Source of the DNA: Aquibium microcysteis
Lineage (GTDB): Bacteria > Pseudomonadota > Alphaproteobacteria > Rhizobiales > Rhizobiaceae
DNA length: 64,000 bases
Direction: 5' to 3'
Assembly: GCF_014495845.1 (NCBI RefSeq)
Contig: NZ_CP061080.1
Coordinates: forward strand, 3,337,001-3,401,000
Positions within the stretch are counted from its first letter, which is position 1. Every line of letters begins with the position of its first letter. The notes below the pieces were generated by a model. That model was given only the letters and a program-made list of their open reading frames with translations. It was not told where the DNA came from and did not search any database. This document shows positions 1-64,000 of this stretch, in pieces. Position numbers and translations under genes: made by a program.

Positions 1-1
1 C

Positions 2-160
2 GCCCGCGTCGGCGCCGCAGCGGGAGAGCGGCTCGCGTGTCAGTTGCGGCCGGGACCGGGCGACCTTGCCGTCGAGCGGGTCCTGGCACCTTTCGTCCGT
101 CCGGGCGACCTGCACCACGCGCCGAGCGTCGTCCTGCCGCAGGAAGGAACCGCCGCATGA
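2..160 (+). CDS. C-terminal end of a probable 2Fe-2S ferredoxin-like protein (5' end outside window)
   Basis: An open frame enters from the left edge and ends at the TGA at 158-160, giving about 52 C-terminal residues. The segment RLACQLRP resembles the last cysteine motif of plant-type 2Fe-2S domains, as found at the C-terminus of some rhizobial adenylate/guanylate cyclase-like proteins. That comparison is from memory and rests on one short motif. The stop overlaps the start of the following MscS gene by four bases (ATGA), which suggests one transcript and translational coupling. It could still be another redox protein, or a chance open frame in GC-rich DNA. Confidence 0.5.
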   Translation, partial: ARVGAAAGERLACQLRPGPGDLAVERVLAPFVRPGDLHHAPSVVLPQEGTAA

Positions 161-2508
161 ACCGCATGCGTGTCGTCGTCCTGTTCGTGGCCTCGCTCCT
201 GATCCCGGCCGCGGCCGCCGCGCAGACCGGCCTTCCGATGGCCCAGCGTGCACCGGCAGCAGCCGAGACGACCGCTCAACCGCCCGCGGCGGCCGACGTG
301 CAGGAGCTGCTGCGCCTGCTCGGAGATCCGAGCGTCGTCGAATGGCTCAAGCAGGCGGCAGCCGAACGGCCGCAAGCCGAAGACGACGAGCGGGCCTCGC
401 TGCGCGCTGCGGTGGAGCGCCGTCTGGCGGCCGCCCGTCAGCGCATGGCCGAGCTCGCCAGCGCCTGGTCGAACTTCCCGCTGGTGCCGGAAGTGCTCGC
501 CGACGCTTGGCGCTCGCAGCTGTCGCGCGGCGATGCCCTGCGCAGCCTGACCTACGTCGTCATCTTCGTCTTCGTCGGCGGCGGTCTGGAATGGCTGTTC
601 TGGCAGTACCTGCATCCGACGCTGGTGCGGATCGAGCACGCCATCCCGCGCACTCTGATGCGGCGGCTGTCGGCGGCGACATCGCGCCTGTTCCTGCAGG
701 CTCTGGCCATCGCCGTCTTCTCGATCGGCAGCGTCGGCGCCTTCCTCTCCTTCACGTGGCCGGGTTTCCTGGAAAGGGTGGTCGTCAATCTGCTCATCGG
801 CGTCATCGCCGTGCGCTCGCTGGCGACGCTCTCGCGCTTCCTGCTGGCGCCGCGCTCGCCCTCGCTACGGCTGGTGCCGCTCGACGATCGGCTGGCGTCG
901 AAGGTGCACGGCTGGAACGTCTTCGTCGCCGTCGTCTTCGTGACGTCCCTTCTCGTGTCGGACACGCTGGCCGCGCTGGCCCGCACGGCATCCGGCTCCC
1001 TGCAGGCGCAGGGTGCGGCGCTGGCGGTGTCGGTCGGCCTCGGTGCGCTCACGACGCTTGCGGTGCTGGCGATGATCTGGTCGATGACGCCGCGCATCAT
1101 CCGCGAGGTTGCGATGCCGAGCTTCGCGCTGGGCAGGCTGGAGCCGGTCGCCGTGCGGCTGCTTCCGATCGCGCAGTCGCTCGTTCTGATTGCCGCGCTG
1201 CTGCTCTGGATCGCGGGCGCCCGCGAGCTGATGTGGACGGTCCTGATCATCGGTCTCTTCGCCCCCGCAATGACGCTGGCGCGAGCGATGATCGACCATT
1301 TCTTCGACCGGGCCGAGGAAGCCGCCGAACGGGAGGATGCGGCTGCGGCCGCCGACGAAGCGAAGCTGCATCCCGACGGGGCTTCGGCTGCCTCCTCCCC
1401 TGCTGCCGACCTGGAGGGCTTGCCGAGGGCCGCACCGCCCGCGTCCGCCGCCGAGGCTGCCGCAGGCCGATACGCCATCTACCGGCCGATCGTGCGGCGG
1501 CTCGTGCGCTTCCTGCTCGCGGTCGCCACGCTGTTCGCACTGGCGGCGGCCTGGGGCACCGACATCTTCGCGCTGGCCGAGACGCCGACGATCGCCGGTC
1601 GCATCGCCAAGGTGGCGATCAACGTCGTGGCCGTGCTGCTGCTCGCCGACCTCATCTGGGTCTGGGCGCGGACGGCGATCGACCGGCGGCTGGCCGGCTA
1701 CGTCGCGCCGCCGCCCGGCGAGGCGCCGGGTCCCGAGGCGCGCATGGCGACGCTCCTGCCGCTGATGCGCAACATTCTGCTGGTGACCATCCTCGTGATC
1801 GGCGGCCTCACCATGCTGTCCTCGGTCGGCGTCAACATCGCGCCCCTGCTCGCCGGTGCGGGCATCGTCGGCGTGGCCGTCGGCTTCGGCACGCAGTCCC
1901 TGGTCCGCGACATCGTCTCCGGCATCTTCTTCCTCGTCGACGATGCCTTCCGCGTCGGCGAGTATGTCGAGATCGGCGACCTGCGCGGCACCGTGGAATC
2001 CATGTCTCTCCGCTCCATGCGGGTGCGCCACCACCGCGGCGCCGTCCACACGATTCCCTTCGGCGAGCTGAAATCGCTCACCAACTACAGCCGTGACTGG
2101 GTGATCATGAAGCTGGAGTTCCGCGTGCCCTTCGAGACCGACCTGAGGCTGGTCAAGAAGCTGGTCAAGCAGGTCGGCGCCGAGCTGCAGGCCGATCCGG
2201 CCTACGGGCACTATATCATCGAGACGCTGAAGTCGCAGGGCGTGCGGCGGATGGAGGAGTTCAACATGGTGGTCGGCGTCAAGTTCATGGCCCGGCCCGG
2301 CGCGCAATGGGTCATCCGGCGCGACGCCTATCACAAGCTGCGGGACGCCTTCGAGAAGAACGGCATCCACTTCGCGCAGCGCAACGTAAAGGTCGAGGTC
2401 CTGTCGGAGATACCCCTCCCCGACCAGGTGCGGGAGGCCGTTGCCGGGGCGGCACAGACGGTGATCGAAGCCCAGCGCCCGGCCGCGCCGGCGCGCGACG
2501 AACCGTGA
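157..2508 (+). CDS. large MscS-family mechanosensitive channel
   Basis: A 783-residue inner-membrane channel of the MscS superfamily, expected to open under membrane tension and release small solutes during hypo-osmotic shock. The start at 157 is preceded by AGGAAGGA with good spacing and yields a signal-like N-terminus (MNRMRVVVLFVASLL followed by an Ala-rich cleavage region). A charged periplasmic stretch (about residues 30-125) precedes many hydrophobic segments. The MscS core lies near residues 530-760. It includes the pore helix GAGIVGVAVGFGTQ (about 565-580) and the beta-domain segment HTIPFGELKSLTNYSRDW. The protein is far larger than E. coli MscS (286 aa) and is closer to the multi-TM YbiO/YnaI-like or KefA-like forms. 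A second large paralogue lies at 15207-17690. Confidence 0.92.
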   Translation: MNRMRVVVLFVASLLIPAAAAAQTGLPMAQRAPAAAETTAQPPAAADVQELLRLLGDPSVVEWLKQAAAERPQAEDDERASLRAAVERRLAAARQRMAELASAWSNFPLVPEVLADAWRSQLSRGDALRSLTYVVIFVFVGGGLEWLFWQYLHPTLVRIEHAIPRTLMRRLSAATSRLFLQALAIAVFSIGSVGAFLSFTWPGFLERVVVNLLIGVIAVRSLATLSRFLLAPRSPSLRLVPLDDRLASKVHGWNVFVAVVFVTSLLVSDTLAALARTASGSLQAQGAALAVSVGLGALTTLAVLAMIWSMTPRIIREVAMPSFALGRLEPVAVRLLPIAQSLVLIAALLLWIAGARELMWTVLIIGLFAPAMTLARAMIDHFFDRAEEAAEREDAAAAADEAKLHPDGASAASSPAADLEGLPRAAPPASAAEAAAGRYAIYRPIVRRLVRFLLAVATLFALAAAWGTDIFALAETPTIAGRIAKVAINVVAVLLLADLIWVWARTAIDRRLAGYVAPPPGEAPGPEARMATLLPLMRNILLVTILVIGGLTMLSSVGVNIAPLLAGAGIVGVAVGFGTQSLVRDIVSGIFFLVDDAFRVGEYVEIGDLRGTVESMSLRSMRVRHHRGAVHTIPFGELKSLTNYSRDWVIMKLEFRVPFETDLRLVKKLVKQVGAELQADPAYGHYIIETLKSQGVRRMEEFNMVVGVKFMARPGAQWVIRRDAYHKLRDAFEKNGIHFAQRNVKVEVLSEIPLPDQVREAVAGAAQTVIEAQRPAAPARDEP

Positions 2509-2673
2509 AATGTGAAGCTTCCGCGACTTTGCGCAGGGGGGCTTGATTTCGGCGCGGCGAGCGTGAATGTTCGGCATGCTGTTGGTCGCTGGCCCGCCGA
2601 TCGTGAGTGCGACGGACCGAGGGAACCGTGAATGGCTGTCCCGTCTCGGGGGAGGCGAGGACCTGGACGCATA

Positions 2674-2711
2674 CGATGCCTCTATGGTCCTTGTCCGACA
2701 TCGAGGCATCG
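2674..2711. repeat. 9-bp inverted repeat upstream of the glycosyltransferase cluster
   Basis: CGATGCCTC at 2674-2682 is mirrored by GAGGCATCG at 2703-2711, with a 20-bp spacer. The repeat ends about 30 bases before the chosen start at 2741. It could be an operator or an mRNA leader stem for the glycan cluster. The otherwise non-coding stretch 2509-2740 shows no clear sigma-70 promoter to me. Confidence 0.3.
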
Positions 2712-2740
2712 AGGTGTTTGCCGAACGTATCCAGGCGCGC

Positions 2741-3955
2741 ATGGACCCGGTCTTCGAATTCACTGTACTCATGTACAGCCACGATACGTTCGGTCTCGGC
2801 CATCTGCGGCGCAGCCGCACGATAGCCCATGCGCTGGTTTCGCATTTTCCCGGCGTACACGTGTCGATCGTCTCGGGTTCTCCCGTGGTCGACGCCTTTC
2901 CCTTCGAGGACCGCGTCGATTACATCCAGATACCGCCGGCCAGCAAGCTTCCGAACGGCACCTATACCTCCGGCAGCGGCGAACTGACCTTCGAGCAGAC
3001 CATCAATGCCCGGGAGGCCGTCATTCGCGCCGCCGCCGAGCGGATCCGCCCGGACATGATCATCGTCGACAAGGAACCGCTGGGACTGGCCCGCGAGATG
3101 CTGTCGACGCTCAAATGGGCAAAGGCGAAGGGGGCGATCACCGTGCTCGGCCTGCGCGACGTTCTCGACGCACCGGAACTCCTGCGTGAAGAGTGGCAGC
3201 GCAAGCACATCGTCGAGCATCTGGCGCTCTACGACGAGATCTGGATCTACGGCCCGGGCAGCTTCTACAACCCGCTCGCCGGCATCGATCTGTCCGAGAC
3301 CATCCTGTCCCAGACCCGCTACACCGGCTTCCTGCCTCGCACCCTGGCCGCCGAGGATGCCACGGAGAAGTACGGCCGGGACTATGTGCTGGTGACGGCC
3401 GGCGGCGGCGGCGACGGCTACGAACTCATGGCGGCCGCCCTCGGCGCCGTGCGCCAGGACCGGACGCCGGGCCGGGAGTTCCTGTTCGTGCTCGGGCCGT
3501 TCATGACCGAGCGCGAGCGTTTCGAGATCGGCGCGCGCGCCGGCAGCGTGCCGAACGTCCGCATCATCGATTTCGATGCCAACCTGGAGGCGGTCGTGGC
3601 CAACGCCAGCGCCGTCGTCGGCATGTGCGGCTACAACACCTTCTGCGAGGTCATTTCCTTCGACAAGCGGGCGCTCTTCGTGCCCCGCACCGCACCGCGC
3701 CGCGAGCAGGCGATCCGTGCCAACCGCGCCGCGGAGTTCGGCTGGGTCGACGTCATCGATATCGAGATGGCGAAGAACCCGCGGCGGCTCCTGGCCGCCA
3801 TCGACGCCGTGCTGCAGCGCCCGAAACCCTCCGCCGCCGTCGCACGCCCCGACCTCGACGGCCTCAACCGCATCTGCGCGCTGACGGAGATCCTGTTCGA
3901 CCGCCGGGAAGAGATCACGGCCGCATCGGAACTGCGCAAAGCCGCCTCCTCATGA
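2741..3955 (+). CDS. MurG-like glycosyltransferase family protein, first gene of glycan cluster
   Basis: About 404 residues with a GT-B-like layout. The N-terminal nucleotide-fold motif LMYSHDTFGLGHLRRSR is typical of a family annotated as glycosyltransferase family protein, related to MurG. The C-terminal half has the glycine-rich donor-site loop TAGGGGDGYEL (about residue 220) and the late motif GMCGYNTFCEVISF (about 296), comparable to the donor-binding region of MurG-type enzymes. The open frame extends upstream to 2567. I chose ATG 2741 because the preceding residues do not look conserved; ATG 2771 is also possible. The stop overlaps the next gene by four bases. Substrate and acceptor are unknown. 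Confidence 0.8.
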   Translation: MDPVFEFTVLMYSHDTFGLGHLRRSRTIAHALVSHFPGVHVSIVSGSPVVDAFPFEDRVDYIQIPPASKLPNGTYTSGSGELTFEQTINAREAVIRAAAERIRPDMIIVDKEPLGLAREMLSTLKWAKAKGAITVLGLRDVLDAPELLREEWQRKHIVEHLALYDEIWIYGPGSFYNPLAGIDLSETILSQTRYTGFLPRTLAAEDATEKYGRDYVLVTAGGGGDGYELMAAALGAVRQDRTPGREFLFVLGPFMTERERFEIGARAGSVPNVRIIDFDANLEAVVANASAVVGMCGYNTFCEVISFDKRALFVPRTAPRREQAIRANRAAEFGWVDVIDIEMAKNPRRLLAAIDAVLQRPKPSAAVARPDLDGLNRICALTEILFDRREEITAASELRKAASS

Positions 3956-5217
3956 AGCCTGCCCTCGTCGTCGTGCTGAAGGGCTATCCGCGCCTGTCGG
4001 AAACCTTCATCGCGCAGGAACTCCTGGAACTGGAGCGCGCCGGCTACGACCTGCACCTCGTCTCGCTGCGCCATCCCACCGACGGCAAGCGCCATCCCGT
4101 CAACGACGAGATCCGTGCGCCCGTCACCTACCTTCCCGAATACCTGCACGACGAGCCCCGGCGGGTGATCGCGGCGTGGCGGAAGGCGCGCCGGCTGCCG
4201 GGCTTCGGCAAGGCTGTCCGCCACTGGCTGAAGGATCTCGCGCGCGACGTCACCCGCAACCGTGTCCGCCGCTTCGGACAGGCCATCGTGCTCGCAGCCG
4301 AGTTTCCCCCGGAGGCGCGCTGGATCTACAGCCACTTCATCCACACGCCCTCCTCGGTGGCGCGCTATGCCAGCGACATGACGGGGATCGCCTGGAGTGC
4401 CTCCGCCCACGCCAAGGACATCTGGACCTCGCCGGACTGGGAACTGTCCGAAAAGCTGGATGCCGCGGAGTGGACCGTCACCTGCACGGCTGGCGGCGCC
4501 CGCCATCTCAAGGACCTGTCGCTCGATCCGGCGAAAGTGACGCTGGTCTATCACGGCATCGATCTCACGCGCTTCCCGAGACCCCGGCGTGCGCCTTCGC
4601 GGCGCGACGGCACGGACGTCGCCGATCCCGTGCGGATCCTGTCCGTCGGCCGGGCGGTGGCAAAGAAGGGGCTCGACACGCTGGCCGACGCGCTCGCCCT
4701 CCTGCCGCAGGACCTCTCCTGGCAATGGACCCACGTGGGCGGCGGCGAGCTGGCCGACGATCTGAAGGCGCAGGTCGGGCGGCTCGGGCTCGGCCCGCGT
4801 GTCGCCATCCATGGCTCTCGGGCACAGAGCGAGGTTCTGGAAGCCTATGCCGGGTCGGACCTCTTCGTCCTGCCATGCCGCATCGCCGACGACGGCGACC
4901 GGGACGGTTTGCCGAACGTGCTGGTGGAAGCGCAGAGCCAGGGGCTGCCCTGCATTTCCACCCCGATCTCTGGCATCCCCGAACTGATCGAGGATGGGCG
5001 CACGGGCATCCTCGTGTCTCCGAACGATCCGCACGCGCTCGCCAGCGCGATCGAGGAGGCCGTGCGGTCGCCCGATATGCGCGCCCGCCTCGGGGCGTCC
5101 GCGATGGAGCGGGTCCATGCCCATTTCGACCATCGCGGCACGATCGGCCAGCTGATCGCGCTGTTCGAAGCCCGCGGCCTGATCGGCGACAAGCAGAGGG
5201 AGATACAGGTCCCATGA
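3952..5217 (+). CDS. glycosyltransferase family 4 protein
   Basis: A 421-residue GT-B retaining glycosyltransferase. The N-terminus LKGYPRLSETFIAQELLELE is characteristic of the RfaB/WcaL-like GT4 subgroup. The C-terminal donor domain begins near ILSVGRAVAKKGLDTL (about residue 226) and carries the acidic patch segment DGLPNVLVEAQSQGLP (about 317-332), where the E(x7)E-like glutamates bind the nucleotide sugar. The ATG at 3952 overlaps the preceding stop (ATGA), and its own stop overlaps the next start in the same way, so the genes are almost certainly co-translated. It probably transfers a hexose to a lipid-linked or cell-surface glycan in the cytoplasm. Confidence 0.88.
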   Translation: MKPALVVVLKGYPRLSETFIAQELLELERAGYDLHLVSLRHPTDGKRHPVNDEIRAPVTYLPEYLHDEPRRVIAAWRKARRLPGFGKAVRHWLKDLARDVTRNRVRRFGQAIVLAAEFPPEARWIYSHFIHTPSSVARYASDMTGIAWSASAHAKDIWTSPDWELSEKLDAAEWTVTCTAGGARHLKDLSLDPAKVTLVYHGIDLTRFPRPRRAPSRRDGTDVADPVRILSVGRAVAKKGLDTLADALALLPQDLSWQWTHVGGGELADDLKAQVGRLGLGPRVAIHGSRAQSEVLEAYAGSDLFVLPCRIADDGDRDGLPNVLVEAQSQGLPCISTPISGIPELIEDGRTGILVSPNDPHALASAIEEAVRSPDMRARLGASAMERVHAHFDHRGTIGQLIALFEARGLIGDKQREIQVP

Positions 5218-6374
5218 CCCCGCGCGTCCTGTTCTACGTGCAGCACCTCGTCGGTGTCGGCCATGTCTTCCGCGCCTCGCGCATCGTGCGCGCGCTGCGT
5301 GGCGAGGGAGTCGAGGTCGACCTCGTCTTCGGCGGCGTGCCGATCCCCGGGCTCGACGTCGCCGACGCGCCCGTCCACTACCTGCCGCCGGTGCGGGCGG
5401 GCCTGGAGGTCTTCAACAGGCTGGAGGACGCCGACGGCAACCCGGTCGACGACGCCTACAAGGACCGCCGTCGCGACCTGCTGCTCGACATCTTCGAGAA
5501 GACGCGCCCCGACGTGGTGGTGACCGAAGCCTTTCCCTTCGGCCGTCGCCAGATGCGCTTCGAACTGCTGCCGCTGATGGAGGCTGCGAAGACGCGAAGG
5601 CCACGACCGGCAACGGTGGTCGGATCGGTACGCGACATCCTCCAGGAAAATGCCAAGCCCGAGCGCGACCGCGAGGTGGTGGACCTCATCGACCGGTATT
5701 TCGACCACATCCTGGTCCACGGCGACCCGGGCTTCGTGCGCATCGAAAAGACCTTTCCGCATGGCGGCGAGATCGCGGACAAGCTGCGCTACACGGGCAT
5801 CGTCGCGCCGGAACCGCCCGTTCCCGCGACGGGCGAGGCAGCGTACGACGTTGTCCTGTCGGTCGGCGGCGGCGCCTTCGGCCATAGGCTGCTGCTTGCC
5901 GCGCTGAAGGCCCGCAGGCTGTCCGTCCTCGCGGATGCGCGCTGGGTGGTGCTGACGGGCCTCGCGGCGACGCCCGCGCAGCGGGCCGAACTCGAGGCTC
6001 TGGCCGGCGAAAACGTCACATTCGAGCGCTTCATCCCCGATCTGCCCGCGCGGCTGGCGGCCGCGAAACTGTCGATCTCCCGTGCCGGCTACAACACCAC
6101 GGCCGACATCTACACCGCAGGCTGCCGGGCGATCGTGGTGCCGCTGTCGGACGGCATCGAGACCGAACAGATCACGCGCGCCGCGCTGATGAACGAGAAG
6201 GGCCTCGCGATCGCGGTCGACCACGAGAACGAGACGCCGGAAGCGATCGCGGCTGCGATCGACCGCGCCATGGCCGGACCCGCGCCGGATCGTTCGATGA
6301 TCGACATCGGCGGCGCGGGGAAGGCCGCGCGGATGCTCGCGGCCATCGCGCGGGACGAGGATCTGCCGGTCTGA
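5214..6374 (+). CDS. MurG-like glycosyltransferase family protein, paralogue of the gene at 2741
   Basis: A 386-residue protein of the same family as the gene at 2741-3955. The N-terminus LFYVQHLVGVGHVFRASRIV matches the first gene's SHDTFGLGHLRRSRTI in position and pattern (G-H-x2-R-x-S/R). The donor loop LSVGGGAFGHRLL lies near residue 215, and SRAGYNTTADIYTAG near 289 corresponds to the GYNTFCE motif of the paralogue. The ATG at 5214 overlaps the previous stop by four bases. Two such paralogues bracketing a GT4 enzyme suggest sequential addition of different sugars to one repeating unit. The exact linkage cannot be read from sequence. Confidence 0.8.
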   Translation: MTPRVLFYVQHLVGVGHVFRASRIVRALRGEGVEVDLVFGGVPIPGLDVADAPVHYLPPVRAGLEVFNRLEDADGNPVDDAYKDRRRDLLLDIFEKTRPDVVVTEAFPFGRRQMRFELLPLMEAAKTRRPRPATVVGSVRDILQENAKPERDREVVDLIDRYFDHILVHGDPGFVRIEKTFPHGGEIADKLRYTGIVAPEPPVPATGEAAYDVVLSVGGGAFGHRLLLAALKARRLSVLADARWVVLTGLAATPAQRAELEALAGENVTFERFIPDLPARLAAAKLSISRAGYNTTADIYTAGCRAIVVPLSDGIETEQITRAALMNEKGLAIAVDHENETPEAIAAAIDRAMAGPAPDRSMIDIGGAGKAARMLAAIARDEDLPV

Positions 6375-6391
6375 CGCAGGCAGGGCACCGC

Positions 6392-6427
6392 TTGACCCGC
6401 CCGCCCGCGCCGCTACGGTCGCGCCCA
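6392..6427 (+). promoter_or_regulatory. candidate promoter for a leaderless mRNA
   Basis: TTGACC (6392-6397) and TACGGT (6414-6419) are separated by 16 bases. The ATG of the next gene follows at 6427, only seven bases after the -10-like hexamer. Transcription would therefore start at or next to the initiation codon, and there is no Shine-Dalgarno sequence before that ATG. This is inference from spacing only. Confidence 0.4.
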
Positions 6428-7566
6428 TGACGAGGATCGCCTTCTATGCGCCGCTGAAGCCGCCCGGCCACCCGATCCCGTCGGGTGACCGGGAGATCGC
6501 GCGCAATCTCCTGAAGGCGCTGGCGCTCGCCGGCTTCGATCCCTTCGTCGCCAGCGAGGCCATCGCCTACCAGAAGCGGCCGTCGGCCGCGCTGTTCCTC
6601 GACCGCAAGGCGCGCTGCGAGGCAGAGACCGAACGCCTGCTGGCCGCCTGGCGGACCGAACCGGCGCTCCGGCCCGACGTCTGGATGACCTATCATCCCT
6701 ATTGCAAGGCGCCGGACTGGATCGGCCCGCCTCTCTGCCGCGCGCTCGACATTCCCTACGTGACCGTGGAGGCTTGCCGCACGCGCCAGGATACGGATAC
6801 CGACTGGGCGGATGGCAGGGCGGTGGTGCAGGCGGCGGTGCGTCAGGCGGTGGCGAACTTCTGCCTCAAGCCGGCCGACCGCGCCTATCTGGAGAGCGTC
6901 CTGCCGGACGCATCGACCATCCTGCCTCTGAAGCCGTTCACCGATCTCGCCGATCTGCCCGACGCCGCCGTCCCGCAGGACACCGGCGCCGATGGCGACG
7001 GACCGCTGATCCTCGCCGTGGGGATGATGCGTCCGGGTGCCAAGATCGAGTCCTACCGGCTCCTCGCCGAGGCGATGTCGGGTCTTCTCGACCGGCCATG
7101 GCGCCTCACGATCGTGGGCGACGGACCCGGGCGGAGCGAAGTCGAGGCCATGTTCGCCCTTGCCGGCAACCGGGTGCGCTTCACGGGCGCCCTCCCCCAT
7201 CCCGAGGTGCTGGGCTGGATACAGCGGGCCGATCTCTTCGCCTGGCCTGGCGTGCGGGAGGCCTTCGGCGTCGCCTATCTGGAGGCGCAGGCGAACGGCC
7301 TGCCGGTGGCCGCCTTCGCCACGACGGGCGTTCCCGTGGTCGTCGCCCACGGCGAAAGCGGATTGCTCGCCCCGGAATTCGACGTCGCGGCCTACCGCGG
7401 AAACCTGGCCCGGCTGCTGTCCTCGCCTGAGGACCGCGCGCGTCTCGGCGCCGGAGGCCGGGCAAAGGTCATGCGCGAACATGGACTGGAGGCCGCGGCC
7501 ATGGCGCTGAAGACGGTCCTGTCACCGCTCTTGGCGACGCGACCTGCGCAGGACGGCACGGCTTGA
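6427..7566 (+). CDS. glycosyltransferase family 4 protein
   Basis: A 379-residue GT-B glycosyltransferase. The N-terminus RIAFYAPLKPPGHPIPSGDR holds the G-rich acceptor-domain loop. The donor domain starts around LAVGMMRPGAKIESY (about residue 198) and carries WPGVREAFGVAYLEAQANG (about 273-291), the acidic motif that contacts the nucleotide-sugar ribose and phosphate. Fifty-two bases separate it from the previous gene, the only sizeable gap in the cluster, and a promoter-like sequence sits there. Its stop overlaps the TTG start of the deacetylase. It is probably one of four transferases building the same glycan. Confidence 0.88.
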   Translation: MTRIAFYAPLKPPGHPIPSGDREIARNLLKALALAGFDPFVASEAIAYQKRPSAALFLDRKARCEAETERLLAAWRTEPALRPDVWMTYHPYCKAPDWIGPPLCRALDIPYVTVEACRTRQDTDTDWADGRAVVQAAVRQAVANFCLKPADRAYLESVLPDASTILPLKPFTDLADLPDAAVPQDTGADGDGPLILAVGMMRPGAKIESYRLLAEAMSGLLDRPWRLTIVGDGPGRSEVEAMFALAGNRVRFTGALPHPEVLGWIQRADLFAWPGVREAFGVAYLEAQANGLPVAAFATTGVPVVVAHGESGLLAPEFDVAAYRGNLARLLSSPEDRARLGAGGRAKVMREHGLEAAAMALKTVLSPLLATRPAQDGTA

Positions 7567-8324
7567 GCGCCTTCGCCGCCGTCGAGGAGGAACTGGCGCT
7601 CTGGGCCGAGGCCGGCCTTACGCCGCGCTTCTGGCTGCGCGACGACGACGCGGTGGAGGCCACGGCGGCGCTGGAACGGCTGATCGGCTTCGCCCGCCGT
7701 CGCAGCGTGCCGGTGTTGCTCGCCGTGATTCCGGCGCGGGCGACACAGGCGCTGGCCGACCGGCTGGCGGACGAACCGCTCCTGACGCCCTGCCAGCACG
7801 GAATCGCTCATTGCAACAACGCGGCCGCCGGCACACCCTCGCTCGAACTCGGCGGCACGAGGCCGGCAAAAGAGATCCTCGCCGATCTGGCGGATGCGCG
7901 CGCCCGGCTGCTGGAGCTCTTCGGCAAGCGTCTCTCCGGCATCCTGGTGCCGCCGTGGAACCGGATGGCACCGGACGTGGCCGCGCAGTTGCACGCCCTC
8001 GGCTTCACCGGCCTGTCGACCTGGTCCTGGCAGCGCAAGGGCACGTCCCTGCCCGAACTCAACACCCAGATCGACGTGATGGACTGGGCCGGCGGACACC
8101 GCGGCCGCGACCTCTCCTGGACGGCAGGCGAACTCGTCCGGCGGCTGATCCAGGCCCGCGAAAGGGGCGGCGCGCCGCTCGGCATCCTCACCCACCATCT
8201 CGTCCACGACGAGCGTGCCTGGGCGACGCTCGACGAACTCGTGACGTGGCTGGCGGAAGACCGCGGCTTCGTTTTCGAGAGCGCTGACGACCTGATCGCG
8301 GCAGGCGCCGCGATGCGGTTCTGA
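7563..8324 (+). CDS. polysaccharide deacetylase (NodB/CE4-like) family protein
   Basis: A 253-residue protein with the signature of metal-dependent carbohydrate deacetylases. RFWLRDDDAVEA (about residues 20-31) supplies the catalytic aspartates. TPCQHGIAHCN (about 76-86) gives an H-x3-H metal-binding pair. A later LVPPWNRMAPDV segment fits the NodB-fold motif containing a catalytic proline or arginine. No signal peptide is visible, so it probably acts in the cytoplasm on an intermediate. The TTG start at 7563 overlaps the previous stop (TTGA). The association with four glycosyltransferases suggests removal of an N-acetyl group from one sugar of the glycan. Confidence 0.78.
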   Translation: MSAFAAVEEELALWAEAGLTPRFWLRDDDAVEATAALERLIGFARRRSVPVLLAVIPARATQALADRLADEPLLTPCQHGIAHCNNAAAGTPSLELGGTRPAKEILADLADARARLLELFGKRLSGILVPPWNRMAPDVAAQLHALGFTGLSTWSWQRKGTSLPELNTQIDVMDWAGGHRGRDLSWTAGELVRRLIQARERGGAPLGILTHHLVHDERAWATLDELVTWLAEDRGFVFESADDLIAAGAAMRF

Positions 8325-8328
8325 CGAA

Positions 8329-8342
8329 GCCGGCACTCCGGC
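8329..8342. terminator. short hairpin between convergent genes
   Basis: GCCGG-CACT-CCGGC forms a 5-bp GC stem in the 30-bp gap between the deacetylase and the convergent permease gene. It could slow transcription from both sides. There is no U-tract, so the call is weak. Confidence 0.25.
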
Positions 8343-8354
8343 CCCGTTGGTGCC

Positions 8355-9536
8355 TCAGGCCGTGTGGTAGGGGTCAGCCGCGTCGCGCAGTCCGTCGCCC
8401 AGGAAATTGAAAGCGAGGATGACGAGGATGACCGGCACCACCGGCAGGATCAGCCAGGGATAGAGCGCCACCACGTTGATGTTCTGCGCCTCGTTGAGCA
8501 GCACGCCCCAGCTCGTCACCGGCGGACGCAGGCCGAGGCCCAGGAAGGACAGCGCCGTCTCGCCGAGGATCATCGTCGGGATGGTGATGGTCGCGGAGGC
8601 GATCAGATGGCTCATGAAGCCCGGGATCAGGTGGCGGAAGATGATGCGCGGCGGCGAAGCGCCCATCAGTTCGGCCGCCACCACATACTCTTCCTCGCGC
8701 AGCGACAGCAGCTTCGACCGCACCGCCCGCGCGAGCCCCGTCCAGTCGATCAGGCCGAGGATGATCGTGATGCCGAAATAGACCACGATCGGCGACCACG
8801 TCACCGGCATGATGGCGGCGAGCGCCAGCCAGAGGGGAATGCTGGGCAGACTTTGAAGAACCTCGATGATGCGCTGTACGACATGGTCGATCCAGCCGCC
8901 GTAATATCCGGCCATGCCGCCGATGGTGATGCCGAGCAGGAAGGACACGGTGATGCCGATCAGGCCGATGGTCAGCGATATTCGCGTACCGTAGATGATG
9001 CGCGAGAGCACGTCGCGCCCCAGCCGGTCGGTGCCCAGCAGGTAGAAATAGCCGTTCTCTGCCGGGCAGACGAGGTGCAGGTCGCTCTCGACCATCCCCC
9101 AGAAGCGGTAGCTGTCACCGCGGCAGAAGAAGCGCAGCGGCTGCACGTCGGTCGTGTCGGGCACGTATTCGCGCTTCAGCGTCTGCATGTTGAGCTTGTA
9201 GTCGTAGCCGTAGACGAAAGGACCGACGAAGCTGCCCTCGTGGAAGAGGTGAATGCCTTGCGGCGGCATGTAGATCGCCTTCACGTCCCGCCGCTCGAGG
9301 CCGTAGGGGGCGAGGAACTCGCTGACCAGGATCGACAGGTAGATCAGCAGCAGGAAGACGCCCGACCAGACCGCCGCGCGATGCTTGCGGAACTTCCACC
9401 ACATCAGCTTCAGCTGAGAGGCGAAGTAGACCTTCTCCTGCTCAGGCGAGAGTTTCTCCACACCCTGCGGATCGAAGGGCGTCTGCGAGACGAAGTGGCT
9501 GATCGTCTCTCCGTCCGGCGGCAGCGAGGTGTTCAT
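8355..9536 (-). CDS. oligopeptide/dipeptide-type ABC transporter permease (DppC/OppC class)
   Basis: A 393-residue inner-membrane permease. A cytoplasmic N-terminus is followed by the first TM (about residues 55-73). An unusually long periplasmic insertion (about 80-165) comes next, and then the conserved LLGTDRLGRDVLSRIIYG motif. Five more TM helices follow, with the EAA coupling loop at about EYVVAAELMGASPPRIIFRH. The insertion contains Cys138 and Cys157, which may form a disulphide. It is the last gene of a four-gene leftward operon and overlaps the preceding permease by four bases. Typical DppC proteins are about 300 aa, and the insertion explains the extra length. Confidence 0.9.
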   Translation of the reverse strand: MNTSLPPDGETISHFVSQTPFDPQGVEKLSPEQEKVYFASQLKLMWWKFRKHRAAVWSGVFLLLIYLSILVSEFLAPYGLERRDVKAIYMPPQGIHLFHEGSFVGPFVYGYDYKLNMQTLKREYVPDTTDVQPLRFFCRGDSYRFWGMVESDLHLVCPAENGYFYLLGTDRLGRDVLSRIIYGTRISLTIGLIGITVSFLLGITIGGMAGYYGGWIDHVVQRIIEVLQSLPSIPLWLALAAIMPVTWSPIVVYFGITIILGLIDWTGLARAVRSKLLSLREEEYVVAAELMGASPPRIIFRHLIPGFMSHLIASATITIPTMILGETALSFLGLGLRPPVTSWGVLLNEAQNINVVALYPWLILPVVPVILVILAFNFLGDGLRDAADPYHTA

Positions 9537-10528
9537 CGGCGTCCCCCCTGCAGCCGGATCCGGGGATCGAGGATCGCCAGCGCGATGTCGGAGACGAGGA
9601 CGCCGATGACGGTCAACGTGGCGAGGAACATCAGGAAGGAGCCTGCAAGGTACATGTCCTGGCTCTGCAGCGCGCGGATGAGCAGAGGACCGGTGGTTTC
9701 GAGCGACAGCACGATGGCCACGACCTCCGCGCCGGAGATGACCGCGGGCAGGATCGAGCCGATGTCGGCGATGAAGAAGTTGAGCGACATGCGCAGCGGA
9801 TACTTCAGCAGCGCCCGGGTGGGCGGCACGCCCTTGGCCCGCGCCGTCACCACGTACTGCTTCTGCAGTTCATCGAGCAGGTTGGCGCGCAGGCGGCGGA
9901 TCATCCCTGCCGTGCCGGCCGTGCCGATCACGATGACCGGGATCACCATGTGCTCCGCCATCGACCAGAACTTGGGCCAGCTCATCGGCTGGTCGATGTA
10001 CTGGGCATCCATCAGGTGCCCGATCGAGGTGCCGAACCAGACGTTGGCGAAGTAGAGCAGGATCAGCGCCAGCAGGAAGTTCGGCGTCGCCAGACCGAGC
10101 AGCCCCAGGAAGGTCAGTCCGTAGTCGCTCCAGGAATACTGGTGCGTCGCCGAGTAGATGCCGATCGGGAAGGCGATCAGCCATGTGAAGATGATGGTGA
10201 TGGTCGAGACCAGGATGGTGAGCCAGAGACGGTTGCCCACCACCTCGCTGACCGGCAGCTCATACTCGAAGGAATAGCCGAAATCGCCCTGGAGCATGCC
10301 GCCGACCCAGGTGAAGTATCGCTCGATCAGGGGCTGGTCGAAGCCATACTCCTGCTTGAGGTACTCGATCTTCTTGGGGTCGACGGTTTCGCCCTGCGCC
10401 TGCAGTTCCGCGACATAGGTTTCGAAATAGTCGCCCGGAGGCAGCTCGATGATGATGAACACCAGCGCGCTGATGAGGAACAGCGTCGGGATGGCGGCCA
10501 GAAGGCGGTAGGCGATGTAGCGCAGCAA
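9533..10528 (-). CDS. oligopeptide/dipeptide-type ABC transporter permease (DppB class)
   Basis: A 331-residue permease with the N-terminal signature LRYIAYRLLAAIPTLFLIS of DppB/OppB proteins. A periplasmic loop follows (about residues 35-95), then six TM helices. The EAA-type loop sits near QYVVTARAKGVPPTRALLKY. It pairs with the DppC-class permease encoded just downstream to form the translocation pore. It lies six bases downstream of the binding-protein gene, so both are on one transcript. Confidence 0.92.
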   Translation of the reverse strand: MLRYIAYRLLAAIPTLFLISALVFIIIELPPGDYFETYVAELQAQGETVDPKKIEYLKQEYGFDQPLIERYFTWVGGMLQGDFGYSFEYELPVSEVVGNRLWLTILVSTITIIFTWLIAFPIGIYSATHQYSWSDYGLTFLGLLGLATPNFLLALILLYFANVWFGTSIGHLMDAQYIDQPMSWPKFWSMAEHMVIPVIVIGTAGTAGMIRRLRANLLDELQKQYVVTARAKGVPPTRALLKYPLRMSLNFFIADIGSILPAVISGAEVVAIVLSLETTGPLLIRALQSQDMYLAGSFLMFLATLTVIGVLVSDIALAILDPRIRLQGGRR

Positions 10529-10534
10529 CGCACG

Positions 10535-12439
10535 CTACTCCTTGTCGAACCAGAACGTGTCCGGCATGTAGACGCCGAAGAAGCTGACCGGCGAAAAGGC
10601 GTAGATGCCCTCCGCGGGGACGTTCTTCAGCGTATTGCGGACCACGACCGGCTGCAGGACGCCGTTCACCGTACCGATCGTGAAGACCTGGTCGGTGTAG
10701 ATCGCCAGCATGTCGTGCCAGATCGCCGTGCGCTCCTCGGTGGTCGACGACACGCGCCAGGCCTGGAAGAGTTCGGCAAGGCGGGCGACCTCGGGAACGT
10801 CGATCTTCTCGCCCGCCACGCCGTTCGTCTCCAGATACTGGCCCCACTGCGGCCATGTTCCCTGGACGGCGGAGACCGGTGCGAGTTCCTCCGGCGGCAT
10901 GTCGGGCGTCGCGAGACCGACGTTGAGGCCAGCCCAGACCGACATCATCGTCTCGCCCGAGAGGAAGCGGCGGCGCATGTTGTCGAGCTGCATCGCACGC
11001 GAGAAAACCTTGATGCCGAGCGTGCCCCAGTACTCCGTCACCAGCTGCGTGACGTCGGTCTCCTCGGTGCCGCCGGCCATCTCGATGATGATCTCGGCCC
11101 GGCGCCCGTCCGGCAGCAGACGCACGCCGTCGGCGCCGCGCTTCAGGCCGATCTCGTCGAGCAGGGCGTTGGCCCGGTCCGGATCATATTCGGCATAGGC
11201 CTGCGCATATTGCGGCTTGTAGAGCGGCGATCCCTCCAGCACCGAATTGGCCGCCGGCTGGGCCAGCCCGTAGTAGAACTGCTGGTTGATCTCTTCGCGG
11301 TGGATGCCCAGCGACAGGGCGCGCCGGAAACGGGCGTCGCGGAAGAGTTCGCGCCAGACGGGATCGCTGACGTTGAGGTTCGGCAGGTAGGCAACCTGCG
11401 AGCCGGTGCCGTCCTTCCACAGCTTGACGTCGAACTTGTGCTGCTCGCTCGACTCCTTCAGGAACGTGAAGTTGTCGAAGCGCAGATAGCGCGCCTGCAG
11501 GTCGCTGTCGCCGGTCCCGGTCTTGGCCGGGATGATGTCGGCCGAGCTTATCCCGAGATAGACCTCGTCGATGTAGGGCAGCTGGTTGCCCTCGCCGTCG
11601 ACGCGGTGGAAAAAGGGATTGCGCTTGAAGACGAACCGCTCGGCCGGCGGCGGCGTGGTGTTCATCCAGGGTTCGAGGGTCGGCAGTTCCGGATTCTCGG
11701 GCCGGTAGGCCCGCGCCTTCACGGTGTGCAGGGCCACCCAGTCGCGCGACCCGGCCGCCTTGACCTTGGCGGCCAGTTCGTCGGCGGTGGCGTATTTTTC
11801 GTGGAACTGCTTCAGGTAGTGGGCCGGTTGGGCGATGTAGTTCGGGCTCGCGCCTGCCAGCGACGGCAGGAACTGCGGGTTGGGCTTGGCCCAGGTGTAG
11901 CGGACGGTGAGTTCGTCGACCACCTCGAATGTCGGAAGCTCGCCGTCGACCAGCATCACCGCCGAGGCGCCGCCGCGCGACAGCGCCTCGTTGGTCTCCA
12001 CGTCCTCCCAGGCGTAGCGGAAGTCTTCCGCCGTGAACGGATGTCCGTCCGACCAGCGGTGACCGGGCCGGAGGTGGAAGGTGAAGATCCGGCCTTCCTC
12101 CACCTCGAAGCTTTCCAGGATGTCCGGCACGATCTCGAGCTGCTCGTTGAAGCCGACCAGACGCGAATAGCCGTAGATCGTCATCATGCGGATGTCCTTG
12201 GCGTCGGCCATCAGCATCCTGAGCGTTCCGCCGTAAGCGCCGTTGGTCTTGCCGTGCGCGGCCATGTCGATGACGCGCGGGACGTCCGGCAGCCGCTCTT
12301 CCATCGGCGGAAGCTTGCCGCTTTCGACGGCCTCCTTCAGCGAAGGCGGCTCTTCGGCGAAACCCGCGGAGACGAGGGTGAAGGTTGCGGCTGCGGCCAT
12401 CGCCGCAAACCATCCGGCACGGCTGATGATCGTGGTCAT
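10535..12439 (-). CDS. ABC transporter substrate-binding protein, family 5 (peptide type)
   Basis: A 634-residue periplasmic binding protein with a clear signal peptide (hydrophobic AAMAAAATFTLVSAGFAEE, cleavage near residue 29). The lobe-I motif TFHLRPGHRWSDGHPFTAED (about 115-135) and the later FRRALSLGIHRE segment are hallmarks of the SBP_bac_5 family, which binds peptides, some sugars, opines or nickel. It is longer than E. coli DppA (535 aa), like several rhizobial members of unknown ligand. Its ATG overlaps the stop of the upstream ATPase gene by four bases. The ligand cannot be assigned from sequence. Confidence 0.9.
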   Translation of the reverse strand: MTTIISRAGWFAAMAAAATFTLVSAGFAEEPPSLKEAVESGKLPPMEERLPDVPRVIDMAAHGKTNGAYGGTLRMLMADAKDIRMMTIYGYSRLVGFNEQLEIVPDILESFEVEEGRIFTFHLRPGHRWSDGHPFTAEDFRYAWEDVETNEALSRGGASAVMLVDGELPTFEVVDELTVRYTWAKPNPQFLPSLAGASPNYIAQPAHYLKQFHEKYATADELAAKVKAAGSRDWVALHTVKARAYRPENPELPTLEPWMNTTPPPAERFVFKRNPFFHRVDGEGNQLPYIDEVYLGISSADIIPAKTGTGDSDLQARYLRFDNFTFLKESSEQHKFDVKLWKDGTGSQVAYLPNLNVSDPVWRELFRDARFRRALSLGIHREEINQQFYYGLAQPAANSVLEGSPLYKPQYAQAYAEYDPDRANALLDEIGLKRGADGVRLLPDGRRAEIIIEMAGGTEETDVTQLVTEYWGTLGIKVFSRAMQLDNMRRRFLSGETMMSVWAGLNVGLATPDMPPEELAPVSAVQGTWPQWGQYLETNGVAGEKIDVPEVARLAELFQAWRVSSTTEERTAIWHDMLAIYTDQVFTIGTVNGVLQPVVVRNTLKNVPAEGIYAFSPVSFFGVYMPDTFWFDKE

Positions 12440-14346
12440 GCGTAGATCCTTTCACGGGATGGCATGTCGCGCGCCAGGACGAGATGTCCCTCGCCGACCT
12501 GAACGAGCGACAGGTCCCTCCCGTCGCCGTTCAAGCTCTGGAACTCCGGCGGCCAGTGGTCGCTCGGATCGGATTCGTCCCCGCCCAGAGCCTCGAAATC
12601 GAGCTTGCGGTCGAGATTGACGCTCGGAACCGCGCTCAGGAGCTTCTGCGTGTAGGGGTGCATCGGACGGGCGAACAGCGTCTCGCAGTCCGCGATCTCG
12701 ACGATCCGTCCGCGCCGCATCACGGCGATGCGGTCGGCGATGTACTTCACCACCGCGAGGTTGTGCGAGATGAACACCATCGTCAGCGACAGCTCGTCCT
12801 GCAGCGATTTCAGCAGGTTGAGGATCTGCGCTTGGACCGAGACGTCGAGCGCCGAGACAGGCTCGTCGCAGATCAGCAGGTCGGGGGCGAGAGCGAGCGC
12901 GCGGGCGATCCCGATGCGCTGGCGCTGCCCCCCGGAGAAGGAATGCGGATACCGGTTCAGGTGACTGGTCTGCAGGCCGACCATCGCCATCAGGTCGGCG
13001 GCCGTCTGGGTGATCTCGCGCGCGCCGCCCTGGCGATGGATCTCCAGCGGCTCGCGCAGCGTGTTGAGAATGGTCGAACGGGGGCTGAGCGATCCGAACG
13101 GGTCCTGGAAGACGATCTGGATGCGCTTGCGGAACTCTTTCAGCGCGCGGCCGTGAAGCTGGCGCACGTCGCACTTCACCTCGCCGTTGTCGAACAGGAT
13201 CTCGCCGCCGTCGGCCTCGGTCGCCCGCATGATCAGCTTGCTCACCGACGACTTGCCGCAGCCGCTTTCGCCCACGATGCCGAAGCACTCGCCGCGCCGC
13301 ACGTCGAAGGACACGCCGTTGACCGCGTGGATCTGGCGGTTCTGGCCGCCGAACCAGCTGCCCGACTTGATGGTGTAGGTCTTCCTGAGATCGCGCACGG
13401 TCAGCAGCGGCTTGTCGGACGAGCACCGTCCCTCGCTCGCGCGCCGCATCGAGCCGGGAATCACCTTGTCGATCTCGCGCAGTGCGACCAGCTTCTCGCC
13501 ACGCTCCATGTCGAGATCGGGAACCGCCTTCATCAGCGCGCGCGTATAGGCATGTCCGGGCTTCGTGAAGATATCCTGCAGCGGCCCGGCCTCCAGGATC
13601 CTGCCGTGGTAGATCACCACCACCTCGTCGGCCATGTTGGCGACGACGCCGAGGTCGTGCGTGATCAGGAGCAGGGACATGCCGAGACGGGCCTGCAGCG
13701 ACTTCAGGAGCCCGAGCACCTGCGCCTGCACGGTCACGTCCAGCGCCGTCGTCGGCTCGTCGGCGATCAGCAGCGCCGGCCGGCAGATCAGCGCCATGGC
13801 GATCATCGCACGCTGCCGCAGGCCGCCCGACAGCTCCATCGGATACATGTCGTAGGCGCGCGACGGGTCGGGAAAGTCGACGAGCTTGAGCATGTCCTCG
13901 GTCAGCGACCGCGCTTCGCCCCGGGCCACCTCGCGATGCAGGACGAGCGCTTCCTCGACCTGGTTGCCGATCGTGTGGAGCGGCGACAGCGACGTCATCG
14001 GCTCCTGGAAGATCATGGCGATACGCCCGCCGCGAAGTGCGCGCATCTCCGCCTTTTCCGGATCGAGCGCGGCGATGTCTATGTCGGAGCCAGCCACCGC
14101 TGGGTCGCGGAACCGGATCCTCCCGCCCGTCACCTTCGCCACCTTGGGCAGGATGCCGAGGATCGCCTGCGCGATGATGGACTTGCCGGAGCCCGACTCG
14201 CCGACGAGAGCGACCGTCTTGCCCGCCGGAATCCGGAAGCTGACGCCCTTCACGACCTCGATGCTGCTCTGTTGTATCGCGATCGAGATGCGCAAGTCCT
14301 CGATACGCAGCAAGTCCCGTCTGTCGCCCAAGTCGATCTGTCCCAT
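12436..14346 (-). CDS. double ATPase of a peptide-type ABC importer (DppD-DppF fusion)
   Basis: A 636-residue protein with two complete ABC domains in one chain. The first has Walker A GESGSGKS (49-56), signature LSGGLRQR (172-179) and Walker B LLIADEP (192-198). The second has Walker A GESGCGKS (359-366), signature FSGGQRQR and Walker B LLICDEP. Each half corresponds to one ATPase of the Opp/Dpp system. The open frame extends to 14481. I chose the ATG at 14346 because the upstream 45 residues are Arg/Pro-rich and unlike the family. It is the first gene of the operon and powers the two permeases downstream. Confidence 0.92.
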   Translation of the reverse strand: MGQIDLGDRRDLLRIEDLRISIAIQQSSIEVVKGVSFRIPAGKTVALVGESGSGKSIIAQAILGILPKVAKVTGGRIRFRDPAVAGSDIDIAALDPEKAEMRALRGGRIAMIFQEPMTSLSPLHTIGNQVEEALVLHREVARGEARSLTEDMLKLVDFPDPSRAYDMYPMELSGGLRQRAMIAMALICRPALLIADEPTTALDVTVQAQVLGLLKSLQARLGMSLLLITHDLGVVANMADEVVVIYHGRILEAGPLQDIFTKPGHAYTRALMKAVPDLDMERGEKLVALREIDKVIPGSMRRASEGRCSSDKPLLTVRDLRKTYTIKSGSWFGGQNRQIHAVNGVSFDVRRGECFGIVGESGCGKSSVSKLIMRATEADGGEILFDNGEVKCDVRQLHGRALKEFRKRIQIVFQDPFGSLSPRSTILNTLREPLEIHRQGGAREITQTAADLMAMVGLQTSHLNRYPHSFSGGQRQRIGIARALALAPDLLICDEPVSALDVSVQAQILNLLKSLQDELSLTMVFISHNLAVVKYIADRIAVMRRGRIVEIADCETLFARPMHPYTQKLLSAVPSVNLDRKLDFEALGGDESDPSDHWPPEFQSLNGDGRDLSLVQVGEGHLVLARDMPSRERIYA

Positions 14347-14416
14347 CCCTGACGGTCTCTTACGCCCGGCCGTCTTGCCCCTGCGGCCGGCGGCGGCGAA
14401 GGGCCTGGCCGGGCGA

Positions 14417-14442
14417 GGAATTGCCGGGAGTTTTGCAATTCC
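14417..14442. promoter_or_regulatory. inverted repeat upstream of the peptide-ABC operon
   Basis: GGAATTGC (14417-14424) and GCAATTCC (14435-14442) form a perfect 8-bp inverted repeat with a 10-bp spacer, 71-96 bases before the ATPase start. The AT-rich half-sites stand out from the GC-rich surroundings. It is a plausible operator for the operon. It also lies downstream of the leftward phosphatase gene, but no U-tract follows on that strand, so a terminator is less likely. Confidence 0.35.
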
Positions 14443-14519
14443 CTCTCCCGGCGGCAAGAGGCGGAAGAGGCCTATTCTCAATTTGCTTCAAGCAAGCCCC
14501 CGAACCTGCGTCCATGCGT

Positions 14520-15122
14520 TCACAGCTCGTCGAGCCGGCCGTTCGACCAGCGAAAGACGCGGTCGTGCGGTATCGCCCGACGCATCGTCTCGTCCCTGCC
14601 AAGTCCCTCTAGCACCCCGATCATGACGCGCAGATTTCCGCTGTGCGTCACGACGATTGGTAACGCGTCGGTGACGAGGCTGTGTGTGAAAAATTTCATT
14701 CTGGCGTGAAGATCGGCGTAGCTTCCCCCGCCCTCCGGCGCGAAATTCCACCGGTCGGCCTTGCGCGCGCGCCGCTCCTGCGGAAACCGCGCCTTCACCT
14801 CATGCGTGGTCAGTCCCTCCCAGCGGCCGAAGCCGGCTTCGGCAAGACGGTCGTCGCTCTCGATCGACGTCTCGGGCAGGGCGAGTTGCCGGGCCAGGAT
14901 GCGCGCCGTCTCGAGGCATCGCGTGAGGGGCGAACTGACGACGCGCAACGGCAAGTCCGGTCGTGCGACGTCGGCGAGATGATCCGCCAGGCGCCGCCCG
15001 TTCGCCGCGGCGTCCGCCATCCCCGCGGCCGACAGCGGTATATCGGTCCGGCCCTGGAACCGCCCTTCCTCGTTCCAGGCGGTCCTGCCGTGCCTCACGA
15101 TGAAGAACGTGCTGTTGATCAT
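14520..15122 (-). CDS. histidine phosphatase (phosphoglycerate-mutase-like) family protein
   Basis: A 200-residue cytosolic enzyme. FIVRHGRTAWNEEGRFQGR near the N-terminus contains the catalytic RHG motif (R10-H11-G12), the site of the phospho-histidine intermediate. The second catalytic histidine is in VVTHSGNLRVM near residue 160. Length and motifs fit the GpmB/CobC-type branch, which removes phosphate from small metabolites, so the substrate is uncertain. It is transcribed away from the downstream MscS gene. The 84 bases between them must carry both start regions. Confidence 0.88.
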   Translation of the reverse strand: MINSTFFIVRHGRTAWNEEGRFQGRTDIPLSAAGMADAAANGRRLADHLADVARPDLPLRVVSSPLTRCLETARILARQLALPETSIESDDRLAEAGFGRWEGLTTHEVKARFPQERRARKADRWNFAPEGGGSYADLHARMKFFTHSLVTDALPIVVTHSGNLRVMIGVLEGLGRDETMRRAIPHDRVFRWSNGRLDEL

Positions 15123-15206
15123 GATTTATCTTGTCATTGCGGCCGGCTATGCCATGCCTATCGGCGGGCGCAAGTCTTGACAATGATCGAGGCGAAGGGA
15201 GCGGAA

Positions 15207-17690
15207 ATGGGAATGGTGGCAGAACCGTTGCGTGCCTGGCCGAGGCTGCTTGCCTTCGCCGTCCTGGCCATCCTCACGGCGCTGCCGGTTGCGGGCGCGC
15301 AGGCGCAGATCCCGCTGCAGGCGCTCGCTCAGGGCAAGCCCGCGGAGGGTCCGGATTCGTCGGGATACGAGGCGCTCCTGCAGCAGGCGCAGCGCGACGG
15401 TTCGACCGTCATCATCATGCAGCCGGCCGGCACTGGCCAGGCGGCCACGCCGGAGATGCCCATGGCGATGGCCCTTTCCAGCGAGAATCTGCTGAAGGCA
15501 CGCGAGAGCCTGAAGCGAATGGTCGTGAATTCGCTCACCTATGTCGACTTTCTCCCGGAATCGCTGAAGGCGGCCAGTCCCGACGGAACGGCGCTCTGGC
15601 TGCTGCTTGCCGCCGCCACGGCGGTGGGCGGCCTGGTGGCGGGCCGGCTCGTGTTCTGGCAGGTCACGCGCTGGGGACGCGGGCATTTCCGTCACCTCTA
15701 CCGCGAGGACGAGACGATCCTCTCGCGCAAGCTCGGCTACATCCTGTTCCGAGCCGGATGGATGCTGCTCAGCGCCGGGATCATGTTCGTCACGGCCGTG
15801 CTCGTCGCGGTGGTCTTCGATTCCGGACACCAGCCGTCCCGCGACACGATCTTCGTGATCATCTCCACCTACGTGGTCTATCGCATCGTCCGCTCGGTGA
15901 TCTTCTGGAACTTCTTTGCGCCGAACTCGTCCGCACACAGGCTGATCCACCTCCCGGACGCGGCCGCCCAGAAGCTCTTCAACCACTGGGCCATCGTCCT
16001 GTCCGTCGGCGCCGTCGTGATCGGCCTCTGCCGCTGGATCCTGATCCTCACGCCGCCCGGCAGCGTCACCGACATGTCGATGGTGGCGGTGAACCAGGAC
16101 GCCCAGAATCTCGCCTTCATTCTCGGCATGCTGCTCTGCGCGGCCATGATGGGCGCCCTGGCCATCATCCATCGCCGCGACCTGACCGGCATCGTCCTCG
16201 GCACTGACGATCCGCAGAAGGCGCCGCTTCTCAACCGGGTGTTCGCCGTCGCGGCGCTGCCGCTGGCCATCGTCTACCTCATCGTGGCCTGGCTCGTCAG
16301 TTCCGTCCGGCTGACGCTCGGTCTGCCGGGCGGTTACGTCCCGGTGCTGGCCCCGATCATCGTCTTCGTCGCAGGCATCTTCGCCTATGCGATCGCGGCC
16401 TATCTGCTCGAGATCGTCTACGAGCGCCGGGCCGCCTCGCATCGCCGCCGCCAGATCCTGAAGCAGCAGGCGGAGCGGCGAGCCTGGCGGCGTGCCCAGG
16501 CGTCGAAGGAACTCATGTCGGCCATGAACGAAGACATGCGCGACATGCTGGAGGACGGCGACGAGATGACGGTCATGGCCCCGGTCCAGCCGCCCAAGAC
16601 GCAGATCCGGCCCTACTTCCCCGCCTTCAAGGTATTCTTCCAGAACACCATCCAGGCGACGATCCTGGTGGTCTGCGCGGGCGAACTCGCCAGGCTGTGG
16701 GGGCTCGACCTCGGCCGCGATGGAGGACATCCGGTCGCCGCCGCGCTCGACATCCTGCTTGTCGTCATCGTCGCCCTTTCCTTCTATCGGGCGATCAACG
16801 GCTTCATCGACCACAAGATCGTCGAGGAGGGCGGGACGCTGGACGGCCAGGCCGGCAATCCCGGCGAGGGAGAGGGCGAAGGCGGCAAGAGCCAGTCGCG
16901 GCTCGCCACGCTGCTCCCGATCTTCCGCAACGTCATCGTGTCTCTGCTCGCGGTCCTCGGCACGATGGTGGTTCTCGCCAATCTCGGCGTCGACGTCGGT
17001 CCGCTCTTCGCGGGCGCCGGCGTGGTGGGCATCGCCGTCGGCTTCGGCGCGCAGACCCTCATCCGCGATATCTTCTCGGGCGCCTTCTTCCTCGTCGACG
17101 ATGCGTTCCGCAAGGGCGAGTACATCGAGGTGGGATCGGTCAAGGGCGTGGTGGAGAAGATATCGATGCGCTCCTTCCAGCTGCGCCACCATCTGGGCGC
17201 CGTCCATACGGTGCCGTTCGGCGAGATCACGCAGCTCACCAACTATTCGCGCGACTGGGTGATGATGAAGCTGCCGCTCCGGCTCACCTACGACACGGAC
17301 GTGGAGAAGGTGCGCAAGCTGGTCAAGAAGATCGGCGCGCGACTGCTCGAGGACCCCGTCGTCGGCCATCTCTTCCTGCAGCCGCTGAAGTCGCAGGGCG
17401 TCTACGCCATGGAGGACTCGGCCATGATCATCCGCGTCAAGTTCATGACGCGGCCGGGCGACCAGTTCGTCACCCGCAAGGTCGTCTACGCCGCGATCCG
17501 CGAGGTCTTCAGCCGGGAGGGCATACGCTTCGCGCATCGCGAGGTGACGGTGCGTCTGGCCGACGGCCAGAAGGCGGACGAGTTGACGAAGGAACAGAAG
17601 GACGCGATCACGGGGTCCGTCCGGGCGGTCATCGACGATGCCCAGGCTATGGCAGCCGATGCGGGCAAGACCGCCGCCGGCGCCCTCTGA
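15207..17690 (+). CDS. large MscS-family mechanosensitive channel, second paralogue
   Basis: An 827-residue inner-membrane channel. The start at ATG 15207 follows AAGGGAG at good spacing; ATG 15183 is an alternative. A signal-like segment (LLAFAVLAILTALPVAGAQAQ) is followed by a periplasmic region, several TM helices and a charged cytoplasmic linker (about residues 415-480). The MscS core near 590-780 includes GVVGIAVGFGAQTLIRDI (about 605) and HTVPFGEITQLTNYSRDW. The core closely matches the gene at 157-2508, including LKSQGV and VKFMTRPG near the end, so the two are paralogues. The N-terminal halves differ, which suggests different gating inputs. Confidence 0.93.
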   Translation: MGMVAEPLRAWPRLLAFAVLAILTALPVAGAQAQIPLQALAQGKPAEGPDSSGYEALLQQAQRDGSTVIIMQPAGTGQAATPEMPMAMALSSENLLKARESLKRMVVNSLTYVDFLPESLKAASPDGTALWLLLAAATAVGGLVAGRLVFWQVTRWGRGHFRHLYREDETILSRKLGYILFRAGWMLLSAGIMFVTAVLVAVVFDSGHQPSRDTIFVIISTYVVYRIVRSVIFWNFFAPNSSAHRLIHLPDAAAQKLFNHWAIVLSVGAVVIGLCRWILILTPPGSVTDMSMVAVNQDAQNLAFILGMLLCAAMMGALAIIHRRDLTGIVLGTDDPQKAPLLNRVFAVAALPLAIVYLIVAWLVSSVRLTLGLPGGYVPVLAPIIVFVAGIFAYAIAAYLLEIVYERRAASHRRRQILKQQAERRAWRRAQASKELMSAMNEDMRDMLEDGDEMTVMAPVQPPKTQIRPYFPAFKVFFQNTIQATILVVCAGELARLWGLDLGRDGGHPVAAALDILLVVIVALSFYRAINGFIDHKIVEEGGTLDGQAGNPGEGEGEGGKSQSRLATLLPIFRNVIVSLLAVLGTMVVLANLGVDVGPLFAGAGVVGIAVGFGAQTLIRDIFSGAFFLVDDAFRKGEYIEVGSVKGVVEKISMRSFQLRHHLGAVHTVPFGEITQLTNYSRDWVMMKLPLRLTYDTDVEKVRKLVKKIGARLLEDPVVGHLFLQPLKSQGVYAMEDSAMIIRVKFMTRPGDQFVTRKVVYAAIREVFSREGIRFAHREVTVRLADGQKADELTKEQKDAITGSVRAVIDDAQAMAADAGKTAAGAL

Positions 17691-17715
17691 CGACGAACGG
17701 AAGAACGCGGCCAGC

Positions 17716-18564
17716 ATGCCCCTGTCCCTCGCGCCGATCGATTCGGCCTCAGCCTTCGGAACCCGCGCGCCGGGGCGCTTCGCGTGTCTCGTCTGGGCGC
17801 TGACCGTTTCGGCCGGGATCCCGCAGGCGCGCCGCAAGGCGATCCGCAAGCACTTCGCCGCGAGGCTTGCCGGCCCCTTCGACGTGACGGCGGGCGGCAT
17901 CGCCTTCCGTGCCTATCCGGCGGAAAACCGCGACGACCGCATGCTGGTCGGCCGCGGTGAACTGCCGGAGGCGGAGGAGCACGCGCTCGTCGCGCCGCTG
18001 CTGAAGCCGGACATGGTCTTCGTCGACATCGGCGCCAATGTCGGCACCTACGCTCTCTTCGTGGCCACGCGCGCCGGACCGGGCGCCCGCGTGCTCGCGT
18101 TCGAGCCGCATCCGCGCACCTTCGCCAAGCTCGCCTTCAACCTCTGCGCCAATGGCGCCCGGAACGTCGTCGCCAGGAACCTCGCCATCGCCGCGGCGGC
18201 CGGCACGATGGAGCTCTATTCGGACGGTGGCGGCAACGTCGGTCACGCCTCGCTCCTGAAGGAGGGAGCAGGAACGGTCCGCAGCACCCAGTCGGTGCAG
18301 GTCGCGCCCCTCGCCGCCATCCTCGCGGAGGAAGGCATCGAGGCGATCGACCTCCTGAAGATCGACGTCGAGGGCTTCGAGGACCGCGCCCTTCTGCCGC
18401 TCTTCGACCAGGCGCCGGAACGGCTCTGGCCGGCGGCCATCCTCATCGAGACCGTGCTGTCGACGCTCTGGCAGCACGATTGCCTCGCCGTCCTGGCCGA
18501 GAAGGGCTATCGCCGCGCCGGCGAAACGGCCGAGAACGTGCTTCTGGTGCGCACGACGCCCTGA
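17716..18564 (+). CDS. FkbM-family SAM-dependent methyltransferase
   Basis: A 282-residue protein with a Rossmann methyltransferase fold. FVDIGANVGTYALF (about residues 101-114) is the SAM-binding glycine motif. VLAFEPHPRTFAKLAFNL follows as the acidic ribose-binding strand, and LLKIDVEGFE (about 212-221) is the diagnostic FkbM signature. FkbM relatives O-methylate sugars, polyketides or other hydroxyl groups. With a glycan cluster about 9 kb away, sugar methylation is possible but unproven. ATG 17716 was preferred over the upstream frame because GGAAGAA precedes it and the earlier residues are low complexity. Confidence 0.85.
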   Translation: MPLSLAPIDSASAFGTRAPGRFACLVWALTVSAGIPQARRKAIRKHFAARLAGPFDVTAGGIAFRAYPAENRDDRMLVGRGELPEAEEHALVAPLLKPDMVFVDIGANVGTYALFVATRAGPGARVLAFEPHPRTFAKLAFNLCANGARNVVARNLAIAAAAGTMELYSDGGGNVGHASLLKEGAGTVRSTQSVQVAPLAAILAEEGIEAIDLLKIDVEGFEDRALLPLFDQAPERLWPAAILIETVLSTLWQHDCLAVLAEKGYRRAGETAENVLLVRTTP

Positions 18565-18705
18565 CGCCACGGGACGCTCCGGGATCGGGCAACGTCCACG
18601 CCCACGGACGGGGATGAAGCGCCGGGCTACCGGCCGCAACATCAAGAATCTTGCGCAGACCGGACCCCCGCCCGAAACAGATTCATGCAATCGCGGGTCT
18701 TCGAG

Positions 18706-18730
18706 CGCAATTTTGCGTGTGCGGCGCACA
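18706..18730. promoter_or_regulatory. two abutting inverted repeats in the promoter region of the betaine-type ABC operon
   Basis: CGCAA-TT-TTGCG (18706-18717) is directly followed by TGTGC-GGC-GCACA (18718-18730). The related sequences GCGCAATTT and GCACAATTT recur 21 bp apart, about two helical turns. This is the only conspicuous structure in the 238-bp gap upstream of the binding-protein gene and is a plausible regulator site. Confidence 0.35.
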
Positions 18731-18802
18731 ATTTGAAATGGCGAGGCTCGCAAAACGGTGCAAGTCTGTGACAGAGTTCCGATCCTCAATCAGGAGTGCA
18801 CC

Positions 18803-19684
18803 ATGATTTTCACGAAGACGAAGATGGCCGGTCTCGGTCTGGCGATCACGATGGCGGGCGCGATGGCGGCGCAGGCCGAGCCCGTGAAGATCGGCAGCAA
18901 GAACTTCACCGAACAGTTCGTCGTGGCGGAGATCTATGCGCAGGCGCTGGAGAAGGCCGGCATCGAGGTCCAGAAGCGCCTGAACCTCGGTGCGACGCAG
19001 ATCGCCCACACCGCTCTGACGAGCGGCGAGATCGACCTCTACCCGGAATACACCGGCACCGCCCTCGCGGCGATCGTCAAGGGCGAGCTTACCAGCGACG
19101 CCGACCAGATCTATGCCGACGTCAAGACCTACTACGAGAATGAACTGAACCTGACGCTGCTCGAGCCGACGGCCATCAACAACGGCTACGCCATCATCCT
19201 CCTGCCGGAGACGGCCGAGGCCAACAACCTCAAGACCCTCAGCGATCTCGGCCCCGCCTCCAAGGATCTGACCTTCGGCGCGGAAGGCACCTTCGGCGAG
19301 CGCAAGGACGGCCTGCCGGGCCTCGAGGCGGTCTACGGCATCAAGTTCAAGGAATTCGTCCAGTTCGCCAAGCTCGGCATCCGCTACAGCGCGCTGACCA
19401 GCGAGCAGATCGACGTCTCCTTCGGCTTCTCCACCGACTGGCAGATCGAAGACAGCAAGCTTGCCGTTCTCGAAGACGACAAGAACCTGTTCCCGCCCTA
19501 CTATCTCGTGCCGATCGTGCGCCAGGACGCGCTGGCGGCGAACCCGAAGATCGCCGAGGTGCTCAACAGGATCGCTCCGCTTTTGACCAACGAGAAGATG
19601 CGCGCGATGAATGCCGCGGTCGAGCGCGACCGCCGGGAGCCGGCCGAGGTGGCCGCGGAATTCCTTGCCGCGGAAGGAATGTGA
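18803..19684 (+). CDS. substrate-binding protein of an osmoprotectant/betaine-type ABC importer (OpuC/ProX class)
   Basis: A 293-residue periplasmic binding protein. ATG 18803 follows CAGGAGTG. A signal peptide (MAGLGLAITMAGAMAAQAEP) ends near residue 25. VKIGSKNFTEQFVVAEIYAQ begins the mature protein and is a hallmark of the OpuAC/OpuBC/ProX domain. LYPEYTGTAL and FGAEGTFGERKDGLPGLEA are further family motifs. The family binds quaternary ammonium compounds such as glycine betaine, choline or carnitine through aromatic residues, and some members bind ergothioneine (EgtU). Ligand choice cannot be fixed from sequence, but the catabolic genes downstream argue for uptake as a nutrient. Confidence 0.9.
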   Translation: MIFTKTKMAGLGLAITMAGAMAAQAEPVKIGSKNFTEQFVVAEIYAQALEKAGIEVQKRLNLGATQIAHTALTSGEIDLYPEYTGTALAAIVKGELTSDADQIYADVKTYYENELNLTLLEPTAINNGYAIILLPETAEANNLKTLSDLGPASKDLTFGAEGTFGERKDGLPGLEAVYGIKFKEFVQFAKLGIRYSALTSEQIDVSFGFSTDWQIEDSKLAVLEDDKNLFPPYYLVPIVRQDALAANPKIAEVLNRIAPLLTNEKMRAMNAAVERDRREPAEVAAEFLAAEGM

Positions 19685-19688
19685 TCCC

Positions 19689-19724
19689 GGATTGCCCGCC
19701 CGCCTGAGGCGCGGCGGGCAATCC
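19689..19724 (+). repeat. strong hairpin between the binding-protein and permease genes
   Basis: GGATTGCCCGCC (19689-19700) pairs perfectly with GGCGGGCAATCC (19713-19724). An inner CGCC-TGA-GGCG extends the stem. There is no U-tract, so it more likely protects or processes the 3' end of the binding-protein message, or attenuates expression of the permeases, than fully terminates. Confidence 0.6.
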
Positions 19725-19734
19725 CTTCAACGAG

Positions 19735-20382
19735 TTGGTTCCAGATGATGGTCCGCATTTGACCTGGGCACACAAGAACCTCGGTCTGATCGCCGAGGCG
19801 GCGGGCCAGCACCTGACGCTGTCGTTCCTGTCGGTCCTGATCGGCTGCGCCATCGCGCTCGTGCTGGGCGTCATATCCGCGCGTCGCCCACGCCTCTACG
19901 TGGCGTTCCTGACGATCGCCGGCATCGTCTTCGTCATCCCGAGCCTCGCCCTGTTTGCCTTCCTGATCCCGATCATGGGACTGGGCATGAAACCCGCGCT
20001 CACGGGCCTGTCCTCCTATTGCGTGCTGATCCTCTTGCGCAACGTCGTGACCGGGCTCCGCAACGTCCCCGCCGAGGTGCTGGACGCCGCCGACGGCATG
20101 GGCTTCAGCCGCTGGCAGCGCCTCGTCAGGATCGAGCTGCCGCTGGCCCTGCCCCTGATCGTCTCCGGCATCCGGATCGCGCTCGTCACCGTCATCGGCA
20201 TCGCCACCATCGCCGCCTTCATCGACGCGGGTGGGCTGGGCTCGATCATCCTGCAGGGTATCGACCAGAACTGGCCGGAAAAGATCATCGTCGGCGGCGT
20301 GCTGACGGCGCTGATCGCCGTGTTCTTCGATCTCCTCCTGACCTGGATCGAGCGCCGGCTGCAGCGCTGGAGGCAGGCATGA
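19735..20382 (+). CDS. osmoprotectant-type ABC permease, first subunit
   Basis: A permease of up to 215 residues in the OpuCB/OpuCD class. LTLSFLSVLIGCAIALVLGV is the first TM helix. Later TM segments include IAGIVFVIPSLALFAFLIPI and ISGIRIALVTVIGIATIAAFI. The coupling loop lies near EVLDAADGMGFSRWQRLVRI. There is no ATG at a sensible position, so the start is TTG at 19735, or TTG at 19759 giving MTWAHKNLGL, and no strong Shine-Dalgarno precedes either. The hairpin upstream may lower its expression relative to the binding protein. The stop overlaps the next permease start by four bases. Confidence 0.85.
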   Translation: MVPDDGPHLTWAHKNLGLIAEAAGQHLTLSFLSVLIGCAIALVLGVISARRPRLYVAFLTIAGIVFVIPSLALFAFLIPIMGLGMKPALTGLSSYCVLILLRNVVTGLRNVPAEVLDAADGMGFSRWQRLVRIELPLALPLIVSGIRIALVTVIGIATIAAFIDAGGLGSIILQGIDQNWPEKIIVGGVLTALIAVFFDLLLTWIERRLQRWRQA

Positions 20383-21026
20383 ACCTGCTGTGGCAAGCCT
20401 TCACCTGGATTCTCGACAATCCCGTCCCTTTCAACCGCGCGCTCTACCAGCATCTCGTGATGTCGATCTCGGCGATCGCCATCGCGCTGGCGATCGGTCT
20501 GCCGCTCGCCGTCGTGATCCTGCGGCACGCGAAGTGGGCATCCGCCGCCATCAACCTCGTCAACGGCATGCGCACGCTGCCGAGCCTCGCCATCCTCGCC
20601 ATCATGATGCCGATCCTCGGCATCGGCCTGTGGCCCGCCATCGTGGCGCTGACGATCCTGGCGCTGCCGCCGATCCTCATCAACGCCTATGTCGGTCTCC
20701 GCGACGTCGACCCGGATTCCATCGAGGCGGCGGCCGGCATGGGCATGAGCGACGGCCAGATCCTGCGCAAGATCCGCGTCCCGCTTGCAGCGCCCGCCAT
20801 GTTCGCCGGATTGCGCACGGCCTCCGTGCAGGTCCTCGCCGGCGCTACGCTCGCGCCCTTCATCGGTGGCGGCGGGCTCGGCGACTTCATCGCCGTCGGC
20901 GTCGCGGGCATGGACCAGTCGCGGCTGCTCGTCGGCGCCGTGCCCATCGCGCTGCTCGCACTCGGTACCGAGTTCGCGCTCGGCCTGGTGGAACGGCTGT
21001 TCTTCGGAGAAAGACGCGCCGCATGA
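20379..21026 (+). CDS. osmoprotectant-type ABC permease, second subunit
   Basis: A 215-residue permease homologous to the preceding one. About five to six TM helices are visible, for example HLVMSISAIAIALAIGLPLA and LAILAIMMPILGIGLWPAIV. The EAA loop is at SIEAAAGMGMSDGQILRKIR. C-terminal GGGGLGDFIAVGV matches GGLGSIILQGI of the partner. ATGA overlaps with both neighbours indicate strict co-translation, and the two subunits should form a heterodimeric channel in the inner membrane. Confidence 0.9.
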   Translation: MNLLWQAFTWILDNPVPFNRALYQHLVMSISAIAIALAIGLPLAVVILRHAKWASAAINLVNGMRTLPSLAILAIMMPILGIGLWPAIVALTILALPPILINAYVGLRDVDPDSIEAAAGMGMSDGQILRKIRVPLAAPAMFAGLRTASVQVLAGATLAPFIGGGGLGDFIAVGVAGMDQSRLLVGAVPIALLALGTEFALGLVERLFFGERRAA

Positions 21027-21949
21027 TCGTCATGAAGAATGTGACCAAGCGGTTCGGCGCCGGTGCCCCGGCCGTCGACGACCTGACGCTCGAGGTCCCG
21101 GACGGCCTCACCGTCGCGCTGGTCGGGCCGTCCGGCTGCGGCAAGACGACGACGATGCGCATGATCAACCGCCTGATCGAGCCGACCAGCGGCGAGCTCA
21201 TCGTCGGCGGCCAGGACGTGCGAAAGGCCGACCCGGTGCAGCTGCGTCGGCACATCGGCTACGTGATCCAGCAGGTCGGCCTGTTCCCGCACATGACGAT
21301 CGCCCAGAACATCGCCTCGGTGCCGAAGCTGCTCGGCTGGGACAAGGCGCGGATCGACGCGCGCAACCGCGAACTGATGGAACTGGTGGGGCTCGAGACC
21401 GGGATGCTGGAGCGCTATCCGCGCCAGCTGTCCGGCGGCCAGCGCCAGCGCGTCGGCGTCGCCCGCGCGCTGGCGGCGGACCCGCCGGTCCTGCTCATGG
21501 ACGAGCCCTTCGGCGCGATCGATCCGATCGCGCGCCTGCGGCTGCAGAACGAATTCCGGCAGATCCTCGCGCGCGTCCGCAAGACCGTGGTTCTGGTCAC
21601 GCATGACATCGACGAGGCCGTGCGCCTGGGCGACCGGATCGCCATAATGCGGGACGGGCGCATCGTGCAGTACGACACGCCGGACACCATCCTCTCCAGG
21701 CCCGTCGACGCATTCGTGGAACATTTCGTCGGCGCCGACCGCGCGCTGAAGCGCCTGACCCTGTTCAGCGTCGCCGATGCGATGGAGCGTGGCGGCGGCG
21801 ACGCATCGCTTCCACACGTCGCGGCGGACGCCGATCTGCGCGACGCCCTGTCGGCGATCATCGCGGCGAAGGCGGAGAGCGCTGCGGTCGTCGACGGCGC
21901 CGGCATGGTGATCGGAACCATCAGCCGCGACCGGATCATGTCGATCTGA
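21023..21949 (+). CDS. osmoprotectant-type ABC ATPase with C-terminal CBS segment (ProV/OpuCA class)
   Basis: A 308-residue ATPase. Walker A is GPSGCGKTTTMRM (about residue 36), the signature is LSGGQRQRVGVARAL (about 135), and Walker B is VLLMDEPFGAID. The C-terminal segment (about 240-308, ending GMVIGTISRDRIMSI) looks like a single CBS motif, the domain that in ProV/OpuA senses ionic strength or nucleotides. It is shorter than OpuCA proteins with two CBS motifs. It completes a four-component importer, and the next gene starts two bases after its stop. Confidence 0.92.
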   Translation: MIVMKNVTKRFGAGAPAVDDLTLEVPDGLTVALVGPSGCGKTTTMRMINRLIEPTSGELIVGGQDVRKADPVQLRRHIGYVIQQVGLFPHMTIAQNIASVPKLLGWDKARIDARNRELMELVGLETGMLERYPRQLSGGQRQRVGVARALAADPPVLLMDEPFGAIDPIARLRLQNEFRQILARVRKTVVLVTHDIDEAVRLGDRIAIMRDGRIVQYDTPDTILSRPVDAFVEHFVGADRALKRLTLFSVADAMERGGGDASLPHVAADADLRDALSAIIAAKAESAAVVDGAGMVIGTISRDRIMSI

Positions 21950-21951
21950 TC

Positions 21952-22611
21952 ATGAGCATCCCCCACACCATCATCGTCGCGGGCGATTTCGCCGACTGGA
22001 CCGTCGAAGGTCTCGCCGAATTCGCCCTGCTGGCCGAGAGGGCCGGTACGGTCGCGCTGGTGCTGCCTGATACGATCGCGCCGGCCACGGGCGGAGAGGC
22101 CTGGCCGGATGCCTTGATCCTGATCGGCTGGCTGGCTGCCGGCACCACCCGCATCCGGCTCCTGGCACGCGTTTCGAGCCTCGGGCACCAGCCCTACAAT
22201 CTGGCGCGGCGTCTCGCCTCGCTGGAGCTCGTCAGCCACGGCCGCACGGGCTGGGTGATCGATGCCGAGGAAAGCGGCGACGCCTATGCGGCTTTCAGCG
22301 GCGAGGCCAGGCTCAAGGACGCGGACATCGCCGCGCGGCAGCGGGAATTCGAGCGGGTCGTGGACGGGCTCCTGCAGAGCTGGGATGCCGACGCCCTGAC
22401 GCTCGACCGCGACAAGGGGCAGTTCTTCAGGCCGGAAGCGATGCACGCGCTCGATCACGAAGGCGACTACTTCACCGTGCGCGGACCGCTGAACGTGATG
22501 CGCTCGCCGCGCGGCAAGCCGGACGTGCTGCGGGACGGCGATCTCACGGAAGCATCGGTCGTGACGAGCCTCGAAGCCGCGAGAGCGCTGATCGAAGGAC
22601 AGGCCCGATGA
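21952..22611 (+). CDS. short luciferase-like (LLM) flavin monooxygenase homologue
   Basis: A 219-residue protein related to the N-terminal half of the adjacent full-length enzyme. RLLARVSSLGHQPYNLARRL and LELVSHGRTGWVID match ATASSSYNEPYALARAF and LDLVSGGRAGWNLV of the neighbour. It ends shortly after FTVRGPLNVMRSPRGKPDVL, where the partner continues for about 200 residues with FMN-binding and barrel-completing strands. It may be a non-catalytic partner subunit, or a decayed gene still in frame. Its four-base overlap with the next gene and its intact reading frame argue for retained function. Confidence 0.7.
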   Translation: MSIPHTIIVAGDFADWTVEGLAEFALLAERAGTVALVLPDTIAPATGGEAWPDALILIGWLAAGTTRIRLLARVSSLGHQPYNLARRLASLELVSHGRTGWVIDAEESGDAYAAFSGEARLKDADIAARQREFERVVDGLLQSWDADALTLDRDKGQFFRPEAMHALDHEGDYFTVRGPLNVMRSPRGKPDVLRDGDLTEASVVTSLEAARALIEGQAR

Positions 22612-23867
22612 GCGCGACGATGAAGCTCGGCGCGTTCCTCATGCCGACCGGCCACCATGTCGCCGCGTGGCGCCACCCGCAGGCGGCCGCCGATGCGGGC
22701 ATGAACGTCGATCACATGATAGCGCTGGCGCAGACGGCCGAGCGCGGCCTGTTCGACCTCGTCTTCTTCGAGGATGCAGCCGGCGTGCGCGAGGCGCGCG
22801 TCGAGATCGCCTCGCAGACCGCCCGCTCGCTGGGTTTCGAGCCGGTCAGCCTGCTTTCGGCGCTCGCGGCCCGCACGCGGACCATCGGCCTCGTGGCGAC
22901 CGCTTCGTCCTCCTACAACGAGCCCTACGCGCTCGCCCGCGCCTTCGCCACGCTCGACCTCGTCAGCGGCGGACGGGCGGGCTGGAACCTCGTCACCTCT
23001 GCCAGCGAGATCGAGGCCGCGAATTTCGGCGCGCAGGGTCTGCGCGCGCATCGGGACCGCTACGCCAGGGCGGACGAATTCGCAGCAGTGGTCGCGCGGC
23101 TGTGGAGCCCCGGAAACCGCTCCGGGACGATCGACCATGTCGGCGAGAGCTTCTCGGTCCGGCAGGGGCTCGGCATTCCCGCGTCGCCGCAAGGCGCGCC
23201 GGTGCTGGTGCAGGCCGGCTCGTCGGACGTCGGCCGCGACCTCGCGGCCCGCACCGCCGACATCGTCTTCGTGGCGACCCAGACCTTCGACGCCGCAAAG
23301 GCCTTCTACGACGACGTGAAGGCGCGCGTCGTCCGGGCGGGACGCAAACCCGACCAGCTGAAGATCATGCCGGGGGTGTCGCCGGTGGTGGGAAGGACGC
23401 GTGACGAGGCGCAGTCGAAGTTCGATGCGCTTCAGGCGCTCATTCCCGACGAGGTGGGACTGGCGCTGCTCGCGAGCTATCTGTCCACCGATGCCCTGGA
23501 GGGCCTGCCGCTCGACGGTCCGATGCCAGACCTGAAGGCGAACGAGGGAATGCAGAGCCGTCAGCAGCTGGTCATCGACCAGTCGCGCCGCGAGGGCTTG
23601 AGCATCCGCCAGGTGGCGCAGCATTTCGCCGGCGCCCGCGGCCACTGGCGGCTGATCGGCACCGCGGCCGACATCGCCGACGAACTGGAAGCCTGGTTCG
23701 TCGGCGCCGCCTGCGACGGCTTCAACGTGATGCCGGCCTGGTTCCCCGGGGAACTGGACGATTTCGTCGACCTGGTGATCCCGGAACTGCAGCGCCGCGG
23801 GCTGTTCCGGACGCGATACGAAGGCGGCACCTTGCGCGCCAATCTCGGCCTCGAGGTGCCGGCATGA
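22608..23867 (+). CDS. LLM-class flavin-dependent monooxygenase (NtaA/SnaA/DmoA type)
   Basis: A 419-residue enzyme, the usual length for the NtaA/SoxA/DszA family of FMNH2-dependent two-component monooxygenases. These cleave C-N or C-S bonds in compounds such as nitrilotriacetate, dimethyl sulfide or dibenzothiophene derivatives. Motifs in order are FLMPTGHHVAAWRHP (N-terminus), FDLVFFEDAAG, TASSSYNEPYALARAFATLD, SGGRAGWNLVTS, PVLVQAGSSDVGRDLAART and FVGAACDGFNVMPAWFPGEL near the end. A separate flavin reductase would be needed and none is encoded nearby. It overlaps both neighbours by four bases and sits directly downstream of an ABC importer, so the imported compound or a product of it is a likely substrate. 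Confidence 0.88.
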   Translation: MSATMKLGAFLMPTGHHVAAWRHPQAAADAGMNVDHMIALAQTAERGLFDLVFFEDAAGVREARVEIASQTARSLGFEPVSLLSALAARTRTIGLVATASSSYNEPYALARAFATLDLVSGGRAGWNLVTSASEIEAANFGAQGLRAHRDRYARADEFAAVVARLWSPGNRSGTIDHVGESFSVRQGLGIPASPQGAPVLVQAGSSDVGRDLAARTADIVFVATQTFDAAKAFYDDVKARVVRAGRKPDQLKIMPGVSPVVGRTRDEAQSKFDALQALIPDEVGLALLASYLSTDALEGLPLDGPMPDLKANEGMQSRQQLVIDQSRREGLSIRQVAQHFAGARGHWRLIGTAADIADELEAWFVGAACDGFNVMPAWFPGELDDFVDLVIPELQRRGLFRTRYEGGTLRANLGLEVPA

Positions 23868-24631
23868 GCGACATCGTCGAGAGCATCGTCCACGACATCG
23901 AGAACCTGCTGCCCTTCGATCCGCGCGAGGATGCGATCGAGGGACTGACCCATGCCTACGACATCCAGAAGAAGGTGACGGCCGCGCTGCTCGACCGACA
24001 TCCCGGCCGCCGCATCGCCGGCTACAAGATCGCCTTCAACAGGCGCTCGTCGATGGATTACTATGGCCTGAGCGAGCCCTGCTATGCGCCCCTGTTCTCC
24101 GACCAGATCCATTCCGGCAGCGCGACGTTGCCGTTTCGCCTGTATCGCGATCCGGTCATCGAGCCGGAAATCGCGATCCGCCTTTCCGCCACCCTCACCG
24201 GCAACGAGGACGACGCGGGCGTGGAAGCGGCGATCGGCGTCCTCCTGCCTGCGATCGAGATCATGGACGTGCGCGGCGCCTTCGCGCGGGACCCGAGCGC
24301 GGCCGCGGCCGTCGCCCAGCGCGTCCACGCCGAGGGCGCGGTGATCGGCGAGGCCGGCAGCCGCTGCGCGGTCGACGTCGCCGACGTGGTGGCGAGGCTC
24401 CGGGTCGACGGCGAAACGCGCGGCGAGGCGAAAGGCGCCGCACCGCAGACGCCGACGGAAGCGCTTGCCTGGCTGTCGCGCCGGCTCGCCGCGGACGGGC
24501 TGCCGCTCGAGGCCGGCATGATCGTGCTCACCGGCGCGCATCTGCCCGGCTTCGCCCTGACGAAGCCAAGCTCCGTCACCGTCGAGATCGCGCCGCTGGG
24601 CACCGTCTCGCTCAGCCTGCGAGGCTCCTGA
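23864..24631 (+). CDS. 2-keto-4-pentenoate hydratase / FAH-fold family protein
   Basis: A 255-residue enzyme of the MhpD-like branch of the fumarylacetoacetase fold. DPVIEPEIAIRLSATL (about residues 98-113) contains the E-x-E metal ligands, with a further acidic residue in IEIMDVRGAF. GYKIAFNRRSSMDYYGLSEP precedes them, as in hydratases or decarboxylases acting on 2-hydroxy-2,4-dienoates. It probably processes a carbon skeleton released by the upstream steps. It is last in the rightward run, and its 3' end overlaps the convergent lyase-like gene by 20 bases (24612-24631). Confidence 0.8.
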   Translation: MSDIVESIVHDIENLLPFDPREDAIEGLTHAYDIQKKVTAALLDRHPGRRIAGYKIAFNRRSSMDYYGLSEPCYAPLFSDQIHSGSATLPFRLYRDPVIEPEIAIRLSATLTGNEDDAGVEAAIGVLLPAIEIMDVRGAFARDPSAAAAVAQRVHAEGAVIGEAGSRCAVDVADVVARLRVDGETRGEAKGAAPQTPTEALAWLSRRLAADGLPLEAGMIVLTGAHLPGFALTKPSSVTVEIAPLGTVSLSLRGS

Positions 24632-26135
24632 GTTCGCCGACGACCTGCGGCGTCCACAAGGCCTCGAAGACCCTCGCGGCATCCGCACCCGTGGGACGAT
24701 CCTCGTCGAGCGCGGGGACCGCCGAACGGACGGCGTCATGAACACGCAGACAGACCGGGGACAGCGCCGGCCCGGGCTCGATCCGCCGGCGCAGGTCGAC
24801 GGCTTGCGCCGCGAGCATGGCTTCGATGGCGAGGAGCCATCGCATCGGTTCGACCTGTTCGGCGAGCTTTGAAACCGCGAGCACGGCGTTGGTCCCGATG
24901 TCCTCCACCATCTCCGAAACCACGATCGTGTCGAGGCTCGCCGGCGTGGCCCTGAGCCTGATTTCGGCATGCAGGGCCGCGAGCGATTTCTGCATCGGAA
25001 CGAAGCCGGCCGAAGCGCCGCCGACCGGCGACAGATAATTGGCAAGGCCGGACAGGCGGCCGGTCGTCAGCTTGATGGAGCGCTGCACGCAGGCCGTCGC
25101 GAGTTGCACCATCGCGATGGCCAGCGTGTCGAAGGAAAGCGCGATCGATGCCGTCAGGAAGTTCGCGGAGGATCGAACCTCGCCCTGCGGCCCGATCACC
25201 AGGGGGTTGTCGGCGGGCGAATTCAGCTCGATCTCGACCTCCCGGCGCGCGGTCTCGAGCGCGGCGAGGAATGGACCGGTGACCTGCGGCAGGGCGCGGA
25301 ACGACAGCGCGTCCTGCACCTTCTGCGAGGTCCGCGAGACATGGCCGCCGCCCGAAAGCGCGGCCCGAAACAGCGAAGCCGCCTCGACCTGCCCCGCCGC
25401 AGGACGGGCGCCGGCGATCCGCGCGTCGAAAATGTGCGGGCTGGCGCCAAACCCCTCGCAGGCGAGGGCCGCGACGGCGACATGGACGGCCGCGAGGTCT
25501 TCCAGCGCCGCGATCGCCAGCGCCGCCGTCGCCACCGTGACCGAAGAGGCGCTGCCGATCGACAGCCCGTCCTTGGGCGCCAGCCGGGCGGCGGCAAGCC
25601 CTGCCCTGGCCAGCGCGTCGCGCGCCGGCAATCGGACGCCGCCCAGATACGCCTCCCCCTCGCCGATCGCGGCAGCAGCCAGGCTCATGGTCTGCACGAG
25701 GTCGCTGGCGCCGGTCGATCCGCGCGAGGGGATGACCGGCACCACGTCCCGCGCCAGCATCTCCGACAGCAGGTCGAAGACCGGAAGCGACACCCCGGCG
25801 CCCGCCTGCGCGAGCCCGGCGAGGCGGCAGAAGAGAACCGCCCGGCAGACGTCGACCGGCAGCGCCGCGCCCACGCCCGCGACGCGCGCCGTTACAAGCG
25901 AGGCCTGCAGATCTTCGGCCTCCGCCGCGTGGATCCGGTGGCCGATATTGCCGCCGAGCCCGGTGTTCAGCCCGTAGACGGGAATGTCCCGCGCGAGATG
26001 ATCGTCGAGCACGCCGCGCGCCTGCTGCATCGCCGCGCGCCGCACGGGGCTCGCCGTGACCGCGACCGGCCCCTGCGCGGCAGCGACAACGTCGGCGATC
26101 GTCACCAGCCGGTCAGAGAAGACGAACGTCCTCAT
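24612..26135 (-). CDS. histidine ammonia-lyase family protein with altered MIO motif
   Basis: A 507-residue member of the HAL/PAL superfamily, close to the usual length (about 510). Family landmarks are VYGLNTGLGGN (Tyr54), TGASDLVQTM (141-150), KDGLSIGSAS (188-197), VQDALSFRALPQV (Arg280) and NSPADNPLV. In true lyases the Ala-Ser-Gly triad cyclises to the MIO electrophile. Here it reads Ala143-Ser144-Asp145. The catalytic Asn of INGT is replaced (about Ser195) and the QDPYSLR Tyr becomes Leu277. Classical ammonia-lyase chemistry is therefore doubtful. Elimination of a better leaving group, as in ergothionase, is an alternative. It overlaps the upstream cyclodeaminase-like gene by four bases. 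Confidence 0.8.
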   Translation of the reverse strand: MRTFVFSDRLVTIADVVAAAQGPVAVTASPVRRAAMQQARGVLDDHLARDIPVYGLNTGLGGNIGHRIHAAEAEDLQASLVTARVAGVGAALPVDVCRAVLFCRLAGLAQAGAGVSLPVFDLLSEMLARDVVPVIPSRGSTGASDLVQTMSLAAAAIGEGEAYLGGVRLPARDALARAGLAAARLAPKDGLSIGSASSVTVATAALAIAALEDLAAVHVAVAALACEGFGASPHIFDARIAGARPAAGQVEAASLFRAALSGGGHVSRTSQKVQDALSFRALPQVTGPFLAALETARREVEIELNSPADNPLVIGPQGEVRSSANFLTASIALSFDTLAIAMVQLATACVQRSIKLTTGRLSGLANYLSPVGGASAGFVPMQKSLAALHAEIRLRATPASLDTIVVSEMVEDIGTNAVLAVSKLAEQVEPMRWLLAIEAMLAAQAVDLRRRIEPGPALSPVCLRVHDAVRSAVPALDEDRPTGADAARVFEALWTPQVVGELRSLAG

Positions 26136-27136
26136 GCGTAGCGCAGCCGGTGCCCGACGCCCATGCTCTGCGCCTTCGTCAGGAAGGCATGACCGAGCGC
26201 GATGTCGGACAGGGAGAGGCCGCGATGCCAGAACAGGTTGGTTTCCGCCTCGCTCTCGCGGCCGGGCTTCAGTCCGGCGACGATCTGGCCGAGTTCGGCA
26301 TGAAGCGTCCGTTCCGACAGCTTGCCGGCCTCGACATGGGCGCGCAGCGAGCCGAACTTGCCGCCCTTGCACTGCCCCCAGTCGTCCACCACCATCTTCG
26401 CCATGATGTCGGTGAGCGAAAGCTCCACCGCGCTCATCGTTCCGTAGGGCACGACGAGCGCGCCCGGCTTGATCCACTCCGTCTTCAGCATCGGCCGGGG
26501 CTCGCTCAGCCGCGAGGCCTCGACCACGATGTCGGCGCCTTCGACGCAGGAACGCCAGTCCTCGGTGACGGTCACCGCCTTGCCGAGGTCGCGGGAGAGC
26601 CGTTCTCCGAAGCTCTCCCGGCTTTCGGGCCGGCGCGAATGCACGCGGATCTCGTCGAAGTCGAAGAGATGATCGAGGAGCCGCACGTTCCAGTACGCCG
26701 TGCCGCGCGCGCCGATATGGCCGAGCACCTTCGAGCCCTTGCGCGCCAGGTGCTTGGCGCCGATGGCTGTGACGGCGCCGGTGCGCATGTCGGTGATGCC
26801 GCTGGCATCGAGGATGGCCGTGGGCTTGCCGGTGCGCGGATCGAAGAGGTTGAGGACTCCGAATTCGGACGGCATGCCGTGCTTGTAGTTGTCGACGAAG
26901 TCGCCGACGATCTTCACGCCTGCCGCGTCGATCTCGCCGCCGATCCAGCCGCGCAGCACGTTGAAATGGCCCTCCACGCCGGCGCGCGGCTCCAGATGCA
27001 TGCGCGGCTCGATGACCGTTTCCCCGCGTCCCTGCATGGCCAGACTGGCCTCGATCGCCGCGAGAATCTCGCCATCCCCGAGCATGGCCGCCTCGATGTC
27101 GAAGCGGTTGAGGTAGGTGATGTAGATGGGGAGCAT
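26132..27136 (-). CDS. ornithine cyclodeaminase / mu-crystallin family protein
   Basis: A 334-residue NAD(P)-binding protein. The central Rossmann segment KVLGHIGARGTAYWNVRLL (about residues 137-155) contains the G-x-G-x2-G-like turn. ILDASGITDMRTGAVTAIGA is the diagnostic OCD stretch just before it. Similar proteins are annotated in databases as tyramine oxidase subunit B, a label I regard as weakly supported. OCD relatives include ornithine cyclodeaminase, ketimine reductases and alanine dehydrogenase. The frame extends upstream to 27385, but ATG 27136 follows AGGA and begins where family similarity starts. It is the first gene of the leftward pair with the HAL-like protein. Confidence 0.82.
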   Translation of the reverse strand: MLPIYITYLNRFDIEAAMLGDGEILAAIEASLAMQGRGETVIEPRMHLEPRAGVEGHFNVLRGWIGGEIDAAGVKIVGDFVDNYKHGMPSEFGVLNLFDPRTGKPTAILDASGITDMRTGAVTAIGAKHLARKGSKVLGHIGARGTAYWNVRLLDHLFDFDEIRVHSRRPESRESFGERLSRDLGKAVTVTEDWRSCVEGADIVVEASRLSEPRPMLKTEWIKPGALVVPYGTMSAVELSLTDIMAKMVVDDWGQCKGGKFGSLRAHVEAGKLSERTLHAELGQIVAGLKPGRESEAETNLFWHRGLSLSDIALGHAFLTKAQSMGVGHRLRYA

Positions 27137-27320
27137 GTGCCGGTGTCCTGACGTTTCAATCGCCCATTGCTGCCCGTTCGATGCGGCGAAGGCAAGGAAG
27201 CGAGGTCGTGCCGCAACGACCGCATCGGCAAACCGGCGGAGGTGCAGCCGCTTAGCCGGAGGCACCAGCGCACAGTGCGGCCGCGGATCCCGCAACCGGG
27301 CGGTGCGCGCCTGGCAGTCT

Positions 27321-28883
27321 CTACGGGCGGCGCCTGTAGAACCTGTCGCCGACGACGAAGCCGTCGAGCCCCGTGTCGCGGACATAGCGCACCAGATCGC
27401 TCATCCGGTTGATGAAGCCCTTGCCCGAGAAGTTGAGCGAGGTGTTGCAGAGAACGCCATAGCCGGTGCGCGCCTTGAAGGCCGACAGCAGCGCGTGCAT
27501 CCGCGCGTTCTGCGCGGCGGTGACCGTCTGCGCCCGCGCGGATCCGTCGACATGGGTGACGGCCTGGATGGCGTCGGTCTTGACGCGCTGGAAATAGAGC
27601 ATGTGCGGGCTCGGCCCGTGATGCGTAAACAGCCGGTCGAGCTCCTCCTCGAGCAGAATCGGCGCAATCGGGCGGAAGCCCTCGCGCTTCTTGATCGCGT
27701 TGAGGCGCGTGTGCATCTCCTTCGTGAAGGGGGCCGCGATCAGCGACCGGTTGCCCAGCGCGCGCGGGCCGATCTCGTAGCGCCCCTGCACCCAGGCGAG
27801 CACGGCGCCGCCGGCCAGCGCCTCGGCCACCACGGCATCGTCGGCGGGCACGGCGGCGAAGCCCGTCAGGTCGGCCGCATCATGCACGAAATCCTCGCCG
27901 GCATAGGCCGTCCAGGCGATCTTGGCATTGCCGGTGATGCGCAGCTGTGCATCGGCGGCTGTGCCGATGGCGGAACCGGAATCATTGGTGCAGGGCTGCA
28001 CGAAGACGTCCGCGAACAGGCCGCAGCCCTTCCATTCGCTGTTCCAGTCGCAGTTGAGGCCGCAGCCGCCGGAGACCAGCAGCGGCAGGCCGTCGCGCAT
28101 GTTCGCCCTGGCGAAGTCGAGAAAGCGCGAAAACATCGCGTCCTGGAAGCGGCGCGCCAGATTGCGGAAGGCTTCGGTCTCCAGCCCGATGTCGAAGAAG
28201 GGCGTGCCGACGAAGTCCGCCTTGCGCAGCGGCGCGGCCACCGCGTCCCAGGCGATCAGCCGTTCGATCAGTTCCCGCTCCTCGGGCGTCTCGGGAACGT
28301 CCCGGCCATAGCCGGCGATCGCCATCAGCTTGCCCGCGTCCTCGCGCCGCGACTTGCGGGCATCGATCGCCAAGGTCGGGTCTGCCAGCCCGTAGAGGAA
28401 GCCGTATTTGTGGCCCGGACCGGTGACCGGGGTGCCGAGCTTCGTCACCTGGAGTTTCTCGTCGATGCGGTAGAACGAACCGAGCACGCCCTCCCACACC
28501 AGCGCGTAGCAGGCCTGACCCTGCGGGAACGGGGACATGGCGTAGCTGCCGATGATGTGGGACCGCTCGTGCGAGGACGAGAAGAAGCGCACCTCCTTGC
28601 CCGCGAAGCGCTGCGGACGGTCGATGATGCCGCTCTCGTCGTGCCCGAAATAGCCGGCGCCGAGCGGCTGCGCGAACGGCCGGAACGAGCCCATCCAGCC
28701 CGACAGCGCATGCACGTCCGGAATGGCGTCGCAGAGACCGAGCCCGCGCAGCACGAGTTCCGGCGTCACCGGCGCATAACGCGGGCCGGAATCCTTCTCC
28801 GCCTCGATCGAGAAGGCGAGCGTCGCGTCCTCGATCAGGGCGACGTGACCGTCGTGACCGGGCTTGTAGGAAAAGATCTTCAT
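27321..28883 (-). CDS. carbamoyltransferase, NodU/CmcH/TobZ family
   Basis: A 520-residue enzyme expected to transfer a carbamoyl group from carbamoyl phosphate, through a carbamoyl-adenylate, to a hydroxyl group. The N-terminal part has an ASKHA-like nucleotide fold (SYKPGHDGHVALIEDATLAF with metal-binding His residues; LLVSGGCGLNCDWNSEW about residue 267). The C-terminal carbamoyltransferase domain carries EIGPRALGNRSLIAAP (about 367). ATG 28883 follows GCGGAGCGC. The gene stands alone between two other leftward genes. Its acceptor is unknown, but carbamoylated sugars, antibiotics and Nod factors are precedents. Confidence 0.88.
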   Translation of the reverse strand: MKIFSYKPGHDGHVALIEDATLAFSIEAEKDSGPRYAPVTPELVLRGLGLCDAIPDVHALSGWMGSFRPFAQPLGAGYFGHDESGIIDRPQRFAGKEVRFFSSSHERSHIIGSYAMSPFPQGQACYALVWEGVLGSFYRIDEKLQVTKLGTPVTGPGHKYGFLYGLADPTLAIDARKSRREDAGKLMAIAGYGRDVPETPEERELIERLIAWDAVAAPLRKADFVGTPFFDIGLETEAFRNLARRFQDAMFSRFLDFARANMRDGLPLLVSGGCGLNCDWNSEWKGCGLFADVFVQPCTNDSGSAIGTAADAQLRITGNAKIAWTAYAGEDFVHDAADLTGFAAVPADDAVVAEALAGGAVLAWVQGRYEIGPRALGNRSLIAAPFTKEMHTRLNAIKKREGFRPIAPILLEEELDRLFTHHGPSPHMLYFQRVKTDAIQAVTHVDGSARAQTVTAAQNARMHALLSAFKARTGYGVLCNTSLNFSGKGFINRMSDLVRYVRDTGLDGFVVGDRFYRRRP

Positions 28884-28997
28884 GCGCGCTCCGCAGGGGT
28901 CGGAAGACGGAGCCTCCCCGACCCCGCACCCGATCCTTAGGGCATGATCGGCCGCAGGCCTATGGCACTGCGGCAACGGTCCGGCGGAAAGCGGCGG

Positions 28998-32786
<3,789 letters not shown>

Positions 32787-32828
32787 GGCGGATATCCTCA
32801 TGCTGGCATTTGGTTAAACCGAATGCTC

Positions 32829-32848
32829 ACATAAGGATATCTTTATGT
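32829..32848. promoter_or_regulatory. 20-bp palindrome upstream of metH, candidate methionine-pathway operator
   Basis: ACATAAGGATATCTTTATGT is palindromic around a central GATATC with a single mismatched pair, 43-62 bases upstream of the metH start. It resembles the ATAAAGATATCTTTAT-type sites I recall for ArsR-family SAM/SAH-responsive regulators (SahR-like) of alphaproteobacterial methionine genes. That match is from memory. It is strikingly AT-rich against its surroundings. Confidence 0.55.
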
Positions 32849-32879
32849 CAATATGGACGACCTGCCGCCCGCGGATCGG

Positions 32880-33353
32880 TCACGAATGCGGTTTGTGCCC
32901 GCCTCCGTGTACCGGAGGATGGTGCCCCTCCTCATCCATCATCACGACGCCGTCGAACGTCGAGAACTTCGCCACCAGCGCCGGATCGAGCTTCGCCTCG
33001 GCTTCGGCGATGGCCGCAGCCATTGCCGAAGCCTCCGTCTGGCTCAGGCCGAAATGCGTCAGCGAGGCGGCTTCCTTCAGCGCATCGCCGCTGCACAGCG
33101 TCAGTGTCCAGGCGTCGCCCTTGCGGCGCAGCAGGGCGCGGCCGCCCATCTCGCCCTGCGACCAGCCGGCGACCGCGATGTCGCCCTGCACCACGACCGG
33201 TTCGACGGTGAGCGGTGACTCGGGCTTGTCGAAGGTCGCCATCATCAGGTGCCGGATGGCGCCGCCGTCGGACGTGTCGTGGGCCGAGGCCGGCACCGCC
33301 AGGGTCAGCCCGAGTGCCAGCGTGATGGCGAGGGAAAGCGTGGATCGTCTCAT
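32880..33353 (-). CDS. small secreted His-rich protein, copper-uptake-associated type
   Basis: A 157-residue protein with a signal peptide (LSLAITLALGLTLAVPASAHD, cleavage near residue 24) and a mature N-terminal HDTSDG. Residues 30-110 look like a small alpha/beta domain (IRHLMMATFDKPESPLTVEP; GEMGGRALLRRKGDAWTLTL). The C-terminus is His-rich (DEEGHHPPVHGGGHKPHS), a probable copper-binding tail. Such proteins are annotated as copper uptake system-associated. AAGGAGGAA gives a very strong ribosome site before the ATG at 33353. It is the last gene of the five-gene copper operon. Confidence 0.75.
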   Translation of the reverse strand: MRRSTLSLAITLALGLTLAVPASAHDTSDGGAIRHLMMATFDKPESPLTVEPVVVQGDIAVAGWSQGEMGGRALLRRKGDAWTLTLCSGDALKEAASLTHFGLSQTEASAMAAAIAEAEAKLDPALVAKFSTFDGVVMMDEEGHHPPVHGGGHKPHS

Positions 33354-33396
33354 CGTCGTTCCTCCTTGGTTGGAAATGAGGCTCGTGCGGCCGGCT

Positions 33397-35022
33397 TCAT
33401 GGCCGGATGTCGACCTCGCCCTCGAGCCTGACGCGCTCGAAATCGCTGACCAGCACGTCGACCCGCAGCGACCAGCGGCCCGGCAGAGGCAGCACGAGGT
33501 CGCCGGCGCGCCATACGCCCTCCTCCGCCGCCATGTCGCGGCGGATCGGTTCGATGCCGGCGTCGGGCCGCGACAGCACGAGCGTGACGGCCTTGGCCGT
33601 GAAGGGACCGAAATCGCCGCCCTGCAGCGCCGCACTGACCGCGACCGGCCCCGCGACGCCCGGCATCACGGTCACGTCGGCCATCACGCGCGGATCGTGC
33701 AGGTGCACCCAGGCGGGCTCGGCAGCGGCCCGCGCCAGCGCGCGCGGCGGCGGGGTGAAGCGCCACGTGGCGGCCGCGCCGAGAATGAGGACGGCGAGCA
33801 GCAGTTCCGCGACGATGGCGCGGAGGAGCGCCCGGCGGGCAGCCGCATCGTCGCGTGCCGCCGCCGGCGTCAGGCGCCAGCGGTTGAAGGCGGCGAGCAC
33901 AAGCAGCAGGGCAACCAGCGCCAGCTTGACGAGGAGGACCCGGCCATAGGCGGTCGTCACGAGGGCCGCCGGTGTCTGGACCTGGATGAAAGCGAGCACG
34001 CCGCCCGAAGCGACCAGGACGACCAGCAGCCAGGGGATCGATCGCGAGAAGCGGCCGAGCAGGACGGTCGCCGCCTCGCCGCCCGCCCGCAGCGCGAGCC
34101 CGAGCGGCATCAGCGCGCCGATCCAGGCCGCCATCGTCGCGACGTGCAGCGCCACCATCGGCCGGGTCAGCCATTGCGGTTCGGCGGAGCCTGCGTGCCC
34201 GCTGGCGGCCACCGCCGCGCCTGCGCCGAGGAGGGCGATCAGCGCCGGTGCGCGCCCGGCGGGTCCGGGCAGGACGATCGCGACCATGGCCGCCGCCGAG
34301 GCAACGAGGAGCCCGAGCGCGGTTCGGCCAAAGGAGGTATCGAGACCGGTCAGCCAGACCGTCGGATGAAGGAGGCTCGTCACCGGTTTCGCCAGCGCGT
34401 CGAGCCCCTGCGCGCCGACCGCCAGCACAGCCGCGATCATACCTGCGACGACGAAGCCGGCGGCCACGCCCCGGCCGACGTCCCGGCCCGTCCCGAACCA
34501 CGAAAGCGCGAAGACGCCGCCGATGCCGAACGCAATTCCGGCGGTGAGCAGGAGTTTCGATGCCCAGACCAGGCCGCGCACCGGCCAGTCGACCGCTTCG
34601 GCCTGTGCTCCGGGCATGGCGCTGGGAGCGCCGATGGAGAAGATCAGCGAGCCGCCGACGGGATGCCCGTCCTCAGAGACGACCCGCCAGGAGAACACGT
34701 GCGTGCCGTCGGATAGCCCGTCCGGCAGCGCGACGCGCAGCGTGTTGCCGCTGTAGGCGACATCGGACAGATCCCGGGATGCGCCGTCCGGGGTAACCAG
34801 CCGCATCACCAGCGGCGACACGATCTCGGAGAAGGTCAGCGCGATCCCGGACGGCGCCATTGCCACGACCGCGCCGTCCGCCGGATCGGCCGAGGCGAGC
34901 GAGGCATGCGCCAGCGCTCCGGCCGTCCCGGCAAACAGCAGGGCCAGCGCGAGGATGGCCTTTGCCAGGAAAGACGCACCTGCCCGGCGCCCGACCTCGA
35001 TCGGCATGGATGACGGCAGCAT
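33397..35022 (-). CDS. CopC-CopD fusion, copper-handling membrane protein
   Basis: A 541-residue protein. A signal segment leads to a mature CopC domain starting HASLASADPADGAVVAMAP (the N-terminal His is a Cu(II) ligand) and ending with VVSEDGHPVGGSLIFSIG (about residues 38-135). A CopD domain of about eight TM helices follows (about 145-425). A further periplasmic region comes after the last helix, beginning ATWRFTPPPRALARAAAEPA. YcnJ of Bacillus has the same fusion and imports copper. ATG 35022 is preceded by AGGGAGAGA. The operon context (YcnI upstream, PCuAC beyond it) supports copper uptake rather than detoxification. Confidence 0.88.
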   Translation of the reverse strand: MLPSSMPIEVGRRAGASFLAKAILALALLFAGTAGALAHASLASADPADGAVVAMAPSGIALTFSEIVSPLVMRLVTPDGASRDLSDVAYSGNTLRVALPDGLSDGTHVFSWRVVSEDGHPVGGSLIFSIGAPSAMPGAQAEAVDWPVRGLVWASKLLLTAGIAFGIGGVFALSWFGTGRDVGRGVAAGFVVAGMIAAVLAVGAQGLDALAKPVTSLLHPTVWLTGLDTSFGRTALGLLVASAAAMVAIVLPGPAGRAPALIALLGAGAAVAASGHAGSAEPQWLTRPMVALHVATMAAWIGALMPLGLALRAGGEAATVLLGRFSRSIPWLLVVLVASGGVLAFIQVQTPAALVTTAYGRVLLVKLALVALLLVLAAFNRWRLTPAAARDDAAARRALLRAIVAELLLAVLILGAAATWRFTPPPRALARAAAEPAWVHLHDPRVMADVTVMPGVAGPVAVSAALQGGDFGPFTAKAVTLVLSRPDAGIEPIRRDMAAEEGVWRAGDLVLPLPGRWSLRVDVLVSDFERVRLEGEVDIRP

Positions 35023-35076
35023 TGCGTTCTCTCCCTGGTCGGATCGGGCGGGCCTCCACGGCCCGCCCGTGGTCGA

Positions 35077-35607
35077 TCAATGCGCGTGCGGCTTCTCGAT
35101 CAGCTTGATGCCCGGGGCCGGGCCCTCGAGGTCGTGCGGGTCCTGGCCTTCCTTCGGGATCTCGATCCAGCGCTCGGCAGCACCGTCCGGGCATTCCTGC
35201 ACGACCGGGAAATAGAGCATCTGGCCGACCGGCAGGTCCTTGGTCAGGAAGACGCGCACGACGAACTCGTCATACTCGTCGTCGCCGAGATTTCCGCCGC
35301 TCCAGACCACCTCCTTCACGCCCTCGCTGAGCGTGCGGCCGTAATACTCGTAGGACTTGGCATAGGCACCGGTGACCTTCTCCAGCGTCCAGCCGGCCTT
35401 CGGCATCGGCTTGGCGGTGATCACGCCCTCGGGAATCTGGACGCGCACGGTGTTGGTCGGCTTGCCCTCGCAGCCGTGCGGCACGCGGAACACTGCCTTG
35501 TAGCTCGCGCCGACGGGCGCTTCAGCCTGCTCGAGCGTGGTGTGGGCCTGGGCCATGCCGGCTGTGGCGAGGACGAGAGCGCAGGCGGAGAGAATGGACT
35601 TCGACAT
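35077..35607 (-). CDS. YcnI-like copper-binding protein (DUF1775)
   Basis: A 176-residue secreted protein. The signal peptide SILSACALVLATAGMAQAH is followed by a mature N-terminus HTTLEQAEAPVGASYKAVFRV. In YcnI proteins the first mature histidine, a glutamate and a tryptophan form a copper brace-like site. Trp residues are present in KAGWTLEKV and VVWSGGNLGDDEYDEF. VPHGCEGKPTNTVRVQIPEG is the diagnostic family segment. It lies between the PCuAC and CopCD genes, an order common in alphaproteobacteria. Confidence 0.88.
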   Translation of the reverse strand: MSKSILSACALVLATAGMAQAHTTLEQAEAPVGASYKAVFRVPHGCEGKPTNTVRVQIPEGVITAKPMPKAGWTLEKVTGAYAKSYEYYGRTLSEGVKEVVWSGGNLGDDEYDEFVVRVFLTKDLPVGQMLYFPVVQECPDGAAERWIEIPKEGQDPHDLEGPAPGIKLIEKPHAH

Positions 35608-35779
35608 CAGTGTGTCTTTCCTTGATGAAGATGGATGCTGTTGGATCGGGTGCATGCCCGGCCGGTCGCCGGACAAAGCGAGGATGTCCGGTCCGGAGAT
35701 GTCCGGACCGCTGCGGGCGGCCGCTGCTGCGCGGCCGTTCGGGCTGTAGGCTGTTTCTGGCTGGCCTACCGGCCGGGCG

Positions 35780-36328
35780 TCAGCCGCCGTGGCCGGAATG
35801 CCCGTCGTGCTTCGGCGCGCCGCCCATGCCTTCGACGGCGAACTCCACCGCGACCTTGCCCGCCTTCTCGAACTCGAGCGTGGCTTCGAAGCTGTCGCCC
35901 TCGACGGGACGCGCGGTCAGGCCCATGAACATCAGGTGGTAGGAGCCGGGCTTGAGCTCGACCGAACCGCCGGCCGGAATCTCGAGACCGCCCTCGACCG
36001 GGCGCATGGTCATGACGCCCTTGTCGTCGACCGACATCTCATGCACCTCGCCCTTCATCGAGATCGGCGAGGACACGCCGACCAGACGATCCGCCGCGGT
36101 GCCGTTGTTGGTCAGCACCAGGAACCCGCCGGCCACCTTGGCGCCTTCCGGCGTCTGGCGCGACCAGGGATGGCCGATGACGATGTCGCCGGCCTTGAAC
36201 TCATGGGCGTGCGAGGCCGGCGCCGAGGCGAACAGCGCCGCAAGCGACAGTGCCGATGCGGTGAGGATGCCGGCCAGATGGGTGCGGCGGGCGAAGGTGA
36301 GCGCGGATGCGCGAAGGGAAGTCGACAT
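35780..36328 (-). CDS. PCu(A)C-type periplasmic copper chaperone
   Basis: A 182-residue protein. A signal peptide (about residues 1-42) is followed by [20 protein letters not shown], the usual start of the PCuAC domain. Cu(I) ligands fit the family's H-M-x-H-x-M arrangement: [19 protein letters not shown] and later [13 protein letters not shown]. The C-terminal tail [10 protein letters not shown] adds His/Met-type ligands, as in extended PCuAC proteins that also bind Cu(II). It probably delivers copper to cytochrome oxidase assembly. It is the second gene of the copper operon. Confidence 0.92.
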
Positions 36329-36414
36329 GATGGTTCTCCGAACGAAGCGATGGCGTCCGCGAAGGCGGACCCGATGATCACGACAGGCGGCCCGGGATCG
36401 CCGGGCGGCATCGA

Positions 36415-36795
36415 TCAGATCGCGGTCGGAGGGGCGCGCGGACTGCCCGGGCGCGTCGGCCGGCTGGAAGCGGCAAGGCCTACCGGCTCCTTGACGAAGG
36501 GACGCGTGGAGCGGGGATGGTAGGCCGGCAGTGTCACCGGGTCGAGCGGCGGGAGCAGCGAGGAGACCGCATTCCCGCATCCGAAGGTGCAGCAGTCGTG
36601 GAATCCCGCGGGATCGCCAGCGGGCATCTCGGCGCCCGGCTCGCCGGCCAGGCACAGGACGTTGCCGAAGGCATCGAGCTGGGGCACCGCGGCATGAGCG
36701 GCGCTGCCGAGACCGGCTGCGAAAAGCTGGACGAGCAGGACGAGCAGCGCGATCTGCGCCGTCCACCTCCCCGATGCTCTCCGCAAAGCCTTCAC
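36415..36795 (-). CDS. DUF2946-like small protein at head of copper operon
   Basis: A 126-residue protein starting at GTG 36795 behind GAAGGAA. One hydrophobic segment ([20 protein letters not shown]) ends in AHAA and may be a signal anchor. The mature part has GNVLCLAGE and the cysteine/histidine cluster [13 protein letters not shown] (about residues 62-74), a plausible Cu(I) site. DUF2946 proteins commonly sit beside copper genes. The function is unknown. The frame extends upstream to 36963 without similarity, so the GTG start is a judgement. Confidence 0.65.
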
Positions 36796-36939
36796 GGCCG
36801 AACGTTCCTTCCGTCTCGAGCAATCCTTCTGCCCGCTGGAAGGTTTCCTAGCAGGTCGCGATGCGTGCGCCAAGCAGGTCACGGCGTGGCTCGAACGATG
36901 CCGGGTGCGGCATTTGCTCCTTCGGCCTCTCCTGCCGCG

Positions 36940-36967
36940 CCCGGTGCGGCCGTCGTGCCGCACCGGG
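36940..36967 (-). terminator. GC hairpin between the sugar operon and the copper operon
   Basis: CCGGTGCGGC (36941-36950) pairs with GCCGCACCGG (36957-36966) around a 6-base loop, plus one outer C-G pair. It lies just past the stop of the last sugar-operon gene. It lacks a U-tract on the minus strand, so it may be an mRNA 3'-end stabiliser or act with Rho. Confidence 0.45.
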
Positions 36968-36986
36968 GCTCCGGAGGACGCGGCGG

Positions 36987-38150
36987 TCAGGCCGCGCGGG
37001 CGGGCTTCTGCGGATCGGCGGCGAGCAGCGCGCTGGCATCGGACGGCGACAGGGCCGCTGGCCGCTCGCAGGTCGTCTTCATCTCGACGAACTTGCCCGT
37101 CTCGCCCGACTTCAGGATCGAGGTCATGATCTCGATCGCATGCAGCGAGGCTTCCAGCGAACAGCGGTGCGGCCGGTCCTCGCGGATCCCGGCGGCCATG
37201 TCCGCAAGGCCGGAGGCGCGGTAATTGGCCAGCGGCCCGCGCGGACTGTCCTGGTTGGGCACGGCGAAGGGATGCTCCCAGGGCTCCGGACTGGCCACCG
37301 GCTGGTCGCGGAGCGTGTAGCGCACGTCGCCGCCGAAGAAGTTCGGGTCGGGCACGAAGAGCGTCCCTTCCTCCCCGTAGAGTTCGATCGGAGAATGACC
37401 GTGCGTCCAGACGTCCCAGCTCGCGTTCAGCGTCACCACCGCGCCGCTCTCGAAATGCAGCAGCGCGTGCAGCGTCGTCGGCGTCTCGACGGCGATGGTC
37501 TGACCGGCGCGCGGCTGCGACGTGATCAGCCGCTCCCGTGTCGGGATGGACGACAGCGCCGCCACGCGCCGCACCGGCCCGATGAGCTGGATCAGGTTGG
37601 CGACGTAATAGGGTCCGACGTCGAGCACCGGGCCGCCGCCGGCCTTGAAGAAGAAATCGGGGTTCGGATGCCAGTGCTCCATACCGTGGCTCATCACGTA
37701 GCAGGTGCCGCTGGTGATGCGGCCGACCGCCCCGGAATCGACGATGTGGCGGGCGTACTGGTGCGCTCCGCCGAGGAAGGTGTCCGGGGCCGATCCGATG
37801 CGCAGCTTCTTCTTGGTCGCGACCTTCTTCAGGTCGAGCCCTTCGGCCACCGACAGAACGAAGGGCTTCTCCGAATAGACGTGCTTGCCCGCATCGAGCG
37901 CGCGGCGCGAAATCTCGTAATGCGCCGCCGGGATCGTCAGATTGACCACGATGTCGATGTCGGAGGCCGCGAGCAGTCCCTCCACCGTCTCCGCCCGCAC
38001 GCCAAACTCGGTCGCACGCGCCGTCGCTGCGGCCATGTCGATGTCGGCGCAGGCCCGCATCTCGATGCCGAGGAACAGCGGTGCGAGCCTCAGATAGGCC
38101 GCAGAGATGTTGCCGCAGCCGATGACGCCGACGCCTAGTTTCTTCACCAT
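36987..38150 (-). CDS. Gfo/Idh/MocA-family NAD(P)-dependent oxidoreductase
   Basis: A 387-residue dehydrogenase. The N-terminal Rossmann motif KLGVGVIGCGNISAAYLRL (about residues 4-22) binds NAD(P). GKHVYSEKPFVLSVAEGLDL (about 88-107) contains the catalytic EKP lysine. The C-terminal domain has GGPVLDVGPYYVANLIQLIG with the conserved D-x-G-x-Y/H. The family oxidises sugars, polyols or inositols. It is the last gene of a six-gene sugar ABC operon and lies next to an isomerase, so it probably catalyses a catabolic step on the imported sugar. Confidence 0.92.
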   Translation of the reverse strand: MVKKLGVGVIGCGNISAAYLRLAPLFLGIEMRACADIDMAAATARATEFGVRAETVEGLLAASDIDIVVNLTIPAAHYEISRRALDAGKHVYSEKPFVLSVAEGLDLKKVATKKKLRIGSAPDTFLGGAHQYARHIVDSGAVGRITSGTCYVMSHGMEHWHPNPDFFFKAGGGPVLDVGPYYVANLIQLIGPVRRVAALSSIPTRERLITSQPRAGQTIAVETPTTLHALLHFESGAVVTLNASWDVWTHGHSPIELYGEEGTLFVPDPNFFGGDVRYTLRDQPVASPEPWEHPFAVPNQDSPRGPLANYRASGLADMAAGIREDRPHRCSLEASLHAIEIMTSILKSGETGKFVEMKTTCERPAALSPSDASALLAADPQKPARAA

Positions 38151-38183
38151 TGCAAGTCTCCTGGAAAGGATCGCCGGCCGTCG

Positions 38184-38930
38184 TCAGAAGCCGTTCGCCG
38201 CTTCGATCGAGCGGCGTGCGAAACGATCGATGTCGTTGGGGTTGTCCTGCTCCATCACGTAGTAGCGCGCCGTCGTCGACGCGCGCAGCGTCTTCATGAT
38301 GCCGCGCCAGTCGATGGTGCCGTGGCCGACGTCGGACCAGCCGTCCTCGTCGAGCCCCTCGCCCGGCTTCGCGATGTCCTTGACGTGGACGGCGACGATG
38401 CGCGCGCCGTGGCGCTCGATCCAGGGCAGCGGGTCGACGCCGCCGCGGACCACCCAGGCCACGTCGATCTCCCAGCCGATCTCGGGCGCCCCCGACAGGA
38501 TATGCTCCTGCGGGACGGTGCCGTCCGGGAGTGCCCTGAATTCGAAATCATGATTGTGCCAGGCGAAGCCGTAGCCGTCGCGGCCCGCACGCGCGCCGAC
38601 CTGCGCCAGCCGATCGCCGAAGCTGCGCCAGCCGGCCGCGTCCGAGGGCCGGGCATCGGGCATCAGGTAGGGGCAGATCAGCATGCGGACGCCGAGGGCG
38701 TCTGCAATGCGTCGAACGCCGTCGAAATCGTTTTCCAGTGCGTCGATGGAGAAGTGGCCGCTCGGCATCGACAGGCCGTTTCGGTCCATTTCCGCACGGA
38801 ATCCGGCCGGATCGGAATAGACGCCGCCATAGCCTTCCACCTGCCGGTAGCCGCACTCCGCCAGCAGCTTCAGGATGCGGTTCCAGGGTTGGAAATTGCG
38901 GGCGCTGTAAAGTTGGAACGACCAGTCCAT
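38184..38930 (-). CDS. sugar phosphate isomerase/epimerase (AP-endonuclease-2-fold) family protein
   Basis: A 248-residue TIM-barrel protein. FQLYSARNFQPWNRILKLLA starts the fold. Metal ligands are likely the Glu of QVEGYGGV, the Asp/His of FAWHNHDFEFRAL, the Asp of GWEIDVAWVVRGG and VHVKDIAKPG with a following Asp. Substrates in this group include keto-sugars and inosose. ATG 38930 follows GAGGAAGCAGAC at good spacing; the frame extends further upstream without similarity. It pairs with the Gfo/Idh/MocA dehydrogenase downstream, a common combination for oxidising and isomerising sugars or inositols. Confidence 0.88.
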   Translation of the reverse strand: MDWSFQLYSARNFQPWNRILKLLAECGYRQVEGYGGVYSDPAGFRAEMDRNGLSMPSGHFSIDALENDFDGVRRIADALGVRMLICPYLMPDARPSDAAGWRSFGDRLAQVGARAGRDGYGFAWHNHDFEFRALPDGTVPQEHILSGAPEIGWEIDVAWVVRGGVDPLPWIERHGARIVAVHVKDIAKPGEGLDEDGWSDVGHGTIDWRGIMKTLRASTTARYYVMEQDNPNDIDRFARRSIEAANGF

Positions 38931-38964
38931 GTCTGCTTCCTCGAGCATTCTTCGTTTTGCAGTG

Positions 38965-40047
38965 TCAGAGACGCATGTCCGTGCGGGCGTCGAACAGGGA
39001 CGCGCGCGCCGGGTCGAAGCCGATCGTGATGCGCTCCCTGAGCCTGAGCGTCCGCTCGGACGGCGCGCGGAAATTGAAGTTGTGGCCGCCGAGGGTCGTC
39101 CAGACGAGCGTATCGGATCCCATCGGCTCGACGATCTCGACCACCGCCTCCAGCGAGAAGGGCATCGCCGCCGCCGCCCCGTCGAGAGCCACGTGCTCGG
39201 GCCGGATGCCGAGCGCGGCGGCGCCAGCCGCATCGGCGGCCGAGAAAGCGTAGCGGTCGAGCGGTATGCTGAGGTCGCCGACGAGGAAGCGCGGCGACCC
39301 GTCGCGCGACACCTGCCCCTCGAGGAAGTTCATGCCGGGCGAGCCGATGAACCCTGCCACGAAGCGGTTGACCGGCCGGTTGTAGATCGCCTGCGGACCG
39401 TCCAGCTGCTGGATGACCCCGCCCTTCATCACCGCGATGCGGTCGGCGAGCGTCAGCGCCTCGATCTGGTCGTGGGTCACGTAGATCATCGTGTTGGCGA
39501 GCTTCTGGTGCAGCCGCTTGATCTCGACGCGCAGCTCCGAGCGCAGCTTGGCGTCGAGGTTCGACAGCGGCTCGTCGAACAGGAACACGTCGACGTCGCG
39601 CACCAGCGCGCGCCCGATCGCCACGCGCTGCCGCTGGCCGCCCGACAGCGCGGCGGGCTTGCGCTGCAGCAGCGGCTCGATCTGCAGGATCTCGGACGCC
39701 CGGGCGACCCGCTTGGCGATCTCGTCCTTCGGCAGGCCGGCATTCTTCAGGCCGAAGGAGAGGTTCCCTTCCACCGTCATCTGCGGATAGAGCGCATAGG
39801 ACTGGAACACCATGCCGATGCCGCGATCCTTCGGCTCTTCCCAGGTGACGTTCCTGCCCTTGATGAAGATCTGCCCCTGCGAGACGTCGAGCAGGCCGGC
39901 GATGCAGTTGAGCAGCGTGGACTTGCCGCAGCCAGAGGGGCCGAGAAGGACGATGAACTCGCCTTCCGCGACATCCAGGTTGAGCGAGCGCAGCACTTCG
40001 ACGGCACCGAAGTTGAGCGAGACGTCGCGAACGATGACACTGGACAT
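38965..40047 (-). CDS. CUT1 sugar ABC transporter ATPase (UgpC/MsmX/MalK type)
   Basis: A 360-residue ATPase. Walker A is GPSGCGKSTLLNCIAG (about residues 36-51), the signature is LSGGQRQRVAIGRAL and Walker B is VFLFDEPLSNLDAKLR. A C-terminal regulatory TOBE domain (about 240-360) includes LGIRPEHVAL. I chose ATG 40047 because AAGGGG lies nine bases before it. A GTG at 40056 overlaps the previous stop but has no usable ribosome site. It energises the two permeases encoded upstream. Confidence 0.93.
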   Translation of the reverse strand: MSSVIVRDVSLNFGAVEVLRSLNLDVAEGEFIVLLGPSGCGKSTLLNCIAGLLDVSQGQIFIKGRNVTWEEPKDRGIGMVFQSYALYPQMTVEGNLSFGLKNAGLPKDEIAKRVARASEILQIEPLLQRKPAALSGGQRQRVAIGRALVRDVDVFLFDEPLSNLDAKLRSELRVEIKRLHQKLANTMIYVTHDQIEALTLADRIAVMKGGVIQQLDGPQAIYNRPVNRFVAGFIGSPGMNFLEGQVSRDGSPRFLVGDLSIPLDRYAFSAADAAGAAALGIRPEHVALDGAAAAMPFSLEAVVEIVEPMGSDTLVWTTLGGHNFNFRAPSERTLRLRERITIGFDPARASLFDARTDMRL

Positions 40048-40052
40048 GCTGC

Positions 40053-40991
40053 TCACCCCTTCACCGCGCCCGCGGCGATGCCGCGCACGAACAGCTTGCC
40101 GGAGATGAAGTAGACGATCAGCGGCACGAGGCCCGTCAGAAGCGTTGCGGCCATGTTGACGTTGTACTCCTTCACGCCCTGCACGGAGTTGACGATGTTG
40201 TTGAGCTGCACGGTCATCGGATAGACGTCGGGCTTGGTGTAGACGACGCCGAAGAGGAAGTCGTTCCAGATGCCCGTGATCTGCAGGATCACAGCGACGA
40301 CGAAGATCGGCAGGCTCATCGGCAGCATGATCTTGAAGTAGATCGCCCAGAAACCGGCGCCGTCGACGCGGGCCGCCTTGAACAGCTCCTCCGGCACCGA
40401 TGCGAAGTAGTTGCGGAAAAGCAGCGTCAGGATCGGCATGCCGAAGATCGTGTGCACCATGACCAGACCGGTGAGCGTGCCGTAGAGCCCCATCTCGCGC
40501 AGGATGATGACGATCGGATAGATCATCACCTGGTAGGGGATGAAGGCGCCGACGATCAGGATCGTGAAGAAGATGTCGGCCCCGCGGAAACGCCAGTTGG
40601 CCAGCGCATAGCCGTTCACCGAGGCGATCAGGATCGAGATGATGACCGATGGCACGGTGATGCGCACGGAATTCCAGAAGCCCCGCGACAGGCCCTCGCA
40701 GTTGAGCCCCGTGCAGGCGGTCGCCCAGGCCTTCACCCAGGGTTCGAAGGTGATCTCCATCGGCGGGGAGAAGATGTTGCCCATGCGGATCTCGGGCATC
40801 CCCTTCAGCGACGTGACGATCATCACGTAGAGCGGCAGCAGGTAGTAGAGCGCAACGACCGTGAGCGTGCCGTAGATGATGATGTTGCGGCGCGACAATG
40901 CGCGGCGGGGGCGCGGCCCCCAGGCCTCGGAAGCCGAAACACGCACGGCGTCGAAGCCGGCGGCGGATGAAGCGGTTGCCTGGTCAGCCAC
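40053..40991 (-). CDS. CUT1 sugar ABC permease (MalG class)
   Basis: A 312-residue permease with six TM helices. The first is NIIIYGTLTVVALYYLLPLY. The EAA coupling motif sits at VPEELFKAARVDGAGFWAIYFKI. The C-terminus GKLFVRGIAAGAVKG is typical of MalG-type subunits. A loop after TM1 (about 60-100) includes two Cys residues in ATACTGLNCEGLS, possibly a periplasmic disulphide. It overlaps the MalF-class permease gene by eight bases. Confidence 0.92.
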   Translation of the reverse strand: MADQATASSAAGFDAVRVSASEAWGPRPRRALSRRNIIIYGTLTVVALYYLLPLYVMIVTSLKGMPEIRMGNIFSPPMEITFEPWVKAWATACTGLNCEGLSRGFWNSVRITVPSVIISILIASVNGYALANWRFRGADIFFTILIVGAFIPYQVMIYPIVIILREMGLYGTLTGLVMVHTIFGMPILTLLFRNYFASVPEELFKAARVDGAGFWAIYFKIMLPMSLPIFVVAVILQITGIWNDFLFGVVYTKPDVYPMTVQLNNIVNSVQGVKEYNVNMAATLLTGLVPLIVYFISGKLFVRGIAAGAVKG

Positions 40992-41886
40992 GGTGGCGCC
41001 TCCTGCCGAATTCGAGATAGGCCCACGGCACGATGACGATCAGCACGGTGACCAGCATCATGGTGGAGGCGGCGAAGCCCTGGCCGAGGTTCTGCGACAG
41101 GAACATCGCGTCATAGACGTATTTGGCCGGCACCTCGGAGGCGATTCCGGGGCCGCCGCTGGTCTGTGCGACCACGAGATCGTAGACGCGCACGATGCCC
41201 GACGCGATGATGACCAGCGTGGTGACGAAGACCGGCCGCATCATCGGGATGACGATGAACAGGTAGGTCTTCCACATCGGAATGCCGTCCACCCGTGACG
41301 CTTTCCAGATGTCCTCGTCGATGCCGCGCAGTCCGGCCAGCATCAGGCACATGACGAGGCCCGTTCCCTGCCACAGCCCGGCGATCAGGATGCCGTAGAT
41401 GACGATGTCCTGATTGTAGAGCGGGTCAAAAGCAAAGCTTTCCCAGCCGAGGCCGCGCACCACGGCCTGCACGCCGAAGTCGGGGTTCAGAATCCACTGC
41501 CAGACGAGGCCGGTGACGATGAAGGACAGCGCGAAGGGATAGAGGAAGATCGTCCGGAACGTGTCCTCGAAGCGGATCTTCTGGTCGAGAAGCGCCGCCA
41601 GGACGAAGCCGATCACGAGCGAGAAGATCAGCGAGAGCACGCCGTAGATGAAGAGGTTCTCGATCGAGATCAGCCACTTGTTGGAGCCCCACAGCCGCTC
41701 GTACTGGTCGAGGCCCACGAAGTTGAGACGCGGCAGCAGCTTGGAATTCGTGAAGGAGTGGATGACCGTCCAGACGGTACCGCCGACGAAGACGACTGAT
41801 GCCGTCAGCACCATCGGTATCGAGGCGACCTTCGAGTTGATGTTGCGGAAGACCTGGCTCGGTCGTCCGTTCCGGGTATCTGCCAT
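40984..41886 (-). CDS. CUT1 sugar ABC permease (MalF class)
   Basis: A 300-residue permease. SIPMVLTASVVFVGGTVWTV is the first TM helix, and five more follow. The coupling motif lies at GIDEDIWKASRVDGIPMWKTY. ATG 41886 follows GGGAGG at about seven bases. The long open frame upstream (to 43137) is the shadow of the binding-protein gene in another frame and is not part of this protein. It forms the heterodimeric channel with the MalG-class partner. Confidence 0.92.
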   Translation of the reverse strand: MADTRNGRPSQVFRNINSKVASIPMVLTASVVFVGGTVWTVIHSFTNSKLLPRLNFVGLDQYERLWGSNKWLISIENLFIYGVLSLIFSLVIGFVLAALLDQKIRFEDTFRTIFLYPFALSFIVTGLVWQWILNPDFGVQAVVRGLGWESFAFDPLYNQDIVIYGILIAGLWQGTGLVMCLMLAGLRGIDEDIWKASRVDGIPMWKTYLFIVIPMMRPVFVTTLVIIASGIVRVYDLVVAQTSGGPGIASEVPAKYVYDAMFLSQNLGQGFAASTMMLVTVLIVIVPWAYLEFGRRRHRG

Positions 41887-41990
41887 GAGGGAGCCTCCCG
41901 CCTGCCGGGGTCCGTCGCCGAAACGACGGGGCGAAGCCGCCGGTCCCGCCATGATTGGCGGAACCGGCGCCGGATCCGCGTCGCGTGCCG

Positions 41991-43223
41991 TCAGTCGGCG
42001 GCCGCGACGATCTCGGCAAAGGTCTTCTGCGCGTCCGCGGCGGTCATGGACGGCGTGTTGAAGAACTGCACGAACAGGTCGTTCACCTGCGTCAGCGAGT
42101 CGGCCGACATCAGCTGGTCGGGCGACTGGATGACGTTGCCCTTGGCCAGGATGTCGAGACCCTTCTTCATGCAATCGTTGGCGGCGGTGATGTCGACGTC
42201 CCCGCGCACCGGCAGCGAGCCCTTCTTGAGGTTGAAGGCCACCTGCGTGGCGGGCGCCAGCATGGTCGAGGCGAGGACCTCCTGCGCGGCCGATTTCTCG
42301 GCATCCTTCAGGATGGGGAAGTAGAAGGCATCGCCGCCGGTCTGGATGACCTCGTTCACCCCGAGCCCGGGCAGGCAGGTGTAGTCCTTGCCCGCGACCT
42401 GTCCGGCCACGGCGAACTCGCCCTGCGCCCAGTCGCCCATGATCTGCCCGGCGGCCTGGCCGGAGATCACGAGGTTGGTCGCCTGGTTCCAGTCCTGCAC
42501 GTTCGACTTGGCGGCCATGGCGCGCGCCTTGTCGGCGGCCTCGAACACCTTGGCCATCTCCGGGCCGGCGGCGAGTTCGGCGTCCTTGTCGCCGTAGATC
42601 TTGTTGTAGGTGTCGGAGCCGGCGAGCGCCACCACCAGCACCTGGAAGGCGAGCGACGCCTGCCAGGGCTGCTGGCCGAGCGCCAGCGGGATGATGCCGG
42701 CCTTTTCCAGCGCGGGCGCTGCGGCGACGTACTCGTCCCAGTTGGTCGGGACCGCCACGCCGGCCTTCTCGAAAGCGGCGTTCGAGAGCCACAGCCACTG
42801 CTGCGAATGGATGTTCACCGGCACGCAGTAGATCTTGCCGTCGAGCGTGCAGGAATCGAGGAGGCTCGACGGGCGGACGATGTCCTTCCAGCCTTCCTTC
42901 TCCGCGATGTCGGTCAGATCGCGCATCAGGCCGGACTGCACGAGTTCCTCGGCCTGGCGGCCGTGGTTGAACTGCGTGGCGGCCATCGGGTCGCCGCCGG
43001 TGATGCGGCTGATCATGATCGGGCGGGCGGTGCCGCCGGATCCGGCGATGGCGCCGTCGATCCACTTGTTGCCGGTGGCGTCGAAGGCCTTGGCGAGCTC
43101 GGCGACCGCGGCCGCCTCGCCACCGGAGGTCCACCAATGTGTGACCTCGAGTTCCGTGGCCGCAGCCGGAGCCGCCAAGGCGACCGAAGCCGCGAACGCG
43201 GCCGTCATGAGATGATAACGCAC
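41991..43223 (-). CDS. CUT1 sugar ABC substrate-binding protein
   Basis: A 410-residue periplasmic binding protein starting at GTG 43223 behind GGGAGGAAC. The signal peptide MTAAFAASVALAAPAAATEL ends near residue 25. The mature start LEVTHWWTSGGEAAAVAELA is typical of family 1 glucose/oligosaccharide binding proteins. VPVNIHSQQWLWLSNAAFEK and SGQAAGQIMGDWAQGEF are further landmarks. It resembles glucose-type binders of alphaproteobacteria, but the sugar is not certain. It is the first gene of the operon, with a LacI-type operator directly upstream. Confidence 0.92.
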   Translation of the reverse strand: MRYHLMTAAFAASVALAAPAAATELEVTHWWTSGGEAAAVAELAKAFDATGNKWIDGAIAGSGGTARPIMISRITGGDPMAATQFNHGRQAEELVQSGLMRDLTDIAEKEGWKDIVRPSSLLDSCTLDGKIYCVPVNIHSQQWLWLSNAAFEKAGVAVPTNWDEYVAAAPALEKAGIIPLALGQQPWQASLAFQVLVVALAGSDTYNKIYGDKDAELAAGPEMAKVFEAADKARAMAAKSNVQDWNQATNLVISGQAAGQIMGDWAQGEFAVAGQVAGKDYTCLPGLGVNEVIQTGGDAFYFPILKDAEKSAAQEVLASTMLAPATQVAFNLKKGSLPVRGDVDITAANDCMKKGLDILAKGNVIQSPDQLMSADSLTQVNDLFVQFFNTPSMTAADAQKTFAEIVAAAD

Positions 43224-43243
43224 TGGTGTTCCTCCCTGGAATT

Positions 43244-43257
43244 CTGAAACGTTACAG
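43244..43257. promoter_or_regulatory. LacI-family operator, copy 1 (sugar-operon side)
   Basis: CTGAAACGTTACAG is a near-palindrome centred on AACGTT (six of seven pairs match). It starts 21 bases upstream of the binding-protein GTG. Its exact reverse complement occurs at 43495-43508. The central CG dinucleotide and 14-bp size are typical of LacI/GalR operators. Confidence 0.75.
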
Positions 43258-43494
43258 GTTCGAGCATAGGCGAAGCCGGAAATCGTGGCAATCCGGAAAG
43301 CGAGGGCGACGTCGCTTTTTTTCGGGCGCCGAACTAAAGCAACTGCCTTCGGAACGCGCTGCAGCGCAACATTTCCGCTGCTGCAGCACACAATGCCGAT
43401 CCAGAGCGGCGGAGGTCAGCGGCCTGCACGACGGATCGTATCCGCCTGGACGATCGCCACGACGTCGCTGGCCCTCGCACCGCGCAGGAATTTT

Positions 43495-43508
43495 CTGTAA
43501 CGTTTCAG
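43495..43508. promoter_or_regulatory. LacI-family operator, copy 2 (regulator side)
   Basis: CTGTAACGTTTCAG is the exact reverse complement of copy 1, with a centre-to-centre distance of 251 bp. It lies about 80 bases before the regulator gene. Paired sites at this distance permit looping and joint autoregulation. Confidence 0.72.
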
Positions 43509-43586
43509 GCATTGCACCGGAAACGCCCCGCCCGTGGCCCAGCCGGCAATGTTGCCAGCGGCATGGGGGGCTGATAGGCCACGTCG

Positions 43587-44642
43587 ATGGACAGCCTCGA
43601 TCCAAGTTCCGATTCCGCGCCGGCCGAGGGCGCGCGCCCGACGCTGAAGACGATCGCCTTCATGACCGGCCTCGGTGTGACGACGGTGTCGCGCGCGCTG
43701 AAGGACGCGCCGGAGATCGGAGAGGAGACCAAGCGCCGCGTGCGGCTGGTGGCCAAGCAGATCGGCTACAGGCCCAACCGCGCGGGCGTGCGCCTGCGCA
43801 CCGGCAAGACCAACGTCATCAGCCTCGTGCTCGACACCGGGGAGGATCTCACCGGCTTCGTCTCCGACATGATCTACGGGATCTCGGAGACCATCGCCGA
43901 GACGCCCTACCATCTGATCGTGACGCCCTATTCCCGGCGCAACGACCCGATGGATCCGGTGCGGTACGTCGTCGAGACGGGCTCGGCCGACGGCATCATC
44001 CTGTCGCGCACCCAGCCGAACGATCCCCGCGTCGCCTACCTCCTCGAGCATCATTTCCCCTTCGCCACGCATGGCCGCACCGCCATCGGCGAGGACCATC
44101 CCTTCCACGACTTCGACAATCGCGCCTTCGCGGCCGCCGCCGTCCGCAAGCTGACCGAACTCGGGCGCCGCAGGCTGGCGCTGCTGCCGCCGCCGCCGGA
44201 CCTGACCTACCACCAGCACATGCGTGACGGCTTCTCGGACGCCGTGCAGGAACTCGGCGCGACGGAGGTCGCCTGGGGCGGCATTTCCATAGACGATCCG
44301 ATCGACGCCATCCTTGCCAAGACCGCGCGGTTGATGCGGCGCGCCGACCGTCCCGACGGACTGGTGGCGGCGAGCGGTGGCGCGACCTTCGCGCTCGTCG
44401 CCGGCATCGAGGAGGCCGGGCTCGCTCTCGGCCGGGACGTCGACGTGGTCTCCAAGCAGTCGTCCAGACTGCTCCGCTGGTACAGGTCCGAACTGTGGAT
44501 TTCGCAGGAGGATTTCCGCCTCGCCGGGCGCGAGGTCGCGAAGTCGGTGCTCGGCCGCATCGAAGGCAGGCCGGTCTCCACGCTGCAGAGCCTGGCTGCT
44601 CCCGGCGACGTCGTCTCGTGCCGCATGCCCTCGACCGCCTAG
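43587..44642 (+). CDS. LacI-family transcriptional regulator of the adjacent sugar operon
   Basis: A 351-residue regulator. The HTH LKTIAFMTGLGVTTVSRALK (about residues 20-39) and hinge-helix region IGYRPNRAGVRLRTGKTN are intact. A periplasmic-binding-protein-like sensor follows (about 70-345), with NVISLVLDTGEDLTGFVSDM at its start. It is transcribed away from the sugar ABC operon. Two matching operator copies in the shared gap make it the likely local repressor, relieved by the imported sugar or a metabolite. Confidence 0.9.
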   Translation: MDSLDPSSDSAPAEGARPTLKTIAFMTGLGVTTVSRALKDAPEIGEETKRRVRLVAKQIGYRPNRAGVRLRTGKTNVISLVLDTGEDLTGFVSDMIYGISETIAETPYHLIVTPYSRRNDPMDPVRYVVETGSADGIILSRTQPNDPRVAYLLEHHFPFATHGRTAIGEDHPFHDFDNRAFAAAAVRKLTELGRRRLALLPPPPDLTYHQHMRDGFSDAVQELGATEVAWGGISIDDPIDAILAKTARLMRRADRPDGLVAASGGATFALVAGIEEAGLALGRDVDVVSKQSSRLLRWYRSELWISQEDFRLAGREVAKSVLGRIEGRPVSTLQSLAAPGDVVSCRMPSTA

Positions 44643-44715
44643 ACTTCCCGCCGTCTGCACCGCCCGCGGCCTCGACCCGAGCTTGACCCGTCCGGCAGGG
44701 CATGGAATTCGTGGG

Positions 44716-44728
44716 TCATGGACCATGA
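44716..44728. promoter_or_regulatory. 13-bp perfect inverted repeat upstream of visN
   Basis: TCATGG-A-CCATGA lies about 94 bases before the visN start, in the 179-bp gap after the LacI-type gene. It could be a regulator site for the flagellar master genes. It is short enough that chance remains possible. Confidence 0.3.
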
Positions 44729-44821
44729 GTCGAAGTGCCTCGTCGGCAGGCTCCGCGCTTCGCCCCCTCCCGTGAATGGGCGACCCCCGTCGTGCCGCCG
44801 GCCTGTGGGATCGGCCCTGCC

Positions 44822-45532
44822 ATGAAGCCTCCGCGGCCGACGCCTTCCCGCACGACGCTCGCCGCGATCCGTCACACCCTGGACCGGGAGCAGTTCGCGG
44901 ACTGCCTTGGCCGGATTGCCGGCGAGACCGGCGCCTCGCACTATCTCCTGCTGCTCGAACGCCATGTCCGCGGAAAGAGCGAGCCCCAGGTCGTGGCGAG
45001 CAACTGGATCTTCGACGCCGTGCAGGCGGTCGGCGCCGAGGCGCTGGAGCGTTTCGCGCACGCGGCCGCGCGGCAGGGCATGCCGATGCAGGCGCTGCGT
45101 CCCGTTCCCGGAAGTGCGGAACGGGCAGCGGCCGATCAGCGGCTGCGCGAGACGTTGCGGCGGCTGGGTCACGCGGAACTGCACGCCTTGCCGCTCAGGG
45201 ACGCCGCGCGACGCTGTCATCTTCTGCTGTCCTGCGCGACGGCCGGCACGATCGACGAAGCGATGCTGCCGTCGGCTCACCTCGCCTGCTGCTATCTGCT
45301 CGCCCGGCCACCGGCCGGTCTCTTCGACGACCGTGCGGACGAAATCCTGTCGGACCGCGAGCGCGAATGCCTGTACTGGGTTGCCGAAGGCAAGACCGCG
45401 GGCGAAGTGGCCATGATCCTCGGCGTCACCGCAAACACCGTCAACAGCTATCTCGGCCAGGCGATCCGCAAGGTCGGCGCGAGCAATCGCGCCATGGCCA
45501 TCGCCACCGCCATCCGCGCCGGGCTGATCTGA
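44822..45532 (+). CDS. visN: LuxR-family flagellar master regulator VisN
   Basis: A 236-residue protein. Residues 1-170 form an autoinducer-domain-like sensor region (SHYLLLLERHVRGKSEPQ). The C-terminal LuxR HTH is at about 178-232: LSDRERECLYWVAEGKTAGE, then LGVTANTVNSYLGQAIRKVG. In Sinorhizobium VisN and VisR act together at the top of the flagellar hierarchy to activate rem. Position at the head of a rhizobial flagellar locus and the adjacent second LuxR gene support the assignment. ATG 44822 starts at the first residue that looks conserved; the frame extends upstream. Confidence 0.82.
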   Translation: MKPPRPTPSRTTLAAIRHTLDREQFADCLGRIAGETGASHYLLLLERHVRGKSEPQVVASNWIFDAVQAVGAEALERFAHAAARQGMPMQALRPVPGSAERAAADQRLRETLRRLGHAELHALPLRDAARRCHLLLSCATAGTIDEAMLPSAHLACCYLLARPPAGLFDDRADEILSDRERECLYWVAEGKTAGEVAMILGVTANTVNSYLGQAIRKVGASNRAMAIATAIRAGLI

Positions 45533-45534
45533 CG

Positions 45535-46281
45535 ATGACCGGCTGGGCGACGGAGGGCAGCTGGATCGAGGTGGCGGGCCGCGGCCTCATCGTCACCGTG
45601 CAGAACGTCGGCCTGCTCCTCGACACCGTCCGCCAGGTTCGCCGCATGTCGGTGGAGGCGGGAGCAAGCTACTACGGTGTCTTTCTGGTGTCGCGGACGA
45701 CGCCTCAGCCGGCCCTGGCGCTCTGTTTCGACCGGAAGTTCCCGCGCAGCTCGGAGACCTCGCGCATCCTGTGCGGCGAACGCGGCGTCTCCTGGCTCGC
45801 CGCCGCCGGGCGCTCCCTGACGCCGTTCTGGTGGCAGGGCGAAACCGCGCAGGAGCGCTGCCCGGCCTTTCCGCTGCTTGTGGTGGGCCAGCAGACTCCG
45901 ACGCTCACGCCCGACCTTCCCGGGCTGGCGCTGCCGGCCTTCGCCGACGACGGCGCGCAGGGATTCGTGGTCCTGGCGGGCGAAGGAATCGCCGTCGACG
46001 ACGCGCTCGTCTGCGACCTTCACATGCGGACGCTGACGCTGTTCGGCACCGTCGCCCGCATGCTGCTGTCGCAGACCGGCGAGGTGCCGGTTCTGTCGAA
46101 GCGCGAGCTGCAGTGCCTGCGGCTCACCGCCCAGGGCAAGACCAGCGACGAGATAGCCGCCGCGCTCGGCCTGTCGATCCACACCGCCAACCAGTACCTC
46201 ACCGCCACCACGCAGAAACTCAACGCCGTCAACCGCATGCATGCGGTCGCCAAGGCCCTGCGGCTGGGACTGATCGACTGA
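45535..46281 (+). CDS. visR: LuxR-family flagellar master regulator VisR
   Basis: A 248-residue protein starting two bases after visN. The N-terminal sensor-like region includes VEAGASYYGVFLVSRTTPQP. The LuxR HTH (about 187-243) reads LSKRELQCLRLTAQGKTSDE, then LGLSIHTANQYLTATTQKLN. It is a distant paralogue of VisN and is expected to form a heterodimer with it. No further rightward gene follows; the next genes are transcribed toward it. Confidence 0.82.
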   Translation: MTGWATEGSWIEVAGRGLIVTVQNVGLLLDTVRQVRRMSVEAGASYYGVFLVSRTTPQPALALCFDRKFPRSSETSRILCGERGVSWLAAAGRSLTPFWWQGETAQERCPAFPLLVVGQQTPTLTPDLPGLALPAFADDGAQGFVVLAGEGIAVDDALVCDLHMRTLTLFGTVARMLLSQTGEVPVLSKRELQCLRLTAQGKTSDEIAAALGLSIHTANQYLTATTQKLNAVNRMHAVAKALRLGLID

Positions 46282-46325
46282 CGTCCGCTTCGATGCGGTG
46301 TCGCAGCGGCAGACCTACGCGCGCC

Positions 46326-46766
46326 TCAGCCCCGCATCGCCATGGGCGTCGCGCGGTGGATGCGGCTGGCTTCCAGGGTCTCGGCCAGGAACCGGGTGTT
46401 CTCGGCCGGGTCCGGTGACGGATCTTCGAAGGACACGTAGTTGACCTCGATGCTCGCCTTGAGCGCCGACATCTTCAGGGCGAAGTAGATCGTCGCGCCG
46501 CGCGGCTTCAGCTGCAGGTCGAGCGTGATCGTCGGTTCCCCCGTCCATCCTACGTTCACGTCGCCGCCATGGCCGAAACCGAGCGTTCCGGGCATGAGGT
46601 AGAGTTCGGCCGCCGATTCCACGAGATCGGCCAGGTTGCCGTGCTGTTCCAGCCGGATGAAGGCGATGTAGTCGGCGACGTCCACCATCCTCAGTTCCGA
46701 GACCACCTCGCGCAGGACGCTGGCCACGATGATTTCGCGTGCGGAAGAATGCGGCTGCCGATTCAT
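46326..46766 (-). CDS. conserved hypothetical protein of the rhizobial flagellar locus
   Basis: A 146-residue soluble protein, with no signal or TM segment. GTLGFGHGGDVNVGWTGEPT and LQLKPRGATIYFALKMSALK look like beta-rich stretches; the N-terminus (SVLREVVSELRMVDVADYIA) is helical. I do not recognise a domain. It is translated with flhB (four-base overlap) at the end of the leftward motA-fliM-fliN-fliG-flhB run. An unnamed ORF is known at this position in other rhizobia. Confidence 0.7.
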   Translation of the reverse strand: MNRQPHSSAREIIVASVLREVVSELRMVDVADYIAFIRLEQHGNLADLVESAAELYLMPGTLGFGHGGDVNVGWTGEPTITLDLQLKPRGATIYFALKMSALKASIEVNYVSFEDPSPDPAENTRFLAETLEASRIHRATPMAMRG

Positions 46767-47854
46767 GAAGCTGACGTGCCTGCCTTCGGGCCCTTGCGGT
46801 TGCCCTGGATGATGCGGATGAGCTCTGCGACCGCCTGGTAGAACTGCGGCGGGATCATGCTATCGACCGAAACTTGTTTGAACATGGAGCGGGCGAGCGT
46901 CACGTCCTCGAAGACCGGGATTCCGTGCTCTTCGGCCACTTCGCGTATCTTGAGCGCGATGAGGTCCTGCCCCTTCGCCACCACGACCGGCGCCGCCGTC
47001 TCCTCGCGCACGTAGCGCAGCGCGATCGAGAAGTGGGTCGGGTTGGCGATGACGAGCGTGGCGCGCGGAACCGACGCCATCATGCGCTGCCGCGCCCGGT
47101 CGCGCGCCAGCGACCGCATGCGCGACTTCAGGATCGGATCGCCTTCGGCCTGCTTGTGCTCGTCCTTGACTTCCTGCTTGGACATCCGCAGTTCCTGCAT
47201 CCAGTGGAAACGGGTCCACAGGAGGTCGGCACCGGCAATCAGCGCCATCGCGAATGCGACGACCATCACCAGGTCCACCACGATGTCGCGGATCTGCATG
47301 CCGAAGGCCGACGGCAGCATCAGCATGTCCTCGAGCAGCCTGACGTGGACGTCGCTCATGGCGAAGCCCAGGAAGACGCCTGCGAAGAGCACCTTTCCCA
47401 GCGACTTGAGAAACTCGACGAGACCCTGGACGCCAAACAGCCTTTTCCATCCGGCCATCGGCGAGATGCGGTTCATCTTCGGCATGATCCGGTCGCCGAC
47501 GAACTGCGGCAGGTTCTGCATCACGGATGCGCCTACGCCCGCGGCGACGAGCAGCGCCATCACCACGAGGATCGCCCGCCCGATCTCCAGGAAAACGATC
47601 TGGTAGAGCGAGATGGCATCGGTCGCGTTCGCCAGGCTCCACTCGTTCGGCCGTTCGAGGAAGGTCGACAGGAAGACGGCGAGCCGCACCGCCGCGTCGT
47701 AGGCGAAGAACATGGCGAAGACGAGCACGGCAAGCAGCGTGGCGAAGATCGGCGCTTCCTTGGAGAACGGCAGGTTGCCCTTCTCCACGGCGTCGCGGAT
47801 CTTCTTCTCGCTCGCCTGCTCTGTCTTGCTTTCCTTGTCTTCGTCGTCGGCCAT
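46763..47854 (-). CDS. flhB: flagellar export apparatus switch protein FlhB
   Basis: A 363-residue protein. The N-terminal KTEQASEKKIRDAVEKGNLP motif is followed by four TM helices (about residues 30-215). The cytoplasmic domain has the self-cleaving VIANPTHFSIALRY motif (NPTH near 271), cut between Asn and Pro to switch export from rod/hook to filament substrates. Family length is 350-400 aa. It is the penultimate gene of the leftward flagellar operon. Confidence 0.96.
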   Translation of the reverse strand: MADDEDKESKTEQASEKKIRDAVEKGNLPFSKEAPIFATLLAVLVFAMFFAYDAAVRLAVFLSTFLERPNEWSLANATDAISLYQIVFLEIGRAILVVMALLVAAGVGASVMQNLPQFVGDRIMPKMNRISPMAGWKRLFGVQGLVEFLKSLGKVLFAGVFLGFAMSDVHVRLLEDMLMLPSAFGMQIRDIVVDLVMVVAFAMALIAGADLLWTRFHWMQELRMSKQEVKDEHKQAEGDPILKSRMRSLARDRARQRMMASVPRATLVIANPTHFSIALRYVREETAAPVVVAKGQDLIALKIREVAEEHGIPVFEDVTLARSMFKQVSVDSMIPPQFYQAVAELIRIIQGNRKGPKAGTSAS

Positions 47855-47899
47855 GCGAAGGCACTCGCTTCAGGCGGGGTCGGAGGGCCGCGATGCGGA

Positions 47900-48943
47900 T
47901 CAGGCGGCTTCCTTGGCGGCCGGCATGGTGATCTGCCCGCTCTTGCCCATGCGGATCGCGGTCGATGCGATCTCCCGCCGCGCCCGGATGACGGCGGACT
48001 GCTGGACGTTGCCGGGATCGGCGGCGAGTTCGGCTTCGATCATCCGTCGCGCCCGCGCGCCGACGGCGGTGAGCACCGCCTCGACGATCGCCTTGTCGGC
48101 ACCGCGCAGCGCCAGCGTGACGGTCTCCGACGACATTCCGTCGAACAGCGTCAGGCGCGCGCGCTGGTCCAGCATCGGCAGGTCCTCGAACGAGAAGAGC
48201 TGCGCCTTGATCGCCTTGACGTCGGAGAAGCCGGCACTCTCCATGTCGGACAGGATCTCGTCGAGCTGCGACTTGTCGAGCTCGTTGAGGACGTTGGCCA
48301 CGCGGGCATGCCCGACGGCGGGCGACTTGGCTCCGGTGTCGCCGAGCAGGCGGGTCCTGAGCTGGTTCTCGACGATCCGCAGCGCCGCCGGCTTGACCGT
48401 TCCGATCGTCACCATGCGTTTCGCCACGTCTCCGCGCAGCGCCTTCGGCAGCGTCAGCAGCACGTTGGCGGCGGCGGCGGGGGCGAGGTTGGTCAGCACC
48501 AGCGCCGCCGTCTGCGGATGTTCGCCCGCCAGGAAGGTGCCGACCCGCGCCGGCTCCAGCGCCTCGATCGCGGGCCAGACCGGCGGCGGCGCGTCGGATT
48601 CGACCGTCGCGGAGCCGGGGTTCATGATCGCGTTCACTTCCTCGGGCGAGAGCGATTCGCTCAGGATCTTGTCCATCGTCGCGGCCGAATCCATCAGCCC
48701 GGCGCCCTCGGCGAACTCGTCCTCGAATTCCGCGATGATCTTCTCGAGCTCGCCTTGCGGAATGGTCTTCAGCATCCGCGCCGCCTCGATCAGCGCCTTC
48801 AGCTCGTCCTGCTTGAAGAACTTCAGCAGCCTGCCTGCGGCGGGCTTGCCCATGGCCACCAGGATCGCGGCGGCCTTCTGGGGCGGCGTCAGCGACGACG
48901 ACGTGTACGAAGGTTCCTCGATCGAGCCGATTCCGAAGTCCAT
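47900..48943 (-). CDS. fliG: flagellar motor switch protein FliG
   Basis: A 347-residue rotor protein that couples MotA torque to rotation and binds FliF and FliM. LTPPQKAAAILVAMGKPAAG begins the N-terminal domain. The middle domain contains an EHPQTAALVLTNL segment, the usual EHPQ motif. The C-terminal torque helix is around LRGADKAIVEAVLTAVGARA. ATG 48943 was preferred, although a GTG at 48946 is adjacent. It lies a few bases after fliN. Confidence 0.94.
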   Translation of the reverse strand: MDFGIGSIEEPSYTSSSLTPPQKAAAILVAMGKPAAGRLLKFFKQDELKALIEAARMLKTIPQGELEKIIAEFEDEFAEGAGLMDSAATMDKILSESLSPEEVNAIMNPGSATVESDAPPPVWPAIEALEPARVGTFLAGEHPQTAALVLTNLAPAAAANVLLTLPKALRGDVAKRMVTIGTVKPAALRIVENQLRTRLLGDTGAKSPAVGHARVANVLNELDKSQLDEILSDMESAGFSDVKAIKAQLFSFEDLPMLDQRARLTLFDGMSSETVTLALRGADKAIVEAVLTAVGARARRMIEAELAADPGNVQQSAVIRARREIASTAIRMGKSGQITMPAAKEAA

Positions 48944-48950
48944 CACGGCT

Positions 48951-49442
48951 TCAGCCGCCCTTTCCGGCGGAGATGATCTCGGTCAGGCGGATGCCGAAAC
49001 GCGTCGGGTCGCTGTCGAGGACGGTGATCTCGCCGCGCGCGACCTTGCGTCCGTTCACCACCACGTCCACCGGCTCCCCGATGCGGCGGTCGAGCGCGAC
49101 GGTCGCTCCCTTCTTCAGCGCCATCAGTTCGGACACCTGCATCTCGGCGCTGCCGAGCACGATCTGCACGTCGACCGGTATGGTCATGATGACGCCGGGA
49201 TTCGCCGCTCCGCCGCCGCCGTCCTCGGAGAAATCGGGCATGGCCGCGCCGAAGGAGGGCATCTCCGGCGTGTCGAAGGACGGCATTCCGTTATCGCCGA
49301 AGGCCGGCGCTTCGAACGCATCGGGGTCGCCGAAGGAGGGCGCGCCGGTCGGGTTCGCATCCTCCTTCAGCACGCCGCGCAACTCGCTGATCGCGCGGTC
49401 CAGCTCTTCCTCGCCCGGCACTTTCGCCTTGGCCTTGCTCAT
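48951..49442 (-). CDS. fliN: flagellar motor switch protein FliN with repeat-bearing N-terminal linker
   Basis: A 163-residue protein. The C-terminal SpoA/FliN domain (about residues 84-160) has VIMTIPVDVQIVLGSAEMQV and RKVARGEITVLDSDPTRFGI. The N-terminal half includes five degenerate copies of a (A/M)P(S/A)F-type motif between residues 34 and 74, then a glycine run. The long linker is a feature of rhizobial FliN. It forms the C-ring with FliM and FliG. Confidence 0.93.
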   Translation of the reverse strand: MSKAKAKVPGEEELDRAISELRGVLKEDANPTGAPSFGDPDAFEAPAFGDNGMPSFDTPEMPSFGAAMPDFSEDGGGGAANPGVIMTIPVDVQIVLGSAEMQVSELMALKKGATVALDRRIGEPVDVVVNGRKVARGEITVLDSDPTRFGIRLTEIISAGKGG

Positions 49443-49481
49443 ACCGTTACTCCATGCCGCTCGGCCGACCCGTCGTCGGCG

Positions 49482-50429
49482 TCACGGGGAAACGAGCCCG
49501 TCGATGATGTCCTGGCTCTCGGCCACCGGCGTTCTGATTCGTACCGTGTAGTTTTCATCGAGACGCCCGAACTCGCAAACGAAGAGCTGCTTGTTGCGTG
49601 CCGAAAGCCGCGTTTCGGTCGGCGCCGTGCGGGACAGCTCGATCACCTGCCCCCTGCGGAACGCCGCGACCTGTCCGAGCGTCATGCGCCCGGCCGAAAG
49701 CGTCGCCTGCAGGGTGACGCGGGCGCGCATCACCTCCTCGTTGAACCGCGCCGCCCACTCCGCCGACTGCGCCTCGGCGAGCGCGGGGTCGGCTGCCTCT
49801 TGCTCGCCGCGCTGCAGCACGATGCGCTGCGGCATGAAGAGCGAGATGCGTCCCTGCTCGGTATCCGGTCCGATGGCGAAGTCGATCCGCAGGCCCGGGC
49901 CGTCGCGGACGGCGAACTCCTTCAGTCCTTCGCCCGAGGCGACCGTCGGCAGAGGCAGCCGGAGGCGCTGGGACGGCCCATTGAAACCGTTGTAGGCGGT
50001 GGCCAGCAGCCGGCAGATCAGATTGGCCACCTCGACCTCGACCGGCGACAGGTCGCGGTCGATTCCGCCGGCGCCGACGTCCGCCTCGGCACCGAACAGC
50101 GCGTTGACCAGCACCGCGATCGCCTTCGCCTCGAGCCGGATCGAGAGCGCATCCGGCGAGATGCTCGACGATCCCACCGTCAGCGCATCGTGCGGCCCGG
50201 CGCCGGTGAGCAGTTCCGTCGTCCGCTCGACGCGGACGGCCTCGATCTCGACCGGCACCGCTTCGCTGGCGGCATCCTCCAGGCTCGCGCGCAGCGGCTT
50301 GAGCATGCGCTCGGCGATGCTCCGGCCGGCCCGGACCACTTCCTCCGGATCCCCGGTCGCGCCGAGCAGCCGCTCCAGGATCGAAGCGGTCGACGGTGCG
50401 GGAGACGGGCTGGGCGCGGCCTCCTGCAT
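49482..50429 (-). CDS. fliM: flagellar motor switch protein FliM
   Basis: A 315-residue divergent FliM, the size seen in rhizobia. A Pro/Ser-rich N-terminus (QEAAPSPSPAPSTASILERL) replaces the usual CheY-binding peptide. The middle domain spans about 45-225. The C-terminal SpoA domain (about 230-310) includes LQATLSAGRMTLGQVAAFRR and RLSARNKQLFVCEFGRLDEN. It lies two bases downstream of motA and 39 upstream of fliN in a leftward operon. Confidence 0.88.
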   Translation of the reverse strand: MQEAAPSPSPAPSTASILERLLGATGDPEEVVRAGRSIAERMLKPLRASLEDAASEAVPVEIEAVRVERTTELLTGAGPHDALTVGSSSISPDALSIRLEAKAIAVLVNALFGAEADVGAGGIDRDLSPVEVEVANLICRLLATAYNGFNGPSQRLRLPLPTVASGEGLKEFAVRDGPGLRIDFAIGPDTEQGRISLFMPQRIVLQRGEQEAADPALAEAQSAEWAARFNEEVMRARVTLQATLSAGRMTLGQVAAFRRGQVIELSRTAPTETRLSARNKQLFVCEFGRLDENYTVRIRTPVAESQDIIDGLVSP

Positions 50430-50430
50430 G

Positions 50431-51300
50431 TCAGGCTGCCTTCTCGGCGTGGCTGTTGAGCGTCTGCTGCTCGACGGCGTCGATCGACGGCCGGTCGTAC
50501 GCCGAAATCGTCTTGCGGCCGAATTCCAGCGCGACCTGCGGAAGGGCGCCGTTCATGTAGGCGAGCAGCGTCTGCTTGACGATCACGAACAGGCGGTTCT
50601 TCTTCTCGCGCACGATCTTCACCTTGGTCGCGACGGGGCCGACCAGTCCGTAGGAGGCGAAGATACCGACGAAGGTGCCGACGAGCGCGGCGCCGATCAG
50701 GCCGCCCAGCACTTCCGGTGATTCGTTGAGCGCGCCCATGGCCTTGATGACCCCCAGCACCGCCGCGACGATGCCGATCGCCGGCAGCGCGTCGCCCACC
50801 GCGGTCAGCGCCTGATAGGGCTTCAGCTTGTCGTGCCGGATGGTCTGGATCTCCTCGTCCATCAGCGCCTCGATCTCGAAGGAGCGGGCGTTGCCGATGA
50901 TGATCAGCCGGCAATAGTCGCAGATGAAGTTGGTGAGCTCCTTGTTCTTCAGGACGATCGGATAGGCCTGGAACACCGACGATTCGTCGGGATTGTCGAT
51001 GTGGCCCTCGACCTCGCTGCGTGACTTGGTCTTCAGTTCGCGCATCAGGCTGTGCAGGACGCCGAGCGTCTGGAGATAGTCCTGCTCCCCCGGCACCGCG
51101 TTCTTGAAGGCTTCGAGGATGGCTTTGCCCGTGTCCTTCACCGTCTTCATCGGGTTGGCGATCAGGAACACACCGACCGCGGCACCGAGGATGATGACGA
51201 ACTCCCACGGCTGAACGAGGACTTCGATATGGCCGCCCATGGCCATGAAGCCGCCCAGCACGCAGCCGAACGTCACGACCAGTCCGATGAGAATCCCCAA
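50431..51300 (-). CDS. motA: flagellar motor stator protein MotA
   Basis: A 289-residue stator subunit that forms the proton channel with MotB. The start is TTG 51300, giving a first residue followed by [25 protein letters not shown] sits six bases before it, and no ATG lies nearby in frame. Four TM helices are expected: two near the start, and [20 protein letters not shown] and [20 protein letters not shown] later. Charged cytoplasmic-loop residues that contact FliG lie around [12 protein letters not shown]. It is the first gene of the leftward flagellar operon. Confidence 0.94.
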
Positions 51301-51463
51301 CTCAGCCCTCCATGCGGCCTGCCTCGTCTGCACGGGTAGCCGCCCTGCCTTGTGTGAAGCTTGTTTGCAGCTCCGGGACGGCCGTTTCGCCGGACGTCCG
51401 AAAGGTTCGGGCAAGGATTGGGCGCTAACGTGCGATGCGACGACCTCCATCCGGAGACCGCAA

Positions 51464-52240
51464 TTGGTCAGCACCTATGCCAGCTACGCCGCGATCACCC
51501 GCGACCTGAACCTCTCGCTCGAGCGGGTGGAGAAGCAGCCATTCGTGGAGCGTGAGACGGAATACTATCTCGAAGCTATCGGGAAGGTTAAGACGATCGA
51601 CGATTTTGTAGGCGATCGCCGTCTCTTCGCCTATGCGATGAAGGCGCACGGGCTGGAAGACATGACCTACGCGAAGGCCTTCATGGTGAAGGTGCTCGAA
51701 GGCGGCGTCGACGAGCGGGACAGTTTCGCCAATACGCTCAGCGACAAGCGCTACCGGGAATTCGCCGAGACCTACAACTTCGCGCGGCATGGGGAGACCG
51801 CAACCATCTTCACCCGCGCCCAGCAGGGAGCGGTGGACAACTACCTGCGTCAGACCCTGGAGCAGGATGCGGGGACCTCCAACGAGGCCGTGCGACTGGC
51901 TCTGTATTTCGAGCGCAAGGCGCCCGAAATCACCAGCATGTACGAGATCCTCGCCGACACCGCGCTCTCCAAGGTCGTCCGCACCTCGCTCGGCCTGCCG
52001 GATTCCTTCGCGCTCCTCGACGTCGACAAGCAGGTGGAGTTCCTCGGATCGAAGATCGACATCGAGGATTTTGCCGAGCCGGAGGCGCTGTCGAAGCTCA
52101 TCACCCGTTTCACCAGCATGTGGGATGTCCAGAACCAGACCGGTAGCGGCGTCGCCAATGTCGGCATCCTGTTCAGCCAGCCGGCGCAGTTCGGCATCTC
52201 CACCGATCTGATGCTGACGATGCAGCAGCTGAAAGCCTGA
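51464..52240 (+). CDS. DUF1217 flagellar-locus protein
   Basis: A 258-residue protein starting at TTG 51464 with GGAG at proper spacing. The N-terminus ([20 protein letters not shown]) and repeated helical blocks fit DUF1217, a family encoded beside flgF in rhizobia. [20 protein letters not shown] and [20 protein letters not shown] look like internally related blocks. No signal or TM segment is seen. The function is unknown; an axial-structure or export-related role is inferred from context. It is transcribed divergently from motA. Confidence 0.8.
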
Positions 52241-52251
52241 GGACCGGGACC

Positions 52252-52971
52252 ATGCAGTCGGGCCTCTACGTCGCCATCTCCGCCCAGATCGCGCTCCAGA
52301 AGCGGCTGGACACCATCGCCGACAACGTCGCCAACGCCAACACGGTGGGTTTCCGCTCGACCGAGGTCAAGTTCGAGGACGTGGTCGCCTCGCTCGGCGA
52401 CCGCAAGGTCGCCTTCGTCTCGCCCGGAACCACCTACCTTTCGGGCAAGGCCGGCGGGTACACCCAGACCGGCAACCCGCTCGACTTCGCCGTGCGCGGC
52501 GATGCCTGGTTCGGCATCCAGACCCCCGCCGGAACGGTGATGACCCGCGACGGCCGTTTCACCATGCTGGACACGGGCGACGTCGTCACGCTGGAAGGCT
52601 ATCCGGTGCTCGACGCCGGCGGCGCGGCCATCCAGCTCAACCCGCAGGAAGGGGCGCCGGAAGCCGCAGCCGACGGCATGCTGCGCCAGAACGGACAGGC
52701 GGTCGCCGCCATCGGCCTCTTCGCCTTCACGCCGGGCGAGAACTTCGTGCGCTTCGGCAATTCCGGCCTGATCCCGCCGACCCCGCCCGAGCCGGTGGTC
52801 GACCAGCCGGACGTCGGCGTGGTGCAGGGCTTCGTGGAACAATCGAACGTCAATCCCGTCCTGGAAATGACGCAGCTCATCATGGTGCAGCGCTCGTTCG
52901 AAAATGCCTCGGCACTGATAAGGGCCGGCGACCAGACCCTGGGCGAGGCGGTCAAGGCCCTGGGCACCTGA
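52252..52971 (+). CDS. flgF: flagellar proximal rod protein FlgF
   Basis: A 239-residue rod component. The N-terminal motif LDTIADNVANANTVGFRSTE (about residues 18-37) is the rod/hook signature. The C-terminal helix includes LEMTQLIMVQRSFENASALI. It is secreted by the flagellar type III apparatus, so it has no Sec signal. It starts 11 bases after the DUF1217 gene and leads directly into fliI. Confidence 0.93.
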   Translation: MQSGLYVAISAQIALQKRLDTIADNVANANTVGFRSTEVKFEDVVASLGDRKVAFVSPGTTYLSGKAGGYTQTGNPLDFAVRGDAWFGIQTPAGTVMTRDGRFTMLDTGDVVTLEGYPVLDAGGAAIQLNPQEGAPEAAADGMLRQNGQAVAAIGLFAFTPGENFVRFGNSGLIPPTPPEPVVDQPDVGVVQGFVEQSNVNPVLEMTQLIMVQRSFENASALIRAGDQTLGEAVKALGT

Positions 52972-52979
52972 GCCGCTAG

Positions 52980-54383
52980 ATGCTCGAGGAGGAGTACGCC
53001 CCCGCCACGCCCGGCCATCCGACCCTCCCCCCGCCGGCCGGGGGCCGGCCTGCTTCGCTCGAGATCCTGGAGCGGCTGTTCCGCGAGGCCGCCGGAGAAT
53101 CGGCGCTGCTGCGTCGCGGCGGCCGCGTCGTCGAGGTCTCGCCCACCCATTACCGCGTACGCGGCCTCTCGACCGTCGCGCGGCTCGGCGACGTGGTCGA
53201 GCACCATGGCCGGAATGGCGTCCGGACGGGGGAGGTGGTGCAGATCGGCCAGCGCGAACTGCTCGTCGCACCGTTCGACGCATCCGCGGATGCCGGCGTG
53301 GCCGATCCGGTCTACCTCCGCGGCGCGTTCCGGGTGTCGCCCGACACGAGCTGGCGCGGACGGGTCATCGATGCACTCGGCCGGCCTGTCGACGGCGGAC
53401 CTCCGCTCGCCGCAGGCACCGAGATCGCCAGCGGCATTCCCGGAGCCCTGAACCGCCAGCGCGTGGACAAGCCGTTCCAGACCGGCGTCAAGGTCATCGA
53501 CCTTTTCACGCCCCTCTGCTTCGGCCAGCGCCTCGGCGTCTTCGCGGGATCGGGCGTCGGGAAGTCGACGCTGCTCGCCATGCTCGCCGCCGCCCATGCC
53601 TTCGACACGGTCGTGGTGGCGCTGGTGGGGGAACGCGGCCGCGAGGTGCGCGAATTCCTGGAGGATACGATCGGCGAACAGGCGATGAAGAAGACGGTCG
53701 CCGTGGTCGCCACCAGCGACGAGAGCGCCATGATGCGCAAGCGCGCCTCGGGCACGGCGATGTCCGTCGCGGAGCATTTCCGCGACCGGGGCGACCGCGT
53801 GCTGCTGGTGGTCGATTCCATCACCCGCTTCGCCCATGCGCTGCGCGAGGTGGCGATCGGCGCCGGCGAACCGCCGGTCGCGCGCGGCTATCCCGCCTCC
53901 GTCTTCACCGACATGCCGCGCCTGCTGGAGCGGGCCGGCCCCGGCGCGGCGGGCGCCGGCTCCATCACCGCGATCATATCGGTCCTCGTCGACGGCGACG
54001 ACCACAATGATCCGGTGGCCGATACGGTGCGCGGCATCCTCGACGGGCACATCGTGCTCAGCCGCAGCATCGCCGAGCAGGGGCGCTATCCGGCCGTCGA
54101 CCCGCTCGGCTCCGTCTCGCGGCTGGCCAACCGTGCCTGGAACGACGGCGAGCGCCTGCTCGTCACGCGGCTGCGTGCGCTGATCGGACGCTACGAGGAG
54201 ACGCGCGACATCCGCCTGCTCGGCGGTTACCAGCCGGGCGCCGATCCGGATCTGGACGCCGCGGTGCGCCAGGTGCCGCTGATCTACGACGCGCTGGTCC
54301 AGTCGCCGCAGGACGGTCCGGTCGCCGATCCTTTCGCCGAACTCGCGCGGCACCTCAAGAAGCAGGAGAAGGCGGATGGCTGA
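52980..54383 (+). CDS. fliI: flagellum-specific export ATPase FliI
   Basis: A 467-residue F1-beta-like ATPase. The Walker A is GVFAGSGVGKSTLLAML (GSGVGKST near residue 191). Walker B is around VLLVVDSITRFAHALREVAI, with the conserved ERGREV segment before it. AGAGSITAIISVLVDGDDHNDPV is the characteristic alpha/beta ATPase stretch. Length fits FliI (440-470 aa). Its stop overlaps the next gene by eight bases. Confidence 0.95.
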   Translation: MLEEEYAPATPGHPTLPPPAGGRPASLEILERLFREAAGESALLRRGGRVVEVSPTHYRVRGLSTVARLGDVVEHHGRNGVRTGEVVQIGQRELLVAPFDASADAGVADPVYLRGAFRVSPDTSWRGRVIDALGRPVDGGPPLAAGTEIASGIPGALNRQRVDKPFQTGVKVIDLFTPLCFGQRLGVFAGSGVGKSTLLAMLAAAHAFDTVVVALVGERGREVREFLEDTIGEQAMKKTVAVVATSDESAMMRKRASGTAMSVAEHFRDRGDRVLLVVDSITRFAHALREVAIGAGEPPVARGYPASVFTDMPRLLERAGPGAAGAGSITAIISVLVDGDDHNDPVADTVRGILDGHIVLSRSIAEQGRYPAVDPLGSVSRLANRAWNDGERLLVTRLRALIGRYEETRDIRLLGGYQPGADPDLDAAVRQVPLIYDALVQSPQDGPVADPFAELARHLKKQEKADG

Positions 54384-54987
54384 CTGGCGTTCGTGGTTGC
54401 GTCGTGCACCGCACGAGCCCGCGCCCCCGCTTGCCGGCATGGAGCTCCCGCGCGAGGAGCGACCGGTCCGCTTCTGGCAGAAGCGCGACTTCAGCGTCAC
54501 CGATGCCGTCCTCGTCGGCATCGGTGTCGGCCTCGCCGCTGCCGCAGCGACCTTTCCCTGGTACGTCTTCATGAACCAGGAGAAGTTCGGCTACACGGTG
54601 GTCGAGTTCGAGCAGACGCCGACCGAATCGGACCTGTCGGGTCCGTTCTACACCCAGCGCGTCCAGTGGCGCCCGAAGCCCGTGACCGAGCAGGACATGG
54701 ATGCCCTGGCGCTCGATCTGGCCGCGACAGGCACCGTGGTCGGGTCCATCGATCGCGAACTGCCGGATCCGGGCCCCGAGACCCAACCCTTCCCCGGCCT
54801 GCCGCCGAGCTTCAAGCTCGTGCACGTCGCCAAGGGACGCGCCATGATAAGCGATGCGAACGGCTTCTTCGTGGTCGAGCGCGGCTCCGTCCTGCCTGAC
54901 AATTCGAGGGTCGTCTCGATCGAGAACGCCGACGGCAAGTGGCTGCTGAAGACCAGTCGCGAACAGGTCGTCGAACTCGTCGAGTGA
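54376..54987 (+). CDS. conserved flagellar-locus protein with one membrane segment
   Basis: A 203-residue protein. A cytoplasmic N-terminus (about residues 1-45) is followed by one TM helix, AVLVGIGVGLAAAAATFPWY (about 45-64). An extracytoplasmic domain rich in acidic residues ends with GFFVVERGSVLPDNSRVVSI, which resembles a small beta-barrel. No recognised domain. It overlaps fliI by eight bases, a position held by an unnamed ORF in other rhizobial flagellar loci. Confidence 0.75.
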   Translation: MADWRSWLRRAPHEPAPPLAGMELPREERPVRFWQKRDFSVTDAVLVGIGVGLAAAAATFPWYVFMNQEKFGYTVVEFEQTPTESDLSGPFYTQRVQWRPKPVTEQDMDALALDLAATGTVVGSIDRELPDPGPETQPFPGLPPSFKLVHVAKGRAMISDANGFFVVERGSVLPDNSRVVSIENADGKWLLKTSREQVVELVE

Positions 54988-55066
54988 CCGGCCCCGGCCT
55001 CGCGGCTGCGCGCAAGTTCCACGCAAGACTGGTCTCCTATGATTCCCTTCCAGCAGGGGAAACAGG

Positions 55067-55441
55067 ATGCAGCCCGTCAGTCTCTTCGAACTCGCCACGC
55101 ACCAGGCGCGATGGCTGTCGGTTCGCCAGGCGGCCGTCGCCGGCAACGTCGCCAACATCAACACGCCCGGCTACCGGGCCGTGGACGTCCAGCCGTTTCA
55201 GGATCTGCTGGCTGACCGGACGCTGACGGTCGCCTCCACCCAACCCGGCCACATCGCCTTCGGCGGCGCCAGCGGCGACTTCGGCCTCTCCGAGGACGAC
55301 TCGCCGGTCGTCTCCACGTCCGGAAATTCGGTGTCCGTCGAGGAAGAACTGGTCAAGGCCGGCGAGGTCCGCCGCGGCGTCGAGCTCAACACGGCGATCG
55401 TCAAGGCTTTCCACCGCATGGTCATGCTGGCGTCGAGGTAA
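55067..55441 (+). CDS. flgB: flagellar proximal rod protein FlgB
   Basis: A 124-residue rod protein. [20 protein letters not shown] and [15 protein letters not shown] give the N-terminal rod signature, and [13 protein letters not shown] is the C-terminal helix. Length matches the family (about 115-140 aa). AGGGGAAACAGG before ATG 55067 may supply the ribosome site. It is followed two bases later by flgC. Confidence 0.93.
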
Positions 55442-55443
55442 GG

Positions 55444-55866
55444 ATGACGATCGATCCGCTCACCCTGTCGGTCGGCGTCGCCGCCTCGGGCCTCAAGGCT
55501 CAGTCGGAGCGCATCCGCGTCGTCTCGGAAAACCTCGCCAACGCGCAGTCCACCGGCCGGACGCCGGGCTCCGATCCCTACCAGCGCAAGACCGTATCCT
55601 TCGCCTCGGCGCTCGATGCCGACAGCGGCGGAGCCTATGTCCGCATCCAGGCGGTGGACGTCGACGCCTCCGAGTTTCCCGTCGAGTACGACCCCACCCA
55701 TCAGGCCGCCGACGAGAACGGCTTCGTCAAGCTGCCCAACGTCAACGTGCTGATCGAGATGGCCGACATGACCGAGGCCAATCGCTCCTACGAGGCCAAC
55801 CTCCAGGTGATCCGCCAGGCGCGCGAGCTCATCTCCATGACCATCGATCTGATGAGGGCGCAGTGA
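55444..55866 (+). CDS. flgC: flagellar proximal rod protein FlgC
   Basis: A 140-residue rod protein. [20 protein letters not shown] (about residues 11-30) is the N-terminal motif. [20 protein letters not shown] and the terminal helix ending [15 protein letters not shown] are typical of FlgC. Its stop overlaps the fliE start. Confidence 0.94.
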
Positions 55867-56183
55867 TGATCGGCGGACTCGGAGCTCTCGACGCCCTCTC
55901 GGGCAGCATGCGCCTCGGCGGCGTGTCCGGCCCGCTCACCCCGGTCGCGCCCTCCGTTTCGACGAGCGATTTCGCCAGCGCGGTGGCGGAGGCGGCCAGC
56001 CGCACCATCCACACGCTCGGCCAGGCCGAGACCGTCTCCATGACGGCGCTCGAGGGCGGGAACGTCCAGACCCGCGAGGTCGTCGACGCGGTGATGAGCG
56101 CCGAGCAGACCCTGCAGGCCGCGATCTCGATCCGCGACAAGATCGTCACCGCCTATCTCGAAGTCAGCCGTATGGCGATCTGA
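55866..56183 (+). CDS. fliE: flagellar hook-basal body complex protein FliE
   Basis: A 105-residue protein joining the MS ring to the rod. [20 protein letters not shown] and [12 protein letters not shown] form the conserved C-terminal helices. The ATG at 55866 shares its A with the flgC stop (TGATG); a GTG at 55863 is possible. The N-terminal half is low in similarity, as is usual for the family. Confidence 0.92.
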
Positions 56184-56194
56184 GGACCAGGATC

Positions 56195-56983
56195 ATGAAA
56201 GCTCTCGCCATCGCCGCGACCGGCATGAACGCCCAGCAGCTGAACCTGGAAGTCATCGCCAACAACATCGCCAACATCAACACCACGGGCTTCAAGCGCG
56301 CGCGTGCCGAATTCTCCGATCTGCTCTACCAGACCGAGCGGCTCCAGGGCGTGCCCAACCGCGCCGACCAGAGCATCGTCCCGGAGGGCGCCAACATCGG
56401 CCTCGGCGTCAAGACGTCCGCCGTCCGCAACGTCCATCTGCAGGGCGCCCTCGCCGCCACCGGCAACCGTTTCGACCTGGCGCTGACGGGGCCGGGATGG
56501 TTTCAGGTGCAGGGGGCCGACGGCACCACGCTCTACAGCCGCTCCGGCGCCTTCAACACCAATGCTGCGGGCGAACTGGTCACCATCGACGGCTTCAACG
56601 TCATTCCGGCGATCGTCGTCCCGGCGGAGACGGTGGAAGTCATCGTCAACAAGTCCGGCCAGGTCTTCGCCCGCATCGACGGCCAGGCGGCCCTGCAGGA
56701 CCTCGGCCAGCTGACGCTGGCGACCTTCGCCAACGAGGCCGGCCTCTCGCCCATGGGCGACAATCTGTTCCGGGAGACGGAAGCCTCGGGTGCAGCGACC
56801 GTCGGCGTTCCAGGTGACCCCGGCTATGCCACGATCGAGCAGGGTTACCTCGAGAGCTCGAACGTCGACCCGGTCAAGGAGATCACCGAACTGATCTCCG
56901 CCCAGCGCGCCTACGAGATGAATTCGAAGGTGATCAAGGCCGCCGACGAAATGGCGTCGGTCGTCTCGCAGAGCATCCGGTAG
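56195..56983 (+). CDS. flgG: flagellar distal rod protein FlgG
   Basis: A 262-residue distal rod protein. [20 protein letters not shown] (about residues 18-37) is the signature, and [20 protein letters not shown] and [20 protein letters not shown] are FlgG-specific. Length is the standard 262 aa. It starts 11 bases after fliE in the same operon. Confidence 0.96.
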
Positions 56984-56989
56984 GCCCCC

Positions 56990-57457
56990 ATGTCGAGACC
57001 GCTCCGCACGATGGTCCTGGTGGCTGCCGCGACGCTGCTTGCCGCCGCCCCTCATGGCCCGGCGATGGCCACAGACACGGCGGTCATCCCCAAGCGCGTC
57101 ATCTATCCCGGCGAGACCATCGACGCGGGCGCTCTTTCGGAGGTTCCTGTCCGCAATCCTGCGCGCATCACCACCGAGATCGCCTATCTGGCCGAAGACA
57201 TCGATGGCAAGGTCGCCAAGCGCACCCTGCTGCCGGGCCGCTTCATTCCGCTGAGTTCCGTACGCGAGGCCTATGTCGTGGAGGCCGGTTCTCCGGTCGA
57301 AGTCAACTTCATCCAGAACGGCCTGCAGATCACGACCATGGCCATACCCCTCCAGCCGGGTTCGATCGGCGACATGATCCGCGTGCGCAACGCCGACAGC
57401 GGGGCGGTGTTCAGCGGCATCGTGCTGGCCGACGGCACCCTGCGGGTAGGCAACTGA
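56990..57457 (+). CDS. flgA: flagella basal body P-ring formation protein FlgA
   Basis: A 155-residue secreted chaperone for the P ring. The signal peptide is MVLVAAATLLAAAPHGPAMA (about residues 5-24). The SAF-like domain includes VIYPGETIDAGAL and TLLPGRFIPLSSVREAYVVE, and the end VFSGIVLADGTLRVGN is typical. It is shorter than enterobacterial FlgA (219 aa), as in other rhizobia. Its stop overlaps flgI by one base. Confidence 0.92.
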   Translation: MSRPLRTMVLVAAATLLAAAPHGPAMATDTAVIPKRVIYPGETIDAGALSEVPVRNPARITTEIAYLAEDIDGKVAKRTLLPGRFIPLSSVREAYVVEAGSPVEVNFIQNGLQITTMAIPLQPGSIGDMIRVRNADSGAVFSGIVLADGTLRVGN

Positions 57458-58677
57458 TGCTGCGCTTTCTTGCACTGCGCATCTTCCTGGCGCTCGGCCT
57501 TTCCGCTGCGCCCGCGCTCGCTGCCGACTTCCCGCCCCGGCCGGCGGGTCCAGGCCAGACAGGCGCCGGCCAGGACGTCAACTATCGTATCGAGATCGCG
57601 GCCGGACCCTCGACCTTGCCGACGGTGGTCGGCCCCGTCTCCCGGGTCAAGGACATCGCGACCATCCAGACCGCGCGCGACAACCAGCTGATCGGTTACG
57701 GCCTGGTGATCGGCCTCCAGGGCAGCGGCGACGGACTGCGCAACTCGCCCTTCACGGAGCAGTCGATCCGCGCGATGCTGCAGAATCTCGGCATCGCGAT
57801 GGAGGGCGGTCAGGCACGCGCCCGCAACGTCGCGGCGGTGATCGTCACCGCCACGCTCCCGCCCTTCGTCCAGTCGGGCGCCCGCATCGACGTCAGCGTC
57901 TCCTCGCTCGGCGATGCGACCTCGCTGCAGGGCGGAACGCTGGTCATGACGCCGCTGCGCGCGCCGGACGGCGACATCTACGCCGTCGCCCAGGGACCCG
58001 TCTTCATCTCCGGCTTCAGCGCCCAGGGCGAGGCCGAAAGCCTGACCAGGGGCGTCCCGACCGCCGGCCGCATCCCCAACGGCGCCATCGTGGAACGCCA
58101 GATCGAGGCGCGCTTCAACGACGACGGCGTGCTCACCCTCCAGCTCCGCAATCCCGATTTCTCGACCGCGATCCGCGTCACGGACGTCATCAACGAATAC
58201 ACGGCGAGCCGCTTCGGCAATCGAACCGCGAGCGAGCAGGATTCGCGCACCATTCTGGTGAAGCGCCCGGCCAACGTCACCGCCGCCCGCTTCGTGGCCG
58301 AGATCGAGAACCTGCTGGTGGCCACCGACACGCCGGCCAAGGTCGTCGTCGACGAGCGGACGGGCACCATCGTCATCGGCCAGGACGTCAAGATCTCTCA
58401 GGTCGCGGTCAGCTACGGCCAGCTCACGGTCCGCATCACCGAGCAGCCGCGCGTCGTCCAGCCCGCCCCCTTCTCGCGCGGCGAGACGGCCGAGGAGCCG
58501 TCGACGGTCATCGAGGCCGACCAGGGCGGCGGCCAGGTGGCCATGCTCGACGGCCCCGACCTGCAGACGCTGGTGGCCGGCCTCAACCGCATCGGCGTGA
58601 AGCCGGACGGCATCATCGCCATCCTGCAGGGCATCAAGTCGGCCGGCGCGCTGCAGGCCGACCTCGTGTTCCAGTGA
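57457..58677 (+). CDS. flgI: flagellar P-ring protein FlgI
   Basis: A 406-residue Sec-exported P-ring protein. The signal peptide is LALRIFLALGLSAAPALAAD. VSRVKDIATIQTARDNQLIG and YGLVIGLQGSGDGLRNSPFT are the family-defining segments. The C-terminus NRIGVKPDGIIAILQGIKSA is intact. The size is usual for FlgI (about 370-400 aa). Only 11 bases separate it from motE. Confidence 0.95.
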   Translation: MLRFLALRIFLALGLSAAPALAADFPPRPAGPGQTGAGQDVNYRIEIAAGPSTLPTVVGPVSRVKDIATIQTARDNQLIGYGLVIGLQGSGDGLRNSPFTEQSIRAMLQNLGIAMEGGQARARNVAAVIVTATLPPFVQSGARIDVSVSSLGDATSLQGGTLVMTPLRAPDGDIYAVAQGPVFISGFSAQGEAESLTRGVPTAGRIPNGAIVERQIEARFNDDGVLTLQLRNPDFSTAIRVTDVINEYTASRFGNRTASEQDSRTILVKRPANVTAARFVAEIENLLVATDTPAKVVVDERTGTIVIGQDVKISQVAVSYGQLTVRITEQPRVVQPAPFSRGETAEEPSTVIEADQGGGQVAMLDGPDLQTLVAGLNRIGVKPDGIIAILQGIKSAGALQADLVFQ

Positions 58678-58688
58678 CGGAGGCCGCG

Positions 58689-59219
58689 ATGACGCGTCGA
58701 ACCCGCTGGTTCAGGTCCGCCGCCACCTTCCTCGTCGGCGCGTCGACGGCGGCCGGGATCGGCCTGGCCGCACTGGCCGCGACCGGCACGCTGGCCGCCG
58801 CGCAGAACCTTCCGGGTCAGGTCACCGACGAGATCCGGGAGTTCTGCGCCAACATCGTCGACGCCGCGCGCGACCGCCGCTACGCGGTGCAGACCCGCGA
58901 GCTCGAGAAGCTGCGCCAGGAGATCGACGAGCGCATCGCCGCTCTGGAGGCCAAGCGGGCGGAGTACGAGGACTGGCTGGCACGCCGCGACGAGGTGATC
59001 AACCGCGCCGAGGACAGCGTCGTCGGCATCTATTCGCGCATGCGGCCGGACGCCGCCGCCGAGCGCATGTCGCAGCTCGACGAGAACCTCGCCGCCGCGA
59101 TCCTGCTCAAGCTCAATTCCCGCCAGGCCGGCATCATCCTGAACGAGATGGACAGCAAGTCCGCCGCGCGCCTCACCAGCATCATCGCCGACGTCGCCAA
59201 ATCCGAGGATCCGACATGA
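58689..59219 (+). CDS. motE: MotE, chaperone for the periplasmic motility protein MotC
   Basis: A 176-residue secreted protein. ATG 58689 follows CGGAGG with five bases of spacing; an upstream GTG at 58674 overlaps flgI but has no ribosome site. A signal segment (about residues 10-38) precedes a coiled-coil region (RELEKLRQEIDERIAALEAK, about 75-115). A MgtE-N-like C-terminal helix bundle follows (ILLKLNSRQAGIILNEMDSK). MotE is specific to rhizobia-like flagella and stabilises MotC. Confidence 0.85.
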   Translation: MTRRTRWFRSAATFLVGASTAAGIGLAALAATGTLAAAQNLPGQVTDEIREFCANIVDAARDRRYAVQTRELEKLRQEIDERIAALEAKRAEYEDWLARRDEVINRAEDSVVGIYSRMRPDAAAERMSQLDENLAAAILLKLNSRQAGIILNEMDSKSAARLTSIIADVAKSEDPT

Positions 59220-59920
59220 AGCCTTCGCCCGTCATCGTGCTCGCCTGCCTGGCGCTCGGCGGCTGTGCCGGCGAACTGAAGGAGATCGGTCGAGCGCCCG
59301 CCCTCTCGCCGGTCGGTTCGGGCCTCGAGCCCGCCGCCGTGACCGCACATGCCTATCCCGAGCCGCCCGAGCGGCCGGTCAAGCGCTTCTCCCTCTGGAA
59401 CGACGAGCAGAGCCAGCTCTTCAAGGACGCCCGCGCGCTCTCGGTCGGCGACATCATGACGGTGAACATCTCGATCAACGACAAGGCGACGCTCAACAAC
59501 GAGTCGGACCGCTCGCGCACCACCACCCGCAAGTTCGGCGTCAAGGGCGCCTACGAATGGGACGGCATCGGAACGGGCGGGTCGAGCGATCTCGACCTGT
59601 CCTCGCGGTCCAACAGCACCGGTTCCGGCGCCACCGCGCGGTCGGAGAACATCCGTCTGCAGGTCGCCGCCGTCGTCACCGACGTCCTGCCCAACGGCAA
59701 TCTCGTCATCCGCGGCTCGCAGGAGGTGCGCGTCAACTACGAGATGCGCATCCTCACCATCGCCGGCATCGTGCGCCCGGCCGACATCGGCGCGCAGAAT
59801 TCGATCAACTACGAACGCATCGCCGAGGCCCGCATCTCCTATGGCGGACGCGGCCGCATCACCGAGGTCCAGCAGCCGCCGATCGGCCAGCAGATCGTCG
59901 ACCTCGTCTCGCCGTTCTGA
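59216..59920 (+). CDS. flgH: flagellar L-ring lipoprotein FlgH
   Basis: A 234-residue outer-membrane L-ring protein. The lipobox LALGGCAG places the acylated cysteine at about residue 19. SLWNDEQSQLFKDARALSVG and DIMTVNISINDKATLNNESD are characteristic. The C-terminus SYGGRGRITEVQQPPIGQQI is conserved. It overlaps motE by four bases. Confidence 0.95.
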   Translation: MKPSPVIVLACLALGGCAGELKEIGRAPALSPVGSGLEPAAVTAHAYPEPPERPVKRFSLWNDEQSQLFKDARALSVGDIMTVNISINDKATLNNESDRSRTTTRKFGVKGAYEWDGIGTGGSSDLDLSSRSNSTGSGATARSENIRLQVAAVVTDVLPNGNLVIRGSQEVRVNYEMRILTIAGIVRPADIGAQNSINYERIAEARISYGGRGRITEVQQPPIGQQIVDLVSPF

Positions 59921-59934
59921 GGAGCACGATCCCG

Positions 59935-60510
59935 ATGGCCGCCGAAGCGACCGACAGCACGGCCAGGAAGGGCCCTTCGACGATCATCCAGCTCGTCGTC
60001 CTTCTCGTGCTGACGATCGCGGCGGCGGGCGGGGGCTGGTTCTCGGGAATGCAGCTGAAATCGGGCAGCGAGGGCGAGGAGCCGGCCGAGACAGTCAAGA
60101 TCCAGGTCGACCCCGTCCCGGGTTCCCCCGAGGCGGAGGAAGCGGCCGCCGCCCATGGCGGCGGACATGCGGAAGAAGGCGCGCCCGACGACGTGGCCCG
60201 CGACGAGAACGGCAACATCATCCTGATCCCGCGTCTCGTGCCCCTGGAGCCCGTGACCACCAACCTTGCAGCACCGCGCGACATATGGGTGCGCATGGAA
60301 CTCGCCATCGTCTTCTCTGCACCGCCCCCGCCGCAGCTGGTGCGCACGATCCACGAGGACATCCTCGCCTACATGCGCACGGTTACGCTGCAGCAGGTCC
60401 AGGGCGCGAGCGGCTTCCGCCACCTCAAGACCGACCTCGAGGAACGGGCGCGGATCCGTAGCGACGGGCTCGCCACCCAGCTCATGATCAGGACATTGCT
60501 GTTCGAATGA
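59935..60510 (+). CDS. fliL: flagellar basal body-associated protein FliL
   Basis: A 191-residue single-pass inner-membrane protein near the stator. The TM helix is IIQLVVLLVLTIAAAGGGWF (about residues 17-36). A His/Ala/Glu-rich linker (EAAAAHGGGHAEEGAPDD, about 70-87) precedes the FliL domain, which includes WVRMELAIVFSAPPPPQLVR and ends with GLATQLMIRTLLFE. The linker is longer than in enterobacterial FliL (154 aa). GGAG lies before ATG 59935. It overlaps fliP by four bases. Confidence 0.9.
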   Translation: MAAEATDSTARKGPSTIIQLVVLLVLTIAAAGGGWFSGMQLKSGSEGEEPAETVKIQVDPVPGSPEAEEAAAAHGGGHAEEGAPDDVARDENGNIILIPRLVPLEPVTTNLAAPRDIWVRMELAIVFSAPPPPQLVRTIHEDILAYMRTVTLQQVQGASGFRHLKTDLEERARIRSDGLATQLMIRTLLFE

Positions 60511-61244
60511 GACGGCTCGCCCTCGCCCTTGCGGTGCTTGCCGCATCCGTCGCCGCGGCCCGGGCCCAGCAGCTCGGCCTCGGTCCCCTTGGCGAGCAGC
60601 TGACGGGTGAGACGATCGGCTACGTCATCCAGCTCGTCGGTCTCCTGACGGTGCTGTCGATCGCGCCCGGACTGCTCATCATGGTGACGAGTTTCACGCG
60701 CTTCATCATCGCCTTCTCGATCCTGCGCGCCGGCATCGGCCTGCAGACCACCCCTGCCAACCTCATCCTGATCAGCCTTGCCCTGTTCATGACCTTCTAC
60801 GTCATGGCGCCGACCTTCGATCAGGCCTGGAACAACGGCGTCAGGCCGCTGATCGCCGACGAGATCACCGAGGAGGAGGCGCTGCAGCGGATCACCGATC
60901 CCTTCCGGACCTTCATGCTGAACAACGTCCGCGAAGAGGACTTCAACCTCTTCGCCGACCTCGCCCGCGAACGCGGCCAGACGGTCGTGACGGGAGATCA
61001 GGTCGACCTGCGCATCCTCGTTCCCGCCTTCATGATTTCGGAGATCAGGCGCGGCTTCGAGATCGGCTTCCTGATCGTGCTGCCGTTCCTCGTCATCGAC
61101 CTCGTCGTCGCCACGGTGACGATGGCCATGGGCATGATGATGCTCCCGCCGACGGTGATCTCGCTGCCCTTCAAGATCCTGTTCTTCGTCCTGATCGACG
61201 GCTGGAACCTGCTCGTGGGATCCCTGGTGCGGTCCTTCAACTGA
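60507..61244 (+). CDS. fliP: flagellar type III export protein FliP
   Basis: A 245-residue export-gate protein. A signal-like N-terminus (LALALAVLAASVAAARAQQL) is cleaved in the family. GLLIMVTSFTRFIIAFSILR and the end MMLPPTVISLPFKILFFVLI are hallmark stretches. Four TM helices flank a periplasmic loop. It forms the inner-membrane export gate with FliQ and FliR. It ends the rightward structural operon, and a 208-bp gap with flagellin control elements follows. Confidence 0.96.
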   Translation: MRRLALALAVLAASVAAARAQQLGLGPLGEQLTGETIGYVIQLVGLLTVLSIAPGLLIMVTSFTRFIIAFSILRAGIGLQTTPANLILISLALFMTFYVMAPTFDQAWNNGVRPLIADEITEEEALQRITDPFRTFMLNNVREEDFNLFADLARERGQTVVTGDQVDLRILVPAFMISEIRRGFEIGFLIVLPFLVIDLVVATVTMAMGMMMLPPTVISLPFKILFFVLIDGWNLLVGSLVRSFN

Positions 61245-61371
61245 AGGTCGAATTAACCTCTCGTTAACACCTTTTTTCGAATCCGGGCCGCGAGTTATCG
61301 GTTTGGTAAATTTTCCCTGCCAGAACATGATTAACAGAGCGGGCCGGCAGGCGAGAGAGAGCCACACCGGA

Positions 61372-61414
61372 AGGCATGACGCCGTGCCGCTCTACCGGTA
61401 GAGTCCGGTATGTC
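61372..61414 (+). promoter_or_regulatory. conserved flagellin leader element, copy 1, with stem-loop
   Basis: This 43-base block is 36/43 identical to 62522-62564 before the second flagellin. It contains TACCGG (61393-61398) and CCGGTA (61405-61410), a 6-bp stem around a 6-base loop. The stem bases are identical in both copies, while the loops differ. It lies about 40 bases before the flagellin ATG and is probably in the 5' UTR. Confidence 0.65.
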
Positions 61415-61447
61415 CCTGTTTTTGTTGCGTTTGTGAGTAGGGGACAT
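61410..61447 (+). promoter_or_regulatory. potential Shine-Dalgarno-sequestering pairing in the first flagellin leader
   Basis: ATGTCCC (61410-61416) is complementary to GGGACAT (61441-61447). The latter contains most of the ribosome site AGGGGA that precedes ATG 61453. Pairing would mask translation initiation, a layout compatible with FlbT-type control of flagellin mRNA. Confidence 0.5.
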
Positions 61448-61452
61448 TTCCC

Positions 61453-62418
61453 ATGGCGAGTAGTATTCTGACCAACGCGTCGGCGATGACGGCGCTCAAA
61501 TCCCTCAATATGACGAACAAGGCGCTGGAGACGACGCAGACCCGGATCTCGACCGGGTTCAGGGTCGGCGAAGCCAGCGACAACGCCGCCTACTGGTCGA
61601 TCGCAACGACGATGCGCTCGGACAACAAGGCTCTTTCCACGGTGCAGGACGCTCTCGGCCTCGGCATGGCCAAGGTCGACACGGCCTACACCGGCATGAA
61701 TGCGTCGATCGAAGTGGTCGACGAGATCAAGACCAAGCTCGTCGCCGCGCGTGAGCCCGGCGTCGATCAGGACAAGATCAACAAGGAGATCACCGCGCTC
61801 AAGGAGCAGCTGAAGTCGATCACGTCGTCGGCCTCGTTCTCCGGCGAGAACTGGCTCGCCAACGACGGCGCCACGGGCACGAAGTCGATCGTCGGTGCCT
61901 TCACCCGCGACGCGGCCGGCTTCGTGTCGATCGGGACGCTGGACATCGACGTCGATGCGATCACCCTGACCTCGTCCGACGATGCCGCCAACGGCATCCT
62001 CACGAAGGACATCGACGCCGATGCCCTTCAGGCCACGCCCACCGGCACGGCTGAGAACTACTTCCTTCTCGACATCGGCTCGACGACTGCGGCGACCGGC
62101 ACGGAGATCACACTCACCGGCACGAACAGCGTTGACGAGATCTCCTCGATGGTGCGGGCGGTGGATTCGATCCTCACCCAGCTGACCGATGCTGCTGCCG
62201 ATCTCGGCGCCACCAAGAAGCGCATCGACATGCAGAACACCTTCGTCACCAACCTCATGGACACGATCGACAAGGGCGTCGGTGGCCTCGTCGATGCGGA
62301 CATGACCGAGGAATCGACCCGCCTGCAGGCGCTCCAGGTGCAGCAGCAGCTGGGAATCCAGTCGCTGTCGATCGCCAACGGCAACTCGCAGCAGATCCTG
62401 TCGCTGTTCCGCGGTTAG
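61453..62418 (+). CDS. fla: flagellin, first copy
   Basis: A 321-residue flagellin. The conserved N-terminal D0/D1 helices contain AMTALKSLNMTNKALETTQT and RISTGFRVGEASDNAAYWSI. The C-terminal helix is LQALQVQQQLGIQSLSIANG. The variable centre (about residues 165-225) includes DIDVDAITLTSSDDAANGIL and TGTEITLTGTNSVDE. It is exported through the flagellar type III system. Length and absence of cysteine fit short rhizobial flagellins. It has a close paralogue 174 bases downstream with a shared leader. Confidence 0.96.
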   Translation: MASSILTNASAMTALKSLNMTNKALETTQTRISTGFRVGEASDNAAYWSIATTMRSDNKALSTVQDALGLGMAKVDTAYTGMNASIEVVDEIKTKLVAAREPGVDQDKINKEITALKEQLKSITSSASFSGENWLANDGATGTKSIVGAFTRDAAGFVSIGTLDIDVDAITLTSSDDAANGILTKDIDADALQATPTGTAENYFLLDIGSTTAATGTEITLTGTNSVDEISSMVRAVDSILTQLTDAAADLGATKKRIDMQNTFVTNLMDTIDKGVGGLVDADMTEESTRLQALQVQQQLGIQSLSIANGNSQQILSLFRG

Positions 62419-62449
62419 AACTTTCTTAACTAAGCGACTTAACTGGAAA

Positions 62450-62483
62450 ACAATGTCCCGGCTGTACAAGGCTGGGACATTGT
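62450..62483 (+). terminator. perfect 10-bp hairpin after the first flagellin gene
   Basis: ACAATGTCCC (62450-62459) pairs perfectly with GGGACATTGT (62474-62483) across a 14-base loop. No U-tract follows, so it may protect the flagellin mRNA 3' end or act with Rho. It repeats the ATGTCCC / GGGACAT pair of the upstream leader. Confidence 0.55.
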
Positions 62484-62521
62484 CGTTCAGGACGGATCGC
62501 TGCCCCGCTGGGGTTCCCGAT

Positions 62522-62564
62522 AGGCATGACGCCGAGCCGTCTTACCGGTCCAGCCCGGTATGTC
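62522..62564 (+). promoter_or_regulatory. conserved flagellin leader element, copy 2, with stem-loop
   Basis: The counterpart of 61372-61414. TACCGG (62543-62548) and CCGGTA (62555-62560) form the same stem around TCCAGC. TGTC at its end can pair with GACA of the ribosome site AGGGGACA before ATG 62593, a weaker version of the pairing in copy 1. Confidence 0.62.
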
Positions 62565-62592
62565 GTGTACAAGCGTACGTAAGGGGACACCC

Positions 62593-63552
62593 ATGTCGAG
62601 CATCAATACCAACGTTCAGGCCATGACGGCCCTGAAGTCTCTGAACATGACGAACAAGGCGCTGGAGTCGACGCAGACCCGTATTTCGACCGGCTTCAAG
62701 GTCGGCGAAGCCAGCGACAACGCCGCCTACTGGTCGATCGCCACGACCATGCGGTCCGACAACAAGGCACTCGGCACCGTCAAGGACGCGCTGGGCCTCG
62801 GCCAGGCCAAGATCGACACGGCCTACACCGGCATGAACGCGGCGATCGACGTCGTCGACGAGATCAAGACCAAGCTCGTCGCCGCCAGCGAGCCGGGCGT
62901 CGACCAGTCGAAGATCAACAAGGAAATCACCGCACTCAAGGACCAGCTGGTCTCCATCACGACGTCGGCCTCCTTCTCGGGCGAGAACTGGCTGGCCAAC
63001 GACGGCGCCACCGGCACGAAGTCGATCGTCGGCTCCTTCACCCGCGACGCCTCCGGCAACGTCTCGATCGGCACGCTCGACGTCGACGTCGACGCCGTCA
63101 CGCTGACCTCGTCCGACGACGCGGCCAACGGCATCCTGACCAAGGACATCGATGCCGACGCCCTGCTCGCCACGCCGACCGGCACGGCCGAGAACTACTT
63201 CCTCCTCGACACGGGCTCGACGACGGCTGCCACCGGCACCGAGATCTCCCTGTCCGGCACGAACTCCAAGGAAGAGATCGGCGCGATGGTTCGTGCCGTC
63301 GACTCGATCCTGACCCAGATGACGGACGCCGCCGCGGATCTCGGCGCCGCCAAGAAGCGCGTCAGCCTCCAGAACGAGTTCGTCACCAACCTGTCCGACA
63401 CGATCAGCAAGGGTATCGGTACTCTCGTCGATGCCGACATGACCCAGGAATCGACCCGCCTGCAGGCGCTCCAGGTTCAGCAGCAGCTGGGCATCCAGGC
63501 GCTGTCGATCGCCAACGGCAACTCGCAGACCATCCTGTCGCTCTTCCGCTAA
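62593..63552 (+). CDS. fla: flagellin, second copy
   Basis: A 319-residue flagellin highly similar to the preceding one over its whole length. It differs by scattered substitutions, mostly in the central region and near the ends (N-terminus SSINTNVQAMTALKSLNMTN). D0/D1 motifs RISTGFKVGEASDNAAYWSI and LQALQVQQQLGIQALSIANG are intact. AAGGGGACA precedes the ATG at 62593. Tandem flagellin genes are usual in rhizobia, where the filament is a mixture of a main and secondary flagellins. Which copy is dominant cannot be told here. Confidence 0.96.
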   Translation: MSSINTNVQAMTALKSLNMTNKALESTQTRISTGFKVGEASDNAAYWSIATTMRSDNKALGTVKDALGLGQAKIDTAYTGMNAAIDVVDEIKTKLVAASEPGVDQSKINKEITALKDQLVSITTSASFSGENWLANDGATGTKSIVGSFTRDASGNVSIGTLDVDVDAVTLTSSDDAANGILTKDIDADALLATPTGTAENYFLLDTGSTTAATGTEISLSGTNSKEEIGAMVRAVDSILTQMTDAAADLGAAKKRVSLQNEFVTNLSDTISKGIGTLVDADMTQESTRLQALQVQQQLGIQALSIANGNSQTILSLFR

Positions 63553-63594
63553 GGATTTCGGCGCCGACCGGGCAACCGGGCGACGCACCTCCAG

Positions 63595-63634
63595 TCGGGT
63601 CGCCGCGTCCGCGCGGCGGCCCGATTTCATTTTC
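63595..63634 (+). terminator. Rho-independent terminator after the flagellin genes
   Basis: TCGGGTCGCCGCG (63595-63607) pairs with CGCGGCGGCCCGA (63612-63624) around a 4-base loop; one pair is a G-U wobble. TTTCATTTT follows, an adequate U-rich tail. It separates the flagellins from fliF. Confidence 0.8.
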
Positions 63635-63687
63635 GCACAAGCTTCGGCGTCTAGGTTCGGAATCCTGCAAGTCGGGAACCGTCGCCT

Positions 63688-64000
63688 GTGCCGGAACAAA
63701 TTCAGAAGATCGCCGAAAACCTCAAGTCGCTCGGTGCGAAGAGGCTCGCCATCATGGGCGGGATTCTCGCGACGGTGATGGCGACGATCCTGGTCGGCGC
63801 CATCTACCTGAACAGGCCGGCAAACGAGACGCTCTATGTCGGCCTCGACCGCAGCGACGTCTCCAAGATCGGGGTCGTGCTCTCGGAAGCCGGAATGTCC
63901 TACGACGTCGGATCGGACGGCACGAGCGTGCTCGTCCCCACCGGCTTCACCGGGCGGGCGCGGATGATCCTCGCCGAGAAGGGCCTGCCCAGCAGTTCCA
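63688..64000 (+). CDS. fliF: flagellar MS-ring protein FliF, N-terminal part (3' end outside window)
   Basis: The first 104 codons of fliF, open to the window edge. GTG 63688 starts a short cytoplasmic segment (IQKIAENLKSLGAKRLAIMG), then the first TM helix (GGILATVMATILVGAIYL). NETLYVGLDRSDVSKIGVVL and GFTGRARMILAEKGLPSS are diagnostic for the FliF periplasmic ring-building motifs. In Sinorhizobium, as I recall, fliF precedes visN. Here it follows the flagellins. Confidence 0.9.
   Translation, partial: MPEQIQKIAENLKSLGAKRLAIMGGILATVMATILVGAIYLNRPANETLYVGLDRSDVSKIGVVLSEAGMSYDVGSDGTSVLVPTGFTGRARMILAEKGLPSSS

Follow-up and report, generated by a model that had tools for sequence, protein, structure and literature searches.

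The window, a stretch of 64,000 nucleotides from Aquibium microcysteis, carries a gene for a protein of the histidine ammonia-lyase (HAL) superfamily that does not contain the Ala-Ser-Gly triad from which such enzymes form the MIO cofactor. This raises the question of which reaction, if any, the protein catalyzes. The open reading frame given in the preliminary description was confirmed in place and lies on the minus strand, the plus frame being interrupted by a stop (Table 1). Its product has the PF00221 fold that HutH requires, but it scored only 332 bits against the hutH equivalog TIGR01225, which is under the cut-off of 539. From the evidence given below we conclude that the gene probably codes for a carbon-nitrogen lyase that works without MIO, resembles ergothionase in kind and belongs to a separate subfamily.

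Table 1. Features of the lyase and of the neighboring genes, with positions in the window.
Feature	Position	Strand	Basis
MIO-less HAL-superfamily lyase, 507 aa	24612..26135	-	PF00221, 400 bits (Pfam)
Shortened MIO loop GSTGASDL, residues 139-146	25698..25721	-	alignment and codons
Tyr54 (HAL Tyr53), putative beta-proton base	25974..25976	-	alignment
Arg84 at the HAL His83 position	25884..25886	-	alignment
QDALSFR (HAL QDPYSLR); second Tyr replaced by Leu277, Arg280 kept	25296..25316	-	alignment
Lys383, common to ergothionase; Val or Cys in 22/22 canonical rows	24987..24989	-	alignment
Glu411 (HAL Glu414)	24903..24905	-	alignment
Ornithine cyclodeaminase/mu-crystallin family (OCD) protein, 334 aa	26132..27136	-	gene calling; longer 417-aa ORF possible
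OpuAC/OsmF-type substrate-binding protein, 293 aa	18803..19684	+	profile match
ABC permease (BPD_transp_1)	19759..20382	+	profile match
ABC permease (BPD_transp_1)	20379..21026	+	profile match
ABC ATPase, ProV-like	21023..21949	+	323 bits, cut-off 327
Luciferase-like (LLM) protein, short subunit, 219 aa	21952..22611	+	profile match
NtaA/DmoA-family FMN monooxygenase, 419 aa	22608..23867	+	491 bits, cut-off 280
FAA/2-oxopentenoate-hydratase-like protein	23864..24631	+	under named cut-offs

The preliminary description had read TGASDLVQTM at residues 141-150 and taken the Asp to stand in place of the triad Gly. The motif is present, the codons are clear (tcg acc ggc gcc agc gac ctc gtg) and the literal reading is fair; however, the actual event is the deletion of one residue and not a Gly-to-Asp exchange. 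In the alignment, the P. putida HAL and 22/22 canonical rows have the nine-residue loop GSVGASGDL, whereas the query has the eight-residue GSTGASDL. What the query has lost is the triad Gly; its Asp is the conserved post-triad Asp (HAL Asp145), which is found in 121/121 proteins. This set consists of the query and 120 listed homologues that are 96% to 46% identical, the protein search having returned 627 relatives among 7997 scored candidates. All 121 proteins have the short loop, most often as GSIGAGDL (45), GSTGASDL (17), GSLGTGDL (15) or GSIGAADL (12), with fewer cases of others. As the exact GSTGASDL recurs in 17 of the 121 and a loop of the same length in all of them, chance or a sequencing error is unlikely, and as the Ser is not conserved in the short loops, these proteins, taken together, could not form MIO by the known route. 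The loss of MIO proposed in the preliminary description is borne out by the lack of Ala-Ser-Gly in every scored member of the group and by the missing residue. Among the sequences sampled, the length of the loop from Gly-Ser to Asp-Leu separated the MIO-less from the canonical kind, and Lys383 provided a second mark with few exceptions.

Further changes were found elsewhere in the active site. The second catalytic Tyr of HutH (HAL Tyr280) and the Asn of INGT are both absent from the query (Leu277 and GSAS, respectively), and the same alignment, in which the query reads QDALSFR, agrees with the replacements described earlier, as it does with the retention of Tyr54 and Arg280. Within the query and the 120 listed homologues, Tyr54 is kept in 120/121 (one gap), Arg280 and Glu411 in 121/121, Lys383 in 120/121 and Arg84 in 119/121 (one Cys, one gap). 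The sole protein without Lys383 (P0045, which has Met there) accounts for the Cys at position 84 as well. Altogether, Tyr54, Lys188, Asp189, Gln274, Arg280, Lys383, Glu411 and Asp412 are kept in 120 or 121 of the 121 proteins.

Three MIO-less relatives on the query side (L103, L104 and L105) keep the short loop and have Ser-Leu or Ser-His in place of Gln-Lys; they possibly represent a third type of active site. In the longer loci of these three (L114-L116), none of the called neighbors was recognised as an OCD-family gene. Another relative (L048) has an in-frame TAG within the match.

The phylogenetic position of the protein was assessed in a tree of 71 rows. The MIO-less rows formed one clade against the HALs (SH-aLRT 100), with supports of 99 for the query group, 100 for the ergothionase type and 86 for a group linked to Egt genes. 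When the motif columns were dropped, these supports were 98, 100 and 85, and the split of MIO-plus from the rest retained 100. The query lies outside the ergothionase subclade, the query group and the ergothionase group each being one side of a branch, and the latter is on a long branch (1.3). As to the order in which the three groups without MIO branch, a split of A plus B from C was not rejected (p 0.625). Clustering with an ordinary ammonia-lyase clade, which would have argued for the usual chemistry, was not seen against the HALs. Since the outgroup comprised HALs only, with PAL and TAL outside the tree, a single loss of MIO is shown against HALs only; the 16 loci drawn for a PAL/TAL outgroup all read as canonical HAL.

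The other two MIO-less groups differ from the query group at position 84. Among the 117 of 120 listed Blautia-type (ergothionase-type) relatives that were long enough to score, the short loop and the Lys were found in 117/117 each and His at position 84 in 116/117. The 120 listed proteins of the Egt-linked group have the short loop and the Lys in 120/120 and His at position 84 in 119/120 (one gap). According to precomputed annotation, 100/120 of the latter carry PF00027, a cyclic-nucleotide-binding domain, which was N-terminal in the two proteins that were scanned. One MIO-less protein of locus L020 (40% identical, His at 84) adjoins EgtB-like and EgtD-like genes and so links the wider clade with ergothioneine. 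The MIO-less HAL-type lyases with a cyclic-nucleotide-binding domain (L070:8718-13382 and P0242-P0361) are about 680 aa long, and one such copy is located directly ahead of EgtB-like and EgtD-like genes. Could these proteins be a regulated ergothionase-like enzyme?

We next compared the protein with characterized enzymes. The PDB entries 6s7j and 6s7q are the ergothionase of Treponema denticola and reportedly belong to the structure paper of Maurer et al. (2019). A Blautia protein that was found with the query matches 6s7j at 523 bits, and the alignment of this protein gave the ergothionase sequence as short loop SSIGEGDI, QDPLSFR, IQK and IED. Ergothionase was the best VIA-align match of the query, at 28% identity, and shares with it the HAL fold, a triad-less loop that is one residue short, the Lys and the Glu (both catalytic in ergothionase) at the same positions, QDxLSFR and the equivalent of Tyr54. 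The T. denticola enzyme is stated to be without MIO (PMC13405746). It differs from the query in having His and not Arg at position 84, SCN and not SAS near position 195, and AGTIED and not SEMVED, and its relative in L004 has other neighbors, among them a BCCT transporter.

Simple pairwise comparison speaks against this kinship: the query scores higher with HAL (223 and 218 bits) than with ergothionase 6s7j (194 bits), and Foldseek ranked four HAL chains ahead of ergothionase at an equal TM-score of 0.91. The query and P. putida HutH (1b8f/1gkj) have 32-33% identity, the fold and the equivalents of Tyr54, Arg280 and Glu411 in common; in contrast to HutH, the query is without Ala-Ser-Gly, the second Tyr and the INGT Asn, has Lys in place of the HAL Val and lies outside a hut locus. 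PAL, TAL and the aminomutases of PF00221 use MIO; they are 23-30% identical to the query, which is without the MIO triad. The Egt-linked lyases share the short loop, the Lys, the Glu and the clade with the query but have His at 84 and, for the most part, an N-terminal cNMP-binding domain. The different chemistry and the resemblance to ergothionase suggested by the preliminary description are thus upheld by the shared clade, the short loop, Lys383, Glu411 and the best VIA-align match.

In the window, the lyase gene and its OCD partner face a convergent plus-strand run made up of the importer genes, two luciferase-like genes and the gene for the FAA-type hydratase. The 3' end of the FAA-type gene overlaps the convergent lyase gene by 20 bp, and the end of the OCD gene overlaps the start of the lyase gene by 4 nt. 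The betaine-type importer mentioned earlier is indeed encoded nearby (binding protein of OpuAC/OsmF type, two permeases and ATPase, 18803-21949).

The neighborhood was surveyed at 42 loci, 41 of them distinct (L003 is the same as L078), and the lyase was called in 42/42. An OCD-family gene occurs within 9 kb in 31/42 loci; it is adjacent on the same strand in 25, and in 20 of these 25 it overlaps the lyase gene by 4 nt. In a control, an OCD match was located within about 1.5 kb of the lyase in 31/52 MIO-less versus 0/22 canonical loci, a comparison that is uneven because the MIO-less loci were picked by likeness to the query and mostly stem from the host's order and family, while 16/22 of the canonical ones are a phylum-wide draw. 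The other partners vary. By sequence cluster, LLM genes are present in 16/42 loci and MttB in 5/42, never together with LLM; OpuAC is found in 15/42 and a family-5 (oligopeptide-type) binding protein in 9/42, with no locus having both. That many relatives are without LLM and OpuAC genes, and that nine loci have the family-5 protein, counts against the betaine-lyase reading. In L093, Opp-type permeases lie beside the OpuAC set, in L082 all nine genes run in a single direction, and in L060, L061 and L063 genes for a DAO-GCV_T protein and MttB are co-directional with the lyase and upstream of it.

On plasmid pRL12 of R. johnstonii and in R. lentis, the lyase gene is preceded by genes for an SDR, MaoC and a HutC-annotated repressor and followed by those for a glycine-betaine-type binding protein, OCD, a PhnD-like protein, permeases and an ATPase, with a CoA transferase at the head of the pRL12 set. 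On Paracoccus pAMI4, an annotated CoA transferase, a glucose 1-dehydrogenase and MaoC come before the lyase, and no OCD gene was seen within the stretch shown around it. A Streptomyces plasmid carries an OCD gene, the lyase and a betaine-type transporter, the OCD protein being 74% identical to that of L092, which is from the host's family. Of a set of five plasmid loci that includes those of pRL12, R. lentis and pAMI4, four have a short-looped lyase; the fifth, from Peptoclostridium, has a canonical one within a hut operon.

A HutC-annotated repressor gene directly precedes the MIO-less lyase gene on rhizobial and Martelella plasmids (L141:8096-8863, L142:7941-8813, L144:8216-8983); if it senses a urocanate-like enoate, it would offer a lead to the product. 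A PhnD-like protein (PF12974) of about 260-270 aa follows the OCD gene in 7/42 loci (e.g., L059:17083-17898 and L074:12792-13577). By eye it is without a signal peptide and may be an enzyme or sensor, not a transporter part.

What might the substrate be? The HAL His at the position equivalent to 84 contacts the imidazole. Its replacement by Arg84 would predict that the side chain is not a thio-imidazole and perhaps bears an anionic group or a hydrogen-bond acceptor; the side chain of the favored substrate is perhaps acidic or carbonyl-bearing. In EgtU, the pneumococcal ergothioneine transporter, Gly244, Phe293 and Glu375 of EgtUC are named among the ergothioneine determinants (PMC9732360). The binding protein of the window has Phe, Tyr and Thr at these positions, as assigned from motif order and spacing without direct alignment and weakest for Glu375. 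By the same motif spacing, its Phe and Tyr match AfProX, a glycine-betaine binder, as described in the same source (PMC9732360). On the basis of Arg84 for His and of the differences between the binding protein and EgtUC, a betaine other than ergothioneine is favored. Aspartate betaine, the beta-carboxylate of which Arg84 and Lys383 could bind, was considered, and so were hypaphorine, hercynine and DMSP-type sulfonium compounds as well as ring cleavage of homarine or trigonelline by the LLM pair; support was insufficient for each of these.

We infer activity on a trimethylammonium substrate and propose a mechanism that draws on what is generally known of HAL and ergothionase. The importer would bring in an amino-acid betaine, whose alpha-carboxylate would be held by Arg280, while Lys383, Glu411 and Arg84 would hold and polarise the side chain and so render the beta-proton acidic. 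Tyr54 would take this proton, and trimethylamine or a similarly good leaving group would depart without an electrophilic cofactor to give an enoate; with a leaving group that is good in itself, MIO would not be needed. The enoate is perhaps degraded by the CoA transferase, MaoC hydratase and SDR in the rhizobial plasmid relatives, and in the window perhaps via the pair of flavin monooxygenases, the FAA-type hydratase and the OCD-family enzyme. The route through an enoate-CoA is suggested by the rhizobial and Paracoccus neighbors only, and it is not obvious what the OCD-family partner would do in a pathway with a trimethylamine lyase.

In a different reading, the protein would act as a lyase or mutase without MIO, but the leaving group or bond would be another one (sulfonium, a secondary or cyclic amine, or a beta-substituent), and the OCD-family enzyme would reduce an imine that results from the elimination. 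The OCD gene is the most constant partner of the lyase, and the best named match of its product is an archaeal alanine dehydrogenase, although at 178 bits it is below the cut-off of 409. NtaA/DmoA-type monooxygenases, one of which is encoded next to the importer and LLM genes, cleave C-N or C-S bonds, which would also fit. However, the binding protein is of a type that takes up quaternary ammonium compounds, and the MttB-family and Egt-like neighbors of relatives point to N-methylated substrates, so that we regard this reading as unlikely.

Slightly less likely in our view is that the protein is an ergothionase proper, which eliminates trimethylamine from ergothioneine to give thiourocanate. 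The MIO-less clade, Lys383, Glu411, QDxLSFR and the short loop are all common to the query and the T. denticola enzyme, and ergothionase activity is reported from Agrobacterium radiobacter (PMC7653990). On the other hand, the query belongs to a separate subclade, has Arg84 where the ergothionase-type and Egt-linked proteins have an almost invariant His, and is accompanied by a binding protein that differs at the three EgtUC positions, as far as motif spacing can indicate. The genome of the host, a single contig of 6.1 Mb, may point the same way. It has two PF00221 genes, that of the 507-aa lyase and one for a canonical HAL (606 bits; G000:C1:5503078), and its only urocanase match is located 2.2 kb from the canonical HAL and not beside the 507-aa lyase. 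It thus seems that another locus takes care of histidine breakdown, and no EgtD-type match was found in the genome. Ergothionase as a plain name was accordingly dropped on Arg84, the separate subclade and the gene context; the resemblance to ergothionase suggested in the preliminary description stands, but the protein is not simply an ergothionase.

With regard to the fate of trimethylamine, the host was searched for two families of trimethylamine use, TMAO demethylase and gamma-glutamylmethylamide synthetase, and neither exceeded the curated cut-offs; that a known route of trimethylamine use is thus not evident counts against the betaine-lyase reading. The host has four MttB-family genes.

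The loss of the MIO triad and of two HAL active-site residues could also indicate a non-catalytic or decaying HAL paralogue, but this is very improbable, and a pseudoenzyme was ruled out as the main reading, given that the eight active-site residues are kept down to 46% identity and that the gene stays coupled to its OCD partner. That an ordinary ammonia-lyase makes its cofactor from Ala-Ser-Asp, of which Ala-Ser is literally present, is hardly credible and was dropped, as the Asp is the post-triad one with a residue missing, the Ser that would have to be dehydrated is absent from the Ala-Gly-Asp, Thr-Gly-Asp or Ala-Ala-Asp of many homologues, and the second Tyr and the Asn are gone.

The betaine-lyase reading is therefore the one that we prefer. 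The group of the 507-aa lyase is a conserved and often mis-annotated subfamily of MIO-less ergothionase-type lyases, within which it is marked by a distinct active site and a distinct operon. The group is large and has been little studied, and its members probably split off trimethylamine, or an amine like it, from betaines that are imported. More tentatively, and with somewhat less than even confidence, we propose that it gives bacteria of soil and plants one more way to catabolize amino-acid betaines. Acid-base catalysis alone would convert an imported betaine with an Arg-recognised side chain into an enoate and trimethylamine, and the genes would lie in operons that combine an OCD-family enzyme with interchangeable importers and N-dealkylating or CoA-dependent modules.

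To our knowledge, ergothionase is the only characterized member of the MIO-less group. Listings and abstract openings of the open-access literature contained no report of MIO-less HAL relatives beyond it, and the accessible part of an account of a 2026 BLAST search for ergothionase relatives reports similarity to ammonia-lyases alone (PMC13405746). Public records often name MIO-less lyase genes hutH or histidine ammonia-lyase, by which pathway reconstruction is misled. If these proteins are betaine lyases, trimethylamine would have a source that has gone unrecognised, betaines of plants and algae could be used by this route, and the proteins would show how the HAL fold works without its cofactor when the leaving group is good.

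Some minor features of the window were also observed. At 216-219 aa, the short LLM subunit of the window and of the nearest relatives (L003, L079, L081) is smaller than in the other loci in which it was called (265-357 aa), and the window branch looks as if part of this subunit had been lost. Genes for an FkbM-type methyltransferase upstream of the importer (17716-18564) and for a carbamoyltransferase beyond the OCD gene (27321-28883) are also present in Aquibium sp. ELW1220 (L003).
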